In this document: positions 1-64,000 of the stretch, piece by piece | Layout of the letters: the number at the start of each line of letters is the position of its first letter | Numbering within the stretch: position 1 is the stretch's first letter | Assembly (NCBI RefSeq): GCF_025311495.1 | Contig: NZ_CP104398.1 | Coordinates: 124,001-188,000, forward strand | Source of the DNA: Limosilactobacillus oris | GTDB lineage: Bacteria; Bacillota; Bacilli; Lactobacillales; Lactobacillaceae | Length of the DNA: 64,000 bases | Reading direction: 5' to 3' | Made by a program: the position numbers and the translations under genes | The notes under the pieces: generated by a model | The model's input: the letters and a program-made list of their open reading frames with translations, nothing else | Told to the model about the DNA's origin: nothing | Database searches by the model: none

Positions 1-2
1 TT

Positions 3-272
3 AAGATGGTCGACCTGGAACGGTCCGACGCGTCAAACTGGCTGATTGACGGCGATTCTTTGATTGCACCATTCCGTGCAATTCCTGGTTTGGGTCTGAG
101 CGTGGCAAAGCAAATTGTGGCGGCGCGGGAAGAGCGGCCATTCCTTTCAAAGGAAGAGCTGGCTGACCGGGGAAAGGTTTCCCAGACGCTCATCGATTTT
201 ATGACGGAGAACCATGTTATTGACCAATTACCGGATAGCAATCAGCTCGACCTGTTTTCTGACTTGGGTTAA
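3..272 (+). CDS. polC: DNA polymerase III alpha subunit PolC, C-terminal end (partial)
   Basis: This is the last 89 codons of PolC, the Gram-positive replicative DNA polymerase; the frame is already open at the window edge, so the gene starts upstream. The fragment carries the helix-hairpin-helix-like run [16 protein letters not shown] and ends [10 protein letters not shown], both typical of the PolC C-terminus. An ATG at 6 is internal and not a start. A hairpin with a short T run at 336-366 probably ends the transcript. Identification rests on the recognisable tail alone, since the catalytic domains lie outside the window. Confidence 0.9.
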
Positions 273-335
273 AATACGAAAATAATTATAGCTGCCTTGC
301 TGCCCTCGTTATGGGGCAACAAAGGGGCAAAAATG

Positions 336-366
336 AGAGGCTGGGAACCACTCCAGCCTCTTTGCT
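336..366 (+). terminator. Intrinsic terminator after polC
   Basis: An AGAGGCTGG arm pairs with CCAGCCTCT across a 7-nt loop and is followed by TTTGCTATTTT. The U-tract is interrupted, so strength is uncertain. It forms the 5' part of a dispersed repeat also present at 13349-13427. Confidence 0.6.
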
Positions 367-423
367 ATTTTAAAGGTAATAAAATGCTACAACGCAGTAG
401 CTGGCAGCTTAAATAGGCTAGCG
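336..423. repeat. Dispersed intergenic repeat, copy A
   Basis: The stretch shares its order of blocks with 13349-13427: AGAGGCTGGGAA, a CTCTTT end of the hairpin, a TTTTAAAG block, AAAATGC, and finally AAATAGGCTAGC. The match is imperfect but collinear over about 80 nt. Both copies lie between genes and begin with a terminator-like hairpin. Confidence 0.5.
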
Positions 424-447
424 CTGACCCTTATTATTTTAAAAGGA

Positions 448-476
448 TTGAGTTCCAGGATTAATTATAGTATCAT
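448..476 (+). promoter_or_regulatory. Promoter of sbcDC
   Basis: A TTGAGT -35 and a TATCAT -10 are separated by 17 nt. They sit just upstream of the LexA-like box and about 60 nt before the sbcD start. Confidence 0.45.
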
Positions 477-481
477 CAATA

Positions 482-495
482 CGAACGTATGTTTT
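482..495 (+). promoter_or_regulatory. LexA (SOS) box upstream of sbcDC
   Basis: CGAAC-GTAT-GTTTT fits the Firmicutes LexA/DinR operator (CGAAC-N4-GTTYG) with one mismatch at the last base. It lies between the predicted -10 and the sbcD ribosome-binding site. The Bacillus subtilis sbcDC operon is a known SOS target, which supports the call. Confidence 0.6.
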
Positions 496-534
496 GGATG
501 AGCGGGGAAGTTCACCCGCAAAGAGGAGGATACA

Positions 535-1653
535 ATGCGCTTTTTACATACTGCTGATTGGCATATTGGCAAGACTTTGAATGAATTCAGTTTGTTGGAA
601 GACCAGCAGGCAGTGTTTGCCCAAATCGAACAAATCGCTCAGCAAGAGCAGGTAGATGCAGTTGTGGTGGCGGGGGATCTTTACGACCGGAGTATCCCCA
701 GTGAGGCAGCTGTGAAGGAGTTGAATGGGATGCTACGGCGCCTTAATTTAACAGACCACTTCCCAGTGCTGGCAATCAGTGGCAACCATGACTCGGCCAC
801 CCGCCTTAGCACGGGAGCTGACTGGTTTGCCCGCAGCTCATTTTATTTGAACACGGACCTGGCAAGCGCTTTTACCCCGGTGACTATTAAGGATACCCAG
901 TTTTTCCTGCTGCCGTTTTTTGGCATTCAGGCCGTGCGGAACTACTTTCATGATGAGCGCATTAAAACCGTCAATGACGCAATGGAGAGAATTGTGGCAG
1001 AAATGCAGAAGGCTTTTTTAGCCGATAAGCACCATGTCCTGGTAGCGCACTTCTTTGCCGCGGGCAGTCAGCGCACTGCTGATTCCGAAACGCTGATTGA
1101 AGTTGGCGGCCTGAGTGCTGTGGCGACTTCCCTGTTAGCACCGTTTGATTACGTGGCGTTGGGACACCTCCATAACCGAAATGCCTTGAACGAAGAGCGC
1201 ATTAAGTATAGTGGTTCGCCATTGAAGTTCTCGGTTTCAGAGGCGCGACAAGAAAAGGGAGTCTGGTTGGTTGATACGGACCCGTTTGCAGTTCAGTGGC
1301 TTCCCCTGGAGCCGCTTCATGATATTACGCTCTTAAAGGCCAGCTTTAAGGAACTGATGGCTAATGCTAAGGGCTATCCGGCAACGGATTTCTACGACAT
1401 TGAGTTAACAGACTGGGAGCGGATTCCTGATGTGTTGAATAAGTTGCGGACAGTTTTTCCTAAAATCGTTAGTCTCCATCGCACCCACCAGGCTCAGCAA
1501 TTGGCACTGAACCCTCAAAAGCATCGGGTGACAGAATCACCGTTGGACTTGCTGGCTGATTTTTATTCCCAGACTTTAGGAGGCAAGTTAAGTCCGGCGC
1601 AGTATCGATGGGCGGAGGAAGCCCTCACCGAGGCCACTAAGGAGGAACAGTAA
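535..1653 (+). CDS. sbcD: Exonuclease subunit SbcD (Mre11-like)
   Basis: SbcD is the nuclease half of the SbcCD (Rad50/Mre11) complex, which opens DNA hairpins and trims blocked double-strand ends in the cytoplasm. The 372-residue protein shows the metallophosphoesterase motifs in order: ADWHIG near residue 8, GDLYDR near 47, GNHD near 83 and GHLHN near 210, supplying the two-metal site. ATG at 535 follows AAAGAGGAGG at good spacing. Its stop overlaps the sbcC start in TAATG, so the two are co-translated. The operon carries a LexA-like box at 482, implying DNA-damage induction. Confidence 0.95.
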   Translation: MRFLHTADWHIGKTLNEFSLLEDQQAVFAQIEQIAQQEQVDAVVVAGDLYDRSIPSEAAVKELNGMLRRLNLTDHFPVLAISGNHDSATRLSTGADWFARSSFYLNTDLASAFTPVTIKDTQFFLLPFFGIQAVRNYFHDERIKTVNDAMERIVAEMQKAFLADKHHVLVAHFFAAGSQRTADSETLIEVGGLSAVATSLLAPFDYVALGHLHNRNALNEERIKYSGSPLKFSVSEARQEKGVWLVDTDPFAVQWLPLEPLHDITLLKASFKELMANAKGYPATDFYDIELTDWERIPDVLNKLRTVFPKIVSLHRTHQAQQLALNPQKHRVTESPLDLLADFYSQTLGGKLSPAQYRWAEEALTEATKEEQ

Positions 1654-4600
1654 TGCGTCCATTAAAGTTAGAATTACAGTACTTTGGCCCCTACGAGCAC
1701 GAAACAGTAGATTTTACCCAGTTTCCTGACCAGTCGTTATTTTTGGTGGCGGGGAACACTGGGGCCGGCAAAACAACCATCTTTGATGCCATGTGCTATG
1801 CCCTTTTTGGTCAAACGACCAGCGATCGTGACCGGTCAGCGGCAGCGTTGCGGTCAGATTTTGCCCCTGCCGACCAGGAGACCCGGGTCACGTTTACCTT
1901 TACCCACCAGGGAAAGGATTACCAAATTATGCGACGGCCCAAGCAGGTTCTGAAAGGACGTCGCGGTAACCTTGTTGAGCATAACCAGGCGGTCAGCCTG
2001 CGTTATCCACTCACTGGTAATCAGCCGCAAGAGATCACTAAAATCAAGGAAGCCGATACCTTCATCGGTGACTTGCTAAACCTGACACGGGACCAGTTTA
2101 AGCAGATTGTCTTACTACCGCAGGGGAAATTTCGCCAGTTTTTAGATTCGGATAGCAATACCAAGGAACGCCTCCTGCGGGATTTGTTCAATACCGGTCG
2201 CTATGCGCGGTGGACTCAGGCTCTGCGGGAAAAGCTAAGTCAACGTAAAAAGGGGATAGAAGTTCAACAAACTAAACTCCAGTCGCTTAAAGAAAATGTT
2301 CCTGACATTGATGCCGGAGTCAATACAACCGAATGGCTCCACCGTGTTAAGGGGCGGGTCACGGAATTAAATGAAGAATTGGCAGTAAAAAATGCCCAGG
2401 AACGTCGGCAGCAAGGAGTTATCAAGGACCTTACTGATCGTTTACACACGGAGAAGGAGCTAGCGGCCAACCTGGCAGCCTTGGCCCAGCTGAAAAAAGC
2501 GGCTACCCAATTAGCTAGCCGCAGGGCGGAACTCACGACTGTTGAAAAACGGGTTGCCGACTTGGAATGGTTCCAGGAACACCAAACGGACTACCAACGG
2601 TGGCACGATGGTCAAAACCAACTTGCCAAACTTGATCAGGGCTACCAGCAGGCTACCGACCTCCTCGCTGACCTAACTGACCAGCAAGGGCAACTACAAG
2701 GCGAAGAAGAAGCGGTTCAAGGACAGCAGCCTGAAATTGACCAGCTTCACGAACGTTGCCTGACGTTGCAGCGTCAGTTGCCATTATTTGCGGAAGCTGA
2801 TCGTCTGGCAGCTGAGCTTTCTCAGGCGACAACAGACTACCAGCAGCAACGGCAAAAGCAGGAGAATAGGCAACAATTATTGGCAGTTAAACAGGACCAG
2901 TTGAAAGAACTGGATCAGCAGTTGACTGCCCATAAGGATTTAGCGCAACGTCGACTGGACCTTACAAAGCAGCTAAGCCAGCAGGAAAAACTGGCAGCGG
3001 AGGGTGAGCGGCTTGACCAGTTGCTCCTGGAGCGTGACCGGCAACAAGAACGCCAGCAGGAGCTAGCAGCCAGTCTTACCCGGAGCACGGAGGCGGCGAA
3101 GGAGGCAACTGCAACGTTAACTGACTTGGACGATCGTTTTGCACGCCAGCAAATTGCGCGGCTTGCAAGGAAGCTCAAGCCGGGGACTCCCTGTCCGGTT
3201 TGCGGCTCGTTAGATCACCCGCACTTGGCAGTGCCCGCTGAGGATACGGGAACACTGGTTACTGAAGAGGACGTCGAGACGGCTACCAAAGCTGCCCAAA
3301 AACAGCAACAGACAGTTGTGCACTATCAGGAACAACTGGCGACGGCACGCCAACAAGTGAAGAAATTGGACCAGCAGCTAACGGCTAGTCAGGCTACGGT
3401 AGCCCAGCTGCTGTCCGCGGATAGTTTGCCCGCCGGTTGGCAGCAGCTGATTGCTGACCGCCAGCAGCAACTGACGACAGCTGACCATGACCTGCGGAAG
3501 CTAGAGGGGGCGGTTCAAGAATGGCAGCAGCAGGCAACGGAGCTTCGTCAGAAGATAGCCGCTGATCAGCCAGCTATTCAACAGCTGACTACTGAATTAG
3601 CAGCTACCCAGCAGGAGCTCATTAGGAAGCAGACCGTCCTGCAGGAAAAACGGGGCCAGCTACCAGCCGACCTGGCAACGGAACAAGCTGCCCAGAAACA
3701 GTTAAGCAAGTGGCAAACGCGGGTTGCCGAGTTCGAACAGCAGGAAAAAAGAATTCAAGGCCAGCTCCAGAATGTCCGGCAGGATTTGGCAGCTGCCCAG
3801 AGTCGGGCAGGACAGTTTAAGCACGACGCTAGCGAATTGAGACAGACCCAGGTCCAACGCCGTGCTGACTTAGTAGGACGATTAGCAGAGCGTGATTCGC
3901 AGCTTGGCTGGGCCTTCTGGCAAGAATCAGCGGAGCACTTAGTCCAGCTGCCCAAACTGCGCCAGCAAGTCAAGGACTTTCACGACCAGCTTCGTGACAA
4001 CCAAGTCCAGCAAGAACACCTGCGGGACTTGGTTGCTGATCAGCCAACACCCGACTTAACGGCACGGCGGGCCCAGCTTGCAGCAGCCCAGCAGCAAGCG
4101 GCTGACCAGCAACAATCAATTGGTCAGCTAAAAAGTCGGCTAACTGCACTTCAAGACAACCAGCAGAAGGTAGTTAAACTGTTGGCCCAGACAGATAAAG
4201 CCGATGAGCAGGTAAACCAGTTGCAGACACTGACAGATGTGATTGCCGGCAACACGGAGAACCATCTCAGCTTAGAGCGCTACGTGCTCCAGGCCTATTT
4301 CCAGGACGTCCTGGAAGCTGCAAATGTTCAACTGGCACGGCTGACCAATGGCCGCTACCAGTTTGAATTAGCTACCGAAAGTCACGGTGCGGGGGCCAAG
4401 TGGAGTGGGCTTGAGGTCAACGTTTATGACGACAATGCAGGCAAGACTAGGAGTGCCCGGACACTCTCTGGCGGAGAGAGCTTTATGGCCTCGTTAGCCT
4501 TGGCCCTCGCCCTCTGTCAAATCATTCAGGAGCAGAGTGGCGGCATCAGTATCGATGCTCTTTTTATCGACGAGGGCTTTGGCTCGCTGGATCAGCAAGC

Positions 4601-4757
4601 GCTTGCTGATGCTTTGCAGGCATTACAAGAACTAGAGGGTCACCGGATGATCGGCATTATCAGCCACGTTACAGAATTAGAGGACCAGATTCCTGACCAG
4701 CTGCTGGTCCGTTCATTAAACGGGCGGAGTACAGTCAGCTACCAGCACGAATTATAA
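1653..4757 (+). CDS. sbcC: Exonuclease subunit SbcC (Rad50-like ATPase)
   Basis: SbcC is the SMC-like ATPase partner of SbcD. The 1034-residue protein has Walker A GNTGAGKTT near residue 34 and two long Gln-rich coiled-coil arms. Between the arms, near residue 514, lies a zinc hook CPVC where two SbcC molecules dock. The ABC signature LSGGES is near 938 and Walker B ALFIDEGF near 967. Length and architecture match the family. The start overlaps the sbcD stop by one base, with AAGGAGG upstream inside sbcD. No strong terminator follows before the next gene. Confidence 0.95.
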   Translation: MRPLKLELQYFGPYEHETVDFTQFPDQSLFLVAGNTGAGKTTIFDAMCYALFGQTTSDRDRSAAALRSDFAPADQETRVTFTFTHQGKDYQIMRRPKQVLKGRRGNLVEHNQAVSLRYPLTGNQPQEITKIKEADTFIGDLLNLTRDQFKQIVLLPQGKFRQFLDSDSNTKERLLRDLFNTGRYARWTQALREKLSQRKKGIEVQQTKLQSLKENVPDIDAGVNTTEWLHRVKGRVTELNEELAVKNAQERRQQGVIKDLTDRLHTEKELAANLAALAQLKKAATQLASRRAELTTVEKRVADLEWFQEHQTDYQRWHDGQNQLAKLDQGYQQATDLLADLTDQQGQLQGEEEAVQGQQPEIDQLHERCLTLQRQLPLFAEADRLAAELSQATTDYQQQRQKQENRQQLLAVKQDQLKELDQQLTAHKDLAQRRLDLTKQLSQQEKLAAEGERLDQLLLERDRQQERQQELAASLTRSTEAAKEATATLTDLDDRFARQQIARLARKLKPGTPCPVCGSLDHPHLAVPAEDTGTLVTEEDVETATKAAQKQQQTVVHYQEQLATARQQVKKLDQQLTASQATVAQLLSADSLPAGWQQLIADRQQQLTTADHDLRKLEGAVQEWQQQATELRQKIAADQPAIQQLTTELAATQQELIRKQTVLQEKRGQLPADLATEQAAQKQLSKWQTRVAEFEQQEKRIQGQLQNVRQDLAAAQSRAGQFKHDASELRQTQVQRRADLVGRLAERDSQLGWAFWQESAEHLVQLPKLRQQVKDFHDQLRDNQVQQEHLRDLVADQPTPDLTARRAQLAAAQQQAADQQQSIGQLKSRLTALQDNQQKVVKLLAQTDKADEQVNQLQTLTDVIAGNTENHLSLERYVLQAYFQDVLEAANVQLARLTNGRYQFELATESHGAGAKWSGLEVNVYDDNAGKTRSARTLSGGESFMASLALALALCQIIQEQSGGISIDALFIDEGFGSLDQQALADALQALQELEGHRMIGIISHVTELEDQIPDQLLVRSLNGRSTVSYQHEL

Positions 4758-4842
4758 ATTTGCAACATCGTAGAAATAACCCCGTTTGTTGGGGATAAGA
4801 GTGCTACAATTAAAATAATTATAAGATTTAGGGGTTATTATT

Positions 4843-6261
4843 ATTTCTAATAATACAAAGCCCAAAAAGCTCTCATTTATTTCAATCTATTTTCTGGGCA
4901 TTAATGGGGTAATTGGTTCAGGAACTTTCCTCTTGCCTTCCGTCATCTATCGTTATATGAACCTCTCGGCCGTTCTGGTGTTATTGTGTACTGCCCTGAC
5001 GGTTTCGCTGATTGCGCTATGCTATGCGGACCTAGCCAGCCGGTTTACCGGTTTGGGTGCTGCCTGGTTATATTCCTACCATGCTTTTGGCCGTTTTACC
5101 GGCTATGAGTTAGGAATCTTTACCTGGTTCCTCGGCTGCTGTACTCTTTCCGCCGAAATCGTTGCTCTGCTGACGACCATGAAGAGTTTCCTGCCAGTAT
5201 TTGATAATCGCCTGGTGTACTATGCCGCTGCCTTTGGGTTGATTATCCTGTTTGCGGTAATTAACTTCTTCGGCCGCAGTCTCGTTAAGGCAGTCAATAA
5301 TTTATCCGCCGCTGTTAAGATTTTGACCCTGCTGGTTTTTATTATCGTGGGGGTCTTCTTCGTCCATGGCGCTAATTATTCACCGGTAATTCCGGCTGCG
5401 GCCCTGACGGGGGCTGGTCCTTTTCTGAAACACTTTGGGGCGGCCTTCACGCCGATTTTCTACCTGTTTACCGGCTTTTCATTCCTGCCGATTGCCGCTA
5501 AACAGATGAAGAACCCAGAGAAGAATATTCCCCGGGTCTTGGTGGCAGTGATGGTTAGTGTTACTATCTTAGACGCGTTAATGATGCTAGTGGCGATTGG
5601 TATTTCTGGTCACCACTTAGCTGGGTATTCGACTCCGCTAGCGAATGCGTTTGGTACCGCAATTGGGAAGTGGGGCTACTCGCTGATTATTGTCGGAATG
5701 CTGGTCAGCATCTTTGGGGTGGCCTTCAGCGCTTCGTTTAATACACCATCGCTGGTAGCTTCCCTAACAAATGAACACGGGATGCTGCCCAAGGCCTTTG
5801 GGAAGAAGAACAAGCACGATGCGCCATGGGTCGGAATCCTATTGACGGCAGCACTGTCAATTGCCTTTTCTAATCAAAGCTACTTATTCTTGGTATCATG
5901 TACGGTGTTAGCCTCCTTTATTCAGTATGTGCCATCGATTTTGGCGGTTGTCAAGTTTACGCACAGCAATGAGTATCCAACTCACGGCTTTAAGCTGCCA
6001 GGGCGGTATTTAATCCCCGCCTTTGCATTGTTGGTATCATGTTACATGGTTACCAACTTTACCACTGAAACACTGCTGCTGGGGACCTTTGTTGCCCTCC
6101 TGACTGCGGCAGCCTACTTCTTCATTCAACGGGACGAGGAAGCGGATAAACGGCATGCTCAGTTTCTTGCAGCCTTAAACAGGGGAAAAAGAAAAGTGAC
6201 TGACTTGTACTTCATGGCCGGTCATGATACAATAACTATGGTAAATAACTCGTTGGAGTGA
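4843..6261 (+). CDS. APC-family amino acid permease, probable ATT start
   Basis: This is a 12-segment amino acid/polyamine/organocation (APC) permease of the plasma membrane. The substrate is not inferable; the family imports or exchanges amino acids. The first in-frame ATG/GTG/TTG is TTG at 4933, but homologous sequence (KKLSFISIYFLGINGVIGSG, the unwound TM1 substrate motif) continues upstream to an in-frame stop at 4822. An AGGGG at 4830-4834 precedes ATT codons at 4840 and 4843, so I place the start at ATT 4843 (472 residues). A TTG start would remove the TM1 binding motif. The 3' end contains the promoter of the next operon. Confidence 0.8.
   Translation: MSNNTKPKKLSFISIYFLGINGVIGSGTFLLPSVIYRYMNLSAVLVLLCTALTVSLIALCYADLASRFTGLGAAWLYSYHAFGRFTGYELGIFTWFLGCCTLSAEIVALLTTMKSFLPVFDNRLVYYAAAFGLIILFAVINFFGRSLVKAVNNLSAAVKILTLLVFIIVGVFFVHGANYSPVIPAAALTGAGPFLKHFGAAFTPIFYLFTGFSFLPIAAKQMKNPEKNIPRVLVAVMVSVTILDALMMLVAIGISGHHLAGYSTPLANAFGTAIGKWGYSLIIVGMLVSIFGVAFSASFNTPSLVASLTNEHGMLPKAFGKKNKHDAPWVGILLTAALSIAFSNQSYLFLVSCTVLASFIQYVPSILAVVKFTHSNEYPTHGFKLPGRYLIPAFALLVSCYMVTNFTTETLLLGTFVALLTAAAYFFIQRDEEADKRHAQFLAALNRGKRKVTDLYFMAGHDTITMVNNSLE
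6205..6233 (+). promoter_or_regulatory. Promoter of the rimP-nusA-infB operon
   Basis: TTGTAC and TACAAT are spaced 17 nt apart, with a TGA just before the -10 (extended -10). The promoter lies inside the end of the permease gene and is the best candidate for the nusA operon. Confidence 0.6.
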
Positions 6262-6282
6262 GCAGCAATGCTCGCTCTTTTT
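6256..6282 (+). terminator. Terminator hairpin at the permease stop, within the rimP leader
   Basis: GAGTGAGC pairs with GCTCGCTC across a 6-nt loop and is followed by TTTTTATT. The permease stop codon TGA (6259-6261) lies in its left arm. Because the promoter at 6205 lies upstream, transcripts for rimP-nusA must pass this hairpin. Confidence 0.75.
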
Positions 6283-6309
6283 ATTGCAAATAATATGGAG
6301 GTGAGAAGG

Positions 6310-6783
6310 ATGAGTACAGTTACTGAGACCGTTACGGATTTAGTAACCCCGATTCTTGATGAGCACCATTTTTACTTATACGACATTGAATTTGTGAAAG
6401 AGGGCAAGAGTTGGTATCTTCGGGTATACATCGACAAGGATGGTGGAATCACGCTTGATGATTGTGCAACCGTAAGCGATCAGCTAAGCGAGGCCCTGGA
6501 TAGCGTTGAACCCGACCCGATTCCGCAGGCCTATTTCCTGGAAGTTTCGTCACCCGGCGCTGAGCGGCCACTCAAAAATGAAGCTGACTACCAGCGGGCG
6601 GTTAACCACTATATCCACGTTTCCCTGTACCAACAAATTGCTGGCAAGAAAGTCTATGAAGGGACCTTAATGGAGCTATCCGATAAGGAAATGACCTTGG
6701 ACTTTATGGATAAGACCCGGCACCGGCAAGTGGTAATTGACCGGAGCAAGGTGGCCAAAGCACGGTTAGCAATCAAGTTTTAA
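6310..6783 (+). CDS. rimP: Ribosome maturation factor RimP
   Basis: RimP assists 30S subunit assembly. The 157-residue protein has the N-terminal alpha/beta domain (start [12 protein letters not shown]), the conserved [12 protein letters not shown] stretch near residue 77, and a C-terminal SH3-like domain. I start at ATG 6310 because GGAGGTGAGAAGG lies just upstream; an upstream in-frame ATG at 6268 lies in the terminator hairpin. It is the first gene of the conserved rimP-nusA-rnpM-ylxQ-infB-rbfA operon. Transcription likely begins at 6205 and passes a terminator-like hairpin, which could give attenuation. Confidence 0.95.
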
Positions 6784-6801
6784 TTAAAAGGAGTGTTCGA
6801 A

Positions 6802-7998
6802 GTGAGCAAGTCAAAAGTCAACAGCGAAATGATTGGCGCCCTAGACTACTTGGAAAAAGAAAAGGGGATCAAGAAGGAAGTCGTCATTGAGGCCTTAGAA
6901 CAGGCTCTGGAATCTGCCTACAAGCAGAACTACGGTGATAAGAACGTTGAAGTTGAGTTCAACGCAACGACTGGGAATATTAAGGTCTACGCCGTCAAAA
7001 CGATTACTGACGATGAAGAAAAAGTTGCTGCTGACAGCAACCAGTACATGAGCTTGGCCGAAGCCCGCAAGCTCCCCCATGGGCAGGGCTATGATGTTGA
7101 CGATCAGATTCGGGAAGAAGTAACGCCCCGCAATTTTGGGCGGATTGCTGCTCAAACTGCTAAACAAGTTGTTATGCAACGGCTCCGTGAGGAAGAGCGG
7201 CGAATCGTTTACGATAAGTACAAGACCTATGAAAACGAAATCATCACCGGTGAGGTTTCCCGAGAAGATAAGCGGTTTACTTACGTTGACTTAGGCGACG
7301 GTGTTGAAGGGGCAATGGGCTTCCGCGATAAGATGCCGAATGAGCATTACCGTGTTCATGACCGGATTCAGGTTTATGTATCGAAGGTTAATGATGACCG
7401 GCGGGGACCACAGATTTACGTTAGCCGGACTGCTCCAGAACTGCTGAAGCGGCTCTTTGAACGCGAAGTTCCAGAAATCAAGGACGGGACGGTCCTGATT
7501 GAAAACATCGCGCGGGAGGCTGGCGACCGGGCTAAGGTTGCGGTGTACTCCAACGATGATAATATCGATCCAGTCGGCACCTGTGTCGGTCCTCGTGGCT
7601 CCCGGGTTCAGGCGATTGTGAACGAGTTAGATGGCGAAAACATGGATATCGTGGAATACGTTAAGGATCCGGCGAAGTTTATCGCGAACGCCCTTAATCC
7701 AGCCGAAGTATTGGATGTTATCTTTAACGATCCGGTAACGATTGAACGTGAGGATGGCGAAGAAGAACAGGAGCGGTCCTGCACGGTGGTTGTTCCAGAT
7801 GACCAGCTCTCCTTGGCAATTGGGAAGCGGGGGCAGAATGCGCGCCTAGCAGCCCGGTTGACTAAGTACAAGATTGATATCAAGTCAGCTTCGGAAATGG
7901 AAGAACTCCAGGCCCAGGCAGAAACTGCCGAAGACCAGTCGCTGGTTGATGACCAGCCGCTGGTTGATGAAAACGACCAACCAGCCGATGAAGAATAA
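6802..7998 (+). CDS. nusA: Transcription termination/antitermination factor NusA
   Basis: NusA binds RNA polymerase and nascent RNA to modulate pausing, termination and antitermination. The 398-residue protein has the N-terminal polymerase-binding domain (GALDYLEKEKG), an S1 domain near residues 135-200, and two KH domains including VGPRGSRVQAI and LAIGKRGQNARLAARL. As in other Firmicutes it lacks the acidic repeats of E. coli NusA, but ends in a short acidic tail with a repeated PLVDE-type motif. GTG 6802 is chosen because AAAAGGAG at 6786 gives proper spacing; the GTG at 6793 abuts that site. Confidence 0.95.
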   Translation: MSKSKVNSEMIGALDYLEKEKGIKKEVVIEALEQALESAYKQNYGDKNVEVEFNATTGNIKVYAVKTITDDEEKVAADSNQYMSLAEARKLPHGQGYDVDDQIREEVTPRNFGRIAAQTAKQVVMQRLREEERRIVYDKYKTYENEIITGEVSREDKRFTYVDLGDGVEGAMGFRDKMPNEHYRVHDRIQVYVSKVNDDRRGPQIYVSRTAPELLKRLFEREVPEIKDGTVLIENIAREAGDRAKVAVYSNDDNIDPVGTCVGPRGSRVQAIVNELDGENMDIVEYVKDPAKFIANALNPAEVLDVIFNDPVTIEREDGEEEQERSCTVVVPDDQLSLAIGKRGQNARLAARLTKYKIDIKSASEMEELQAQAETAEDQSLVDDQPLVDENDQPADEE

Positions 7999-8018
7999 TT
8001 GAGCAATAGGGTGAAAAA

Positions 8019-8324
8019 ATGAAAAAGAGAAAAGTACCAATGCGCAAGGATATCGTCACGGGGGAAATGATGCCCAAGCGGCAACTAATCCGGGTTGTGA
8101 AGAACAAGGAAGATGAGGTTTCCCTAGACCCAACTGGTAAGAAGGCGGGGCGTGGCGCCTACATCGCCGTGGACGTAGAGATTGCTAAGCGGGCGAGGGC
8201 GGAAAAGACCTTTGAAAAAGCCTTCCATGTTAAACTAGATGATGAGTTTTATGATGAACTGATCAAGTACACTGACCACTTACAGGCCCGTCAAGAGTTA
8301 TTTGGCAACGATGGCAAAAAGTAA
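8019..8324 (+). CDS. rnpM: YlxR-family RNA-binding protein (RNase P modulator RnpM)
   Basis: This is a 101-residue basic protein of the YlxR/DUF448 family. Family members bind RNA, and the Bacillus member was recently described as a modulator of RNase P. It has the family core KKRKVPMRKDIVTGEMMPKRQLIRVV at its N-terminus (read here in two overlapping motifs, RKVPMRKD and KRQLIRVV) and the GRGAYI motif near residue 45. It follows nusA by about 20 nt and overlaps ylxQ, as in most Firmicutes. Function here is by family and context. Confidence 0.9.
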   Translation: MKKRKVPMRKDIVTGEMMPKRQLIRVVKNKEDEVSLDPTGKKAGRGAYIAVDVEIAKRARAEKTFEKAFHVKLDDEFYDELIKYTDHLQARQELFGNDGKK

Positions 8325-8625
8325 CGATCAGCAGGTACTGAGCTTACTCGGACTGGCCCGCCGCGCGCGCCAACTGGTAAGTGGAGAAGCAATTGTTTTA
8401 AAAAATATTCAAACTAATCAGGCAAAGTTTGTGTTTTTAGCAAAGGACGCGGGCAAGGCAACGAGCAAGAAGTTCACTGATAAGTGCCACACTTACCATG
8501 TGCCCTGCTCCCAAGAATTTACTAAAAGCCAGCTCAGTCAGGCAACGGGCCAATCACGGACCGTTATTGGTGTTGTCCAACCAGGTTTTGCAAGAAAGTT
8601 TGAGGAATTACTGAGAATGGAATAA
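8311..8625 (+). CDS. ylxQ: L7Ae-family ribosome-associated protein YlxQ
   Basis: This is a 104-residue L7Ae/L30e-fold protein, a family that recognises kink-turn RNAs. The [14 protein letters not shown] start and the [14 protein letters not shown] segment are typical. I prefer ATG 8311, which overlaps the rnpM stop by 14 nt; a TTG at 8302 is possible. No strong Shine-Dalgarno is seen, so translation is probably coupled to rnpM. It is embedded between rnpM and infB, supporting a role in the translation apparatus, though the RNA partner is unknown. Confidence 0.9.
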
Positions 8626-8638
8626 GGAGAGTGAGCGT

Positions 8639-10921
8639 ATGGCCAAAGAACGGATTTATGAACTAGCTAAAGAGCTCAAAATGCCAAGCAAGGGTCTCGT
8701 CAAGGTAGCAAACCAGCAGGGGATGAACATTAAAAGTCACATGTCGTCCGTCACACCTGCTCAGGCCCAGAAGCTGCGTGATGTAGTAAAGAACGGTGGT
8801 CAGCAGTCAAGCGCCAAGGCGGCCCCTAAACAACGGCCAGCAAAGAAGGATAGTCATAAGAAGCAGGCCCATGATAATTCTCACCAGGGTGCAAAGGGAA
8901 ATCAGCAGCATCAAGCTAAGCGCCAACAGGAAGAAGAACGGCCACGGGAAGAACACCAGAACTGGCACAGTGAAAAGAAGCATGATGACAACCGCCGGAA
9001 CCAGAATCTTGGTGGCCGGTTTGGCGGCAGCTTGAACAACAACGACCGCCACGGCAAACGCTTCAACAAGAAGAACAAGAAGCGTAATAAGCACAATAAG
9101 GGAAATAACCGGATGCGGGAAGTGGCTCATAAACAGCCAACTCAGCGGAAGGACAAGCCGTTACCAGACGTGCTGGAATACACTGAAGGGATGAATGCTC
9201 AGGACCTGGCTAAGCTGCTTCACCGGCCATCTGCGGAAATCATCAAGAAGCTCTTTATGCTCGGCGTCATGATCAACCAAAACCAATCCCTGGATAAGGA
9301 TACGATCGAGCTGCTGGCTACTGATTACGGGATCGAAGCCAAGGAAAAGGTTGAAGTTGACGTTTCAGATATCGATAAGATGTTTGAAGACGAGCAGCAA
9401 AATACTGCGCACCTGGTTAAACGGCCGCCAGTAGTTACCGTTATGGGACACGTTGACCATGGTAAGACGACCCTGTTGGATAAGCTGCGGCACTCCCACG
9501 TTACGGAACACGAAGCCGGGGGGATCACCCAGGAAATCGGTGCCTACCAAGTGCACTATAACGACAATCTGATTACCTTCCTGGATACGCCAGGACACGC
9601 CGCCTTTACTGAAATGCGTGCGCGGGGTGCTAACATCACCGATATTACTGTTCTGGTGGTGGCGGCTGATGATGGTGTTATGCCGCAAACTGTTGAAGCC
9701 ATCCACCACGCCCAGGCTGCTAAGACCCCAATTATCGTGGCGGTCAACAAGATTGATAAGCCGGGCGCTAACCCAGACCGGGTAACGGAAGAATTGGCTA
9801 AGTACAACCTGATTCCAGAAGACTGGGGTGGGGACACCATCTTCGTCAAGATTTCCGCTAAGTTTGGCAAGAATTTGGACGAGTTGCTGGACATGATCCT
9901 GCTCCAGGCGGAAATGATGGAGTTAACTGCCAACCCAGACCAAAACGCGGCCGGCTCCGTTGTTGAAGCCCGGTTGGATCAGGGACGGGGTTCAGTTGCC
10001 ACCGTGCTGGTTCAACAAGGGACCCTTCATGTTGGGGACCCGATTGTTGTCGGCAATACCTTTGGTCGTGTGCGGACGATGACGAACGAAAATGGGCGCC
10101 GGATCAAGGCGGCAACCCCAGCGACTCCAGTGGAAATTACCGGCTTAAACGAAGTCCCAGAAGCTGGGGACCGGTTCGTGGTCTTTGATGATGAAAAGAC
10201 TGCCCGGGCGGCCGGAGAAGAACGGGCTAAGCGGGCCCAGGATAAGGAACGGCAACGGACTTCTCACGTTACCCTTGATAACCTGTTCGCCACGATGAAG
10301 AAGGGGGAAATGAAGACCCTCCCAATTATCATCAAGGCGGATGTGCAAGGGTCTGTTGAAGCCCTCAGCCAGAGCCTGCAAAAGATCAAGGTTGACGGTG
10401 TACGGGTCGATATTATCCACCAAGCCGTTGGTGCCATTAGCCAGAGTGATGTTACCCTGGCGGAGGCATCAAACGCCGTTATCATCGGTTTCAATGTTCG
10501 GCCAACACCAGTCGCCAAGTCCCTTGCCGACTCCAGCAACATTGATATCCGTCTCCACCGGGTCATCTACAACGCAATTGAAGAGGTTGAAGATGCCATG
10601 AAGGGGATGCTGGAACCAGTTTACGAGGAAGAAACGATCGGTGAAGTTGAAGTACGGCAGATTTACAAGGCTTCCAAGGTCGGGACAATTGCCGGGGGAA
10701 TGGTTACTTCCGGTAAGATTACCCGGGACGCGAAGGTGCGGCTGGTTCGTGACGGCGTGGTCGTTTACGAAGGCGAACTGGGCAGCTTGAAACGGTTTAA
10801 GGATGACGTCAAGGAAGTCAAGTCCGGCTTTGAATGTGGTTTAACGATTGAAAATTATAACGACATTAAGGAAAATGACGTGATCGAAGCTTACCAAATG
10901 AAGGAAGTTCCGGTTAAGTAA
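8639..10921 (+). CDS. infB: Translation initiation factor IF-2
   Basis: IF-2 is the GTPase that places fMet-tRNA on the ribosome and joins the subunits. The 760-residue protein has an IF2-N domain ([16 protein letters not shown]), a low-complexity basic linker rich in K, Q, N and H (residues ~55-175), and a second IF2-N domain. Next is the G domain with G1 GHVDHGKTT (~residue 271), G3 DTPGHAAF and G4 NKID, then domains II-IV. ATG 8639 follows AAGGAGAGTG. Its stop is 13 nt from rbfA. Confidence 0.97.
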
Positions 10922-10934
10922 GGAGGATATAAGT

Positions 10935-11294
10935 ATGCCTAACAAACAATACCGGGTCGATCGGCTCGCCCAGCAAATTCAGCGGGAAGTCGATGATATT
11001 CTTTTGAAGCGGGTCCGGGATCCGCGGGTCCAAGGAGTTACGATTACCGGGGTTGACGTTACCGGTGACCTCCAGCAAGCAACGATTTATTACAGTATCC
11101 TATCTGATAAAGCATCGGAGATGGAAAAGGTGCAGGCGGGGCTGGATAAGGCGACTGGCCTGATTCGAAGTGAGCTGGGCGCCCGGTTGAATATCTTCAA
11201 GACACCGGAAATTAAGTTTGAACGGGACAAGTCTGTAGCTTATGGGAGTCGGATTGACCAGTTGATCAACCAGCTTCACAAGCAGGACAAGTAG
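10935..11294 (+). CDS. rbfA: Ribosome-binding factor A
   Basis: RbfA is a small KH-fold factor for late 30S maturation (16S rRNA 5' end). The 119-residue protein shows the family N-terminus (YRVDRLAQQIQREVDDILLK), the RDPRVQGVTITGVDVTGD segment and the C-terminal SVAYGSRIDQLI. GGAGG lies just before ATG 10935. It closes the nusA-infB operon, and a hairpin-like GC-rich repeat follows before truB. Confidence 0.95.
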   Translation: MPNKQYRVDRLAQQIQREVDDILLKRVRDPRVQGVTITGVDVTGDLQQATIYYSILSDKASEMEKVQAGLDKATGLIRSELGARLNIFKTPEIKFERDKSVAYGSRIDQLINQLHKQDK

Positions 11295-11299
11295 TCCGA

Positions 11300-11341
11300 A
11301 AAAGGGAGCGGGATGGCCAAGCTCAACCCAGCCCCCTTTTA
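11300..11341 (+). terminator. Possible terminator between rbfA and truB
   Basis: AAAAAGGGAGCGGG can pair imperfectly with CCCAGCCCCCTTTT. The T run is short and truB follows immediately, so it may be partial. Confidence 0.4.
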
Positions 11342-11366
11342 AAATACATACGGAGGAATGCGGAAA

Positions 11367-12266
11367 ATGGACGGAATTATTCCTTTATACAAAGAACGGG
11401 GGATGACCAGTTTTGACTGTGTCAGCCGCTTGCGGCGCATCCTCAAGACTCGTAAAATCGGCCATTCTGGTACGCTTGATCCATCAGTTGATGGGGTCTT
11501 GCCGATCTGCGTGGGTACTGCTACCAAAGCAGTTGAATACTTGATGCAGAGTGGCAAGGTTTACCAGGGGGAGTTGGTGATTGGGCGAGCCACGGAGACG
11601 GAGGATTTTGATGGTCAGGTGATTGAACAGGCACCAGTGAAAGCAGCCATCAGTGACGAAGCGGTCACCGCGGCGATGACCAAGCTAACCGGCGAAATTA
11701 CCCAGGTTCCCCCCATGTATTCAGCAGTTAAAGTTAACGGTAAGCGGCTGTATGAGTATGCCCGTGCAGGAGAAACGGTGGACCGGCCGACCCGTCACGT
11801 CACGATTACCGACTTTACGCTAATCCGCAACCACTACGACCAAGCACAACAAGAGCAGCACGTCTTTTTTAAAGTTGCTTGCTCGAAGGGTACCTATGTG
11901 CGGACCTTAGTGGTCGACCTTGCCCGGCAACTAGGTTATCCGGGGGCAATGAAGTGGTTGACCCGCCTGGAGAGTGGCGGCTTCACAATTGATCAGACCC
12001 TCAGTTTAGCGGATGTACAGGACGCGGTGGCTAGCCAAACGATGAAACGCTACCTCTATCCGCTTGACTATGCGTTGAAGGATTATCCGGTCGTTGAGCT
12101 GACGGAAAAGCAGTGGCGGGCAGTTCAAAATGGCGGCTGGCTGACAAACGCGGAGCTTTCTTTGGCGGCCGAGGAGGTCGTCCTGAAATATGATCACCAG
12201 GTGAAGGCGCTGTATCACCGGGATACCGACCACTATAAGCCGACGAAAATGTTTTCTGTGAACTAG
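11367..12266 (+). CDS. truB: tRNA pseudouridine(55) synthase TruB
   Basis: TruB makes pseudouridine 55 in the T-loop of tRNAs. The 299-residue protein starts with the highly typical DGIIPLYKERGMTSFD and carries the catalytic motif GTLDPSVDGVLP with the nucleophilic Asp (~residue 39). A C-terminal PUA-like region follows. ATG 11367 is chosen because GGAGGA at 11352-11357 would abut the upstream ATG at 11358 but is well spaced for 11367. It is followed by ribF after 11 nt, the usual truB-ribF pair. Confidence 0.95.
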   Translation: MDGIIPLYKERGMTSFDCVSRLRRILKTRKIGHSGTLDPSVDGVLPICVGTATKAVEYLMQSGKVYQGELVIGRATETEDFDGQVIEQAPVKAAISDEAVTAAMTKLTGEITQVPPMYSAVKVNGKRLYEYARAGETVDRPTRHVTITDFTLIRNHYDQAQQEQHVFFKVACSKGTYVRTLVVDLARQLGYPGAMKWLTRLESGGFTIDQTLSLADVQDAVASQTMKRYLYPLDYALKDYPVVELTEKQWRAVQNGGWLTNAELSLAAEEVVLKYDHQVKALYHRDTDHYKPTKMFSVN

Positions 12267-12277
12267 GAGGGACCAGG

Positions 12278-13249
12278 TTGCGAGTAATTAAAATTCACCA
12301 CCCCTTAAATCAACAGTTGGTTCCGGACGGGCCGGTTGTACTGGCGATGGGCTTTTTCGATGGTGTCCACCGGGGCCACCAGGAAGTGATTGGAACTGCT
12401 AAGAAGATTGCGCAGGAACGGAATCTGCCTCTGGCAGTCCTTACCTATGATCATGCGCCCGGAATCGTTTACCACCAGTATCCAGATGGCTTTGACTACC
12501 TGTCAACTACCAAGCGGAAGTTAGAATTATTAGAAGAGCTGGGCGTGGACTTGGTCTACCTTGTTAGCTTCACCTCGGCCTATGCCAGTTTGTCACCCGA
12601 GGACTTCGTTACGGACTACTTGCAGGCTTTTCACAGCCAGGTGGTGGTGGCTGGCTTTGACCATACCTATGGTACGAAAGATGTTGCGACGATGGAACGG
12701 CTGCCAATGTATGCTGCCGGCCGGTTCGAAGTGGTCACGGTTCCCAAGTTTACGTTAAGTGGTCAATCAGGTGCCAAGGTTGGCTCACGGCAAATTCGTC
12801 AACTAATCGCTACGGGGCAGGTAGGGGCAGCTAATACGGCCCTCGGTTACCGCTATCAGACCAGCGGCCTGGTTGTCCATGGACTGGCGCGGGGCCGGAC
12901 CCTGGGGTTCCCAACCGCCAATATTGAGGCTCCACAAGAAGAGCTGATTCCTGGAATCGGTGTTTACGCAGTGGAAGTAAAAATCGGTGCCCGTTGGTAC
13001 GGCGGCATGGCGAGTGTTGGCCATAACATCACCTTTGGCAAGGCGGCGAAGTTAACGGTGGAAATCTACCTTTTTGACTTTAAGCAAATGATTTATGGTG
13101 AGGAGGTTAGAGTTCGGTGGTACCAGTACCTGCGTGGCGAAGAAAAGTTTGCCGGTGCTGATGAACTCGTTGCTCAAATGCACCATGATGAGACGAATGC
13201 ACGCCGGGTTCTAGCCGATGCTTCGTGGTCTGACTGGCCGTTAGAGTAA
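12278..13249 (+). CDS. ribF: Bifunctional riboflavin kinase / FAD synthetase
   Basis: RibF converts riboflavin to FMN and then FAD in the cytoplasm. The 323-residue protein has an N-terminal FAD synthetase (nucleotidyltransferase) domain with MGFFDGVHRGHQEVI (~residue 26) and a C-terminal riboflavin kinase domain with GRTLGFPTANI (~residue 205) and GVYAV. TTG 12278 follows AGGAGGG at normal spacing. The gene is probably co-transcribed with truB. It is followed by a repeat-rich intergenic stretch with two hairpins. Confidence 0.95.
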   Translation: MRVIKIHHPLNQQLVPDGPVVLAMGFFDGVHRGHQEVIGTAKKIAQERNLPLAVLTYDHAPGIVYHQYPDGFDYLSTTKRKLELLEELGVDLVYLVSFTSAYASLSPEDFVTDYLQAFHSQVVVAGFDHTYGTKDVATMERLPMYAAGRFEVVTVPKFTLSGQSGAKVGSRQIRQLIATGQVGAANTALGYRYQTSGLVVHGLARGRTLGFPTANIEAPQEELIPGIGVYAVEVKIGARWYGGMASVGHNITFGKAAKLTVEIYLFDFKQMIYGEEVRVRWYQYLRGEEKFAGADELVAQMHHDETNARRVLADASWSDWPLE

Positions 13250-13255
13250 ACAAAA

Positions 13256-13299
13256 GTGGGAGCAGGAAAGGACTAGCTTGCCTAGTTTGTCTTCCCACT
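13256..13299. repeat. Dispersed hairpin repeat, copy near ribF
   Basis: A GTGGGA...TCCCAC stem encloses ACTAGCTTGCCTAGT. A similar element, with the same inner ACTAGCTTG-CTAGTT-GTC sequence in a GTGGGGC...GCCCCAC stem, is found at 53404-53440 after dtd. Neither is followed by a long T run. Confidence 0.55.
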
Positions 13300-13348
13300 C
13301 CCATTGACACAGAGTTAGCGTTATCTTTGTAATTAGTAAGAACTAGCA

Positions 13349-13427
13349 AGAGGCTGGGAATTAACTCAGTCTCTTTACTGTTTTAAAGATAAAAATGCAC
13401 CAGCGCAGCAACACCAAATAGGCTAGC
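13349..13427. repeat. Dispersed intergenic repeat, copy B
   Basis: Collinear with 336-423: hairpin AGAGGCTGGGAA...CTCTTT, then TTTTAAAG, AAAATGC, and AAATAGGCTAGC at the end. It may also act as a weak terminator for ribF. Confidence 0.5.
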
Positions 13428-13443
13428 TTTGCGTCAAAAGACA

Positions 13444-13486
13444 AATGCCTAAAATCAGCTTGCCGCCGATTTTAGGCATTTTTTCT
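13444..13486. terminator. Bidirectional terminator between ribF and the 13498 gene
   Basis: AATGCCTAAAATC pairs perfectly with GATTTTAGGCATT (13 bp) around an 11-nt loop and is followed by TTTT. On the minus strand it is followed by TGTCTTTT, so it can serve both converging genes. Confidence 0.8.
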
Positions 13487-13497
13487 CACACTCTTTT

Positions 13498-13866
13498 TTA
13501 ATGGCGACTGGCCCGGTGGCTGCCACTTTGATGAATTTTATGAACCCGACGTTTGAACTTGGGCGTTTGGTCGCTGACCAATTTGAAATGACGGAGCTTG
13601 AAGTTGAACGGCCGGCCAGAAAGGCGAATCGTAGTCCAGCGGCGCATGGCAGCGCTCAAATTAGAAAGGTCTTCTAGCTGGGTCTCCTGACCTTCCTTAA
13701 CCGCGGCATCATGGATATCACTGCCAAGACGAAAGATAAGGTTATTGTGATAACTGAGTAGCTCCTGGGTAAGCGGGGCATTGCGGTAGCTGTTAAAGAG
13801 CTTTTGGATAAGGAGCAATGCTTCCCGGGTATTTTGCGGTTGAATGTAACGTTCTTCCTGCTTCAC
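13498..13866 (-). CDS. Conserved hypothetical protein divergent from hrcA
   Basis: I do not recognise this 122-residue, basic, soluble protein. The N-terminal half is predicted helical (NTREALLLIQKLFNSY); the C-terminus is rich in R, K and H and ends SGSHRASRH, which would suit nucleic-acid binding. No signal peptide or membrane segment is seen. GTG 13866 is chosen over the longer reading because AAAGGAAG lies 8 nt upstream. It is transcribed away from hrcA; a TATAAT on the minus strand (13924-13929) lies beside CIRCE, so it may share HrcA control. Confidence 0.65.
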   Translation of the reverse strand: MKQEERYIQPQNTREALLLIQKLFNSYRNAPLTQELLSYHNNLIFRLGSDIHDAAVKEGQETQLEDLSNLSAAMRRWTTIRLSGRPFNFKLRHFKLVSDQTPKFKRRVHKIHQSGSHRASRH

Positions 13867-13897
13867 GATAAAACTTCCTTTTGTAGTTTGACATTCC

Positions 13898-13926
13898 TTG
13901 ACTTTTAGACGGGGGATTGGTATATT
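13898..13926 (+). promoter_or_regulatory. Promoter of the hrcA operon
   Basis: TTGACT and TATATT are separated by 17 nt, immediately upstream of CIRCE. A second TTGACA lies at 13888. Confidence 0.65.
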
Positions 13927-13937
13927 ATAAATTGTGT

Positions 13938-13964
13938 TTAGCACTTAGCCCTAACGAGTGCTAA
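13938..13964. promoter_or_regulatory. CIRCE operator (HrcA binding site)
   Basis: TTAGCACTT-N9-GAGTGCTAA matches the CIRCE inverted repeat with a single mismatch in the left arm. It covers the expected transcription start of hrcA and the -35 region of a possible divergent promoter for the minus-strand gene ending at 13498. Confidence 0.93.
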
Positions 13965-13981
13965 AAGGGGATGTGATTAAA

Positions 13982-15034
13982 ATGCTAACACAGCGACAAA
14001 AAAAGGTCCTGCAAGCGATTGTACGTCAATATACCTCAACGGGTCAACCGGTTGGTTCTAAGCACCTGGCCGAACAACTACCGTTTAAGGTTAGTTCGGC
14101 GACAATCCGCAATGAAATGGCCGTTCTGGAGGAGCAAGGCTTAATTGCCAAGGAGCACTCATCTTCTGGCCGTATTCCATCAAAAACGGGTTATCGTTAC
14201 TACGTTGACCATCTGTTGGATCCGGGAGCGGTAACGGATAACGATTTAGTCGTGATTCAAAATTCATTGGGGACCAGTTTTCAAAAGATTGATGAGATTG
14301 TCTCGCATTCGGCTGACATTTTATCCGACTTAACCTCATATACCGCGTTTACGCTTAAACCAGAGCAAGCGGATGTCCGTTTGAGTGGCTTCCGTGTTGT
14401 CCCACTGGGAAATCGGAAGGTAATTGCTATCCTGGTTACTGATAGTGGTGAGGTGGAGAGTCAGTCCTTTACCCTGCCGCGTGATTTTGACGCTGAGGCT
14501 TTGCAAGCAGTCGTCCGGATGATTAACGATCAACTGGTTGGCTTGCCGCTGGCAGAGGTGCTCAAGCGGCTGAGTGACGACATTCCAGTGCGGGTGATGC
14601 ACTATATGCACAGCACGAACGGTTTCCTGGACCTGTTTGACAACGTGGTTTCACGGGCAGCCCGGGAGCGGTTCTTTGTGGGCGGACGCCTAAATATTTT
14701 AGGCTTTTCCAATAACCAAGATCCGCAAGCACTTCAGGCACTGTATAGTTTGCTAGACCGCAACGATGAACTGTCGCACCTCCTCGATGCTGATTCGACG
14801 GATAATAAAGACATTAACGTTAAAATCGGCTCGGAGATTTCCAAGGACCAGGTCTTGAACGACTACAGCCTGATTACGGCTAAGTATAATGTTGACCAAT
14901 ACGGGAAGGGAATTATCGCCGTTTTGGGACCAACCCGGATGCCATATTCACGGACAATCGGAATTGTGAATGCTTTTCGCCAAGAACTAGCAAAGCGGTT
15001 GCTTGATTTTTACCGCCATTATTACGATTCATAG
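13982..15034 (+). CDS. hrcA: Heat-inducible transcription repressor HrcA
   Basis: HrcA represses chaperone genes by binding CIRCE and is kept active by GroEL. The 350-residue protein has the N-terminal winged helix (LTQRQKKVLQAIV, GQPVGSKHLAE, SSATIRNEMAVLEEQGL) and the C-terminal HrcA domain. ATG 13982 matches the family N-terminus; the upstream GTG 13958 lies inside CIRCE and would add eight residues. AAAAGGGG lies 11 nt before the start. It is the first gene of hrcA-grpE-dnaK-dnaJ and is autoregulated through CIRCE. Confidence 0.95.
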   Translation: MLTQRQKKVLQAIVRQYTSTGQPVGSKHLAEQLPFKVSSATIRNEMAVLEEQGLIAKEHSSSGRIPSKTGYRYYVDHLLDPGAVTDNDLVVIQNSLGTSFQKIDEIVSHSADILSDLTSYTAFTLKPEQADVRLSGFRVVPLGNRKVIAILVTDSGEVESQSFTLPRDFDAEALQAVVRMINDQLVGLPLAEVLKRLSDDIPVRVMHYMHSTNGFLDLFDNVVSRAARERFFVGGRLNILGFSNNQDPQALQALYSLLDRNDELSHLLDADSTDNKDINVKIGSEISKDQVLNDYSLITAKYNVDQYGKGIIAVLGPTRMPYSRTIGIVNAFRQELAKRLLDFYRHYYDS

Positions 15035-15046
15035 GAGGCGAGTCAT

Positions 15047-15619
15047 TTGGCAGAAGAAAAAAAGAAGGACCAGCAGGAAACAGCTGCTCAACAGAAGCCT
15101 GAGAAAGATTCAAAGCCTGACCAGGCGAAACATCATGAACAGTGTCATCACCGCTGTGAAAAGCTGCAAAAAGAAATTGATGACTTAAAAGCCCAGTTAG
15201 CAGATAAGGATGATAAGTACCTGCGTGCGGAAGCGGAAATTCAAAACATGACTAACCGCTTTAAGAAAGAACGCGCTCAGATTCTAAAGTATGATGGTCA
15301 GGACCTCGCCAAGAGTGTTTTGCCTGTCTTGGATAACCTGAAACGGGCATTGAACATTGAAGTGACTGACGAAAATGGTCAGCAGCTCAAAAAGGGGATT
15401 CAGATGGTTCACGACCACCTGATCAAGGCCCTGACCGACCACGGGATTACTGAGATTCCTGCCGAGGGGGAAACCTTTGATCCGACTCTGCACCAGGCAG
15501 TGCAAACTGTCCCGGTTCAAGATGACCAGAAGCCAGAGACGGTGGTCAAGGTCCTCCAAGCTGGTTACCAGCTCAAGGACCGGGTTTTGCGCCCAGCAAT
15601 GGTTGTTGTTGCACAATAA
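15047..15619 (+). CDS. grpE: Nucleotide exchange factor GrpE
   Basis: GrpE releases ADP from DnaK. The 190-residue protein has a charged N-terminal region, a long coiled coil (residues ~35-85, RAEAEIQNMTNRFKKER) and the C-terminal beta domain ending RVLRPAMVVVAQ. Start is TTG 15047 after AGGAGGCGAG. An unusual cluster KHHEQCHHRC lies at residues ~27-36, just before the coiled coil; it has two Cys and four His within ten residues and could bind a metal, although this is only inferred. dnaK follows after 25 nt. Confidence 0.95.
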   Translation: MAEEKKKDQQETAAQQKPEKDSKPDQAKHHEQCHHRCEKLQKEIDDLKAQLADKDDKYLRAEAEIQNMTNRFKKERAQILKYDGQDLAKSVLPVLDNLKRALNIEVTDENGQQLKKGIQMVHDHLIKALTDHGITEIPAEGETFDPTLHQAVQTVPVQDDQKPETVVKVLQAGYQLKDRVLRPAMVVVAQ

Positions 15620-15644
15620 ATTAATTTAAGAGAGGGAATAAACA

Positions 15645-17519
15645 ATGGCAAGTAACAAGATTATTGGTATTGATTTAGGTACTACTAACTCCGCCGTTGC
15701 CGTTATGGAAGGTAACGAACCGAAGATTATTACTAACCCAGAAGGAAGCCGGACAACGCCATCCGTTGTTTCATTTAAGAACGGTGAAACGCAAGTTGGT
15801 GAAGTTGCTAAGCGGCAAGCAATTACGAACCCAAACACGATTTCTTCCATTAAGAGTCACATGGGCGAAGCCGGCTACACGGTTGAGATTGATGGCAAGA
15901 AGTACACGCCACAAGAAATTTCAGCAATGATTCTGCAATACCTCAAGAAGTACGCTGAAGACTACATCGGTGATACGGTTGATAAGGCGGTTATCACCGT
16001 GCCAGCATACTTCAACGATGCCCAACGGCAGGCGACTAAGGACGCTGGTAAGATTGCTGGCTTGGACGTTAAGCGGATTATCAACGAACCGACTGCTTCT
16101 TCTTTGGCTTACGGCCTGGACAAGAAGGATAAGGATGAAAAGATCCTGGTTTACGACCTTGGTGGTGGGACTTTCGATGTTTCCATCCTGGAATTAGGTG
16201 ACGGGGTCTTCCAAGTCCTCTCAACCAACGGTGATACTCACCTGGGTGGGGATGACTTTGACCAAAAGATCATGGACTGGTTAATCGATGGCTTCAAGCA
16301 GGAGCATGGCGTGGACCTGTCCCAAGACAAGATGGCTCTGCAACGGTTGAAGGACGCTGCTGAAAAGGCTAAGAAGGACCTTTCCGGTGTCCAAGAAGCC
16401 CAAATCAGCCTGCCATTTATCTCCTCTGGTGAAAATGGCCCACTGCACTTGGAAAAGAGTTTGACCCGGGCACAATTCAACCAACTGACTAACGACCTGG
16501 TTGAACGGACGAAGCAACCAGTTTTGAACGCCTTGAAGGATGCCGACCTGTCATTTGATGACATCGACGAAGTTATCCTCAACGGTGGTTCAACCCGGAT
16601 TCCAGCCGTTCAAGAAATGGTTAAGGAATTGACTGGCAAGGAACCAAACCACTCTATCAACCCTGATGAAGCCGTTGCCCTTGGTGCTGCTATCCAAGGT
16701 GGGGTTCTGACTGGTGACGTGAAGGACGTTGTGTTGCTTGATGTTACGCCACTCTCCCTTGGGATTGAAACCATGGGTGGGGTCTTCACAAAGCTGATTG
16801 ACCGGAACACGACCATTCCAACTTCCAAGAGTCAGATTTTCTCAACGGCTGCTGATAACCAATCCGCCGTTGACATCCACGTTCTCCAGGGTGAACGGCC
16901 AATGGCTGCTGACAACAAGACCTTAGGGAACTTCCAGCTGACAGACATTCCTGCTGCTCCTCGTGGTGTTCCTCAAATCAAGGTTACCTTTGATATCGAC
17001 AAGAACGGGATTGTGAACGTTTCTGCCGAAGATCAGGGTACCCACAAGAAGCAAAACATCACGATTAAGTCCAACTCTGGTCTGAGCGATGAAGAAATCG
17101 AGCGGATGAAGAAGGATGCTGAGGAACACGCCGAAGCCGACAAGAAGAAGAAGGAGGAGGTTGACCTGAAGAACGAAGTCGACCAAGAACTCTTCCAAGT
17201 CGACAAGACCTTGAAGGAAGTCAAGGGCAAGGTTCCAGAAGACGACATCAAGAAGGCCGAAAGTGCCCGTGACGACCTGAAGAAGGCTAAGGAAAGCGGC
17301 AACCTGGACGACATGAAGGCCAAGAAGGATGCTTTGAACAAGGTTATCCAAGACCTGAGTGTTAAGCTGTACCAGCAGGCTCAAGGAGCACAGGGCAACG
17401 CTCAGGGTGGCCCTCAACCAAACGGTGGTAACGCTGGCAACAATAATGGTGACAGCAAGGGTGATGACAACACCGTTGATGGTGACTTCAAGGATGTTAC
17501 TCCGGATGACAAGAAGTAA
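15645..17519 (+). CDS. dnaK: Chaperone DnaK (Hsp70)
   Basis: DnaK is the ATP-driven Hsp70 chaperone. The 624-residue protein has the phosphate-1 motif [13 protein letters not shown] at residues 6-18, the [12 protein letters not shown] motif near 167, the substrate-binding beta domain, and a lid rich in Lys and Glu. It ends in a Gly/Asn/Gln-rich linker and acidic tail. GAGAGGG precedes ATG 15645. Codon use is strongly biased, as expected for a highly expressed gene. A 13-bp terminator follows at 17531, so dnaJ may be partly separately expressed. Confidence 0.98.
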
Positions 17520-17530
17520 TTAATTGCTTA

Positions 17531-17575
17531 GTAAAAGCCAAAGGCCAATCAGACAGGACTTTGGCTTTTACTTTC
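17531..17575 (+). terminator. Terminator between dnaK and dnaJ
   Basis: GTAAAAGCCAAAG pairs perfectly with CTTTGGCTTTTAC (13 bp), followed by TTTC. It lies inside the classical dnaK-dnaJ operon, so it probably lowers dnaJ expression relative to dnaK. Confidence 0.75.
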
Positions 17576-17628
17576 TGTTCATACTTATGGTATAACTAAA
17601 CAAGCAATTAAGTGATGAGGGATAATCA

Positions 17629-18786
17629 ATGGCAGAAAAGAACTATTATGATGTTTTAGGGGTATCAAAGGATGCTTCTGAGGCAGATATTAAACATGCT
17701 TACCGACGCTTGGCAGCGAAGTATCACCCGGACGTCAACCATGAACCGGGGGCGGAGGAAAAGTTTAAGGATATTAACGAAGCCTACGAAGTACTGAGCG
17801 ACTCACAAAAGCGGGCCCAGTATGACCAGTTTGGGACGACCGGGCAACAAGCAGGCCAAGGTTTTGGTGGCTTTAATGGTGCCGGTGGCTTTAGCGGTCA
17901 AGGCTTCGGAGGTGCCGGCGGCTTCGAAGATATCTTTAGTCAATTCTTTGGTGGCGGCGGTCGAGCGCGTCAAGATCCAACAGCACCACGTCCTGGCCGG
18001 GACTTGCAGTATGCAATGACCTTAAAGTTTATGGATGCAATCTTTGGTAAGACGACGACAATCAAATATGACCGTGACGCCCAGTGTAAGACCTGCCACG
18101 GTACAGGCGCTAAGCCAGGCAAGTCGGCTAGTACCTGTCAGCGTTGTGGCGGGAGCGGGGTCGTCGTGACCGTTCGCCAAACGCCACTTGGCAACATGCA
18201 GACCCAGACTACCTGTCCTGAATGTAACGGGACTGGGAAGGTAATCAAGCCAGAAGACCGTTGTGATACCTGTCACGGTTCTGGTCACGTTCACGAAAAG
18301 CACGAGCTGGAGGTTAAGGTTCCAGCTGGGGTGGACGATGGCCAGCAGATGCGGTTGCAGGGGCAGGGGGATGCCGGTGAAAACGGTGGTCCCGCTGGTG
18401 ACCTCTACATTATCTTCCGGGTGACGCCAAGTCGGGAATTCCGGCGTGAGGGGACGAATATTTACGTCGACCAGGACATTTCCTTTGCCCAGGCGGCCCT
18501 CGGTGATGAGGTCCAAGTCAAGACGGTTCATGGTGATGTTAGCCTCAAAGTGCCAGCGGGGACCCAATCGGAAACTAATTTCCGCCTGCGTGGCAAGGGT
18601 GTTCCGTTCCTTAATGGGAAGGGAACCGGGGATGAACACGTCACAATCCACGTTAAGACCCCGAAGAACCTCAATAAGCGGCAGCGGGAGGCCATGATGG
18701 CGTTCGCGGCAGCTAGTGGTGAAGATGTTAAGGGGGTCAAAAAGTCCGTCCTGGATAAACTGAAAGATGCCTTTGAAGACCGGTAA
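17629..18786 (+). CDS. dnaJ: Chaperone DnaJ (Hsp40)
   Basis: DnaJ delivers unfolded substrates to DnaK and stimulates its ATPase. The 385-residue protein contains the J domain with the HPD motif (YHPDV, ~residue 33) and a Gly/Phe-rich region ([13 protein letters not shown]). It also has four zinc-binding CxxCxGxG repeats ([32 protein letters not shown] at ~residues 150-220) and the C-terminal substrate domains. Start ATG 17629 follows GATGAGGG. A 15-bp terminator follows at 18790. Confidence 0.97.
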
Positions 18787-18789
18787 ATA

Positions 18790-18840
18790 GTAAAACGGGA
18801 TAGCTGCCTAATTGATGGGGCTATCCCGTTTTACTTATTT
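18790..18840 (+). terminator. Terminator after dnaJ
   Basis: GTAAAACGGGATAGC pairs perfectly with GCTATCCCGTTTTAC (15 bp) and is followed by TTATTTT. Confidence 0.9.
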
Positions 18841-18904
18841 TGCTAATTCCAAGTGGTTTTTGTTATACTAATCTTAGTATTTTCGTAGAAAGTAGTGAAT
18901 AAAC

Positions 18905-20746
18905 ATGACGATGAGCTTAGATGAGATGAAGGAGCGGCAAAAGCGTATCCGCAACTTCTCAATTGTCGCCCACATCGACCACGGGAAGTCGACGCTGGCG
19001 GACCGGATCCTGGAAATGACCGATTCCATTAGTAAGCGGGAGATGAAGGATCAGATACTTGATGATATGCCACTGGAACGAGAACGGGGCATTACGATTA
19101 AGCTAAACGCCGTTGCCCTGACCTACCATGCTAAGGATGGGCAAGACTACATCTTCCACCTGATTGACACCCCGGGACACGTCGACTTCTCCTATGAGGT
19201 TTCCCGGTCACTGGCGGCCTGTGAGGGGGCTGTATTGGTGGTGGACGCGACCCAGGGGGTAGAAGCCCAGACCCTGGCAAACGTCTACCTGGCGATTGAC
19301 AACGACCTGGAAATTCTGCCGGTCGTCAATAAGATTGACCTGCCATCCGCGGATGTCGAGGGAACGAAGAAGCAGATTGAAGATGAAATCGGGTTGGATA
19401 CCGATGAAGCGGTTGACGTCAGTGCGAAGACAGGTTTAAACGTTGACCAGGTCCTGGAAAAGATTGTCCAGGATGTTCCAGCGCCAACTGGTGATCTGAC
19501 GGCACCACTAAAGGCCCTGATTTTTGACTCCAAGTACGATGACTACCGGGGGGTCGTACTGAGTGTGCGGGTTTTTGAAGGAACCGTGAAGAAGGGTGAT
19601 AAGATTCGCCTGATGAACGGCGGGACCGAATACGAGGTTGCCGAGGTCGGGATTAACTCACCGAAGCCCCTGGCCCGGGATGTCCTGATGGCGGGGGACG
19701 TTGGCTACATCACCGCAGCCATCAAGGACATCAAGGATACCCGGGTCGGTGATACCGTCACAGACGCCAATAACCCGACTGACAAACCGCTGGAGGGTTA
19801 CCGGCAGATGACGCCGATGGTCTACGCTGGACTGTACCCAACCGATAACGCCAAGTTTAACGACCTCCGGGAGGCCTTGGAGAAGCTGCAATTGAATGAC
19901 GCGGCGCTGACCTTTGAACCGGAAAGCTCCCAGGCCCTCGGCTTTGGTTTCCGTTGCGGCTTCTTGGGCCTGCTCCACATGGACGTGGTTCAGGAACGCT
20001 TGGAGCGGGAGTTTAACCTGGACTTGATTACCACGGCACCGTCAGTAACTTACCACGTTGACCTGGCAGACGGTTCGACGGTTGAGGTGGAAAACCCGGC
20101 CGAGATGCCAGATGCCTCGTCAATTAAGGATATTAAGGAACCGTTTGTTAAGGCCTCCATCATGGTGCCGAATGATTATGTCGGCCCAGTAATGGAGCTC
20201 TGCCAGCGTAAACGGGGGATTTTTGAAACGATGGAGTACCTGAGTGACACCCGGGTTAACGTGATTTATCACATTCCATTGTCTGAAATCATCTTTGACT
20301 TCTTTGATAAGTTGAAGAGCTCGACCCGGGGGTATGCTTCGCTGGATTATGAGATTGATGACTACCGGCCAAGCAGCCTGGTGAAGATTGATATCTTGCT
20401 GAATGGTGATAAGGTTGATGCATTGAGCTTTATTGCCCACAAGGACTTTGCGGCCGAGCGGGGGCGGGAAATCACTTCTAAGCTCAAGAAGATTATTCCC
20501 CGGCAAAACTTTGAAATCCCAATTCAGGCGGCAATTGGTTCTAAAATTATTGCCCGGACCAACATCAAGGCCTACAGGAAGGACGTTACGGCCCGAATTC
20601 ACACCGGGGACCCAGACCGCCGGGCCAAGCTGCTGGAGAAGCAGAAACGAGGGAAGAAGCGGATGAAGGCCGTCGGGAGGGTTGACATCCCGCAGGAAGC
20701 CTTCATGGCCGTCCTCAAGACCGATGAAGAGGTCGAGGGGAAGTAA
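18905..20746 (+). CDS. lepA: Elongation factor 4 (LepA)
   Basis: LepA is a translational GTPase that acts on stalled or mis-translocated ribosomes. The 613-residue protein shows G1 AHIDHGKST (~residue 22), the ERGITIKL motif, G3 DTPGHVDF, G4 NKIDLPSA, and the LepA-specific C-terminal domain with [17 protein letters not shown] 18905 or ATG 18911 are both possible; no strong Shine-Dalgarno is visible. It stands alone between two terminators downstream of the heat-shock operon. Confidence 0.96.
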
Positions 20747-20753
20747 ACATTCT

Positions 20754-20808
20754 AAATACGAGCAGGTTATTCTTTATGAAGAGAATAACTTGCTCGTATT
20801 TTTTATCT
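20754..20808. terminator. Terminator after lepA
   Basis: AAATACGAGCA(G)GTTATTCT pairs with AGAATAAC(T)TGCTCGTATT over about 18 bp and is followed by TTTTTT. It sits between converging genes and may also end the minus-strand gene. Confidence 0.88.
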
Positions 20809-20819
20809 TCAATTGTCGT

Positions 20820-21191
20820 TTACAAGCAATCCACCACTACTTTAGTGAGAGACCCGTCCTGCCACTGCGGGGCGAGCTTAGCGAGCTGGTCCCAAAAGGC
20901 TGGTTGCTTGGCCTGGTCGAGAATCTCGTAGGTGAGTGGTGTAACGTTGCTGATGATAATGTCCCCATCGTCATCGACCGTTCCCGTGAAGACTCCCTCA
21001 TGAAGCAGTTCCATAAAAATTTTCTCAGTGACTTTGCGCCAGTCAGTATCTTGGTACTTGTTGACAATCGCCGCAAACTTTTGGTTGTTCTTGCTCATGT
21101 CGTTGAAAATTACCTTATCGTAGTTAGGAATTGAGTGGGCGGCCTTATCAACGATTGCGAAGTAGGTAAATAAGTAGTCTTTAGTATCCAT
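20820..21191 (-). CDS. Hypothetical protein, possible winged-helix fold
   Basis: I do not recognise this 123-residue acidic soluble protein. It has a helical N-terminal half (KDYLFTYFAIVDKAAHS) and a middle that reads like the wing of a winged helix (EGVFTGTVDDDGDIIISNVTPLTYEILDQ), a pattern also seen in small phage and YjcQ-like proteins. ATG 21191 follows AAAAGGAG. It is a single-gene unit between lepA and the SOS-boxed exonuclease. No signal or membrane segment is seen. The fold guess is by eye only. Confidence 0.65.
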   Translation of the reverse strand: MDTKDYLFTYFAIVDKAAHSIPNYDKVIFNDMSKNNQKFAAIVNKYQDTDWRKVTEKIFMELLHEGVFTGTVDDDGDIIISNVTPLTYEILDQAKQPAFWDQLAKLAPQWQDGSLTKVVVDCL

Positions 21192-21298
21192 CGTCCGTAC
21201 TCCTTTTAACTTTTAAGACTATTATAGCTAATCTTGTCGTGATTAAGAACCGCCCCGGGACGATTTAAATAAAACTAGCGGCTAAGAATAAATTCAGG

Positions 21299-21304
21299 TA
21301 TAAT
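21299..21304 (+). promoter_or_regulatory. -10 element of the 21338 exonuclease
   Basis: A consensus TATAAT directly upstream of the LexA box; the -35 region (17 nt upstream) is poor. Confidence 0.4.
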
Positions 21305-21309
21305 TAAAC

Positions 21310-21324
21310 CGAACATATGTTTTG
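21310..21324 (+). promoter_or_regulatory. LexA (SOS) box upstream of an orphan exonuclease
   Basis: CGAAC-ATAT-GTTTTG fits the Firmicutes LexA operator with one substitution, the same substitution as in the sbcDC box at 482. It lies 6 nt after a TATAAT and 14 nt before the start codon. Confidence 0.65.
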
Positions 21325-21337
21325 ATGGAGGAACAGA

Positions 21338-22063
21338 ATGGCTGAACAACAACGACTTCAAGAAGCAGGGTATGCCCCGATTCACTTTTCGTCACTTTTT
21401 CCAATTTCACAGTATATTATGGTCGGTCAAAATCTTAACGGGCCAGCTGCTGCTCCGGTCGGCAGGGCGAAGGCAGCCCCGGTGGAAAGCCTTACCCAGT
21501 TGCGAGCAGTCCTCAATGGTTCTGCCCGATTACTAATCCTTGATTTAGAATTCTTTCAAGCCGGCAACCAGAACCACATTTTCCAGTTAGCAGGACGAAT
21601 ATATGGTCAAGCTGAAAAGTTCAATTATTACTTTTTCAATAGTCAACAGACTGATGCGCGTCAACTCCAGTTCCTGCGCCGTTACGATGTTCCTTTTTCT
21701 CAGGCACAGCAGTATACCGTTAAGTACCAGCTGCCACGAATTATCAAGCTGGTCGCCAGCCTGGCTCCCGACTATCTCGTCAGTTGGGATAATAGTCAGG
21801 ATTTTAAGGCCTTGCAACGGGCAGCTAATCGGCTTGCGCTTCCTAAGCAAAACCGCTTTTGGAATACTATCCAGGCAATTGACCTGGAAAAATTAGTGGC
21901 CCAGCAAGTTTGGAATGGACAAAAGGCGCTGGGGCTGAAAAAGATGTGCCAGCTCTTGAACCTACCGCCGTTTAAGTTCCACCAGGCTCAGCATGATGTC
22001 CGGGCAATTGAGGCAATTTTGAAATTCTATTCACTTGATTTAAGTCGGGAGTTGTTGCTATAA
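21338..22063 (+). CDS. DEDDh-type 3'-5' exonuclease domain protein
   Basis: The 241-residue protein has an unrecognised N-terminal extension (~65 residues) followed by a DnaQ/RNase T-like exonuclease core. The core shows Exo I LILDLEFF with Asp69 and Glu71, Exo II VSWDNSQDF near residue 148, and Exo III HQAQHDVRAIEA near 218. These supply the four acidic metal ligands and the general-base His. The substrate (ssDNA, RNA or oligonucleotides) is unknown. ATG 21338 follows GGAGGAAC. A LexA box immediately upstream suggests damage induction. It is not adjacent to a polymerase, so it is not simply a polymerase subunit. Confidence 0.82.
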   Translation: MAEQQRLQEAGYAPIHFSSLFPISQYIMVGQNLNGPAAAPVGRAKAAPVESLTQLRAVLNGSARLLILDLEFFQAGNQNHIFQLAGRIYGQAEKFNYYFFNSQQTDARQLQFLRRYDVPFSQAQQYTVKYQLPRIIKLVASLAPDYLVSWDNSQDFKALQRAANRLALPKQNRFWNTIQAIDLEKLVAQQVWNGQKALGLKKMCQLLNLPPFKFHQAQHDVRAIEAILKFYSLDLSRELLL

Positions 22064-22098
22064 AAAAGCCCCCGGACGTTTTAAACGTTCAGGAGCTT
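22062..22098 (-). terminator. Terminator of the 22103 minus-strand gene
   Basis: Read on the minus strand, AAGCTCCTGAACGTTT pairs with AAACGTCCGGGGGCTT (one mismatch, some G-U pairs) and is followed by TTTTTTA. Confidence 0.7.
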
Positions 22099-22102
22099 GC
22101 AA

Positions 22103-22580
22103 TTACTTTTGCCAATTAATTAGGCGATTATTATTTTTGCTGCTTTGACCGATTAGCTGGTTATTCAGGTAGACCTTAGTTTGGATGCCCTTGTGGATAT
22201 CACCTTCCGCTAGTTTTTCTTGCTGGTCGTCCATTAGGGTGTCCAAAATGCCGTTTTGCATTGTGTCAATTAACAAGTCACGACGAGGCTTAGACAGTTG
22301 GTAAAAGTCGTCATTAACAGTAATTTTGACGCGATTATTCCCACGGTATTCAATTGCCTTGATGCTGGTAAAGCCTTGGAACTGTTTGTCGTTAGACTCA
22401 CTCGTATTGCTGGCAGTTGGCCAGGTAGTTGGCAATGTCACGGTTAGAGATATCGATATTTTCGCGGCTGGCAGCGGCCACGGTCGGGATAGTCAATCCG
22501 GAATTAATGGCTACTGTACTAACTCCAGCAATAGAAAGGCAAGCTAAAGCAATTCCACAAATGTTAGTAAATTTTCTCAT
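22103..22580 (-). pseudogene. Secreted protein gene interrupted by a frameshift
   Basis: An N-terminal reading frame starts at ATG 22580 with GGAG upstream. It encodes a clear signal peptide (MRKFTNICGIALACLSIAG, then VAAAS as a likely cleavage site) and stops at 22398. The following reading frame, overlapping by about 40 nt, continues a plausible C-terminal domain (FQGFTSIKAIEYRGNNRVKITV to the stop at 22103). A shift of one base around 22400-22440 would join them into a secreted protein of about 155 residues. I recognise no family. A sequencing error or a real inactivation would look the same here. Confidence 0.6.
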
Positions 22581-22600
22581 CTTTTTTTCTCCAATCAAAC

Positions 22601-23238
22601 ATGTCTATAAGGAGCATCTGGATAACCTCAATGGTGGGATGATTGCAATCATCCTAACCGTAATGGTTTTAGAAGTTCCTTTGCCAAGTCAGGCTGGTGT
22701 TTCTTACCGTAATTTCATGGGGTCGATTTTTATTTTCCTGGTGAGCTTCTTCGTGGTCGCTAACTTTTGGTATGACTTGAACCGGCTCCTCCTGGTCTTA
22801 AATCGGGTGACGAAGAAGATGATTATTAATGACTTCATCTTTCTGGCAGCATTGTCGGTGATCCCAATGTTAACCAAGTGGATGATGCTCCGGCCCAGCA
22901 GTCTGGCTGTGTTTGACTACGGGATTGCCTACTTCATTGCTAACTTAATGAAAATGATTATCTCAGCTAACGCTTGGGAGGAGTTTTTTAATGAAGTTGA
23001 TGGTAGTCCAAAGATGTACTCTCTACGGTGGGGACGACGGCTAGTAATCGTTTTAGCCCTTAACCTGCTGCTGATTTTTCTAGCGTATGTGACACCGCGG
23101 TGGGTTCTGCTGGCCTACCTGCTACTAACGATTTATAACTTTTTCTACCCTGAAAAACGATTATTGACCAAAAGATCAGTTAGCCGAAGGGGGAGCGGCC
23201 ACGGTCGATTACGACTTTGCCTTGCCGATACCTGGTAG
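22601..23238 (+). CDS. TMEM175/DUF1211-like membrane protein, 5' end damaged
   Basis: The frame encodes about six membrane segments with the TMEM175-type first helix (GGMIAIILTVMVLEVPLP, then NFMGSIFIFLVSFFVVANFW). Bacterial relatives are small potassium-selective channels. No good in-frame start exists: ATG 22601 is one base out of frame and one inserted base would give MSIKEHLDNLNGG; in-frame ATG 22639 would cut into the first helix. The extreme C-terminal 25 residues (arginine-rich) also look unlike a natural end. The start lies only 20 nt from a divergent damaged gene, leaving no room for a promoter. It may be a pseudogene or truncated. Confidence 0.6.
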
Positions 23239-23250
23239 GAAGTGTAAAAT
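23222..23250 (+). promoter_or_regulatory. Possible promoter of the glycerol facilitator gene
   Basis: TTGCCG and TAAAAT are separated by 17 nt, about 40 nt upstream of the start. Confidence 0.4.
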
Positions 23251-23259
23251 ATTATTTTG

Positions 23260-23273
23260 TGAAAGCGATTACG
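23260..23273 (+). promoter_or_regulatory. Possible CcpA cre site before the glycerol facilitator
   Basis: TGAAAGCGATTACG matches the cre consensus (TGWAARCGYTWNCW) at 12 of 14 positions and sits just downstream of the predicted -10, a position used for catabolite repression. Confidence 0.4.
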
Positions 23274-23291
23274 AGAAAGTGAGCGATACTA

Positions 23292-23996
23292 ATGAACGGT
23301 TTTAGCGGTGAGTTCTTCGGAACGCTAATTTTGATTTTAATTGGGTGTGGCTGTTCCGCCAGTGTTAACCTCAAGAAAAATTATGCTACGGGAAGTAACT
23401 GGTGGTTTGTGTGCGCCAGCTGGGGCCTGGCAGTAACAATGGGAGTTTACGTCGCGGGCTTTTTAGGTTCCCAAGGGCACCTGAATCCAGCCGTGACGAT
23501 TCCCTTTGCCATCTACGGTCTTTTTCCCTGGCACCAAGTCTTGCCATACCTGGCCGGTCAATTTCTCGGCGCCTTTGTTGGCGCAGTTTTGGTGGTTATT
23601 CAATACTATCCCCAATTCGCGGTAACTAAGTCGGGAGAGGGGAATACCGTGGGGATTTTTGCTACCCGGCCGGCAATTAAGTCGCCGCTGTTTAATTTCT
23701 TGTCGGAGGTGATTGCCACCTTTGCCTTTATCTTTATCCTGCTTAACCTTGGTAATTTTACCGTGGGGATTAAGCCCTTTATTGTCGGCCTAGTTATTAC
23801 TGTCATTGGGACGGGATTAGGTTCAACCACTGGGTTTGCACTGAATCCGGCCCGGGACTGGAGCCCGCGGTTTGCCTATACCGTTTTGCCGGTGCCTAAT
23901 AAGGCAGGGGCAGAATGGTGGTATGCCTGGGTTCCAATGTGCGGTCCGCTGTTTGGGGGCCTCCTCGCCTGTGCTTTAGAAAATATGGTTGCTTAG
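23292..23996 (+). CDS. glpF: MIP-family channel, glycerol facilitator / aquaporin
   Basis: This is a six-helix membrane channel of 234 residues. Both pore motifs are present: HLNPAVT near residue 63 and ALNPARDWSP near 183. The Asp after the second NPAR is the signature of glycerol-conducting aquaglyceroporins. It probably lets glycerol, and in lactobacilli also water, lactic acid or dihydroxyacetone, diffuse across the membrane. glpK lies 13 kb away at 36886, so uptake and phosphorylation are not one operon. A weak Shine-Dalgarno precedes ATG 23292. Confidence 0.9.
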   Translation: MNGFSGEFFGTLILILIGCGCSASVNLKKNYATGSNWWFVCASWGLAVTMGVYVAGFLGSQGHLNPAVTIPFAIYGLFPWHQVLPYLAGQFLGAFVGAVLVVIQYYPQFAVTKSGEGNTVGIFATRPAIKSPLFNFLSEVIATFAFIFILLNLGNFTVGIKPFIVGLVITVIGTGLGSTTGFALNPARDWSPRFAYTVLPVPNKAGAEWWYAWVPMCGPLFGGLLACALENMVA

Positions 23997-24008
23997 CCTG
24001 TAAATGAT

Positions 24009-24050
24009 GAAACGGCCACCATCAGCTTTTGCTGATAGTGACCGTTTTGC
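24009..24050. terminator. Terminator between glpF and an MFS gene
   Basis: AAACGGCCACCATCAGC pairs with GCTGATAGTGACCGTTT with two mismatches and a TTTT loop. It lies between converging genes. Confidence 0.7.
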
Positions 24051-24094
24051 TTTGCTAGCTGGCTTCCCCAGCCGTAAGGGGTGCTAATCTGAAA

Positions 24095-25318
24095 TCATAC
24101 TTGGGGCTGACGTGTCCGTAAGACCACTAGGATGACTACCATATTAATCAGCAGAGTCAGGCCAGTGACCGCAAAGACTATTGGGTAGTTGAACAGACCG
24201 GAAATGACCGAGCCAATAAGAGAGCCCATCACAGCCCCAACAGCTTGAAAGGATTGGTTGACACTGAAGATCCGCCCAAACGCTTCCGCTGGAACATCTA
24301 GGGTAAGAACAGTTTGGATAGCCGGATTGAGGGCGGCATTGGCCAGACCGAGCAGGAACCGCCAAAAAGCTAGCGACCAGGCTGAGTGGGTAAAGGTCAT
24401 TGGAATAAAGAGGACAAAGGCAACCATCAGCCCTGTACGCAGGACGACTTTCGGCCCGATTCGGTCCATTGTGTGCCCAACCTTCGAGGCGGCAATTAGC
24501 GTTCCCAGTCCCGGAGTGGCAGCAACGATTCCGGCAACTAGCGCGACGTTGCCCTGGTTATGCATTAAGGATTTAACGTACAGACTAATAATCGGTGTAA
24601 TTGACATTGATGATGAAATAACAACCATTGTCGTGAAGAACATCGCGATAATGACCCCGGGGTTATCAAGCTCTTGGAAAATTTGGCGGAGCGGTTTCAT
24701 CTTTTCCTTTTTGATCGGCTTAAAGTGTTCCTTCGCTAAGAGGGAAGTACCAACGAAGTTCAGGAACATTAGGCCCCCGGTGATGAAAAACGGGATCCGG
24801 TAGCCAAATGCCCCGGAAAGCACCCCGCCGAGCAGGGGGCCAACCAGGTTGCCGGCAACCCCGGCGGTTGCCATGGCTGACATTACCCAACCAGAGTGGG
24901 AACGAGGCGTTTCGCCTGCCATCAGGGCCGTGGCATTATTGATATAACCCGAAAAAGCTCCCTGCAAGAAGCGCAGGCCAATAATCATCCAAACGTTTTG
25001 CGCGAGCCCCACGCAGAAAATGGTAATGGCCATGACCCCGGCGGCCCGCATACACATCAATTTGCGTCCTTTTCGGTCCGCCAGGTTTCCCCACAGCGGC
25101 GAAACGATTGCCTGGCTGACAAAGGTTGCGGCAAAGGCGAGACCAGAATAAATATTTAGCTGAAAGCGGGAAAAGTTTCCCAGTTCGTTAATAAACAGTG
25201 AGATAAACGGCATGGTCATCGAATAGCCAGCCCCCGTAATAAAGGAACCGAGCCACATGGTATAAAAGGTTCGGTGCCAGCCGCTTGGATAATGTTCTTC
25301 CTGTTCGCTTGTCTCCAT
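24095..25318 (-). CDS. MFS drug:H+ antiporter-1 type transporter
   Basis: This is a 407-residue, 12-helix major facilitator. Motif A, GNLADRKGRK, lies in the loop after helix 2 (~residue 77), and an LVGPLLGGVLSGAFGYRIPF segment resembles the antiporter motif C of helix 5. It most resembles DHA1 multidrug exporters, which swap protons for lipophilic compounds; the substrate cannot be told. Start ATG 25318 follows GGAGGAGATGGGG. A second MFS gene lies 49 nt upstream on the same strand, so the two may form one transcript. Confidence 0.88.
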   Translation of the reverse strand: METSEQEEHYPSGWHRTFYTMWLGSFITGAGYSMTMPFISLFINELGNFSRFQLNIYSGLAFAATFVSQAIVSPLWGNLADRKGRKLMCMRAAGVMAITIFCVGLAQNVWMIIGLRFLQGAFSGYINNATALMAGETPRSHSGWVMSAMATAGVAGNLVGPLLGGVLSGAFGYRIPFFITGGLMFLNFVGTSLLAKEHFKPIKKEKMKPLRQIFQELDNPGVIIAMFFTTMVVISSSMSITPIISLYVKSLMHNQGNVALVAGIVAATPGLGTLIAASKVGHTMDRIGPKVVLRTGLMVAFVLFIPMTFTHSAWSLAFWRFLLGLANAALNPAIQTVLTLDVPAEAFGRIFSVNQSFQAVGAVMGSLIGSVISGLFNYPIVFAVTGLTLLINMVVILVVLRTRQPQV

Positions 25319-25367
25319 CTTTGTTCCCCATCTCCTCCAAATTTAATCCTGCTTATTGTAACAGAAA

Positions 25368-26732
25368 TTAGCGGCGCTTACTAATCGATAGGTAGTGACC
25401 AAAAGTGATTAGCATCAGGAAAATCAAAATGACGGTAATCCACATGGACAACCGAATCCCGGCAACCGGGTTCTGAGGGATCCCAGAAATAACTACCAGC
25501 ATGGTGACCGATACAGCTCCGGCGACCTGGCGGAGGGTGTTGTTAAGCGCCGTTCCGTGACTGTTTTCTGATTGGGAAAGGGCGGAAAAGGCTTCAGAAA
25601 GGGCGGGGCTGAAGACAAATGCATTCCCAACCATGCGGACCGCGTAGGCAATGGTCAGAACCAGGACTGAAGAGCGGGATGACAGCGTAATCAGGGGATA
25701 GGAGGCAACAATCATCAGGAACCCGCCAGTGATGATTAGCCACTTAGGGCCGTACTGGTCATAAAGACGCCCAATGTAGGAAGCGGCGAGTCCGTTGCAA
25801 ATTGCTCCTGGCAGGAGAATCAGCCCGGAGGCAAAGCTCCCCATCCCTAAGACGTTTTCGGTAAAAATAGGGATTAGCTGTTCGGTTCCCAAAAGAATCA
25901 TGAAAGCGAAAATCCCAACGAGGGTCATTAGGCGGAAGGACGAGTATTTAAAAATCTGGACCTTTAACATTGGGTTAGTCAGATGGAGTTGACGGTGAAC
26001 GAATAGGGCAATGATAATCAAACCGCTAACCAGCATTGCCCAGCCGGCGGCCAGGTTAAGTTCAAAGACCGTCAAACTCCCTAGGGCCAGGCTAGACCCG
26101 ATGAGTGAAACAAAGACGGAGAGGTAGTCAATTTTAATCTCACGTGGCGTAGAGAAGTTTTGCAGCTTAAAGTAACCGATGATAAAGACGAGCATCATGA
26201 ATGGCAAGACGCTGATGAACAGCCACCGCCAGGGGAGTACCTGGAGGATGAAGCCGGCAAGGGTCGGCCCGATTGCCGGGGCCGTGGAAATGACGAGGCT
26301 GGAGAGTCCTAAAATGGAGCCCCGTTTTTCAATCGGGTAGATGGAAATCATGGTGGTCATCTGAAATGACATTAGCATTCCGCTGGCGGCCGCCTGAATT
26401 AACCGTGCAAGAAGGAGCGAATAGAAGTTAGTCGCTAGGCAGCCAATCGTTGTTCCGATAATAAAGGCTCCAATCGTCCACAGGAAGACGTGCCGGTTGG
26501 TAAACTTATCGTACATGTTGGATGAAAGTGGCGTAACAATTCCGATGATTAGGGTGTAACCGGTGGTCAGCCACTGGACAGCGTTCAGTGAAACGTGGAG
26601 TTCATGCTCAATTACCGGTAGGGCAGTTACCATCATCGTTTGGCTAGCGAGACTAACGAAAGCTGATAGCAAGAGAATCGCGGTGATTAACCGTCGTGTT
26701 CGCGGGGTAATGGTGGTTGGTGATTGTGACAC
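25368..26732 (-). CDS. MFS drug:H+ antiporter-2 type transporter (EmrB/QacA-like)
   Basis: This 454-residue polytopic protein of the DHA2 type has the N-terminal ALPVIEHELHVSLNAVQWLTTGYTL region (two motifs: ALPVIEHEL and WLTTGYTL). An APAIGPTLAGFIL motif C lies near residue 130, and a long series of helices follows. Proteins of this family export drugs or cationic compounds in exchange for protons. GTG 26732 is used as start, with AAAGGAAC upstream. It lies directly upstream of a second MFS exporter; no regulator gene is adjacent. Confidence 0.88.
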   Translation of the reverse strand: MSQSPTTITPRTRRLITAILLLSAFVSLASQTMMVTALPVIEHELHVSLNAVQWLTTGYTLIIGIVTPLSSNMYDKFTNRHVFLWTIGAFIIGTTIGCLATNFYSLLLARLIQAAASGMLMSFQMTTMISIYPIEKRGSILGLSSLVISTAPAIGPTLAGFILQVLPWRWLFISVLPFMMLVFIIGYFKLQNFSTPREIKIDYLSVFVSLIGSSLALGSLTVFELNLAAGWAMLVSGLIIIALFVHRQLHLTNPMLKVQIFKYSSFRLMTLVGIFAFMILLGTEQLIPIFTENVLGMGSFASGLILLPGAICNGLAASYIGRLYDQYGPKWLIITGGFLMIVASYPLITLSSRSSVLVLTIAYAVRMVGNAFVFSPALSEAFSALSQSENSHGTALNNTLRQVAGAVSVTMLVVISGIPQNPVAGIRLSMWITVILIFLMLITFGHYLSISKRR

Positions 26733-26876
26733 AGTTGCAAGTTCCTTTCTGGTGTTAAATTACCCCTCCAACTTTACCACTGCTATTTTGACATTTCTAA
26801 TGGAAATTATATCTTGAGCTGTTCAGGCCATTATCTGGTATCATATTCAATGACGAGAAAAAGGAGGAATCACGGC

Positions 26877-27731
26877 TTGAGAACACGAATTGCAGTTTTT
26901 TCTGATGTCCATGGAAACTTCAGTGCTTTTGAGGCGATGTATCAAGACAGCCTAAAACAAAGTGTTGACCAGTACTGGTTTATCGGCGACCTCTTGATGC
27001 CAGGCCCCAGTGTACTCAAGGTTTGGAACCTATTTGAAAAAATCGCTCCCCAAGTGGTTGTCCGGGGCAATTGGGACGACCTGGTTGTGCGGGGTGCCCG
27101 GGGACTGATGGATACTGAGAAGCCTTCCCACGTCTACTTTGCCCGGCTGGCCCAATATGTTGCGCAGCACGGCTCAACGGACCTGATTGATAGTTTAGCC
27201 AGTTGGCCCTTGCACGTGATGAAACAGGTGGGGCCGTTAAACTTTGGTATTTCCCATAACCTGCCGAAACTGAATATGGGCCAGGACCTCTTCCCCACGA
27301 AACCAACTGCAAACTTCGATCGTCTTGTCAACGTTGAGAGTGAGCAGCCGGTGGATGTTGCTGTCTATGCGCATGTTCACCATCAACTGCTGCGGTATGC
27401 TGATGATGAACGAATCATTCTCAACCCGGGTGCGGTTGGGGAACCATTTAACCACTGGCCTGGATTGCAACGGGATCTACGGGCCCACTATCTAATTCTC
27501 GAGGTCGACGGCCAGGGATTAGCAGAGACCAGTTTTCGTCACGTCGGTTATGACCGAATGGTAGAGAGTACCCGGGCCCATAGCGATGCACTTCCTTACG
27601 CGGAGCTGTACCAGCGAATGATGAAGACGGGATTAGCCTACACCCATGATGATGAGCTGCTCCGCCAGTTTAACAATCGCTACCACTATGCGGACGAGTA
27701 CCGGCAATTTGCGGCTCAAAAATTGCGGTAA
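26877..27731 (+). CDS. Metallophosphoesterase (YfcE/MJ0936-like)
   Basis: This is a 284-residue cytoplasmic phosphoesterase of the calcineurin fold. Motifs are FSDVHGN (~residue 8), GDLLMPGP (~40), GNWDD (~65), then AHVHHQLL (~162) and LNPGAVGEP (~180), giving the dinuclear metal site. This subgroup acts on phosphodiesters or phosphoproteins in other bacteria; the substrate here is unknown. TTG 26877 is chosen because AAGGAGG at 26861 is ideally spaced and the family begins with RTRIAVFSD. It is a single-gene unit. Confidence 0.88.
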   Translation: MRTRIAVFSDVHGNFSAFEAMYQDSLKQSVDQYWFIGDLLMPGPSVLKVWNLFEKIAPQVVVRGNWDDLVVRGARGLMDTEKPSHVYFARLAQYVAQHGSTDLIDSLASWPLHVMKQVGPLNFGISHNLPKLNMGQDLFPTKPTANFDRLVNVESEQPVDVAVYAHVHHQLLRYADDERIILNPGAVGEPFNHWPGLQRDLRAHYLILEVDGQGLAETSFRHVGYDRMVESTRAHSDALPYAELYQRMMKTGLAYTHDDELLRQFNNRYHYADEYRQFAAQKLR

Positions 27732-27855
27732 GGCAAATTACTTGCAAATGGTCAGTGAATATCAGATAATTTAATTGAATAGTTTCGCAAATGTTGATTT
27801 TAGCTGTTAGTCGTTATTGTTTATAATCACTATTAATAAGGAGATAACAACTTAC

Positions 27856-28125
27856 ATGGCAAAAAAATCTAAGATTGCTAAATTACACCACCAAGAAGCG
27901 CTGGTTAAAAAGTACGCGGCAAAGCGAAAAGAGCTGAAGGCGCAGGGGGATTACATCGGCTTATCTAAGCTGCCCCGCAACTCAAGCGCAGTTCGCCTAC
28001 ACAACCGGGACCGCTATGATGGGCGCCCTCATGCCTACATGCGGAAGTTCGGGATGTCGCGGATTAACTTCCGCAACCTCGCCCACAAGGGTCAAATCCC
28101 GGGCGTTCGGAAGGCAAGTTGGTAA
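27856..28125 (+). CDS. rpsN: 30S ribosomal protein S14, zinc-free (C-minus) paralogue
   Basis: This 89-residue S14 has no CxxC zinc ribbon: the sequence contains no cysteine at all. Such C-minus S14 proteins (rpsN2/YhzA type) replace the zinc-binding form when zinc is scarce, usually under Zur. ATG 27856 follows AAGGAGAT. It stands alone rather than in the S10-spc ribosomal cluster, consistent with a paralogue. I looked for a Zur box upstream and saw none convincing. The family core [20 protein letters not shown] is intact. Confidence 0.93.
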
Positions 28126-28139
28126 TACCATTATTTAAC

Positions 28140-28172
28140 AAGAGGCTGGAATGCAATTCCGGCCTCTTTGTT
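28140..28172 (+). terminator. Terminator after rpsN
   Basis: AAGAGGCTGGAAT pairs with ATTCCGGCCTCTT and is followed by TGTTGTTT. It resembles the AGAGGCTGG hairpins at 336 and 13349. Confidence 0.8.
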
Positions 28173-28251
28173 GTTTAAAACTATCGATCGTCAGCGGGCA
28201 GGCAGTAAACTAAAGCCGCTTGATTTTGGCCCAGCCGGCTTTTTAATACTT

Positions 28252-28266
28252 TTAGAATAGTTCTAA
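28252..28266. promoter_or_regulatory. PerR-like box 1 upstream of ahpC
   Basis: TTAGAAT-A-GTTCTAA is a near-perfect Per box of the lactic-acid-bacterial type (TTAGAAT-N-ATTCTAA), inside a longer perfect palindrome TTTTAGAA-N3-TTCTAAAA (28250-28268). It lies just upstream of the predicted -35. Confidence 0.7.
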
Positions 28267-28273
28267 AAATCCC

Positions 28274-28301
28274 TTGATAAATTCTGCAAAGCGGTTATAC
28301 T
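28274..28301 (+). promoter_or_regulatory. Promoter of ahpC
   Basis: TTGATA and TATACT are spaced 16 nt apart and bracketed by two PerR-like boxes. Confidence 0.6.
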
Positions 28302-28313
28302 TATAATTGTAGT

Positions 28314-28328
28314 TAAGAATAATTCTAA
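28314..28328. promoter_or_regulatory. PerR-like box 2 upstream of ahpC
   Basis: TAAGAAT-A-ATTCTAA contains a perfect AGAAT-A-ATTCT palindrome. It lies between the -10 and the ribosome-binding site, a repressing position. Confidence 0.6.
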
Positions 28329-28345
28329 TTAAGGAGAGGATATCT

Positions 28346-28909
28346 ATGAATTTTGTTGGTCACGAAATCGACGACTTCAAGGTTAATGCATACCAGGACG
28401 GTGAAACTAAGGAAGTAACTAAGGCGGACGTACTTGGCAAGTGGAGTATTTTCTTCTTCTACCCAGCAGACTTTTCCTTTGTTTGTCCAACCGAGCTAGA
28501 AGCTCTGCAAGACGAATATGAAAACTTTAAGCAGGCGGATGCAGAGATTTACTCCGTCTCAGAAGATACTGAATTCGTCCACAAGGCATGGGCAGAGGCC
28601 TCAGAAAAGATTGGCAAGATTAAGTACCACATGCTTGCAGACCCTGCCGGTAAGCTAGCTCGGATGTTTGATGTCCTGGATGAAGATGCCGGCCAGGCCT
28701 ACCGGGGTGTCTTCATCGTTGACCCAGATGGTAAGATCCAATCCTACACGATTAACAACATGGGAATTGGCCGGAGCGCTGCGGAAATTCTGCGGACCCT
28801 TCAGGCCGCACAATTTGTTCGCGAACATGGTGACCGTGTTTGCCCTGCTAACTGGAAGCCAGGCCAAGACTCAATCAAGCCAAGCCTAGACCTTGTTGGT
28901 AAGTTGTAA
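28346..28909 (+). CDS. ahpC: Alkyl hydroperoxide reductase AhpC (2-Cys peroxiredoxin)
   Basis: AhpC reduces hydrogen peroxide and organic hydroperoxides in the cytoplasm. The 187-residue protein has the peroxidatic Cys in FVCPTE (~residue 48) and the resolving Cys in RVCPANW (~residue 166), so it is a typical 2-Cys enzyme. ATG 28346 follows AAGGAGAGG. Two PerR-like palindromes flank the promoter, suggesting peroxide induction. The next gene, 11 nt on, encodes the reductase that would recycle it. Confidence 0.97.
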   Translation: MNFVGHEIDDFKVNAYQDGETKEVTKADVLGKWSIFFFYPADFSFVCPTELEALQDEYENFKQADAEIYSVSEDTEFVHKAWAEASEKIGKIKYHMLADPAGKLARMFDVLDEDAGQAYRGVFIVDPDGKIQSYTINNMGIGRSAAEILRTLQAAQFVREHGDRVCPANWKPGQDSIKPSLDLVGKL

Positions 28910-28920
28910 AGGGAAAGCTG

Positions 28921-30585
28921 GTGGATGAAATGGCAGATAAACACTTATACGACCTGATTATTGTTGGCGCTGGGCCTGCGGGATTGTCTGCCGGATTATA
29001 TGCCGGCCGGGCGACGCTTGACACGTTGATTCTAGAAGGGGATACCGTTGGCGGCCAGGTTACAACGACTTCGGTAGTTTACAACTATCCGGCCGTTGAA
29101 AAGGTCGATGGTACCCAGTTGATGAATCAAATGCAAAAACAAGTGACCGACTTTGGCGTTACGATTGCACATGACCAGGTTGAGAAATACCAGCTGGCTG
29201 ATGAGGTCAAGCTGCTGGTTGGCAAGAGCGGCCAGGAGTACCGGGCTCGCAGCGTGATTATTGCGACCGGTGCACAGCCCCGCACGGTTGGTTTTAGCGG
29301 TGAAAATGAGTTTCGGGGCCGGGGAGTAGCTTACTGCTCGACCTGTGATGGCGAATTGTTCTCGGGTTTGCAGATTTTTGTCATCGGTGGTGGCTATGCT
29401 GCGGCGGAAGAAGCTGACTACCTCAGCCGCTTCGGCAAACACGTCACGGTACTGGTCCGGGGAGATCATTTTAGCTGTCCACCGCTGATGGCAGCACGGG
29501 CATTGAATAATCCGAAAGTATCAGTAAAGTACAATACGGAAGTCAAGCAGGTTACTGGTGATGATTATGTAACTGCCGCCACCCTGGTGAATAATAAGAC
29601 CGGGAAAGAAACGGTTTACCACGTTGATGACGGTGACAATACTTTCGGCATCTTTATTTACGTAGGGACTAAGCCAGCGACGGAGAAGCTGCAGGGATTG
29701 GTTGACTTGAATGACCAAGGCTATATCAAAGCGGCTGCTGATGGTGCTACTAACGTTCCTGGTGTGTATGCGGCGGGGGATGTAATCGTCAAAAACCTTC
29801 GGCAGATAATCACCGCTGCTTCGGACGGGGCGGTTGCTGCCACTGCTGCTGAACAGTATGTGACCGCTCAAAAGCAGCGTCAGGGAGTTCCAATTCACAG
29901 GGCGCCGGTGAAAACTGCCACCCAACCAGTTGGGCAAACTACTGACTTAGAGCACCAGGAAAAGGTTAGTCCTCACCAGGGCAACTGGCTGACCGCCGAA
30001 ATTGACAGCCAGCTCAAGCCGATTTTTGCGCGGCTCACGAAGCCAGTGACTTTGGAGGTTAATACTGATGGGAGCGCGCTTAGTCAACAACTGCTTAGTT
30101 TCACGACGGAATTTGCCAGCCTGGATGACCATCTGACTGTCAAGACTAAGGAGGGCCAGGGAGATCTGCTGCCGTTATTAAAACTCCTGGACGCCGATGG
30201 ACAAGATACGGGTCTGCACTATGCCGGCATTCCAACCGGGCACGAGCTGAATTCCCTTGTCCTGGGGATCTATAACGTGGCAGGACCGGGGCAAACAATC
30301 GACCCGGCATTGGCTGACCGTATTAAACGCTTACCAGCTGCCAAGATTCGAATTGGCGTTTCTTTGACCTGTCATTTCTGCCCAGACGTTGTTGCGGCGT
30401 GCCAACGGATGGCGTCATTGAACCCTGGCATTACGGCGACGATGATTGACTTGCAACACTTTCCAGATTTACGGAAGAGCAAGAAAATCATGAGTGTTCC
30501 CGCGACGATGATTAATGATGCGCCGGTTATTTTTGGCAGCCAGTCGCTGGAACAACTAGTTGCTGCTGTCGAAAAGAATAGTTAA
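28921..30585 (+). CDS. AhpF-like peroxiredoxin reductase with swapped domain order
   Basis: This 554-residue flavoprotein should pass electrons from NAD(P)H to AhpC. Residues 1-~320 are thioredoxin-reductase-like: FAD motif GAGPAGLSAGLYAGRA, redox pair YCSTCDG (Cys139/Cys142), and NAD(P)H motif VIGGGYAAAEEA. Residues ~365-554 form a double thioredoxin-like fold with a second redox pair TCHFCPDV (Cys484/Cys487). In E. coli AhpF the thioredoxin-like part is N-terminal; here it is C-terminal. A linker rich in Gln and Thr joins the halves. GTG 28921 is used; ATG 28930 is possible. Confidence 0.88.
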   Translation: MDEMADKHLYDLIIVGAGPAGLSAGLYAGRATLDTLILEGDTVGGQVTTTSVVYNYPAVEKVDGTQLMNQMQKQVTDFGVTIAHDQVEKYQLADEVKLLVGKSGQEYRARSVIIATGAQPRTVGFSGENEFRGRGVAYCSTCDGELFSGLQIFVIGGGYAAAEEADYLSRFGKHVTVLVRGDHFSCPPLMAARALNNPKVSVKYNTEVKQVTGDDYVTAATLVNNKTGKETVYHVDDGDNTFGIFIYVGTKPATEKLQGLVDLNDQGYIKAAADGATNVPGVYAAGDVIVKNLRQIITAASDGAVAATAAEQYVTAQKQRQGVPIHRAPVKTATQPVGQTTDLEHQEKVSPHQGNWLTAEIDSQLKPIFARLTKPVTLEVNTDGSALSQQLLSFTTEFASLDDHLTVKTKEGQGDLLPLLKLLDADGQDTGLHYAGIPTGHELNSLVLGIYNVAGPGQTIDPALADRIKRLPAAKIRIGVSLTCHFCPDVVAACQRMASLNPGITATMIDLQHFPDLRKSKKIMSVPATMINDAPVIFGSQSLEQLVAAVEKNS

Positions 30586-30629
30586 AAAGGCTACACTTTG
30601 AATCGTTAAAGAGACAAGAGAGTGCGTAA

Positions 30630-30676
30630 AGATGCCCCAAATCGGCTGTTAAGCTGATTTGGGGCATTTGTTTTTC
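30630..30676 (+). terminator. Terminator after the ahpC operon
   Basis: ATGCCCCAAATC pairs perfectly with GATTTGGGGCAT (12 bp) and is followed by TTGTTTTT. Confidence 0.85.
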
Positions 30677-31014
30677 GACGCGCAGCAAATATTTGAGGGG
30701 GGTTAGCTACCAGCCAGCTACTGCGAATCGATGAGTTAATTCGCACGCTCAGCTCTTGTTGCTACTAATGGCCGGGAATTTATAAACTGATAATTCTTTC
30801 TAACTATTCTAGCTTGCTTTGGTTCCGATAAGCGTTGCTAGCGCTAACCACTTGCTATTCGCTAAGAGAGAAGCTGCCTGCCTTGCCCTGGCCGCTCTCA
30901 AATGCCTAGTTCCAAAATATAATGATTATAAATTAAATTATCTTATTCTTTTATCACTTGGAATATCAATTTAAGGTGTTATTGTTTAAATATCGAAAAG
31001 TGATGAGAGGAGCA
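30677..31014. other. Gene-free stretch before the surface-protein pseudogene
   Basis: I see no gene or recognised RNA here. It contains a TATAAT at 30918 without a good -35, which may belong to the pseudogene promoter, and AT-rich sequence near 30920-30960. Confidence 0.4.
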
Positions 31015-31020
31015 ATGACA

Positions 31021-33015
31021 ATGCTATCACGTGATAATCAGAAAGAAATGCTTAGAAAATACACTGGTCAACGGCAACATTATGCTATTAAGAAGCTGAC
31101 TGTTGGGGTTTCATCAGTCCTGGTCGGTTTGTCGTTCTTGGGCGTCCAGGCCCAAAACGCTTCAGCTGATGCCAATGTAGCGTCAGTAGTTTCCACAACG
31201 CAAGTCGAATCTAACGAGAATGGAAACTAAGGGCTAAGTGATTCAGTATCCGTAGCAAGGAATGTTACCTCAGCTAATCTGGTAGCAGTTTCTAACTCGG
31301 CTACCGAGCGCGCTAAACTAAATCAGGACCTTCCCGCTATCTATGCGAATAATCCGAGTGACGGTTCCGCAGTTAAGACGGCGGGCGACCATATTATTCC
31401 AGGTTTGGCTAATGAAGCCCAGTACAATCTTTCGGTTACCGCTCGCAACGATAGTACAAGTGGTAGTCAGGCGGGAAAAACTGCGGGAGTTTACCTTCCT
31501 AGCGGTGAAACCACCAAGCACGCCCTAGTTAACTACCAGACCGCACAAAATTTGCAAATTAATTTTGAACTGAGCAACCCTACTGATCAGGAAATGTAGA
31601 TTTCACCGGTGGTTTACCTAAACCCTTATGGCCCCTACCATAACGTAGTTGATCCCTCATTACTCCGCTTTGGCGACAAGGGGGAAATTGTTGATCAGAA
31701 TGGTCAAGTGATCAATGGCTTACAACTTGTTTTTGCCTTTAATGGTAACAAAAACTATTATACTTACGACGAACTGGTCGCTCGTGGCCTTGCAGTCGGC
31801 CAGGCTGATACGTTTAAGGTTGTTGGGACCTTGGCTGCGCATACCACTGCGCATGTTATTCTTCCCCTGACGTTTGATACGGCGAACATCGGCACCTATT
31901 TGACGACTCACCAGTCGGCCGCCAATGAAATCTGGCTGGCGGGCGCTAATGATACCGGAACGATTGACCTGCACCTTTCAACACCACTTTGGCGACAAAC
32001 AGATGTTGCAAATGATGACATCTTACCAATGCTTAAAACGGCTGAGTCACTGTACCAGCTTCTTCCGGCCGAGACTACGGCCCGGCTGCTGGCGGCATTA
32101 CCCAAGGCAGGAGCAGTGTTGGTGAACGTTTCTAATATTGGAAACGTTGGCGGCAGTGCTAATAGCAACGACCCTGTTTTATGGATGAATGGGACCTACC
32201 AACTCAAACTTGACCAAGTGTAGGATGTATTACGGCAATTTGGCTACACTGTCAACCTCACTCCTGATGGACAAAACTTTGTAGACTACTATATGTACAA
32301 TACCCAGGCTATGCAGGGCGTCCAGAATGCTGACGGTCACCTGGACGTGAAGACGAACTATGGCTTTTACGTTGAAGTACACCCGGTTTTGCTGACCTGT
32401 GATATAGAAACGCAAGTCGGCTCTAAACTGATTAATGACTGGCAGCCAACGGACAATATTGTAGCGGTCAATAACTTAGCCTACCAGGGCAGTGGTGCTA
32501 CGGGTGATATTTTCAAACTTGTTCCGGTTGCCCCAAGCCAAGTGCGGGTCGTTGGTATCGCAAACCAGGATGGTCAAAGCGTTTCGACGATTGATCCTAC
32601 TGTTCCTGGAACGTATACGGTTAGTTATGAATACTACCTGAATGGCAACCAAAATCCGGCCTTTAGGGTTACCAACACGGCCCAGGTGAGGGTCACCCAG
32701 GCGACGACTCCAATCGTGCCGGTCGATCCAGAAATCATTGACCCGAATAAGGTCCACAATGACGATGACCATGGTGGAAATGATAACTCTAAACCTAACG
32801 GCGAATTGATTGATGGCGAAAACAGCAGCAACAGTCAGACTGGACGCGGTCAACTAACCGGGCAGGGGCAGCCAGCAGGTCAGGCGACTGGCGTTGTTAG
32901 TGCCAGCCAGGCTCAGCGGCAACTGCCCCAGACTGGGAATCACAGCTCAATGCCGGTCGTTGGGCTGGGAATTGCCAGTTTCTTAGCCATGTTTGGCTTG
33001 GCTAGGGGGAAGTAG
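31021..33015 (+). pseudogene. YSIRK/LPQTG cell-wall-anchored surface protein with three in-frame stops
   Basis: One reading frame runs from 31021 to 33015 (about 664 codons) without any frameshift but is broken by TAA at 31228, TAG at 31597 and TAG at 32221. It begins with a YSIRK-type signal peptide (HYAIKKLTVGVSSVLVGLSF). The middle is Thr/Asn/Val-rich, and an Ig-like stretch follows (TVPGTYTVSYEYYLNG). It ends with an Asp/Asn-rich wall-spanning segment, LPQTG at 32923-32937, a hydrophobic helix and RGK. All three stops are one C-to-T change from Gln codons CAA or CAG. GAGAGG precedes the start. A functional version would be sortase-anchored. Confidence 0.88.
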
Positions 33016-33125
33016 CGGCCGCCTAGTTTAGCTGGCAAGTCAGATTAAGCAGTACCCGGTAGCAATAACCGGTTTAATTCTGGCAAACTAACTTTGACCA
33101 CTGTTAATCAGCTGGATACTAAATA

Positions 33126-33173
33126 AGCAGTTCCTCAAATCAGCTTGATCTGAGGAACTGCTTTTGTCTTTTA
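33126..33173. terminator. Bidirectional terminator between the surface pseudogene and pepD
   Basis: AAGCAGTTCCTCA pairs perfectly with TGAGGAACTGCTT, followed by TTGTCTTTT on the plus strand. Confidence 0.85.
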
Positions 33174-34577
33174 TAGGTTTTCATCAGTGTTGAAGTTCAG
33201 TGGGGAGTAGTCAGTCATCTTAGTGATTAACTCCAGTGTGAGCTTCTTATAGGCATTCATTGTATCCGTAGCGAAGTTTTCACTTTGCTGGGTTAGGAAA
33301 TTTGCCCGCTCGCTGCCCTGGTAGCTGGCTAAGGCGCGGTCGGTTTCTTTAATCAGTTTAATTGCCGCGGCGTTCCGCTCTTTTTGCACTTCTTCTAGCA
33401 AGGGAAGGAAGTCGTGAAGGTGGCTGTCAACGAGGACGCTTGCGTGCTTGAAGATCCAGTAAGCGGAATTAAGCTGGGCTGGCAGTTTCCCTCGCTTATA
33501 AGGAGCAGGGACATCTGTGATTCCGTTGAAGAAGGGAACGTAAGTACTCTCGGCGGCAACTCCCATTGCGAGCCAGTGGATGTTAGCCCCCGTTTGCCGC
33601 CCCATCTGCAGGATGTGCGACTCTTGAGTCTTAGCCAGGCTAATTGGACGGTAGCGGTGGGCAAGAGGACCCTTGCTCAATGGATCGTAAGGGGTGCCGG
33701 CGAAGTGATCGCTGAGGTAGCGCTGGGCATCAAAAATGGAAAGCCGGCGGTTTGGCCTCATGATGAAAGGCAGGTCAGCACTTTCAGCTTGCTCGTCTTG
33801 TGCGTCCAGCGGGCTGAACATCTGGTGCCCAATCCAAACCCGGGGTTCACTATAAACGGCGTCGGCCCGGTCAGCAGTACCAAAAATTTGCCGGAAGTTG
33901 AAACCGGCAGGGTGAGGATTCAGATGGTTTTCCTCCACGAACTCGCGGATTCCCGGGTGGAACATAAAGTTTTCGGGGTCGTTGAAGTCAACCTCCTGGA
34001 TTGCCAGCTGGTTAGCAACCACCGCATAGGCGTCATCTGGAATGCGTTGGGCAACCCAGTAGTGGCCACTGCCGTTTTCGAAGTACCAGGCTTCATTATT
34101 ATCCGCAAAGAGGACGCCATTGGTTTCACCGCTGCCATATTTGGCGACTAAGTCACCCAGACGTTGGACACCTTCCCGAGCAGTTTTGACGAACGGCAGA
34201 ACAACGGTGATCATCGCTTCCTCGTTTAAGCCGTGCTCCACGTGGGGGTCGCAGCCGAGGACCAGCTGGTTTGAGTAGGCACTCTCGGTTGCGCTCATTG
34301 CCACGTCGTATTCGTTGATTCCGTCTTCTTCAAAGAGCCCCGCCCGGTCAGTCCACTCGGGGGTGGCGGTATAGCGGGCGCTTTCTCCGGGGAGGACTAA
34401 CTCGAGCTTAGTTTCTTTGGAGATAAAGCGCTTGCCGAGCTCACCCCGCTGGTGAACAACCATGTGCTTAGGCCAGGCTGCCTTTGCATCTTCGTTCCGG
34501 CCAATCATGATTGAGCCATCAATACTGGCCTTTTTACCAATTAGAATGCTCGTACAAGCTGATAGCGTGTTTGTCAT
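33171..34577 (-). CDS. pepD: C69-family dipeptidase (PepD type), copy 1
   Basis: This is a 468-residue N-terminal-nucleophile dipeptidase. The active-site Cys8 lies in LSACTSILIGKKAS and would be exposed by trimming the first seven residues; RNEDAKAAW follows, as in Lactobacillus PepD. The enzyme cleaves a broad range of dipeptides in the cytoplasm, feeding amino acids to growth. ATG 34577 follows AAAGGGGGA. It is a monocistronic unit. A second family member, 44295-45710, shares motifs such as EEDGINE, KYGS and SHILQ, but sits in an island with an OPT transporter. Confidence 0.93.
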   Translation of the reverse strand: MTNTLSACTSILIGKKASIDGSIMIGRNEDAKAAWPKHMVVHQRGELGKRFISKETKLELVLPGESARYTATPEWTDRAGLFEEDGINEYDVAMSATESAYSNQLVLGCDPHVEHGLNEEAMITVVLPFVKTAREGVQRLGDLVAKYGSGETNGVLFADNNEAWYFENGSGHYWVAQRIPDDAYAVVANQLAIQEVDFNDPENFMFHPGIREFVEENHLNPHPAGFNFRQIFGTADRADAVYSEPRVWIGHQMFSPLDAQDEQAESADLPFIMRPNRRLSIFDAQRYLSDHFAGTPYDPLSKGPLAHRYRPISLAKTQESHILQMGRQTGANIHWLAMGVAAESTYVPFFNGITDVPAPYKRGKLPAQLNSAYWIFKHASVLVDSHLHDFLPLLEEVQKERNAAAIKLIKETDRALASYQGSERANFLTQQSENFATDTMNAYKKLTLELITKMTDYSPLNFNTDENL

Positions 34578-34735
34578 GTGGTTTTCCCCCTTTATTTCAA
34601 TAGTCGATAACGTTTAGCAATTGTACCGCGAAATGGCGGACAAGTCGAATAATATCTTTTTTTAGGGAGGGAGTTTTCAGGCGAATTATGAACGATTATA
34701 ATAGGTAGGATAGTTTTAAGAGAGGAGTGAGGAAG

Positions 34736-36565
34736 ATGGAGCAGGGTTCAGTGTTGATTGTAATGGTCGCGGCCTTGGTGATCCCCATCGCGATGGCCCG
34801 GTTGAATGTCTCTAACATTCCCACGGTAGTCGCCGAAATTATCACTGGTATTATTCTTGGTAAGAGTGCATTTAACATTGTGCAAGCTAATGAGATGCTG
34901 ACGTTGATGTCAACGCTTGGTGTCATCATGCTGATGTTCTTGTCAGGGATGGAAATTGACTTTGACTTATTTAAGAAGGGACCGGATAAAAACCAGGACG
35001 GCCAAAATCCAGTTCAGCTTGCTGGGCAGGCGTTTGGTTTGATTATTATTACTGCGGCAGTGCTGGGGATTATCTTACGTAGTTTGGGCCTGTTTTCTGA
35101 TTTCTTCTTAGCAACGATTTTATTTTCGACCGTTGCGCTTGGGGTGGTAATTGCCACGCTCAAGGAAAAAGAAATTTTAGGACGGCCGGCAGGACAAACG
35201 ATTTTGCTGACGGCAGTCCTCGGTGAGGTCGTGCCAATGCTCTCACTAACGATTTACGTGTCGCTGAACGGTGGGGATGCCAAACGTTTATGGCTGATTA
35301 TCCTATTGTTTTTAGCGGCGATTATCCTGCTGCGGCGGTTTAAGCAGCCCTATATCTGGTTTAGCCGGATTTCAAAAGCCACGACGCAATTGGACATCCG
35401 CTTGGCCTTTTGCTTGATTTTTGTTCTGGTAACAATTGCGGAAACGGTAGGGGCAGAGAACATCCTAGGGGCCTTTTTGGCGGGGATGGTAATGAAGCTC
35501 CTGGAACCAACTGAGGCGACTAAGGATAAGTTGACGTCGATTGGTTACGGCTTCTTGATTCCTTTCTTCTTTATTATGACTGGTGTTAAGTTAAACCTGC
35601 GGGAGCTTTTTGCCCACCCCCAAGCCTTGGCATTGATCCCCATTCTGGTGGCTTGCTTTATTATCGCCAAGTTACCGGCGATGTTGGTTTACCGGCGGCG
35701 TTTTTCAACCCGCAACTCGTTTGCCGGCAGCTTTCTGGTTGTAACTACGATTACACTGGTTTTGCCTTCGCTGACGGTGGCACGCAACCTCCACGCAATC
35801 ACGGCAAACCAGTCTGACGCCTTTATTTTGGCAGCCGTAATTGTCTGCATTATCGCTCCAATCGTCTTTAACTCGGTCTACAAGCTGGAAAAGGCGGATC
35901 TGATTAAGCAACGGGTTGTCTTTGTGGGTACTAATACCTTTACGGTGCCGGTCGCGCAGCAACTGTCAAAGAACTGGTATAATGTCCGGATGCTGACTGA
36001 TAACGAAGATAACTATAAGACCTTTAACAGTGAAGTCGCTTCGTTGACCTACCTGCCAACGATTGATGAGGAGAGTTTGCGAGCCGGTCATTACTTCGAT
36101 ACGGATATTATGGTGATTTGTTTCCCTGCTGATAGTAAGAATGCCCGGCTGGCGAAAATTGCCAAGGGAGCAGGGGTCGGCCGGGTGATTGCCGGCCAAA
36201 ATGATCCTGGCCGGGGACAGTCCCGGATGAAGGTCCTTAAAGACTTGGGAGTTGAGATTTATAACCGCTTTAACGTCCACATTAGTGTCCTTCGTTCGTT
36301 GATTGAAACACCGTCAATTCTGGAGATGCTAACTGATACCGAGGCGGGCTTATTTGAAGCCGTTGTGCGCAACCCGAATATTGTTGGTCAGGAGCTGCAT
36401 ACATTACCGTTTATTGACCAGATTACGGTTAGCCGGATTTATCGTAACCATCGGCCAATCTCTCCTCATGGGGACACCGTCCTCGAAGCTGGTGATCACG
36501 TTATCTTTACTGGTGAACGTCTGGCGGCCGAAGAAGCACGCCGTCAACTGCGCCGTCGAAGCTGA
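34736..36565 (+). CDS. CPA2-family cation:proton antiporter with TrkA-N/C (RCK) domain
   Basis: The 609-residue protein starts with about 12 membrane segments of the Na+/H+ exchanger fold (LGVIMLMFLSGMEIDFDLF; ILGAFLAGMVMKLL). A cytosolic nucleotide-binding RCK domain (VVFVGTNTFTVPVAQQL, ~residue 392) and a TrkA-C domain ending GDHVIFTG follow. Such KefB-like proteins exchange K+ or Na+ for protons and are gated by ligand binding to the RCK part. ATG 34736 follows GAGGAGTGAGGAAG; an earlier GTG at 34727 overlaps that site. It is transcribed divergently from pepD. Confidence 0.9.
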   Translation: MEQGSVLIVMVAALVIPIAMARLNVSNIPTVVAEIITGIILGKSAFNIVQANEMLTLMSTLGVIMLMFLSGMEIDFDLFKKGPDKNQDGQNPVQLAGQAFGLIIITAAVLGIILRSLGLFSDFFLATILFSTVALGVVIATLKEKEILGRPAGQTILLTAVLGEVVPMLSLTIYVSLNGGDAKRLWLIILLFLAAIILLRRFKQPYIWFSRISKATTQLDIRLAFCLIFVLVTIAETVGAENILGAFLAGMVMKLLEPTEATKDKLTSIGYGFLIPFFFIMTGVKLNLRELFAHPQALALIPILVACFIIAKLPAMLVYRRRFSTRNSFAGSFLVVTTITLVLPSLTVARNLHAITANQSDAFILAAVIVCIIAPIVFNSVYKLEKADLIKQRVVFVGTNTFTVPVAQQLSKNWYNVRMLTDNEDNYKTFNSEVASLTYLPTIDEESLRAGHYFDTDIMVICFPADSKNARLAKIAKGAGVGRVIAGQNDPGRGQSRMKVLKDLGVEIYNRFNVHISVLRSLIETPSILEMLTDTEAGLFEAVVRNPNIVGQELHTLPFIDQITVSRIYRNHRPISPHGDTVLEAGDHVIFTGERLAAEEARRQLRRRS

Positions 36566-36642
36566 CCGAAGCGGAGAGGGGATTTCGTTAGCGCTTTATT
36601 TATGTTAAGATAGGGAAAGATTAATTGGAGGAGGGTTACCAA

Positions 36643-36828
36643 ATGCCATTAGTTCATATTGACCTGATTGAGGGCCGGAGTGAGGAACAGCTCAAGGGCC
36701 TGGTTAAGGATGTCACCGCAGCGATTTCAAAGAATGCCAATGTTCCAGCAGACCGGGTACACATTGTCTTGAATGAAATGCGAAAGGATCGCTACAGTGT
36801 CGGCGGCACGATGGTCAGCGACAAGTAA
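36643..36828 (+). CDS. 4-oxalocrotonate tautomerase-like protein
   Basis: This 61-residue protein starts MPLVHIDLIEGRS; Pro2 becomes the catalytic N-terminal proline after Met removal, and the EGRSEEQLKGLVKDVT segment is typical. The family catalyses keto-enol tautomerisation; the physiological substrate in lactobacilli is unknown. ATG 36643 follows GGAGGAGG. It lies 77 nt after the antiporter gene and is closed by a terminator, so it may have its own promoter or ride on the antiporter transcript. Confidence 0.88.
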   Translation: MPLVHIDLIEGRSEEQLKGLVKDVTAAISKNANVPADRVHIVLNEMRKDRYSVGGTMVSDK

Positions 36829-36830
36829 AT

Positions 36831-36869
36831 AAAAGCCACCCGGAGATTAGTTCTCAGGTGGCTTTTTTG
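36831..36869 (+). terminator. Terminator between the tautomerase and glpK
   Basis: AAAAGCCACC pairs with GGTGGCTTTT around an inner GAG...CTC and is followed by TTTT. glpK begins only 16 nt later, so glpK would need readthrough or a promoter overlapping this hairpin; none is clear. Confidence 0.8.
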
Positions 36870-36870
36870 A

Positions 36871-38391
<1,521 letters not shown>

Positions 38392-38561
38392 AACTTGTGG
38401 GTAATGTTGGTAAGAAAATTGGTTTTAAAGAAGCTAAGAAAATATCCCAGATTCTTAAAAAATGATGGTGTTATAGTGCATGGCTGCAAACTGGCAATTT
38501 AAATGCTGGAATTACCAATTACGGTTAAATAGATTCACAATGCGAACTAGTCATCCTTGAG

Positions 38562-38612
38562 GGAGTGGACTAATGAACTAGGTAGGATAGTTCATTAGTC
38601 CACTCCTTTTTT
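38562..38612 (+). terminator. Very strong terminator downstream of glpK
   Basis: A perfect 19-bp stem (38562-38580 with 38588-38606) encloses a 7-nt loop and is followed by TTTTTT. It lies about 170 nt after the glpK stop. Confidence 0.92.
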
Positions 38613-38940
38613 AATCAACGTAATAACTCCTGATAATTAGTGAAAAATAGGCGTTTTTACGTATGGGTGGGAGCATATATGAATGATTAATCATGTAATT
38701 GTAATTAAAAAGAACGTTTTTACACATAAATAAAAAATCATAAATAATACTTACTTTTATTAATTAAATAGTTGCTATATATTAGGCGGCTCCTTCCACT
38801 ATTGTCTTAATAGGATTGCGTGATAATCACGGGAGACAAATTTGTTGTTTCACAAGTAGTTAATTGATATTTATATGTAAAATAGTAAGCGCTTACTAGT
38901 AGTAATTGCAAATGGTTATGAATATTAATTGTGAAACGAT
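38613..38940. other. AT-rich, gene-free stretch before the cyuP-like gene
   Basis: No gene or RNA is recognised. Base composition becomes clearly AT-richer than in the flanking core genes and stays so through the next genes. The only ordered element is the cre-like palindrome at 38883-38898. Confidence 0.5.
38884..38897. promoter_or_regulatory. cre-like palindrome upstream of the cyu-like operon
   Basis: AGTAAGCGCTTACT matches the CcpA cre consensus at 13 of 14 positions and is the core of a perfect 16-nt palindrome, TAGTAAGC-GCTTACTA. It lies about 50 nt upstream of the predicted -35. Confidence 0.55.
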
Positions 38941-38948
38941 TTTGGAAA

Positions 38949-38976
38949 TTGAAAAAGGATAGTCTAATGATATAGT
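38949..38976 (+). promoter_or_regulatory. Promoter of the cyuP-cyuA-like genes
   Basis: TTGAAA and TATAGT are separated by 16 nt, with TGA preceding the -10 (extended -10). The start codon is about 95 nt downstream. Confidence 0.5.
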
Positions 38977-39070
38977 GATGATGTGCACAACATATGTGAA
39001 GTTAAACTAAATAGCGCGTTAAAGTTCTACTTTTGTAAATTTTATTTATGTTCTATAAGGGGGGATTTCG

Positions 39071-40372
39071 ATGAAAAATTCAAGTCAGGAGGAAATGATG
39101 GCCTCTAAGGCTGGCTTAACGGTTGATGAATGGCGCAAAGAAACAAAATTTGACAGTGTTGATCGTGGCTGGGTAATTATGAGTATCGGAATGGCAATTG
39201 GTGCGGGAATCGTTTACCTTCCGGTTAAAGTTGGTATTGTAGGTATTTGGACATTTTTAATTTCTGTAATCATTGCTTACCCAGCAATTTATTTGTTTCA
39301 AAAGCTTTTTATTAACACGCTAGCTGAATCGAAAGAATGCGTGGACTACCCAACCGTAATCACAAACTACTTGGGGAAAAATTGGGGATTCTTTCTAGGA
39401 ATTCTATATTTCCTTATGCTGGTTATCTGGGTGTTTATATATTCAACTTGTGTCGTTAATGATAGTGCCTCTTTTTTGCAAACTTTTGGTGTTACTAAGG
39501 GTGTCCTTTCAGATAATCCATTTTACAGTCTTGCGGTTATCTGTATCTTAGTTTTAATTTCTTCACTAAGTGAGAAACTGCTATTCAAGATTTCAGGCCC
39601 ACTAGTAATTATTAAATTAGCGGTTATTGTACTACTAGGAATTGTTATGATTCGTTTCTGGAATTTAAGCAACCTGGGGGCCTTTCCACCGTTGGGATAT
39701 TTGATTAAGCAAACAATTGTATTATTACCGTTCACGCTCACATCAATTATTTTTATTCAGTCACTATCCCCGATGGTAATTTCTTATCGAGCCCACAATA
39801 AGAATATTGAGGTAGCTCGCTATAAGGCATCACGAGCGATGAAAATTGCCTTTTTGACTTTATTCGCTGCGGTACTGTTTTATGCATTCTCGTTCAGCTT
39901 TTCAATTGACCATGCTCAAGCTGTTGAAGCCAATAAAGAGAACATTTCCGCACTTGCCATTGCAGCCAAAGGGATGAGTGGCAATACAGTTAAGGTTGCT
40001 GCGTTGACAATGAGTATTCTTGCGGTGGTTACAGCATTTTTCTCAAATTTTCAGGGCTTTAGAGAGGCTTGTCAAGGAATTGCTGTGAATGTTTTAAAAC
40101 GATTCATGCCAGAGAGTCGAATTAACATGAAAGTCTTACATGTAGGAATCTTAATTTTCGCAATTTTAATCACTTGGCTGGTCGCGGTTATTAATGCACC
40201 TATTTTAAATTACACCTCATATTGTTCACCGATATTTGGAATTATCGGTTGTCTGTTACCGACGTATCTTGTTTATAAAGTCCCTGCTCTCCATCACTTG
40301 AAGAGTCCCGGCTTTATCTTAATTATTTTAACCGGAATCTTATTAGTAATTTCACCATTTTTAGCTGTTTAA
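39071..40372 (+). CDS. HAAAP-family amino acid transporter (SdaC/CyuP-like)
   Basis: The 433-residue, 11-segment transporter belongs to the hydroxy/aromatic amino acid permease family. It starts with a soluble tail (DEWRKETKFDSVDRGWVIMSIGMAIGAGIVYLPV read as two motifs, DRGWVIMSIGMAIGAGI and YLPVKVG). E. coli relatives import serine (SdaC) or cysteine (CyuP, formerly YhaO). The next gene, 17 nt away, encodes a CyuA-type cysteine desulfidase, the same pairing as E. coli cyuPA, so cysteine is the likeliest substrate. ATG 39071 follows AAGGGGGG. Codon use is AT-rich compared with neighbouring core genes. Confidence 0.82.
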   Translation: MKNSSQEEMMASKAGLTVDEWRKETKFDSVDRGWVIMSIGMAIGAGIVYLPVKVGIVGIWTFLISVIIAYPAIYLFQKLFINTLAESKECVDYPTVITNYLGKNWGFFLGILYFLMLVIWVFIYSTCVVNDSASFLQTFGVTKGVLSDNPFYSLAVICILVLISSLSEKLLFKISGPLVIIKLAVIVLLGIVMIRFWNLSNLGAFPPLGYLIKQTIVLLPFTLTSIIFIQSLSPMVISYRAHNKNIEVARYKASRAMKIAFLTLFAAVLFYAFSFSFSIDHAQAVEANKENISALAIAAKGMSGNTVKVAALTMSILAVVTAFFSNFQGFREACQGIAVNVLKRFMPESRINMKVLHVGILIFAILITWLVAVINAPILNYTSYCSPIFGIIGCLLPTYLVYKVPALHHLKSPGFILIILTGILLVISPFLAV

Positions 40373-40389
40373 TATAGGGGGAATAAAAA

Positions 40390-41688
40390 ATGGAACAAGC
40401 AAAACAAAGTATGTATCTAAAGGCCCTTCATAAGGGAGTCTCTACTGCTACTGGCTGTACGGAACCGGTGGCAGTAGCCTTTGCAGTGGCAACCTGTGCT
40501 GAACAATTGAATCACGAAGAACCTAAACAGATCGACGTGAAAGTTTCGGCCAACATTATGAAAAATGCAATTGCAGTTATTGTACCAGGAACAGGTCAAC
40601 CAGGTTTGCCAATTGCTGCTGCGGTTGGTTACCTATATGGGGATGCTTCCAAGGGAATGAAAGTAATTCCTAAACTAACTGCTGAAGATGATAAAAAAAT
40701 AGTTGCTTTGGCAACTTCTGGAAAGATTACGGTCTCAGTAGCTGATGTCCAGGATAAATTATACGTTCAGGTTAAGGTAACGACCGTCAACAATAATACT
40801 TCAGAAGTATACATTGCAGCTGATCATACAAATATATATCTTATCAAGAAAAATGGAGAAACTGTATTTTCGAAGGAACGTCCGGCAGTGGATTCATTGG
40901 CTGACTGGGAATTATTTATGCAGAAGAGCAGTTTAGAGGAAATTTGGAATTTCTGCATGACTACACCGTTGGAAGAACTAAAATTTATTAAAATTGCACA
41001 GGAATATAATATGGCACTGGCCAAAGAGGGGCTCACGAACAACTATGGTATGAAAGTTGGCCGTTCAATGAACAATCCACAAGGCATTGCTTATGAAAAT
41101 TCTTTGACCAACGAAATTGTTTCAAAGACAGCGGCGGCTTCCGATGCAAGGATGGGTGGTGCACAGTTACCGGCTGTCACTAACTCCGGATCAGGCAACC
41201 AAGGAATCACGGCTACGGTACCAGTATGTGTGATTGCTGAATATAAAGGTGCGGATGAGGAACAGCTAATTCGCGCACTTGCCTTATCGCATTTAACTGC
41301 TATTTACGTCCATTCATTTTTGCCGATTTTATCGGCATATTGTGCGACTCATTCTGCCGCAATGGGAGCTGCTACCGGGATTTGCTACCTGCTTGGCGGG
41401 AACATAGACGATGCCAGCCGTGCAATTAAGAATATGGTTGGTGACGCATCAGGTATGATCTGTGATGGTGCTGGATGCTCATGTGCTATTAAGGTTGCCA
41501 CATCAATTCAAACGATGTTTAAAGCAGTTAATTTGGCCATGCAAGGAGTTACTATTCCAGGAACTAATGGAGTGGTAAGTGATTCGGTTGATGAAACGAT
41601 TAGAAGTTTAGGCAAGCTTACGCGCAATGGGTTGGCAGCGTCTGATTCAGTAATATTAAAAATTATGATGGATAAACAGGGCAACTAG
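40390..41688 (+). CDS. cyuA: L-cysteine desulfidase family protein (CyuA/YhaM, UPF0597)
   Basis: This is a 432-residue protein of the UPF0597 family. Members degrade L-cysteine to pyruvate, sulfide and ammonia using an oxygen-sensitive iron-sulfur cluster. The signature ATGCTEPVAVAFAVA near residue 19 is intact, and Cys residues in GMICDGAGCSCAIK (~residues 358-371) are candidate cluster ligands. ATG 40390 follows ATAGGGGG. It forms an operon with the transporter upstream. No terminator is visible before the OPT gene, about 270 nt on, so co-transcription is possible. Confidence 0.9.
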   Translation: MEQAKQSMYLKALHKGVSTATGCTEPVAVAFAVATCAEQLNHEEPKQIDVKVSANIMKNAIAVIVPGTGQPGLPIAAAVGYLYGDASKGMKVIPKLTAEDDKKIVALATSGKITVSVADVQDKLYVQVKVTTVNNNTSEVYIAADHTNIYLIKKNGETVFSKERPAVDSLADWELFMQKSSLEEIWNFCMTTPLEELKFIKIAQEYNMALAKEGLTNNYGMKVGRSMNNPQGIAYENSLTNEIVSKTAAASDARMGGAQLPAVTNSGSGNQGITATVPVCVIAEYKGADEEQLIRALALSHLTAIYVHSFLPILSAYCATHSAAMGAATGICYLLGGNIDDASRAIKNMVGDASGMICDGAGCSCAIKVATSIQTMFKAVNLAMQGVTIPGTNGVVSDSVDETIRSLGKLTRNGLAASDSVILKIMMDKQGN

Positions 41689-41958
41689 CCCGAAAAGAGG
41701 TTAAATTAATAATTTGTTTTCTTAAGGCTGTATTGTTAGTCAATGTAAGTTTATTTAATGACAAGAAATATTAAGAAGTTAGCAGAATTTTGCACAGGAA
41801 TAAGCGATTAGTCTTTTATAATTAAAGTCAAATAATATTTTGCTCATATCACCCTCATAATCTTGTGAAACCATTCATTATCTATCAAACATGGGGTATG
41901 ATAAATTTTGGAAACGCTATTATATTTATTGGGTATTCCAATTAGGGGGAATATTATT

Positions 41959-43899
41959 ATGAAGAAAAAGACTCTTGATCAGTCGGCGTATGGCGGTGTA
42001 CCAGGAAGCAAGTACATTCCATATCTAGGTTCACACGATGGACTTGGTGGTAGTCCGCTGATTATGATTTTTGGTGCTGTTTTGGCTGTAATTTTTGCAG
42101 CATCAACGGCATATTCTGGAATGAAGGCTGGATTGACAGTTTCAGCTGGTATCCCTGGAGCAATTTTAGGATCAGGCTTAGTTGCGGCCTTTGCTAAGAA
42201 AAAGGGGATTCTAGGAGTTAACTTAATCCAAGGAATGTCTAGCGGTGGTGAAGCGATTGCCAGTGGGATGATTTATGTCTTGCCGTCAATCGTTCTGATT
42301 GGTCGTAAGATCAGCTTTACCTATGGCTTCCTTGTGGGGGTTACTGCCGTTGCGTTTGCAATCGGTGTTTCTAATATTGTTTTTAATTACTTAATCATTA
42401 CGCAGCATGGGACATTAAAGTATCCTGAATCGATGGCGATTGCTGAAACACTGGTTGCTTCGGAAGCTGGTGGTGAATCACTAAAGATGATGGGAGTGGG
42501 TTTTGGTATCGGTGGTATCTTAACCTTCTTTACAACCCAGTTTATGGGTTGGTGTAACAGTATGATTGAATTCTCCAGCAAGAAATTTTATAAATGGGAT
42601 ATGTCGACTGAAGTAAACCCAATGCTACTCGGAATTGGGTTTATTATCGGGATTAATATTTCCATCATCATGATTTCTGGGACAATATTTGCTCAATTTG
42701 CGGTTGCACCTTTACTTAGTTACTTCATTGGGATGTCAGGTGATTCGTTTAAAGTTTGGAACGATGCAAGCATCCAGCTGAACCAGGCAGGAACTGACGT
42801 CGTAATTGGCGCCTATCTGAAATACATCGGTGCCGGGATGATGCTTGGTGGTGGAATTATCGGTGCTTTGAAGCTGATTCCTGCTATCAAGCAGTCAATT
42901 TCTGAAACTCTCAAAGCACGGAAGAGTAGTAATGGCGACAATGGTGATAAGTTCAGTTCAATGCTCTTGTTACTGGGAGCTGTATTGATTTTGGTAGTTT
43001 CCTTCTTCTTTGCAAAGTATAATATTATGATTGCATTGATTGGTGGCCTGCTATCAATTATTCTTTCATTCCTCTTCGTCATCGTTTCTGCCCGGATGGC
43101 AGGTTTGATTGGTGCTTCCAATAACCCGGTTTCTGGAATGACCATCGCGTCAATGGTAATTTTAACGTTGATTTTTGCAATTTGTGGCTGGTCAGACAAT
43201 GACCATGTGCAGATTCTATTGACTTTTGGTGTATTTATCGTTACTGCCATTTCTGTTGGATCTGGTTATATGCAGACTCAAAAGGTTTCCTTTGTTATCG
43301 GCGGTAATAAAAACGAAATGACTAAGTATTACTTAATTGCCGGTATTATTGGGACTATTGTTGTTGTGGGAACGATGATTCTTCTGGAACCACAATTGCG
43401 AATTACCGGCTCAAACCCACCATTTGGGTTACCACAGGCTAACCTGATTGCTGCCTTGACTCAGGGGATTATGTCCAATAAGCTTCCATGGGTAATGGTA
43501 ATTGCCGGTGTTATCCTTTCAATTGTTTTCTTCATGTTGGGCGTCCCTGTGATGGCATTTGCATTGGGCTTTTACCTTCCGGCTTCCACGACATCTATCA
43601 TTTTCATCGGTGCGGTTGTTCGTTACTTTGTAGAGAAGGTTACCAAAGACAAAGAAACCTCTAAGCATCGAATCTCGAGCGGTATTAGTATGTCATCTGG
43701 TTTAGTTGCCGGAAGCTCGATCATCGGTTTGATTGGTATCTTCCTGCACGTCTTTGGTGTTATTAAGGATAAGACCTTGACTGGTTTTGTGGCATCTAAT
43801 GAAATGGCTTGGGTCCTGTTAGTAATCATGCTGGTAGCAGTGCTGATTCCACTGTTTAGAATTCATGGACCGCAGGCAAATTCGGGAGAAGACAAGTAA
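41959..43899 (+). CDS. OPT-family oligopeptide transporter
   Basis: The 646-residue, roughly 14-16-segment protein belongs to the oligopeptide transporter (OPT/YSL) superfamily, proton-coupled importers of small peptides, glutathione or metal chelates. It carries the family-type GSPLIMIFGAVLAVIFAAS opening helix and the ESMAIAETLVASEAGG motif near residue 158. ATG 41959 follows AGGGGG; the longer frame from 41908 lacks an RBS. The next gene starts inside its stop region (TAATG), and a dipeptidase follows, so the imported peptide is probably cleaved in the cytoplasm. The precise substrate is unknown. Confidence 0.9.
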   Translation: MKKKTLDQSAYGGVPGSKYIPYLGSHDGLGGSPLIMIFGAVLAVIFAASTAYSGMKAGLTVSAGIPGAILGSGLVAAFAKKKGILGVNLIQGMSSGGEAIASGMIYVLPSIVLIGRKISFTYGFLVGVTAVAFAIGVSNIVFNYLIITQHGTLKYPESMAIAETLVASEAGGESLKMMGVGFGIGGILTFFTTQFMGWCNSMIEFSSKKFYKWDMSTEVNPMLLGIGFIIGINISIIMISGTIFAQFAVAPLLSYFIGMSGDSFKVWNDASIQLNQAGTDVVIGAYLKYIGAGMMLGGGIIGALKLIPAIKQSISETLKARKSSNGDNGDKFSSMLLLLGAVLILVVSFFFAKYNIMIALIGGLLSIILSFLFVIVSARMAGLIGASNNPVSGMTIASMVILTLIFAICGWSDNDHVQILLTFGVFIVTAISVGSGYMQTQKVSFVIGGNKNEMTKYYLIAGIIGTIVVVGTMILLEPQLRITGSNPPFGLPQANLIAALTQGIMSNKLPWVMVIAGVILSIVFFMLGVPVMAFALGFYLPASTTSIIFIGAVVRYFVEKVTKDKETSKHRISSGISMSSGLVAGSSIIGLIGIFLHVFGVIKDKTLTGFVASNEMAWVLLVIMLVAVLIPLFRIHGPQANSGEDK

Positions 43900-44276
43900 T
43901 GCAACTGAACCGTGAAAAGAAAAAGGGGATTACGGAGGACGACTTAAAACGGCTAGTTTATAAGCGGAATCCGCAGGCACATTATGTTGTTAAAGATGGG
44001 ATTGTCACAATTATTAAGGAAAATAATCATCCAATACAGCGTTTCTTTCGCAATCGACTCCATTTTAATATTCCCGAAGAGAGCACGCTTGATTTAGACC
44101 GGTATGGAAGCTATGTTTTTTTGCACTTAGATGGCAAAACCAATGTATACGACTTGGGTCAGGCATTGGGAAGGAAGTTTGATGAAACCCGCAAGTATCA
44201 ATATACGCGACTTGTCTTATATCTTCGCCAGCTTGATCACCAGAATAATCTAATCATTAAAGTAAAAGGTAACTAA
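43899..44276 (+). CDS. PqqD-fold (RRE-like) protein in an OPT-dipeptidase operon
   Basis: The 125-residue protein has a basic N-terminal ~45 residues followed by a PqqD-like winged helix-turn-helix: LDRYGSYVFLHLDGKTNVYDLG, then RLVLYLRQLDHQNNLI (~residues 62-119). The FLHLDGKTNVYDLGQAL run is the family signature. PqqD domains (RREs) bind the leader part of peptides for modifying enzymes in RiPP and PQQ pathways. No radical-SAM, cyclodehydratase or other RiPP enzyme is nearby. It overlaps the OPT stop by one base and precedes a C69 dipeptidase by 18 nt, so it may present peptides between the two. That role is inference. Confidence 0.72.
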   Translation: MQLNREKKKGITEDDLKRLVYKRNPQAHYVVKDGIVTIIKENNHPIQRFFRNRLHFNIPEESTLDLDRYGSYVFLHLDGKTNVYDLGQALGRKFDETRKYQYTRLVLYLRQLDHQNNLIIKVKGN

Positions 44277-44294
44277 TTTTAGGAGGTTATCGCT

Positions 44295-45710
44295 ATGCAA
44301 AATAAAGATGCTTGTACGTCAATTATGGTTGGTAAAAAGGCTTCTTTGGATGGAGCTACTTATATTGCTCGGAACGAAGACCGGGTTAAAGCAATTGAGC
44401 CGAAGCGCTTCCTGGTAAAGCCTGCCGTTGAAGGACGGCATGAAACTTACGTGTCACCTTATAATAAGGTAACCGTCCCGATGCCAGAAAAGGGGATGCG
44501 CTACACTTCTACGCCTAGTTTGAATCAAAAGACTGGTCCAAACGAAGAAGATGGAATCAACGAAGCTAACGTTGCCGCCTCCTTTACCGAGAGTGTTTAT
44601 GCGAACGATCGGGTTCTGGCTTATGACCCGTTTATCAAGAATGGGTTGGCAGAGGACTCGCTCTGTACGTTAATTCTGCCATTTATCCACTCTGCCCGGG
44701 AAGGTGTTGAATATACCGGAAAATTAATTGCCAAGTATGGTTCAGCGGAGGGTAACGGGATGCAATTCGCTGATGAGGACAGTGTTTGGTACATGGAAGT
44801 TGTCACTGGTCACCAGTGGGTAGCTGTTCGGATTCCGGATGATTGTTATGCTGTGACACCAAACCAGGTAGCAATTGAGGACATTGACTTTGATGATCCT
44901 GAAAATTACATGTGGGCTGATGGTATCCAAGAATTTGTTGAGGAACACCAATTAAACCCTGACACTGACCGTTGGGACTTCCGGCACATCTTTGGGACCA
45001 GCACTCAAAAGGACCGGCACTACAACACACCACGGACTTGGTTTGCACAACGCTACCTTAGTCCTCAGGCTTCCCAGGGACAAATGCCAGAAGACTCGGA
45101 AATGCCATTTATTCGTAAGGCCGAGTTTAAGATTTCTAATGAAGACATCCAGTACGTTCTGAAGTCGCACTTCAACGAGACGCCTTATGACCCAATGGGG
45201 GACTCACCGGAAAACAAGACCTACCGGGCAATCTCCCTGTCCCGGACCGCGCAGTCACATATTTTGCAGGTTCGGAATGACAAGAAGTATAAGACCAGTG
45301 TTCACTGGATTGAGTTAGGGGTTCCAGCCTTCAACCCGTACGTTCCGTTCTTCGCTAACGCTGACGACACCGACGAGTCGTACCGGAATGTTCCTGAAAA
45401 GATGGACCTCAAATGTGCTTTCTGGTTAAATGAAGCTTTAGCGGAAGTTGTTGAAAGCCACTACAACGAATTTATCGAAAAGAACGAGGACTATCAAAAG
45501 GAACTTAACGAGTGGGCACGCCGGAAGATTGCCGAAGTCGACAAGGAAGCCGCTCAGTTGGACGGTCAAGCATTGGTTGACTACCTTACCAAGCAGAACC
45601 ATGAGGTAGCCGCTCACTATAACGAACGGACAAAGGAACTCTTCTTTGAATTACTGACCGAGGGGTGTGAACTTTCAAAGATGTCGTTCAAGATGGATCC
45701 AAACTTGTAA
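44295..45710 (+). CDS. C69-family dipeptidase, copy 2, in the OPT operon
   Basis: This 471-residue N-terminal-nucleophile dipeptidase has the catalytic Cys7 in DACTSIMVGKKASLDG, followed by RNEDRVKAIEP. It is the paralogue of the PepD at 33171-34577, with the same motifs EEDGINEA, KYGSAEGNG and QSHILQ but many differences elsewhere. AGGAGG precedes ATG 44295. No signal peptide is seen, so it acts in the cytoplasm. As the third gene of OPT-PqqD-dipeptidase it probably cleaves peptides imported by the transporter. A bidirectional terminator follows. Confidence 0.9.
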   Translation: MQNKDACTSIMVGKKASLDGATYIARNEDRVKAIEPKRFLVKPAVEGRHETYVSPYNKVTVPMPEKGMRYTSTPSLNQKTGPNEEDGINEANVAASFTESVYANDRVLAYDPFIKNGLAEDSLCTLILPFIHSAREGVEYTGKLIAKYGSAEGNGMQFADEDSVWYMEVVTGHQWVAVRIPDDCYAVTPNQVAIEDIDFDDPENYMWADGIQEFVEEHQLNPDTDRWDFRHIFGTSTQKDRHYNTPRTWFAQRYLSPQASQGQMPEDSEMPFIRKAEFKISNEDIQYVLKSHFNETPYDPMGDSPENKTYRAISLSRTAQSHILQVRNDKKYKTSVHWIELGVPAFNPYVPFFANADDTDESYRNVPEKMDLKCAFWLNEALAEVVESHYNEFIEKNEDYQKELNEWARRKIAEVDKEAAQLDGQALVDYLTKQNHEVAAHYNERTKELFFELLTEGCELSKMSFKMDPNL

Positions 45711-45730
45711 TGAATGCTAGCCATAAATAA

Positions 45731-45775
45731 AAAGGCTCAGGAACCGGATAATGTTAACGGTTCCTGAGTCTTTGC
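45731..45775. terminator. Bidirectional terminator between the C69 dipeptidase and pepQ
   Basis: GGCTCAGGAACC pairs with GGTTCCTGAGTC around a 13-nt loop, with AAAAA before and TTTGC after. It serves both converging genes. Confidence 0.85.
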
Positions 45776-45780
45776 TGGTT

Positions 45781-46881
45781 TTAAAGGTGGAAAGTTTTTA
45801 GCTCCTTGCTAGTGTGGGTGAATGGTTCGCAGCCATCCTCGGTAATATGAACGCAGTCTTCAATTCGGACACCGGCAACCCCTGGAATATAGATTCCTGG
45901 TTCAATGGAGAAGCACATTCCGGGTTGGAGAACTAGCGAGTTGCCTTCCATGATTGAAGGGAATTCGTGGTCGCTCATACCGAGCCCATGGCCTAAGCGG
46001 TGGATAAAGTAGTCACCGTAGCCGGCCTTGCTGATGATCTTTCGAGCAATTGAATCCAGTTCTTCGGCAGTTATCCCTGGTTTAGCTGCCTCCTGGGCGG
46101 CCAACTGTGCTTCCAGACAGACCTGATAAATATCCTTTTGCTTCTCATTGAGCTCCCCGATGGCGACTGTCCGGGAAACATCACTGCAGTAGCCATCAAC
46201 GACACAGCCAAGGTCGAACAGGACCAGTTCATTGTTTTCAATTTGATTTTGCGAAGTAGCGCCGTGTGGTTCTGCAGCATGGGCACCGGCCTGAACAAGG
46301 GTGTCAAAGCTAGTGTGCATAATGCCATGCTGCTTCAGTGCGTATTCCAAGTTGGCAGCGACTTCCTGTTCGCTGCGGCCCAGCTGGAGGTTCTTGAACC
46401 CTTCCTCCAGCATAAAATCAGCCCATTTACCGGCCTCGTTCAGCTTAGCAATTTCATCGGCTGATTTGATCAACCTCATTTTCTCGATGGTTGGGGTTAG
46501 GTTGGTCGAAAACTTTGCTGCTGGCAGGACTTGCTGGAGGCCGAGGAGCCGTTCAACGGTTAAGTGGCTTTCTTCGATTCCCCAGTTGATTGGTGTGCCG
46601 GCGTGCTTTTTTACGTGGTCGGCAATTAATTCGTAGGGATTTTCGTGGTCGAGGTAGCCGTAGACCGGTTGCGTCCAACCGGCACCTTTGGCCGCCTCGA
46701 CTTCCAGTGCTGGAGTAAAGAGGAATGGTTCCGCATCTGCAAAGACAACCAGTGCCATGACCCGTTCGATTGGGTCCTCATAAAAGCCCGTTAAGTAACC
46801 AATTGTCATTGGGTCACTGATGTAAGCAGCATCAAGCTGCTGGTCAACAAGGCTTGCTTGTAATTGTTCAATTTTTGACAT
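45781..46881 (-). CDS. pepQ: Xaa-Pro dipeptidase PepQ (M24B)
   Basis: PepQ hydrolyses dipeptides with a C-terminal proline (prolidase). The 366-residue protein has an N-terminal creatinase-like domain and a C-terminal pita-bread domain. Metal ligands are seen in LFDLGCVVDGYCSDVSRT (two Asp), RLGHGLGMSDHEFP (His), and the Glu residues of FSIEPGIYIPG and GVRIEDCV. ATG 46881 follows AAGGAGG. It is a single-gene unit between the terminators at 45731 and 46951. It would complement the neighbouring C69 dipeptidases in peptide use. Confidence 0.95.
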   Translation of the reverse strand: MSKIEQLQASLVDQQLDAAYISDPMTIGYLTGFYEDPIERVMALVVFADAEPFLFTPALEVEAAKGAGWTQPVYGYLDHENPYELIADHVKKHAGTPINWGIEESHLTVERLLGLQQVLPAAKFSTNLTPTIEKMRLIKSADEIAKLNEAGKWADFMLEEGFKNLQLGRSEQEVAANLEYALKQHGIMHTSFDTLVQAGAHAAEPHGATSQNQIENNELVLFDLGCVVDGYCSDVSRTVAIGELNEKQKDIYQVCLEAQLAAQEAAKPGITAEELDSIARKIISKAGYGDYFIHRLGHGLGMSDHEFPSIMEGNSLVLQPGMCFSIEPGIYIPGVAGVRIEDCVHITEDGCEPFTHTSKELKTFHL

Positions 46882-46950
46882 TAAATAGCCTCCTTAAAAA
46901 ACATTGTTACTTCCTATAGTTATCTTAGCTTACTTGGAAAACGGAAACAA

Positions 46951-46982
46951 TAAAAAGAGGCTAGGGGGTTAACCCTAACCTC
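46951..46982 (-). terminator. Terminator of ldh (minus strand)
   Basis: Read on the minus strand, GAGGTTAGGG pairs with CCCCTAGCCTC (one G-U-type change) and is followed by TTTTTATT. Confidence 0.82.
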
Positions 46983-47003
46983 ATCGTTGCTTAACGGCGA
47001 GAA

Positions 47004-47981
<978 letters not shown>

Positions 47982-48004
47982 TCATCTTGTCTCTTGTAAA
48001 ATTT

Positions 48005-48019
48005 CGAGATTAGATCTCG
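48005..48019 (-). promoter_or_regulatory. Inverted repeat at the 5' end of the ldh mRNA
   Basis: CGAGAT-TAG-ATCTCG is a perfect 6-bp inverted repeat just downstream of the predicted -10, with partial extension into flanking A/T. It could be an operator or an mRNA-stabilising 5' hairpin. Confidence 0.4.
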
Positions 48020-48024
48020 TAAAT

Positions 48025-48033
48025 ATTATAGCA
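48025..48033 (-). promoter_or_regulatory. Extended -10 promoter of ldh
   Basis: TGC-TATAAT on the minus strand, about 60 nt upstream of the ldh start; no good -35 at 17 nt. Confidence 0.5.
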
Positions 48034-48207
48034 TTCCTAGGTATAAAATCTATAAATAGGTTAAAAAATCATTGCCAGTAATAATGCCAGTGATAATATG
48101 TAGAGATTTGGCTATGGAAGAACTGCAACATGTGCTAAAATAGTAATATCTATTAAGGTAAGGCTAATTGTGGGCCTAATGAATTCTTTGGGGAGGAGGT
48201 GATTACC

Positions 48208-48513
48208 ATTCTAAATCGAACGAAGCAGTTTATGCGTGATAACGACTTGATGTATAAACGTGAATACATTCGGCCGATGATGACCCCCCAGCACGTTTAT
48301 GTTTTCCGCTTTGGCAAGCATCGGTTAAATAACCGGGTAATCATTCGTTACTCCCATACTTGGACTGGTCGGTTAAAGATTAATGAAATTGACGTGCGTC
48401 TTCACCACCAGCACCACCCGCGAATTTTTCTAACGGAGTCGGATTTAATCGACTACCTGAAGCATCACATGGAAAAGGAAAAGAAGAAGCGGGACAATGA
48501 TGATGACGAATAG
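48208..48513 (+). CDS. Small conserved hypothetical protein, probable ATT start
   Basis: I do not recognise this protein of about 101 residues. It is basic and rich in His, Arg and Asp, with a central beta-rich part (HVYVFRFGKHRLNNRVIIRYSH) and a highly charged tail of Lys then Asp. No signal peptide is seen. A near-perfect Shine-Dalgarno, AGGAGGTGAT at 48194-48203, points to a start at ATT 48208; the only upstream start, GTG 48199, lies inside that site, and ATG 48232 has no RBS. It is followed by a terminator and then prmA. Confidence 0.65.
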   Translation: MLNRTKQFMRDNDLMYKREYIRPMMTPQHVYVFRFGKHRLNNRVIIRYSHTWTGRLKINEIDVRLHHQHHPRIFLTESDLIDYLKHHMEKEKKKRDNDDDE

Positions 48514-48522
48514 GATAGTAGG

Positions 48523-48560
48523 AAATCGTGACCAGTGCTTTTAGTGGTCACGATTTTTGT
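48523..48560 (+). terminator. Terminator before prmA
   Basis: AAATCGTGACCA pairs perfectly with TGGTCACGATTT (12 bp), followed by TTGT. Confidence 0.85.
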
Positions 48561-48581
48561 TAATTTTAAGGAGGAACAAGA

Positions 48582-49544
48582 ATGGATTGGACAGCGGTAA
48601 CGGTAATTACTTCAAGTGAGGCCGTCGAGGCGGTTAGCTACATCTTGACAAGTGAGGGGGCCCAGGGAGTGCAGATAGATGACGCCGCAGACTTTGCCCA
48701 CCTTCAACCGGGAAAGTATGGTCGTTACGGCGAGATTATTGATCCAGAGGAGATACCCCATCGGAAGCAAGGGGCCGCGGTCACGGGGTACTTCCCGGAA
48801 AAGACCTTTGTCCCTGAAGTCGTCCCGACCATTACGAGCAAAGTAGCTAAACTCAAAGAGTATGGGCTAAACCCGGGGGCAAATAAGGTTACTGCGGCGA
48901 TGGTCAATAACGAGGAATGGGCAACGGTCTGGCAAAAGTACTACCACCCGTTGCGGGTGACCAACGAGTTGACCATTGTTCCGCAGTGGGAGGACTACAC
49001 TCCTGAGCAGGAGAGTGAAAAGCTACTGTACCTCGATCCGGGAATGGCATTTGGAACGGGGACCCACCCGACGACCCGGCTGATGCTCCAGGCACTGGAA
49101 CAGGTTATCCGGGGCGGTGAATCCTTGATTGATGTTGGAACCGGGTCTGGCGTTCTTAGCATTGCCGCTAAGCAGCTAGGCGCTGACCAGGTGGCCGCTT
49201 ACGATGTCGATGACGTGGCGGTTGAATCGGCAAAAAAGAACCTGGTCCTGAACCCGGTCGCCAGTGATGTGAAGATTGGCGTTAATAGCCTCCTGGATGG
49301 TATTCATACTCAAGTTGATGTAATTGTCGCCAATATTTTGGCTGAAATCATCGTGCCGCTGATTCCTCAAGCCTACGAAAATCTCAAGCCTGGCGGTTTC
49401 TTCCTAACCTCTGGAATCATTGATGATAAGGCAGATCTGATTCGCAAAAAATTAAATGAGCAGGGCTTTATTATTGATAGTGAAACTAAAATGAAAGATT
49501 GGCATGGTATCATTGCCCACAAGCCGACGGAGGAGGAAGCATAA
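48582..49544 (+). CDS. prmA: Ribosomal protein L11 methyltransferase PrmA
   Basis: PrmA methylates ribosomal protein L11 using S-adenosylmethionine. The 320-residue protein has the N-terminal substrate-recognition domain and a Rossmann domain with [20 protein letters not shown] (~residue 182) and [13 protein letters not shown] (NxxA/NPPY-like motif, ~residue 248). The [16 protein letters not shown] stretch is highly specific to the family. ATG 48582 follows AAGGAGG. The stop overlaps the rsmE start by one base, the usual prmA-rsmE pair. Confidence 0.96.
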
Positions 49545-50299
49545 TGCAACGTTATTTCCTTGCCGCTGAGCTGAGCAATGATGCCCTGACCCTTCCCCGG
49601 GATGTCGCTCACCACCTGACAACGGTTCTGCGTGCCCAACCGGGTGAACAGGTAGAATTGGTTCTCGCTGACCACCGGGCTTACTTAGCAGAAGTTGCGA
49701 CAATTCAGCCGGCGACCACGGTTAAACTAGTCAAGCAGTTGCCAGGGAACAGTGAGCTGCCGGTGGAGGTGACCCTCCTCTGTGGCCTCCCTAAAACGAA
49801 GGAAAAGCCAGAGTGGATCGTGCAGAAGGCGACGGAGCTAGGTGCGACCACGATTGCCTTCTTTGAGTCTGAACGTTCAATCAGCCACTGGACAGCTAAT
49901 AAGCGGGAGCGTAAATTGGCCCGCCTGCAAAAAATTGCCGATGGGGCCGCTGAACAGTCCCACCGTAACTATCAACCACAAGTGGCCTACTATGAGAACT
50001 TAACGGCCGCGTTGGCAGCCAATCCTGCTCCAGTACGGTTGGTAGCCTGGGAGGAGTCAGCCAAGCAGGGCGAAACCAGCGCCCTCGCTCAAGTACTGAC
50101 CAAACTAACCGCCGGGGAGCAAGTCGTTGCTATTTTCGGCCCCGAGGGTGGTTTGACAACAGGTGAGGTGGAACTGATGCAGGCCGCCGGGGTAGTCCCG
50201 GTGGGGTTAGGTCCCCGAATTTTGCGGACTGAGACGGCGCCCCTGTATTTCCTCTCCGCGGTGTCATACGTTTGCGAATTGGCTGCCGCTAAAAATTAA
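49544..50299 (+). CDS. rsmE: 16S rRNA (uracil1498-N3)-methyltransferase RsmE
   Basis: RsmE methylates U1498 of 16S rRNA. The 251-residue SPOUT-class protein has an N-terminal PUA-like part ([26 protein letters not shown]) and the C-terminal knot with IFGPEGGLTTGEVELM and LGPRILRTETAPLYFLS. ATG 49544, not the upstream frame, is chosen since GGAGGAGG lies just before it. It follows prmA in a TAATG overlap. Confidence 0.95.
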   Translation: MQRYFLAAELSNDALTLPRDVAHHLTTVLRAQPGEQVELVLADHRAYLAEVATIQPATTVKLVKQLPGNSELPVEVTLLCGLPKTKEKPEWIVQKATELGATTIAFFESERSISHWTANKRERKLARLQKIADGAAEQSHRNYQPQVAYYENLTAALAANPAPVRLVAWEESAKQGETSALAQVLTKLTAGEQVVAIFGPEGGLTTGEVELMQAAGVVPVGLGPRILRTETAPLYFLSAVSYVCELAAAKN

Positions 50300-50363
50300 T
50301 TGGTGTTACAATTGAAAAAATATCTGGGGCGTGAAGCATCCCAGACTGCAAGGTGTTGAGAAA

Positions 50364-50684
50364 ATGAATTTGACAAAGAAGTTTAATATTTACTTGTGGG
50401 GAACGGCCATCTTATTCGGCGTTTTATTGCCGTTAATCGCTGTTAAACTGCCGCTAACTAGGGCAATGTGGGTTGGCTTGTTCTTGATAGTCATTAACTG
50501 CTGTTACAGCGTTTGGCTGGGCGGCTACCTTTATCGGCACACAGGCCGCTGGTGGACACTGTTGGTCTTTCCGGGTTTGTTTTTAGTTGCGGCCTTCCTT
50601 TTTTTGCCACGGTATACCATGTACTTTGCGGCGGCCTATCTAGCAATCGTGTACCTTTCTTGTTCGCTTCGTAAACAGAATTAG
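50364..50684 (+). CDS. Small membrane protein upstream of rel
   Basis: I recognise no family in this 106-residue protein. It has four likely membrane segments (YLWGTAILFGVLLPLIAV, MWVGLFLIVINCCYSVWLG, WWTLLVFPGLFLVAAFLFL and MYFAAAYLAIVYL) and short, basic ends. ATG 50364 is preceded by AAGGTG; a longer reading from 50331 lacks an RBS. It lies 18 nt before the rel start, so it probably belongs to the same transcript (prmA-rsmE-orf-rel-dtd). Its job is unknown. Confidence 0.75.
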   Translation: MNLTKKFNIYLWGTAILFGVLLPLIAVKLPLTRAMWVGLFLIVINCCYSVWLGGYLYRHTGRWWTLLVFPGLFLVAAFLFLPRYTMYFAAAYLAIVYLSCSLRKQN

Positions 50685-50702
50685 TCGGAAGGGGGCTGTT
50701 TG

Positions 50703-52940
50703 ATGTCAGAGATAAGAGAATTAACCCATGAAGATGTCCAAAAGATGGTATCTTCCTACATGAATGCTGAGCACGTTGCCCTGGTGGAAAAGGCCTATCG
50801 TTTTGCCGAGGTTTGTCACCACGACCAGCGGCGCAAGTCGGGTGAGCCGTACATTATTCATCCCATCCAGGTAGCGGGAATTTTAGCAAATCTTCAAATG
50901 GATCCAGAAACTGTTGCGGCTGGCTACCTGCATGATATTGTTGAGGATACGGGGGCGACCCTGGACGACATTAAGGAACTCTTTGGACCCACCATTGCGA
51001 TGATTGTCGATGGCGATACCAAGTTAGGGAAGATTCAGTACAAGTCCAACAAGGAACAGATGGCGGCGACTCATCGGAAGCTCCTGCTAGCAATGTCGAA
51101 GGATATCCGGGTGATGATTGTGAAGCTGGCGGATCGCCTGCACAATATGCGGACGCTGAAACACCTGCGTCCTGACAAGCAACGCCGGATCTCTAATGAA
51201 ACGCTGGAAGTTTATGCTCCCATCGCCGACCGGCTAGGGATTAGCACGATTAAGTGGGAATTAGAGGATTTGTCCCTCCGCTACCTTAATCCACAGCAAT
51301 ACTACCGGATTGTCCACCTGATGAACTCCCGGCGGGACCAGCGGGTCGACTCAATCAACCGGTCAATCAAGTTAATCAAGAAGGCCATCAGCGACCTTGA
51401 CCTCGGTCCGAACGTGGAGATCTATGGGCGGCCGAAGCATATTTACTCGATTTATCGCAAGATGGTGACCCAGCACAAGCAGTTCAGTCAGATTTATGAC
51501 CTGCTGGCGATCCGGATTGTGGTGGACACGATCAAGGATTGCTATGCCGCTCTCGGTGCTATCCATACAAACTGGAAGCCGATGCCGGGACGGTTTAAGG
51601 ACTACATTGCCATGCCAAAGGCAAATGGCTACCAGTCCCTCCACACCACCATCATCGGTCCCGAGGGGCGGCCACTAGAAGTTCAGATTCGGACCCACCA
51701 CATGCACCAGGTGGCCGAGTTTGGGGTGGCCGCTCACTGGGCCTATAAGGAAGGAAAGACCGACGGCGTCCAACAGACTCGCGATAGTCAGAAACTGAAC
51801 GTGGTTAAGGAAATCCTGGAGATGCGGAGTGAAAGTCAGGGCACTGATGAGTTCATGCAGGGCATCCAGAGCGATATTTTCACTGACAAGGTCTACGCAT
51901 TTACCCCCAAGGGGGACGTGATTGAGATGCCCAAGGGGGCGGGTCCACTGGACATGGCTTACCAGATCCATACTGAGGTTGGCAACCACACGACCGGGGC
52001 GAAGGTTAACGGCCGGATTGTTCCCCTTGACTACGAAATCAAGAACGGGGACATTGTCGATATCTTGACCTCTTCTTCCTCGGCCGGGCCAAGCCGGGAC
52101 TGGCTGGAGCTGGTTTCAACGCGGCGGGCCCGCAACAAGATTCGGTCCTTTTTCCGTGCCCATGACCGGGAGGAAAATATCGAGCAGGGCCGTCACCTGA
52201 TTGAAACCGAACTTCGGGAAGCCGGCTATTCTGCGGCGGACCTAATGACGGACGAAAAGTGTGCAGAAGTGGCGAGCCAGCTGCACTACCACTCTGCTGA
52301 TGATATGTTTGCGGCGCTCGGTTTCGGCGACTTGCCGCCGGTCGGTGTCCGCAACCGCTTCACGGCTGATATCCGGGCCAAGGCGGAAAGCGACCGGCAG
52401 GAGGCTGCCGAGAAGGCCCTGCTAGAAGACCACCAGACCCTGCAGAAACCGGATGAGCGGGAAAAACAGAAGCAGGCCAAGGCTTCCAGCGAGGGTATCG
52501 TCGTGGAAGGGGTCGATAACCTGCTGGTTCGGCTCAGCCATTGCTGCAACCCGGTTCCCGGTGATGCCATTACCGGCTACATCACCAAGGGCCGTGGAGT
52601 TTCCGTCCACCGGGCAGACTGTCCAAACATTCGGGCGGCCCAAAAGAGTGGTCAGAGAATCGTCAGTGTTTACTGGGCTAACCCAGACGGCGATAAGACC
52701 AACTACAATGCGGATATTGAGGTCCAGGGCTATAATCGCAACGGGATGTTGAATGACGTTCTGCGGTCGATTAACAACAGTACTAAGTACCTGAACTCGG
52801 TTAACGGGAAGGTTGACCATAACAAGATGGTCACCATCAGCCTAACGATTGGTGTGCGGAACCTGCAACAGCTGCAATTAATCATGGATGCTTTGAAGAA
52901 CATCCGCGACGTTTACGTAGTTAAGCGGGTAATACAGTAG
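50703..52940 (+). CDS. rel: Bifunctional (p)ppGpp synthetase/hydrolase Rel
   Basis: Rel makes and degrades the stringent-response alarmone (p)ppGpp on starved ribosomes. The 745-residue protein has the N-terminal HD hydrolase with HDIVEDTG (~residue 77), so hydrolysis should be intact, and the synthetase domain with YQSLHTTI and GxPLEVQIRT. TGS (VYAFTPKGDVIEMPKGAGPLD), a conserved-cysteine region (LSHCCNPVPGD) and a C-terminal ACT domain follow. ATG 50703 is preferred over TTG 50700, after GGAAGGGGG. dtd follows after 11 nt, the usual Firmicutes pairing. Confidence 0.97.
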   Translation: MSEIRELTHEDVQKMVSSYMNAEHVALVEKAYRFAEVCHHDQRRKSGEPYIIHPIQVAGILANLQMDPETVAAGYLHDIVEDTGATLDDIKELFGPTIAMIVDGDTKLGKIQYKSNKEQMAATHRKLLLAMSKDIRVMIVKLADRLHNMRTLKHLRPDKQRRISNETLEVYAPIADRLGISTIKWELEDLSLRYLNPQQYYRIVHLMNSRRDQRVDSINRSIKLIKKAISDLDLGPNVEIYGRPKHIYSIYRKMVTQHKQFSQIYDLLAIRIVVDTIKDCYAALGAIHTNWKPMPGRFKDYIAMPKANGYQSLHTTIIGPEGRPLEVQIRTHHMHQVAEFGVAAHWAYKEGKTDGVQQTRDSQKLNVVKEILEMRSESQGTDEFMQGIQSDIFTDKVYAFTPKGDVIEMPKGAGPLDMAYQIHTEVGNHTTGAKVNGRIVPLDYEIKNGDIVDILTSSSSAGPSRDWLELVSTRRARNKIRSFFRAHDREENIEQGRHLIETELREAGYSAADLMTDEKCAEVASQLHYHSADDMFAALGFGDLPPVGVRNRFTADIRAKAESDRQEAAEKALLEDHQTLQKPDEREKQKQAKASSEGIVVEGVDNLLVRLSHCCNPVPGDAITGYITKGRGVSVHRADCPNIRAAQKSGQRIVSVYWANPDGDKTNYNADIEVQGYNRNGMLNDVLRSINNSTKYLNSVNGKVDHNKMVTISLTIGVRNLQQLQLIMDALKNIRDVYVVKRVIQ

Positions 52941-52951
52941 GAGGTGCCCTA

Positions 52952-53389
52952 ATGCGAGTAGTATTACAGAAGGTCAGTCATGCCCAGGTTTCGATTGCCG
53001 GTGAGGTCGTCGGCAAGATTGGCAAGGGCTACATGTTACTGGTCGGCTTTGCGCCCGGCGATGGGGATGCGGAACTTGACTACCTGGTTCACAAGATTGT
53101 TAACCTCCGGGTCTTTGAGGATGAAAACGGCAAGATGAACCGGGGCCTCAAGGATGTTGATGGGGAGATTCTCTCCGTTTCGCAGTTTACCCTCTACGCG
53201 GATACGCGCCACGGTAACCGCCCCGGCTTTACCGACGCGGCCAAGCCTGAAATTGCGGCGCCGCTCTATGAACGCTTTAATGCAAAACTGGCGGCCACTG
53301 GCGTGCATGTAGAGACCGGCCATTTTGGTGCCGACATGCAGGTCGACCTGGAAAACGACGGCCCGGTTACGATTATCTATGAAAAGTAA
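52952..53389 (+). CDS. dtd: D-aminoacyl-tRNA deacylase
   Basis: Dtd removes D-amino acids, and misplaced glycine, wrongly loaded on tRNA. The 145-residue protein shows the family start MRVVLQKVSHAQVSI, the catalytic SVSQFTLYAD with its Thr, and the cross-subunit Gly-Pro motif NRPGFTDAA. AGGAGGTG precedes ATG 52952. It is the last gene of the rel operon; two hairpins follow. Confidence 0.96.
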   Translation: MRVVLQKVSHAQVSIAGEVVGKIGKGYMLLVGFAPGDGDAELDYLVHKIVNLRVFEDENGKMNRGLKDVDGEILSVSQFTLYADTRHGNRPGFTDAAKPEIAAPLYERFNAKLAATGVHVETGHFGADMQVDLENDGPVTIIYEK

Positions 53390-53403
53390 GTGCGAAAAAG
53401 GGA

Positions 53404-53440
53404 GTGGGGCAGAACTAGCTTGTCTAGTTCGTCGCCCCAC
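53404..53440 (+). terminator. First hairpin after dtd (dispersed repeat)
   Basis: GTGGGGC...GCCCCAC encloses GAACTAG...CTAGTTC, giving a near-continuous 14-bp stem. There is no T run. A related element lies at 13256-13299. Confidence 0.6.
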
Positions 53441-53450
53441 CCCCGCAAGC

Positions 53451-53500
53451 ACAAACGGCCTCCAGTGTTCGGCTTTGCCCGAGCACTGGAGGCCGTTTGT
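53451..53500. terminator. Second hairpin after dtd, near-identical copy at 63736
   Basis: A perfect 17-bp stem (53451-53467 with 53484-53500) encloses TTCGGCTTTGCCCGAG. It lies between converging genes and the adjacent GTTTGTGTACTGC is also conserved in the second copy at 63736-63793. Confidence 0.75.
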
Positions 53501-53558
53501 GTACTGCGCTGTTAATGTTTATCTAAGTAATAGGATTTATATCGCAGTTCCTTTTAAG

Positions 53559-54401
53559 TCAGTATTGGCTCAAAATCCGGTCAACCGCGGGTCCGTAGCT
53601 TTCACCGAAGAGAACTAGGTGCATGCAGAGGTAGTAGAACCGGTACCAGGGCAGGCGGTCATTGATGCCCGGGGTGAACGGGTAGGCCGCGTTGTAAGCG
53701 TGGTAGAAGTCCTCGTCAAAGCCGCCAAAGACGGTAGTCATCGCCAGGTCGAATTCCCGGTCGCCGTAAACCGCGTCCGGGTCGATCAGGTAGGGCTCGT
53801 GGTCGCCGGCGAACATGAAGTTACCGGCCCAAAGGTCCCCGTGGAGGAGGCTGGCTTTTACATCCCGGCCCTGATAATACTGCTGAAACTGCTTAACCAT
53901 CTGCTGGAAGTGGTCTTCCCGCCAGCGATTCCAGCGGCCGCGATTCGCGGCGACCTTAACCTCTGGCAGGAGCCGCTGGTTGACGTAGAAATCGGTCCAA
54001 GAATTATTCCAGGAGTTGTCCTTCACCAGGGCCTTGGTCTGGTGGTTATCGCCAAAGCCAAACTGGTCGTTGGTCTGCTGGTGCAGCCGTGCCACCGTGC
54101 GGCCCAGGTCGGCCTGGCTGCCGGTGCTTTCGTCAAGCCAGTTTAAGACCAGGTAGGCATCCCCGTTGATGTCCCCGTTGTGGAGTGGGGTCGGGGTGTT
54201 GACGGCCTGGCCCAGCGCCTTGAGCCCGTTGATTTCGTGCCGGAAGTAGTCGGCCGGGTGGTTAGGCTGGACCTTGATGAAATACCTCTTCCCATCGGCT
54301 GTAATCTGATAGGCTTCGTTGATGTCACCACCGCTGACCGGCTGGTAGCTGGTGATGTTTTTGATTGGCAACTGGCTAAACCACTGGTGATTTCTACTCA
54401 T
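53559..54401 (-). CDS. Fructosamine kinase-family protein
   Basis: The 280-residue protein belongs to the fructosamine/ketosamine-3-kinase family of aminoglycoside-phosphotransferase-like kinases. The nucleotide-binding Lys is in RYFIKVQPNHP, the catalytic motif in LLHGDLWAGNFMF (~residue 185), and the metal-binding Asp in YLIDPDAVYGDREFDLAM. Family members phosphorylate sugar-amine adducts (Amadori products) on proteins or small molecules so they fall apart; the substrate here is unknown. ATG 54401 follows AAGGGAGCGGG. It is a single gene converging on dtd. Confidence 0.88.
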   Translation of the reverse strand: MSRNHQWFSQLPIKNITSYQPVSGGDINEAYQITADGKRYFIKVQPNHPADYFRHEINGLKALGQAVNTPTPLHNGDINGDAYLVLNWLDESTGSQADLGRTVARLHQQTNDQFGFGDNHQTKALVKDNSWNNSWTDFYVNQRLLPEVKVAANRGRWNRWREDHFQQMVKQFQQYYQGRDVKASLLHGDLWAGNFMFAGDHEPYLIDPDAVYGDREFDLAMTTVFGGFDEDFYHAYNAAYPFTPGINDRLPWYRFYYLCMHLVLFGESYGPAVDRILSQY

Positions 54402-54477
54402 TTGATCCCGCTCCCTTGCGTAAAGTTTACCTTAATTCTAGGATAGTCGGTGGAAAATGCAAGGCGGTAATCAAGTA

Positions 54478-54506
54478 TTGACTTTCCGGCGGCTGACGAG
54501 TACAGT
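54478..54506 (+). promoter_or_regulatory. Promoter of the aspS T-box leader
   Basis: TTGACT and TACAGT are spaced 17 nt apart; transcription would start near 54513. Confidence 0.6.
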
Positions 54507-54512
54507 TAGGAC

Positions 54513-54725
54513 TGTAATTAAATATTCGTAGCCATAAATAAAAGAATGCTCGGTACCGGTAGGAGGTCAGCGAGCGGGGATAGTGGGAGCCCGCCAGACG
54601 AAGGTCCGATTGACCCTTTTAGGCTGGACAGTTGTCCCGTCAGGAAACTGATGTTATCGTTGAGTTTGATACCAAGGTGGTACCGTGCATGAGCACCCTT
54701 GTTTAGTTCAGGGGTGCTTTTTTAT
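54513..54725 (+). promoter_or_regulatory. T-box riboswitch leader of aspS
   Basis: The leader has the T-box sequence AAGGTGGTACCGTG at 54674-54687, followed by a terminator hairpin (AGCACCCTTG with CAGGGGTGCT, then TTTTTT). The upstream Stem I region holds GCGGG...CCCGC within GGTCA...TGACC. A GAC triplet at 54597-54599 lies in the predicted specifier position and would match Asp-tRNA. Uncharged tRNA binding would favour the antiterminator and expression of aspS. The bulge reads TGGT, whereas a TGGC would be expected for a G73 tRNA such as tRNA-Asp. Confidence 0.88.
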
Positions 54726-54755
54726 TTGGTTACGAGCAGAAGGAGAAGTGGAAGC

Positions 54756-56543
54756 ATGAAGCGGACAAATTATGCTGGATACACTAATGAGCAGCAAGTC
54801 GGTCAAGAAGTCGTTTTAAAAGGTTGGGTAGCAAAGCGCCGGAACCTCGGGGGCTTGATTTTTATCGACCTTTGGGACCGGGAAGGCATCGTTCAGCTGG
54901 TCTTTAACGAAAAGGAAAACCCGGAAGTATTTAAGGTGGCTAATGCCGTGCGGAACCAGTACGTGCTGGAAGTACACGGGAAAGTTCAATTGCGGGCGGA
55001 AAAGGAAATCAACCCAGATATGAAGACGGGGAAGGTCGAAGTCGCTGTTGATGATATCAAGGTGCTGGCTAAGTCCGAAACGACGCCGTTTGACATCACT
55101 GATAACGTCGACGCTAGTGAAGACCTGCGGATGAAATACCGCTACCTGGACCTGCGGCGGCCAGAGATGATGAAGAACCTCAAGCTGCGGAGTAAGGTGG
55201 CCTCAATCGTCCACAACTACTATGATGGTGAAGGCTTCCTGGACGTTGAAACGCCAGACCTGACCCGGTCAACGCCGGAAGGGGCGCGGGATTACATCGT
55301 GCCTTCCCGGGTATACCCAGGCCACTTCTATGCCCTGCCACAGTCACCACAACTGTTTAAGCAGCTGCTGATGGCGGCCGGCGTAGACAAGTACTACCAG
55401 CTGGCTCGCTGTTTCCGGGACGAAGACCTGCGGGGGGACCGGCAACCAGAATTTACGCAGATTGATACCGAAATGAGCTTTGCCACGCCAGAAGACATCC
55501 AGACGGTCACCGAGGGCCTGATCAAGCGGGTCATGAGGGAAGTTAAGGGGATTAACATCAAGACGCCGTTCCCACGGATGGAATGGCAGGAAGCCATGGA
55601 TAAGTACGGTTCTGATAAGCCGGATACCCGCTTTGGCATGTTGATCCATGACCTGTCTGATATCGTCAAGGACAGTGACTTTAAGGTCTTCTCCGGAACG
55701 GTCGCAAACGGCGGCTTCGTGCGGGCCATCTGTGTACCGGGTGGCGCTGACAAGTACTCCCGGAAGGATATTTCTAAGAAGGAAGACTACATCAAGCGCT
55801 ATGGTGCCAAGGGCCTGGCCTGGGTTAAGGTGACCGCGGATGGCTACAATGGTCCGGTTGCCAAGTTCTTAAACGACAAGGCCGACCAGATCAACGCCGA
55901 AATGGGCGCCAAGGACGGCGACCTGATTCTCTTCGTTGCCGCTAGCTTCCATGTCGTTGCTGATTCTTTGGGTTACCTCCGGCGGGCGATTGCCGAAGAA
56001 CTCGACATGATTAAACCAGGGCAATGGAATTATCTCTGGGTCGTTAACTGGCCAATGTTTGAATACGACGAAGGCTTTGGCAAGTGGATTGCGGCCCACC
56101 ACCCATTCACGATGCTGAACGAAGAAGACCTGCACTACTTGGAAGACGGCGAAGACCCACACAAGGCCCACGCCCAGAGTTACGACATCATCCTGAATGG
56201 TCAGGAGATCGGTGGGGGTTCCATCCGTATCCACGATCCAAAGGTTCAGGAAAAGGTCCTGAAGGCATTGGGCTACACCAAGGAACGGGCCGAGGCGCGG
56301 TTTGGCTTCCTACTGAAGGCGTTGACGATGGGGATGCCGCCTGAGGGTGGACTGGCCTTTGGACTGGACCGCTGGGTAATGCTGCTGGCGGAAGCCGACA
56401 ACATCCGGGACGTCATCCCATTCCCGAAGAACTCCAAGGCCGTCGAACCACTGACCGCCGCTCCTGGTAAGGTCAGCCAGCAACAGCTCGACGATTTGAA
56501 GATCGAATTCGGTGAAGACGTTGATTATAAGCTGGATAATTAA
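54756..56543 (+). CDS. aspS: Aspartyl-tRNA synthetase
   Basis: AspS charges tRNA-Asp with aspartate. The 595-residue class II synthetase has the N-terminal OB fold ([22 protein letters not shown]), the class II motifs ([32 protein letters not shown]), the bacterial GAD insertion, and motif 3 [12 protein letters not shown] 54756 follows AGAAGGAGAAG; the longer frame starting in the T-box is not real. The gene stands without hisS upstream, unlike many Firmicutes where hisS-aspS are paired. Expression is controlled by the T-box. Confidence 0.97.
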
Positions 56544-56562
56544 ACAAGACTGATATATGAAA

Positions 56563-56600
56563 GAAGGTCGTCACCTGTTTGCGGGTGATGGCCTTTTTTG
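56563..56600 (+). terminator. Terminator after aspS
   Basis: AAGGTCGTCACC pairs with GGTGATGGCCTT (two G-U pairs) and is followed by TTTT. Confidence 0.85.
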
Positions 56601-56748
56601 TGTGGACTGATTGGGATTTGCGTTTCTCTCTCTTTAACTTTTCTTCCTTGCTATGCCAAAGATGTGGCTGATTCTAAAAACGCTATTATGATATTATTAA
56701 TATATAAATTTATTACCGTTGTACATAAAGAAAGGACAGCGATTACGA

Positions 56749-57690
56749 ATGAGTAAAAAGATTATTTTGGATTGTGACCCCGGGCATGATGATGCCTTGG
56801 CGCTAACGATGGCAGTTGCATCCCCGAAGATTGATCTGCTGGCGGTGACGACCTCGGCGGGAAACCAGACGCCAGACAAGACACTTAATAACGCCATGCG
56901 GATGCTCACCTTGCTACACCGGGAGGACATTCCCGTCGCGCAAGGGAACCAAACGCCGCTGGTAAAGCCGCTGGAAACCGCTCCCGAAGTTCACGGGAAG
57001 ACCGGCCTAGATGGTGCCGATCTGCCTGACCCGGACTTTCAGGTTCAAACGATACCAGCTATTGACCTGATTGCAAAGGTTCTGCGGGAAAGCAATGACA
57101 AGGTAACCCTGGTCGTGACCGGTCCGATGACGAATGCTGCTTTATTCCTCCGGGTTTACCCAGACCTTGCTAGGGAAAAAATTGACCAGATTGTCTTTAT
57201 GGGTGGTGCCATGGGCCTTGGTAACTGGCGGCCATCAGTAGAATTCAACATCTTCGTTGACCCTGAGGCGGCTAAGATTGTGATGAACTTTGGCATTCCG
57301 CTGGTGATGGCGCCATTAAACGTAACCCACCAAGCACAGATTATGAAGGATGAGATTGAGCAGATTGGTGAAATTGACAACCCGGTCGGGAAAGCCTTCT
57401 ATGGCCTGCTCAACTTCTTTGAACAGTATCATGAAAACCCAAAGTGGGGCTTTAAGGGTGCACCACTGCATGATCCATGCACGATTGCCTGGCTGATTGA
57501 CCCAACCATGTTCAAGTCTGATAAGATGAATGTTGACGTTGAAACGCAGGGTGAACTGACCCGTGGTGAAACGGTTTGTGACTACTACACGCTGACTGAT
57601 AAGCTGAAGAATACGGAAGTCCTCCTTGGCATTGATCGGGAGAAGTTCATTGATCTAGTCATGACCTCGATTAAGAGTTTCTCTAAATAA
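56749..57690 (+). CDS. Nucleoside hydrolase
   Basis: The 313-residue inosine/uridine-preferring nucleoside hydrolase cleaves N-glycosidic bonds of ribonucleosides for base salvage. It has the calcium-binding DCDPGHDDALAL at residues 8-19, VTGPMTNAAL, and VEFNIFVDPEAA and LHDPCTIAWL near the active site. ATG 56749 matches the family N-terminus; AAAGGA lies upstream. It is a single-gene unit ended by a hairpin. Which nucleoside is preferred cannot be told. Confidence 0.93.
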   Translation: MSKKIILDCDPGHDDALALTMAVASPKIDLLAVTTSAGNQTPDKTLNNAMRMLTLLHREDIPVAQGNQTPLVKPLETAPEVHGKTGLDGADLPDPDFQVQTIPAIDLIAKVLRESNDKVTLVVTGPMTNAALFLRVYPDLAREKIDQIVFMGGAMGLGNWRPSVEFNIFVDPEAAKIVMNFGIPLVMAPLNVTHQAQIMKDEIEQIGEIDNPVGKAFYGLLNFFEQYHENPKWGFKGAPLHDPCTIAWLIDPTMFKSDKMNVDVETQGELTRGETVCDYYTLTDKLKNTEVLLGIDREKFIDLVMTSIKSFSK

Positions 57691-57695
57691 GTAGG

Positions 57696-57737
57696 GCCCC
57701 CATAGCCAGGTGCAAATCTAGTTATGGGGGCTTTATT
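57696..57737 (+). terminator. Terminator after the nucleoside hydrolase gene
   Basis: GCCCCCATA pairs with TATGGGGGC across a long loop and is followed by TTTATT. Confidence 0.75.
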
Positions 57738-57802
57738 AGTATCAGGGGATTGCCATAATAGCAAGCCATCATTTACAATACAGGTAAAAAGGGATGACTG
57801 TG

Positions 57803-58117
57803 ATGACCTACGAAGAACTAACCACTAAAATTATGGAGTGGGCGCACGAACGTAAGATTGATGAAGCGGACCCGCGGGTGGAGTTTATGAAGATGGCGGA
57901 AGAACTCGGTGAATTGTCTTCCGCTTACAATAAGCAAAAACGGGCTCAGTTGATCGACAGCATCGGTGACCTGCAGATTGCCTTGCTGATTTTTTCCAAA
58001 CTTGTCGGCGTTGATCACCATTCTGCCGTGGAGAATGCTTATCGGGAAATTTCGAACCGTCATGGTAAGACGACGGCGGCTGGCGTGTTCATTAAAGAGA
58101 GTGACCTCCATGACTAA
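57803..58117 (+). CDS. MazG-like nucleotide pyrophosphohydrolase
   Basis: The 104-residue all-helical protein carries the MazG-type metal site: FMKMAEELGELSSAY (EExxE-like, ~residue 28) and IDSIGDLQIALL (~residue 51). Enzymes of this superfamily hydrolyse noncanonical or excess NTPs to NMPs. ATG 57803 is preferred, with AAAAAGGG upstream; ATG 57794 is an alternative too close to that site. The stop overlaps the next small gene by 8 nt. This short single-domain type is common in lactobacilli and their phages. Confidence 0.82.
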   Translation: MTYEELTTKIMEWAHERKIDEADPRVEFMKMAEELGELSSAYNKQKRAQLIDSIGDLQIALLIFSKLVGVDHHSAVENAYREISNRHGKTTAAGVFIKESDLHD

Positions 58118-58259
58118 AGCAGTAAAGTCGCGTCATCAGCTGACCCGGCGCGAACAACTTACCTTTGGCGCGCTCCTCCTACCGCTGAACGTCTTCTTCA
58201 AACTGTACTACGCCGATCAGGAGAAGCATGAAACTAAGAAGAGAGAAAGTGATAACTAA
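58110..58259 (+). CDS. Very small basic protein overlapping the MazG-like gene
   Basis: The 49-residue protein begins at ATG 58110, overlapping the upstream stop by 8 nt, and ends at a stop that overlaps the next ATG in TAATG. It is basic at both ends (SRHQLTRREQ and EKHETKKRESDN) with a short hydrophobic middle (LTFGALLLPLNVFFKLYY) that could be a membrane anchor. I recognise no family. Tight overlap on both sides suggests translational coupling and a real gene. Confidence 0.55.
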   Translation: MTKAVKSRHQLTRREQLTFGALLLPLNVFFKLYYADQEKHETKKRESDN

Positions 58260-58504
58260 TGGGTCGTGATGCGCAGAATTTGACTTATACTTTACTGGGA
58301 GTGGCATTGATTGCCGGTGGACTTTTTATTAGCGGAAAGTCTATAGCGACAATGGTCAACTTAATCGGTTGCCTTCTAATTTTAGTTTCTTGTATGAATA
58401 CTACTGATTCGAGTACAAAATGGCGACGTATAATTAACTATGTCTTGATTGCCGGATTTATTGTCTGTATTCTTAGAGATGTGATAAAACTGGCGATATT
58501 GTAA
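58259..58504 (+). CDS. Small membrane protein of unknown function
   Basis: The 81-residue protein has three likely membrane segments (LLGVALIAGGLFISG, MVNLIGCLLILVSCM and YVLIAGFIVCILRDVI). I recognise no family. ATG 58259 overlaps the previous stop, so it is the third gene of a tight MazG-like / tiny basic / membrane operon. Its AT content is higher than that of flanking genes. Confidence 0.6.
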   Translation: MGRDAQNLTYTLLGVALIAGGLFISGKSIATMVNLIGCLLILVSCMNTTDSSTKWRRIINYVLIAGFIVCILRDVIKLAIL

Positions 58505-58540
58505 TGACCTAACTAAGTTTCTAAAAAGGAGGGGACTATA

Positions 58541-59323
58541 ATGAAAATGTACCATGTTGATGCCTTTACCGACCGGCTCTTTGCAGGAAACTCGGCAGCA
58601 GTTTGTCTGATGGACCGTTTTCCGGCCGATGCCGTAATGCAGAACATTGCCAGTGAAAACCGCCTATCTGAAACGGCCTACCTAGTGCCAGATGGTGAAG
58701 ACCGCTACCGTTTACGCTGGTTTACGCCTGGTGGAGAGATTGATCTTTGCGGCCATGCCACCCTGGCTAGTGGCTTTGTCGTCCTGAACTACTGTCGCCA
58801 CCAGAGTTCGACAATCCATTTTACGACTAAGAGCGGGGAACTGACCGTCAGTGCGGTGGATGGTCACTACCAGATGAGTTTTCCGAGCTATGAACTCAAA
58901 GAAGTTCCGGTCTCTGACGCAATGACCGCGGCCTTTGGCGTTAAACCGGTCGCCGCCTACCTCGACCGGGATCTCCTCTGTGTATTGCCAACTGCGGATG
59001 CTGTTCGAAACTATCACCCGGACGTCGACCACCTCGCCAAATTGCCGGGGCTCCTCCAAAATATCACGGCAGCCAGTGACGCCCCGCAGTATGACTGTAT
59101 ATCCCGCTGCTTTGCGCCCAAGCTAGCCGTCCTCGAAGACCCGGTCACCGGGAGTGCCCACTGCCAGATTGTCCCGTACTGGGCCCGCCAGCTAGGAAAG
59201 AAAGAGGTCACTGCTTTCCAAGCCTCACCGCGGACTGGAACCCTCTACTGTGAAGACGCGGGCAACCGAATCCTGCTTTCTGGTAATGCGGTCCTGTATT
59301 CGGTTGGTGAGCTGCAATTGTAG
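58541..59323 (+). CDS. PhzF-family isomerase-like protein
   Basis: This 260-residue member of the PhzF/YddE (DapF-fold) family has the N-terminal YHVDAFTDRLFAGNSAAVC with the conserved SENRLSETAYLV glutamate (~residue 46), GGEIDLCGHATLA and the C-terminal EDPVTGSAHC motif. The founding enzyme isomerises an intermediate in phenazine synthesis; the role of bacterial homologues outside that pathway is unknown. AAAAAGGAGGGG precedes ATG 58541. No phenazine genes are nearby. Confidence 0.9.
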   Translation: MKMYHVDAFTDRLFAGNSAAVCLMDRFPADAVMQNIASENRLSETAYLVPDGEDRYRLRWFTPGGEIDLCGHATLASGFVVLNYCRHQSSTIHFTTKSGELTVSAVDGHYQMSFPSYELKEVPVSDAMTAAFGVKPVAAYLDRDLLCVLPTADAVRNYHPDVDHLAKLPGLLQNITAASDAPQYDCISRCFAPKLAVLEDPVTGSAHCQIVPYWARQLGKKEVTAFQASPRTGTLYCEDAGNRILLSGNAVLYSVGELQL

Positions 59324-59350
59324 CCATCACGCATTCCTTAACCATAACGA

Positions 59351-59383
59351 AAAAAAGCTCCCGCCGCAGCGAGAGCTTTTTGT
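59351..59383. terminator. Bidirectional terminator between phzF-like and glnQ-like genes
   Basis: AAAAAGCTCCCGC pairs with GCGAGAGCTTTTT (one mismatch) around CGCA, with T runs on both strands. Confidence 0.88.
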
Positions 59384-59390
59384 GTACAAA

Positions 59391-60131
59391 CTATTTCAAA
59401 ACTTTTTTCAAGAATTCCTTAGCCCGATCACTAGTTGGGTGGCTGAAGAATTCCTCGGGAGCACCGGTTTCTTGAATGTAGCCGTCTGCCATGAACCAGA
59501 TCTGGTCAGCCACTTCCTTGGCAAAGCCCATTTCGTGGGTGACCACCACCATCGTCATTCCGGAATCAGCCAGTCCTTGCATAACGTTCAGCACTTCGTC
59601 AACCATTTCCGGGTCGAGGGCGCTGGTCGGTTCGTCAAAGAGCATCACTTCTGGGTCCATCGCTAGCGACCGGGCGATGGCAACCCGCTGCTTTTGACCA
59701 CCGGAGAGGCTGTCCGGGAAGACGTCCGCTTTATCAGCCAGGCCAACTTTTGTGAGCAGTTCCTTGGCCGTCTTGGTTGCTTCTTCTTCGCTAATTCCCT
59801 TGACCTTGATCGGGGCAATCTTGATATTGTCGATTACGGTCATGTTTGGAAAGAGGTTGAAGCCTTGGAAGACCATCCCCATTTTTTCCCGCAGCTCATC
59901 GAGTTCCTGGTCTGAAATGTGGGTAAGGTCTTTTCCTTCGAAGAGGACCTTGCCGGCGGTCGGCTTTTCGAGGACGTTCAGGCACCGTAAGAAGGTACTT
60001 TTTCCGGCCCCGGACGGTCCGATTACGCAGATTACCTGTCCTTGATCGACTTCTTCCGAAATATCTTTGAGGACTTCAGTGCCGTTGAATTCTTTTTTCA
60101 GGTGTTGGATTTCAATCATTTTAGTGGGCAT
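59391..60131 (-). CDS. glnQ: Amino acid ABC transporter ATP-binding protein (GlnQ-like)
   Basis: This 246-residue ATPase powers uptake by the adjacent permease-binding protein fusion. It has Walker [10 protein letters not shown] (~residue 36), Q-loop, signature LSGGQKQR (~142), Walker B VMLFDEP and the H-loop [18 protein letters not shown] in the upstream gene precedes ATG 60131, which overlaps the permease stop (11 nt). The set matches glutamine/polar-amino-acid importers of lactobacilli. Confidence 0.93.
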
Positions 60132-61629
60132 GTTGCATTCTCCCTTCGAAGTAGTTCAGGATTCTCGTCAACGTAAAGGTCAGGATAAAGTAGATCATCA
60201 TGGTAATGAACAATGGCAGAACCCCCTTGTAGGTATCTGCTTGGACCAACTGGGTCTGGTACATCAATTCGCCGACCCCAATCGTGGAAACAAGTGAACT
60301 GTCCTTTAACAGGGTGATGAACTCATTCCCCAGGGCTGGCCAGATGTTGCGCAGGGCTTGTGGCAGGACGATGAAGCGGAAAGTCTGCTTCTTCGTCATC
60401 CCCAAGCTCCGGGCCGCCTCAGTCTGACCGATTGGCAGAGACTGAATTCCGGAACGGATAACCTCGGCGACGTAGGCTCCGGAGTTGACGGATACGGCGA
60501 TGATCCCGGCAACGAGGGCTGGCATCGACTGGATAATGGCCCCAATTCCGAAGTAGACGAACATAATCTGAACCAGCATTGGTGTTCCCCGAATAAATTC
60601 GATGTAGCAGATGGCAATTCCATGGAGGAGCTTGCTCTGGGACAACCGCATCAGTGCGAAGAGGGTCCCGAGCAGGAAACCGAAGATTACGGAGATTACG
60701 GTGATGATCAGCGTGTATTCAACCCCCTTGGCGAAGAAGGTCCAGTAGCTAGCCACGGTGTTAGACTTCTTGTAAGACTTCATGTACTTAGCGGCTTGGG
60801 GAATCCACTTCTTGTTGACCAAGTCTTCCTTATTAATCTTAGCCACGGTTTGGTTAGCAGCTGCTTCAAGGGACTTATCACCCTTTGGGAAGGCCATTGC
60901 AATTCCACCAGACTGAATCTTGATGTGGGAGTTAATCGCCATCAGGTTGGAATTGTTGTTAGCATAAGCCTTCGCGGTTGCTTCGTCCATCAGGACCCCT
61001 TCAACCTTATGCGACTGGAGGGCTAAGACCAGTGAAGGAATCTTAGCGAGTCCCTTTTCTTGAACATTTGGAATGTTTTCTTTGACAAGATTATATTCCA
61101 TTGCCCCGTTTTGGGCGCCGACTTTCTTGCCGGTGAAATCCTTGGTTGACTTGTACTTATTCCGATCAGCCTTATTGATCAGGAATAACTTGTGACCTGC
61201 GTAGTAGGGGTCAGAGAAGTCAACGCTCTTTTTCCGTTCAGGGGTGATGTTCATCCCGGCAATAACGGTGTCGACCTTATGGGATTCCAACGCAACCAGG
61301 AGGGAGTCGAAGTCCATGTTCTTGATCACGAGCTTAACACCGAGGTCCTTGGCAAACTGCTTGGCAACGTCCATTTCAAAACCAACGTATTCGGTTTTGC
61401 CGTTCTTCTTGGTAGTAAATTCGTATGGCGGGTAGTCAGCACTGGTCCCGACGACCAGGGTTCCCTTCTGCTTGATCCGCTGTACCGAGTCATCAGTAGC
61501 CGCTGAATTGGTTGCATCGGAGCTCGCACTGCTACTCGAGCTGGTGGCAGCGGCGAATGCGTTCAGGGGGGCGATGACCAGTGAAACACAGAGGATGACT
61601 AGCATTAGCAATGGTTTCAAGTGCTTCAT
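60121..61629 (-). CDS. Amino acid ABC transporter substrate-binding/permease fusion
   Basis: The 502-residue protein fuses a secreted substrate-binding domain to a membrane permease. It begins with a signal peptide/anchor ([23 protein letters not shown]), then a Ser-rich linker. A SBP-bac-3 domain (~residues 45-270; [14 protein letters not shown]) and a permease (~285-500) with the [21 protein letters not shown] coupling loop follow. Such GlnH-GlnP fusions in lactic acid bacteria import glutamine or glutamate; the exact amino acid is not certain. ATG 61629 follows AAAAGGAG. A -10/-35 pair lies at 61680-61708. Confidence 0.92.
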
Positions 61630-61679
61630 AAATCAATTACTCCTTTTCAATTAGTATTCTCAAATAATAACTGTAAATG

Positions 61680-61708
61680 AATATACACCTTCGTAACTAT
61701 TTATGCAA
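61680..61708 (-). promoter_or_regulatory. Promoter of the glutamine-type ABC importer
   Basis: On the minus strand TTGCAT and TATATT are separated by exactly 17 nt, about 50 nt before the start codon. Confidence 0.6.
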
Positions 61709-61843
61709 TACTTTTCTCTAAATTAGTATAAATATTCATTAGAAAGGTATCATCAATCTGACGGTTGATTTTGTTTCTTCATTAAAGTAGTGGCAAAAGC
61801 GGGCTAACCGCTCTCCAAATTAGGAAATCTCTGAAAAGAAACA
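61709..61843. other. AT-rich divergent regulatory gap
   Basis: The gap between the divergent ABC importer and rpsU (61630-61939) holds a promoter for each direction. The middle is AT-rich with no gene. TGAATATTTATAC-like runs (minus strand near 61730-61742) might be operators, but no regulator can be named. Confidence 0.4.
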
Positions 61844-61872
61844 TTGACACTAACCGGCTTATTAGGTACAAT
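61844..61872 (+). promoter_or_regulatory. Strong promoter of rpsU
   Basis: TTGACA and TACAAT are separated by 17 nt; nearly consensus. Confidence 0.75.
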
Positions 61873-61939
61873 ATTTTTTGTAGTGAAAGGCTGCGATGGC
61901 CTTGTTACGTAACTTTAAGCTCGGAGGGAGGGAATCAAC

Positions 61940-62131
61940 ATGTCAAAAACAGTCGTTCGTAAGAATGAATCTTTAGACGACGCTCTTCGACGCTTTAAAC
62001 GTTCAGTTTCGCGCAATGGAACATTGCAGGAATACCGGAAGCGGGAATTCTACGAAAAGCCAAGTGTAAAACGCAAGTTGAAATCTGAAGCGGCACGGAA
62101 GCGCAAGAACAAGCGTGGTCGTCGTTACTAA
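61940..62131 (+). CDS. rpsU: 30S ribosomal protein S21
   Basis: The 63-residue basic S21 sits on the 30S platform and helps initiation. It has the family pattern [20 protein letters not shown] and a very basic tail ending [17 protein letters not shown] precedes ATG 61940. A near-consensus promoter lies 70 nt upstream and a terminator follows, with yqeY next, the usual rpsU-yqeY arrangement of Firmicutes. Confidence 0.97.
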
Positions 62132-62138
62132 AACGAAT

Positions 62139-62168
62139 GCTCCTACCTTTCCCGGTGGGAGCTTTTTT
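62139..62168 (+). terminator. Terminator between rpsU and yqeY
   Basis: GCTCCTACC pairs with GGTGGGAGC (one mismatch) and is followed by TTTTTTG. Confidence 0.85.
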
Positions 62169-62194
62169 GTTCAGTATTATAGGAGATGGATAGA

Positions 62195-62644
62195 ATGAGC
62201 TTACTACAGGATTTAACGAGTGACATGGTTAGTGCAATGAAGAGTCGGGATAAGGAAACCCTGGCGGTGGTCCGGATGCTTAAAGCAGCTGTCCAGAACG
62301 CCCAGATTGAAGCCGGGCATGACTTAACACCCGACGAAGAAGTGGCAGTAATGTCCCGGGAATACAAGCAGCGGAAGGAATCCTTAGCTGAATTTGAGAA
62401 AGCTGGTCGCCAAGACCTGGTTGATAAAACTAACCATGAATTAACGGTGGTAGAAAAGTACCTGCCAAAGCAGCTGTCCGCTGATGATGTGAATAAGATT
62501 GTTCAGGAAACCATTGCGGCGGCTGGCGCTTCAAGCATGAAGGATTTTGGTAAGGTTATGGGCGCTGTCATGCCAAAGGTTAAGGGACAGGCGGATGGCA
62601 AGGTGGTTAACCAGGCCGTCAAGGCAGCCTTGAGCAGCAACTAA
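62195..62644 (+). CDS. yqeY: GatB/YqeY domain-containing protein
   Basis: The 149-residue helical protein matches the GatB/YqeY family, related to the tail domain of amidotransferase GatB, which contacts tRNA. Typical segments are LVSAMKSRDKETLAVVRMLKAA-like (here DMVSAMKSRDKETLAVVRML), EVAVMSREYKQRKESLAEFE and LPKQLSADDV. A tRNA-linked role is known for relatives but not shown for the stand-alone form. ATG 62195 is used because AGGAG at 62181 would abut the ATG at 62186. Confidence 0.93.
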   Translation: MSLLQDLTSDMVSAMKSRDKETLAVVRMLKAAVQNAQIEAGHDLTPDEEVAVMSREYKQRKESLAEFEKAGRQDLVDKTNHELTVVEKYLPKQLSADDVNKIVQETIAAAGASSMKDFGKVMGAVMPKVKGQADGKVVNQAVKAALSSN

Positions 62645-62677
62645 CCCGTTTTCTGGCCGTTAGAGGGGGGAATTAAA

Positions 62678-63655
62678 ATGTGCACTTCAATTTTATACAA
62701 TGCGGGTGACCACTACTTTGGTCGAAATTTGGACTTAGAAGTTTCGTTTGGTCAGGAAGTAGTGGTGACGCCGCGGAACTACCAATTCAACTTCCGGCAG
62801 GTACCATCAATGGGGCACCACTATGCAATCATTGGGATGGCCCTGGTGAAGGATAACTATCCATTATACTTTGATGGGGCCAACGAAGAGGGGCTGGGGA
62901 TGGCCGGCCTGAACTTTGACGGACCAGCCCACTACTTCCCGTTGGAAGAGGGTAAGGACAACGTTTCCCCCTTTGAATTTATCCCGTACATCCTGGGGCA
63001 GTGTAAGAATGTTGCCGAAGCCAGGGTGATCTTAAAGAAGCTCAACCTCGTCAACATCAACTTTTCTGACCAGTTGCAACTTTCACCACTGCACTGGCTG
63101 ATTGCTGATCGGTCTGGAAAGTCCATTGTGGTTGAATCAACGGTTACTGGCCTGCACGTCTATGATAATCCGGTCAATGTTTTGACTAATAATCCAGAAT
63201 TTCCTGGCCAGCTGACTAACCTGGCTAATTATCAGGGAATAGCCCCAACAACTCCACCTAACCAGCTGGCACCAGGCGTGAACCTGGCGGTATATAGTCG
63301 GGGCCTTGGCTCCCATATGCTGCCAGGAGGGATGGACTCCGCAAGCCGGTTCGTTAAGGAAGTTTTTACCCTGCACCACGCTCCAACAGGCAAAAACGAG
63401 TTGGAGAACGTTACTAACTATTTCCATTGCCTGCACGCCGTTGAGCAGCAGGAAGGGTTAGACGAAGTGGCACCCGGAAAGTTTGAAACCACCATTTACT
63501 CGGATGGGATTAATTTATCAACCGGGACTTTCTATTACACAACCTACCAGAATAACCAAATTAATGCGGTTCAGCTGCACCACGCAGATTTGAATTGCCA
63601 GGAGTTAGCGCTGTTCCCATTGCAAACGGAGCAAGTGTTGCATTTCCAAAACTAA
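62678..63655 (+). CDS. Choloylglycine hydrolase family protein (bile salt hydrolase/penicillin acylase)
   Basis: The 325-residue N-terminal-nucleophile hydrolase keeps all catalytic residues of bile salt hydrolases: Cys2 exposed after Met removal, Arg16 and Asp19 in YFGRNLDLE, Asn in VLTNNPEF (~residue 171), and Arg in DSASRFVKEVF (~residue 224). It would cut the amide bond of conjugated bile salts, or of penicillin V or N-acyl homoserine lactones, in the cytoplasm; which one cannot be decided from motifs. ATG 62678 follows AGAGGGGGG. A dispersed hairpin follows at 63736. Confidence 0.92.
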   Translation: MCTSILYNAGDHYFGRNLDLEVSFGQEVVVTPRNYQFNFRQVPSMGHHYAIIGMALVKDNYPLYFDGANEEGLGMAGLNFDGPAHYFPLEEGKDNVSPFEFIPYILGQCKNVAEARVILKKLNLVNINFSDQLQLSPLHWLIADRSGKSIVVESTVTGLHVYDNPVNVLTNNPEFPGQLTNLANYQGIAPTTPPNQLAPGVNLAVYSRGLGSHMLPGGMDSASRFVKEVFTLHHAPTGKNELENVTNYFHCLHAVEQQEGLDEVAPGKFETTIYSDGINLSTGTFYYTTYQNNQINAVQLHHADLNCQELALFPLQTEQVLHFQN

Positions 63656-63735
63656 TAAGTAATGGAATTTAGAATACTTTATTAAATACTTCTAACGTGG
63701 AAATTATTGACACACAGCCAGTCGTTAGAAAGTAT

Positions 63736-63793
63736 AAACGGGCCTCCAGAGTTCGGCTTTACCGAGCACTGGAGGCCCGTTTGTGTACTGCAC
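63736..63793. repeat. Dispersed hairpin repeat, second copy of 53451
   Basis: A stem of AAACGGGCCTCCAG with CTGGAGGCCCGTTT encloses a TTCGGCTTTACCGAG loop and is followed by GTGTACTGC. The element matches 53451-53508 nearly base for base, with compensating changes (GGCC versus GGGCC arms on both sides). It may end the upstream transcript. Confidence 0.75.
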
Positions 63794-63927
63794 TTTGATT
63801 ATTGTCCACTTTCCAAAGTGGAGTTCCTTTAGGTATAAAATAGCTAGGCGGCTAAACGCTGCTTAATTGATTTTTATACAAAAATAGTAGAAAATAACGC
63901 ATAAATAAAACTTTTTGGCAAAAACTC

Positions 63928-63956
63928 TTGATATATATTCACATTCAGTGTATATT
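63928..63956 (+). promoter_or_regulatory. Promoter of a gene beyond the window
   Basis: TTGATA and TATATT are separated by 17 nt. The -10 overlaps the left arm of an inverted repeat, GTATATT...AATATAC (63950-63977), which could be an operator. A GGAG near 63990 suggests a start just past the window end. The rest of 63656-63927 holds only the hairpin repeat. Confidence 0.5.
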
Positions 63957-64000
63957 GATTTCAATTAATAAATATACAAAAATATGAATGGAGACGATTG

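Follow-up and report, generated by a model that had tools for sequence, protein, structure and literature searches.

Five neighbouring genes on the forward strand of a 64,000-nucleotide stretch of Limosilactobacillus oris DNA (the window) raise the question of whether they encode one pathway. The first-pass annotation had joined them in a single cysteine-peptide route, made up of a CyuP-like transporter, the desulfidase CyuA, an OPT transporter, a PqqD-fold protein and a C69 dipeptidase. In the analysis reported here they look like two units and not one pathway. The first, cyuPA, is of an already known kind; the new part is the pair formed by the OPT transporter and the PqqD-like protein.

Gene order, base composition and control sites

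All five predicted open reading frames are present on the + strand, at 39071-40372, 40390-41688, 41908-43899 (the OPT frame), 43899-44276 and 44295-45710. The spacings given for them are correct, with 17 nt between cyuP and cyuA, a 1-nt overlap between the OPT and PqqD-like genes and 18 nt between the latter and the C69 gene; the gap between cyuA and OPT is 273 nt. The family assignments hold for OPT, C69, SDH_alpha/CyuA and the HAAAP transporter, but that to PqqD is weak and the HAAAP transporter scores below the cut-off of TIGR00814. The island had also been called AT-rich, and the 6.6-kb stretch from 38401 indeed has a lower GC content than any other of that length in the window (39.8%, the window mean being 48.8%); the C69 gene, however, resembles its neighbours in GC3 (0.35, 0.35, 0.42, 0.41 and 0.52 from cyuP to C69). 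The host strain is a gut Lactobacillus relative.

A single promoter with a cre-like palindrome had been placed in front of the island. The palindrome, AGTAAGCGCTTACT, lies upstream of cyuP at 38884..38897 with one mismatch to the consensus TGWAARCGYTWNCW, and no other place in the window comes within one mismatch, but sites with up to two mismatches are no commoner than chance predicts (28, with 29 expected). The promoter-like site at 38949..38976 (+), TTGAAA-16-TATAGT with an extended -10, belongs to a class that does not exceed shuffled sequence (15 in the window, 18.5 expected). That one promoter serves the whole island is doubtful in view of the 273-nt gap and a separate, kept cre-like site before OPT. 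This second site, TGGAAACGCTATTA at 41909..41922 (+), has two mismatches and occurs at the same place in loci L029 and L030. An alignment of four loci shows that L. oris, L. viscerum and Lactobacillus sp. LL6 (L030) share the cre-like sequence TGRAARCGYTRTTA some 40 nt ahead of the ATG of OPT; in LL6 cyuA is not adjacent. When the region before OPT was compared with shuffled sequence in 24 loci, the LL6 site alone was rarely matched (3/100 shuffles), while at least 10/100 shuffles matched the other 23, the window included (21/100); among the 20 further loci none holds a site clearly beyond shuffles (best 10/100), and L039 has a similar sequence. CcpA is a predicted regulator acting through the cre-like sites. 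No terminator-like site was listed in the cyuA-OPT gap, and read-through from cyuA is therefore possible. The terminator proposed for the end of the island proved real as a hairpin (45731..45773; 16-bp arms, 94% complementary; −27.6 kcal/mol; z −6.5 on the + and −5.2 on the − strand), perhaps shared with the convergent pepQ.

The cyuPA pair

The pairing of CyuP with CyuA, claimed at the outset, was borne out by identity to the E. coli proteins and by the catalytic residues. The product of cyuP (39071..40372, +), a predicted L-cysteine importer of the HAAAP family, shares 62% identity with E. coli CyuP and 24-25% with SdaC, TdcC and YqeG, so that CyuP is the nearest of the E. coli HAAAP paralogues compared; its TIGR00814 score is 405 bits against a cut-off of 525.8. 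We take the transporter to be CyuP, with a cysteine specificity predicted from this relationship. The [4Fe-4S] L-cysteine desulfidase CyuA (40390..41688, +) is 42% identical to its E. coli counterpart, matches the solved CyuA structures 9he0 and 9fsl, and keeps the five named active-site residues, Cys23, Glu25 and the three cluster cysteines C318, C358 and C365. These align with C23, E25, C287, C329 and C336 of MmCyuA, on the assumption that the solved chain is numbered two ahead of the paper. The likeness to E. coli cyuPA (PMC9040844) extends to the gene pair, its order, both identities and the named catalytic residues. The surroundings differ, with the E. coli pair adjoining the tdc operon and that of the window adjoining the OPT-PqqD-C69 triad. 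In E. coli a CyuR-type regulator is linked to cyuPA; in the window no regulator gene was found among the ORFs scanned from 36880 to 45710. Elsewhere cyuPA stands free, CyuP adjoining CyuA in three of four fetched loci.

The OPT transporter, its PqqD-like partner and the dipeptidase

The proposed peptide importer (41962..43899, +) matches the OPT family over its full length (PF03169, 247 bits; TIGR00733, 188.9 against a cut-off of 182.5). Its start is more likely the ATG at 41962, behind AGGGGG, than the TTG at 41908. A sequence search of the PDB returned no match for it, and a later search gave only a chance-level hit (E 1.7). Speaking against a role as peptide importer, plant and fungal OPT relatives carry metal chelates and glutathione too; bacterial OPT transporters are, to our knowledge, little studied. 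What sets the window OPT apart within the family is the PqqD-like partner gene that it carries. No fusion of the two genes was seen among the loci read, and long PqqD frames overlapping OPT are in a different frame.

The partner (43899..44276, +), a protein of 125 aa and the only PqqD match of the genome, falls below the curated cut-offs (PF05402, 19.7 against 23.4; TIGR03859, 16.2 against 46). The PF05402 match covers the C-terminal domain. A profile, A2, weakly matches the PqqD structures 3g2b and 5sxy (E 0.002) and also the RRE-like protein TbiB1, all these matches lying between E 0.0018 and 0.38. Kept in the alignment are LD..GS, DG..TV and RL..YL. The protein differs from PqqD in a longer N-terminal part, in which the alignment shows a conserved (I/L)(Q/E)R motif, and from PqqD and the RiPP recognition elements in having a transporter as neighbour; a scan of neighbouring genes gave no RiPP enzyme.

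The third gene (44295..45710, +) encodes a C69 family dipeptidase of the PepD type, a full-length match to NF033678 above the NCBIfam cut-off (602 bits against 250), with the solved homologue 5iau. The N-terminal Cys expected of such an enzyme is present, in the start MQNKDAC. What distinguishes it from the 5iau type is its kept place behind OPT and PqqD.

That place was examined in 301 Lactobacillaceae genomes, 23 of which carry the PqqD-like gene; OPT lies directly upstream in 23/23 and C69 downstream in 22/23. OPT-PqqD-C69 is a unit conserved in its own right. Five of 23 Lactobacillaceae OPTs lack the PqqD-like gene, all in one genus (g11), of which three other genomes hold the triad. The pair also extends beyond the family. 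OPT is adjacent in all 28 Bacilli genomes with a match to the PqqD-like profile, and 19 of 20 Bacillota genomes with a strong match hold a long OPT, unlinked in four. Counted from the transporter, the partner accompanies 33 of 52 long Bacilli OPTs, while a PqqD-like neighbour is missing from 19/52 of these and from 16 of the 30 Bacillota OPTs that were fetched; some OPTs therefore do without it. Shorter OPT-like proteins (~530-590 aa, with weaker PF03169 matches) were excluded from these counts, and no PqqD-like gene was seen near them in three loci fetched with flanks (L157-L159). Outside Lactobacillaceae the PqqD frame could be placed in 31 of 36 fetched loci. Within four genes of it, and with clusters named from representatives, a PepD cluster occurs in 6 of these 31, PepV in 3, alanine dehydrogenase in 2 and an ABC peptide-binding protein in 10 (one of them, L193, without OPT). 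The order is pepV-OPT-PqqD in an Enterococcus raffinosus record and OPT-PqqD-aminoacyl-histidine dipeptidase in one of Peptoclostridium acidaminophilum. Literature searches for such transporters or RREs in combination with PqqD proteins or dipeptidases found, in the portions of text covered, no paper on the pair; in the part of PMC10040529 consulted, a dipeptidase and a PqqD family protein are only named, each as a cluster of its own.

Lys56 of OPT (SGMK.G motif) was considered as a residue coupled to the partner, being K or R in 103/103 PqqD-bearing rows and I or L in 18/18 rows from the two Bacilli clades without it (several genomes occur in more than one row). It was dropped: 20 of 39 PqqD-lacking rows keep K/R (one more has a gap), and the change amounts to at most two events.

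One route or two units

Building on the genes observed, their conservation and linkage and the catalytic residues of CyuA, we consider it probable that two catabolic units stand side by side, cyuPA for cysteine and OPT-PqqD-C69 for peptides that feed varied deaminases. As in E. coli, CyuP would take in L-cysteine and CyuA would break it down, yielding pyruvate, ammonia and sulfide. OPT would bring in short peptides, its PqqD-like partner would bind them or gate transport from the cytoplasmic side, and C69 would cut the imported products to amino acids, which deaminases making pyruvate or 2-oxobutyrate could then consume. The deaminase found beside the triad varies, being a cysteine desulfidase here and an L-serine dehydratase, the threonine/serine ammonia-lyase TdcB or an alanine dehydrogenase in relatives. 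So does the dipeptidase: the Lactobacillaceae have C69, whereas some other lines have PepD or PepV.

The earlier proposal, in which a cysteine peptide (Cys-Gly or glutathione-like) enters through OPT and is cut by C69 before CyuA takes off the sulfur, can point to all five genes being neighbours both in the window and in L. oris DSM 4864 (L028), and to L. viscerum, where CyuA adjoins the triad on a contig that ends before cyuP. Strong CyuA matches among 50 other genomes are moreover confined to triad genomes (4/22 against 0/28; p 0.03, kinship not corrected). Yet in the 22 triad genomes those four CyuA homologues are always unlinked to the triad, and CyuA near the triad was not found outside the window's own lineage among the genomes and loci examined. 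Of the 22 other triad genomes, 20 yielded loci: cyuPA is at the triad in none, in 17 its place is taken by deaminases for serine, threonine or alanine, and three lack deaminases of these kinds (clusters named through one representative each, NCBIfam above cut-off; the counts cover related genomes, and most of the deaminase loci have the same gene order as others of their genus). LL6, beyond these 17, also has a deaminase cluster. The gap and separate cre-like site before OPT, and the different GC3 of the two halves, argue in the same direction, and we regard the single route as unlikely. A conserved neighbourhood is found for OPT-PqqD-C69 but not for the five genes, and two of the circumstances named beforehand as speaking against one pathway, a five-gene neighbourhood not conserved and separate regulation, both hold in part. 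Two elements of the pathway claim are supported, the pairing of CyuP with CyuA and a probable importer of peptides whose dipeptidase feeds amino-acid breakdown; a single cysteine-peptide route is poorly supported, since relatives hold the triad without cyuPA. A general peptide-to-pyruvate reading fits the triad and a cysteine-peptide-specific one fits it poorly; linkage in relatives led us to set aside a cysteine-specific reading of the whole island as its general function.

For the PqqD-like protein a more novel reading, somewhat less likely than not, is an RRE fold repurposed from guiding RiPP precursors to serving as a subunit of the OPT importer or a peptide-handing chaperone; this may be an old Bacillota partnership, lost in some lines and now combined with exchangeable dipeptidases and deaminases. 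It could instead be a winged-helix regulator of the OPT operon. The part of PMC7470986 consulted describes a structural relationship between the RRE and DNA-binding domains of the helix-turn-helix kind, and the unlinked copies in four OPT-bearing genomes would suit a diffusible factor, but the protein matches no DNA-binding family and its kept residues look to us like PqqD core positions, not a basic recognition helix, which makes such a role improbable. Least credible, and in our estimate very remote, is a true RiPP recognition element whose modified peptide is imported by OPT or matured by C69. The weak A2 matches to PqqD and TbiB1 agree with it, as does the view of the RRE-Finder authors, in the same part of PMC7470986, who take a PqqD-like gene close to regulators, enzymes and transporters as a strong sign of a RiPP cluster; that part does not mention OPT oligopeptide transporters (0 matches for 'oligopeptide'). 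Against it, no radical SAM or other modifying enzyme is found among the nine window proteins scanned, the genome has a single PqqD match, and the neighbour that recurs is OPT.

A small protein that follows OPT genes through the Bacillota offers a direct handle on how OPT transporters work and, if it binds peptide, would give the RRE fold a second job outside RiPP synthesis. For some strains of lactobacilli the module points to a common route from peptides to pyruvate and ammonia, with sulfide in addition in the window lineage. The PepQ loci of 12 Limosilactobacillus genomes, compared for an empty site, yielded no clean one; in one of them (G321), where OPT, PqqD, cyuA and cyuP were not found within its 19 kb, a C69 gene at 81% identity adjoins PepQ in the opposite orientation.

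Composition of the five-gene island

The genome containing the window is a single contig of 2.0 Mb. Five genes follow one another on the + strand at 39071-45710, encoding CyuP, CyuA, an OPT transporter, a PqqD-like protein of 125 aa and a C69 dipeptidase, as assigned from family matches and comparison with E. coli; a hairpin at 45731-45773 closes the run. The genes and spacings described in the first-pass annotation were borne out, and its observation as a whole holds. Its description of the island as AT-rich is right for the entire stretch, the lowest-GC 6.6 kb of the window, but not evenly for the genes: GC at third codon positions is 0.35 in cyuP and cyuA, 0.41-0.42 in the OPT and PqqD-like genes and 0.52 in the C69 gene, where it resembles that of adjoining genes. 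Two other genomes, Limosilactobacillus oris DSM 4864 and an assembly named Candidatus L. merdipullorum, encode a PqqD-like protein 100% identical to the one here, which marks the host as a Limosilactobacillus resembling L. oris. The window holds a second C69-type dipeptidase gene (33171-34577, - strand); the C69 proteins of relatives share ~42% identity with its product versus 80-99% with the island enzyme.

Judged by sequence, cyuPA is a unit of known kind. The window transporter shares 62% identity with E. coli CyuP, against 24-25% with SdaC, TdcC and YqeG. The window CyuA matches solved CyuA chains, which are reported from Methanococcus maripaludis in PMC12647591, and the residues assigned in that study are kept, here as C23, E25, C318, C358 and C365. 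E. coli CyuP and CyuA jointly ferment cysteine, according to PMC9040844, and the E. coli pair adjoins the tdc serine/threonine genes. The same genome has one further SDH_alpha match, located outside the window (C1:1207415-1208198, fetched as L002 and L003); it is split over two frames of 169 and 138 aa, and hence the genome's own L-serine dehydratase subunit may be encoded by an interrupted gene.

The cre-like site (candidate CcpA site) in front of cyuP has one mismatch, and such sites occur in the window at chance level overall. A second one precedes the OPT start by ~40 nt. Its conservation in L. oris, L. viscerum and LL6 speaks for cyuPA and the three remaining genes being controlled separately. 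No cre-like site clearly beyond shuffles was found in 20 other Lactobacillaceae loci.

The OPT-PqqD-C69 triad in Lactobacillaceae

The PqqD-like protein occurs in 23 of 301 Lactobacillaceae genomes and 8 of 40 genera, and is rare within the genus of the window genome (3/50). OPT lies directly upstream in all 23 genomes and C69 downstream in 22, the exception being locus L016. From 22 other triad genomes, 20 loci were fetched with 15-18 kb each, and cyuA was found in none. A CyuA homologue (53-55% identity) is present in 4/22 triad genomes versus 0/28 genomes lacking the triad, either on other contigs or ~210 kb from the triad; a fifth triad genome gave one weak match. CyuP adjoins CyuA in three of these four CyuA-bearing genomes. 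Taken together, these gene arrangements indicate that cyuPA is a unit independent of the triad and that the two were joined in the window lineage. The single cysteine-peptide catabolic pathway that the first-pass annotation read into the five genes would thus be, at best, a special case of that lineage.

At 17 of the 20 triad loci there are genes for L-serine dehydratase (SdaAB/SdaAA), TdcB or alanine dehydrogenase, as named from a single representative per cluster above NCBIfam cut-offs; no such deaminase was found in the other three (L031, L032, L042). Serine dehydratase genes also lie upstream in Lactobacillus sp. LL6 (L030).

In relatives, the CyuP gene in L279 (1175-2460) and the C69 gene in L045 (11252-12700) each look split in two pieces. 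A related Limosilactobacillus (G321) carries C69, PepQ and Ldh genes in one orientation (L208, 10227-13925); neither OPT nor PqqD was found across the 19 kb of this locus.

Putative partnership of OPT and the PqqD-like protein

What merits follow-up is the partnership of OPT with the PqqD-like protein. No paper describing it was found in our literature search, as far as texts were accessible, and public annotation names each of the two adjacent genes individually in Enterococcus raffinosus and Peptoclostridium acidaminophilum. Among 348 Bacilli genomes, 28 gave a match to profile A1 of the PqqD-like protein. In 28/28 the best match has OPT directly upstream; one additional weak second match (L081) is without OPT. 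Searching from the OPT side avoids the bias of starting from the PqqD-like protein. Strong OPT matches (E up to 1e-57) were obtained in 52 Bacilli genomes, one being a 465-aa partial frame. A PqqD-like gene lies directly downstream in 33, and none was found within the 0.6-2 kb examined at the other 19. Among such strong OPT matches in Lactobacillaceae, 18/23 have the partner, and the five without it all belong to one genus. Across Bacillota, 36 OPT rows from 32/299 genomes reached E 1e-69; 30 were fetched (the window's own being among the six left out), of which 14 have a PqqD-like partner.

Profile A2 matched in 28/299 Bacillota genomes. With a limit of E up to 2.7e-9, chosen after viewing the list, 20 matches were strong: 15 adjoin OPT, four come from genomes whose long OPT is unlinked, and the last is from a genome with no such OPT. 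None of the eight weaker matches (L132-L139) adjoins OPT, nor are their genomes among the OPT-matching ones. A long OPT is thus present in 19/20 strong-A2 genomes versus 32/299 overall (p ~1e-20, kinship ignored). In a quick tree of 86 OPTs, PqqD presence required two changes versus 16.6 with shuffled labels, although many rows had been found via PqqD, a bias towards presence, and long branches drew a warning from the program.

Because its gene lies a short distance behind OPT or overlaps it in Lactobacillaceae, and because it tracks OPT unlinked in four genomes, the PqqD-like protein is most simply regarded as a putative cytoplasmic OPT partner, with peptide binding, transporter gating and gene regulation as candidate roles. 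Its profile matches PqqD structures weakly and the protein falls below curated PqqD cut-offs; it is the sole PqqD match genome-wide.

In one Bacillota genome (G724; L119, 1489-1839 and 2147-3331; L193) the gene before the PqqD-like one encodes an ABC peptide-binding protein, not OPT, and an OPT is present elsewhere in the genome. In L121, L122 and L123, from three Bacillota genomes, unlinked PqqD-like genes adjoin unrelated genes, whose names were read by eye.

Proposed peptide cargo and function

The best evidence for a peptide cargo of these OPTs lies in peptidase and peptide-binding neighbours. Among 36 distant OPT-PqqD loci fetched, 31 were countable, and neighbour families were identified through named representatives. 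At a distance of up to four genes from the PqqD-like gene, 6 of the 31 loci have a PepD-type dipeptidase, three PepV, two alanine dehydrogenase and ten a peptide-binding protein of an ABC importer, one of these ten without adjoining OPT. Enterococcus raffinosus has the order pepV-OPT-PqqD with Xaa-Pro dipeptidyl-peptidase nearby, and Peptoclostridium acidaminophilum the order OPT-PqqD-aminoacyl-histidine dipeptidase. In the triad, short peptides would probably be imported by OPT and cut by the dipeptidase, and an available deaminase would probably yield pyruvate or 2-oxobutyrate and ammonia.

Lys56 of OPT (codon at 42127-42129) is K or R in every PqqD-bearing OPT compared. The position is Ile/Leu in two clades without a PqqD partner, and 20/39 PqqD-lacking OPT rows still have K or R.
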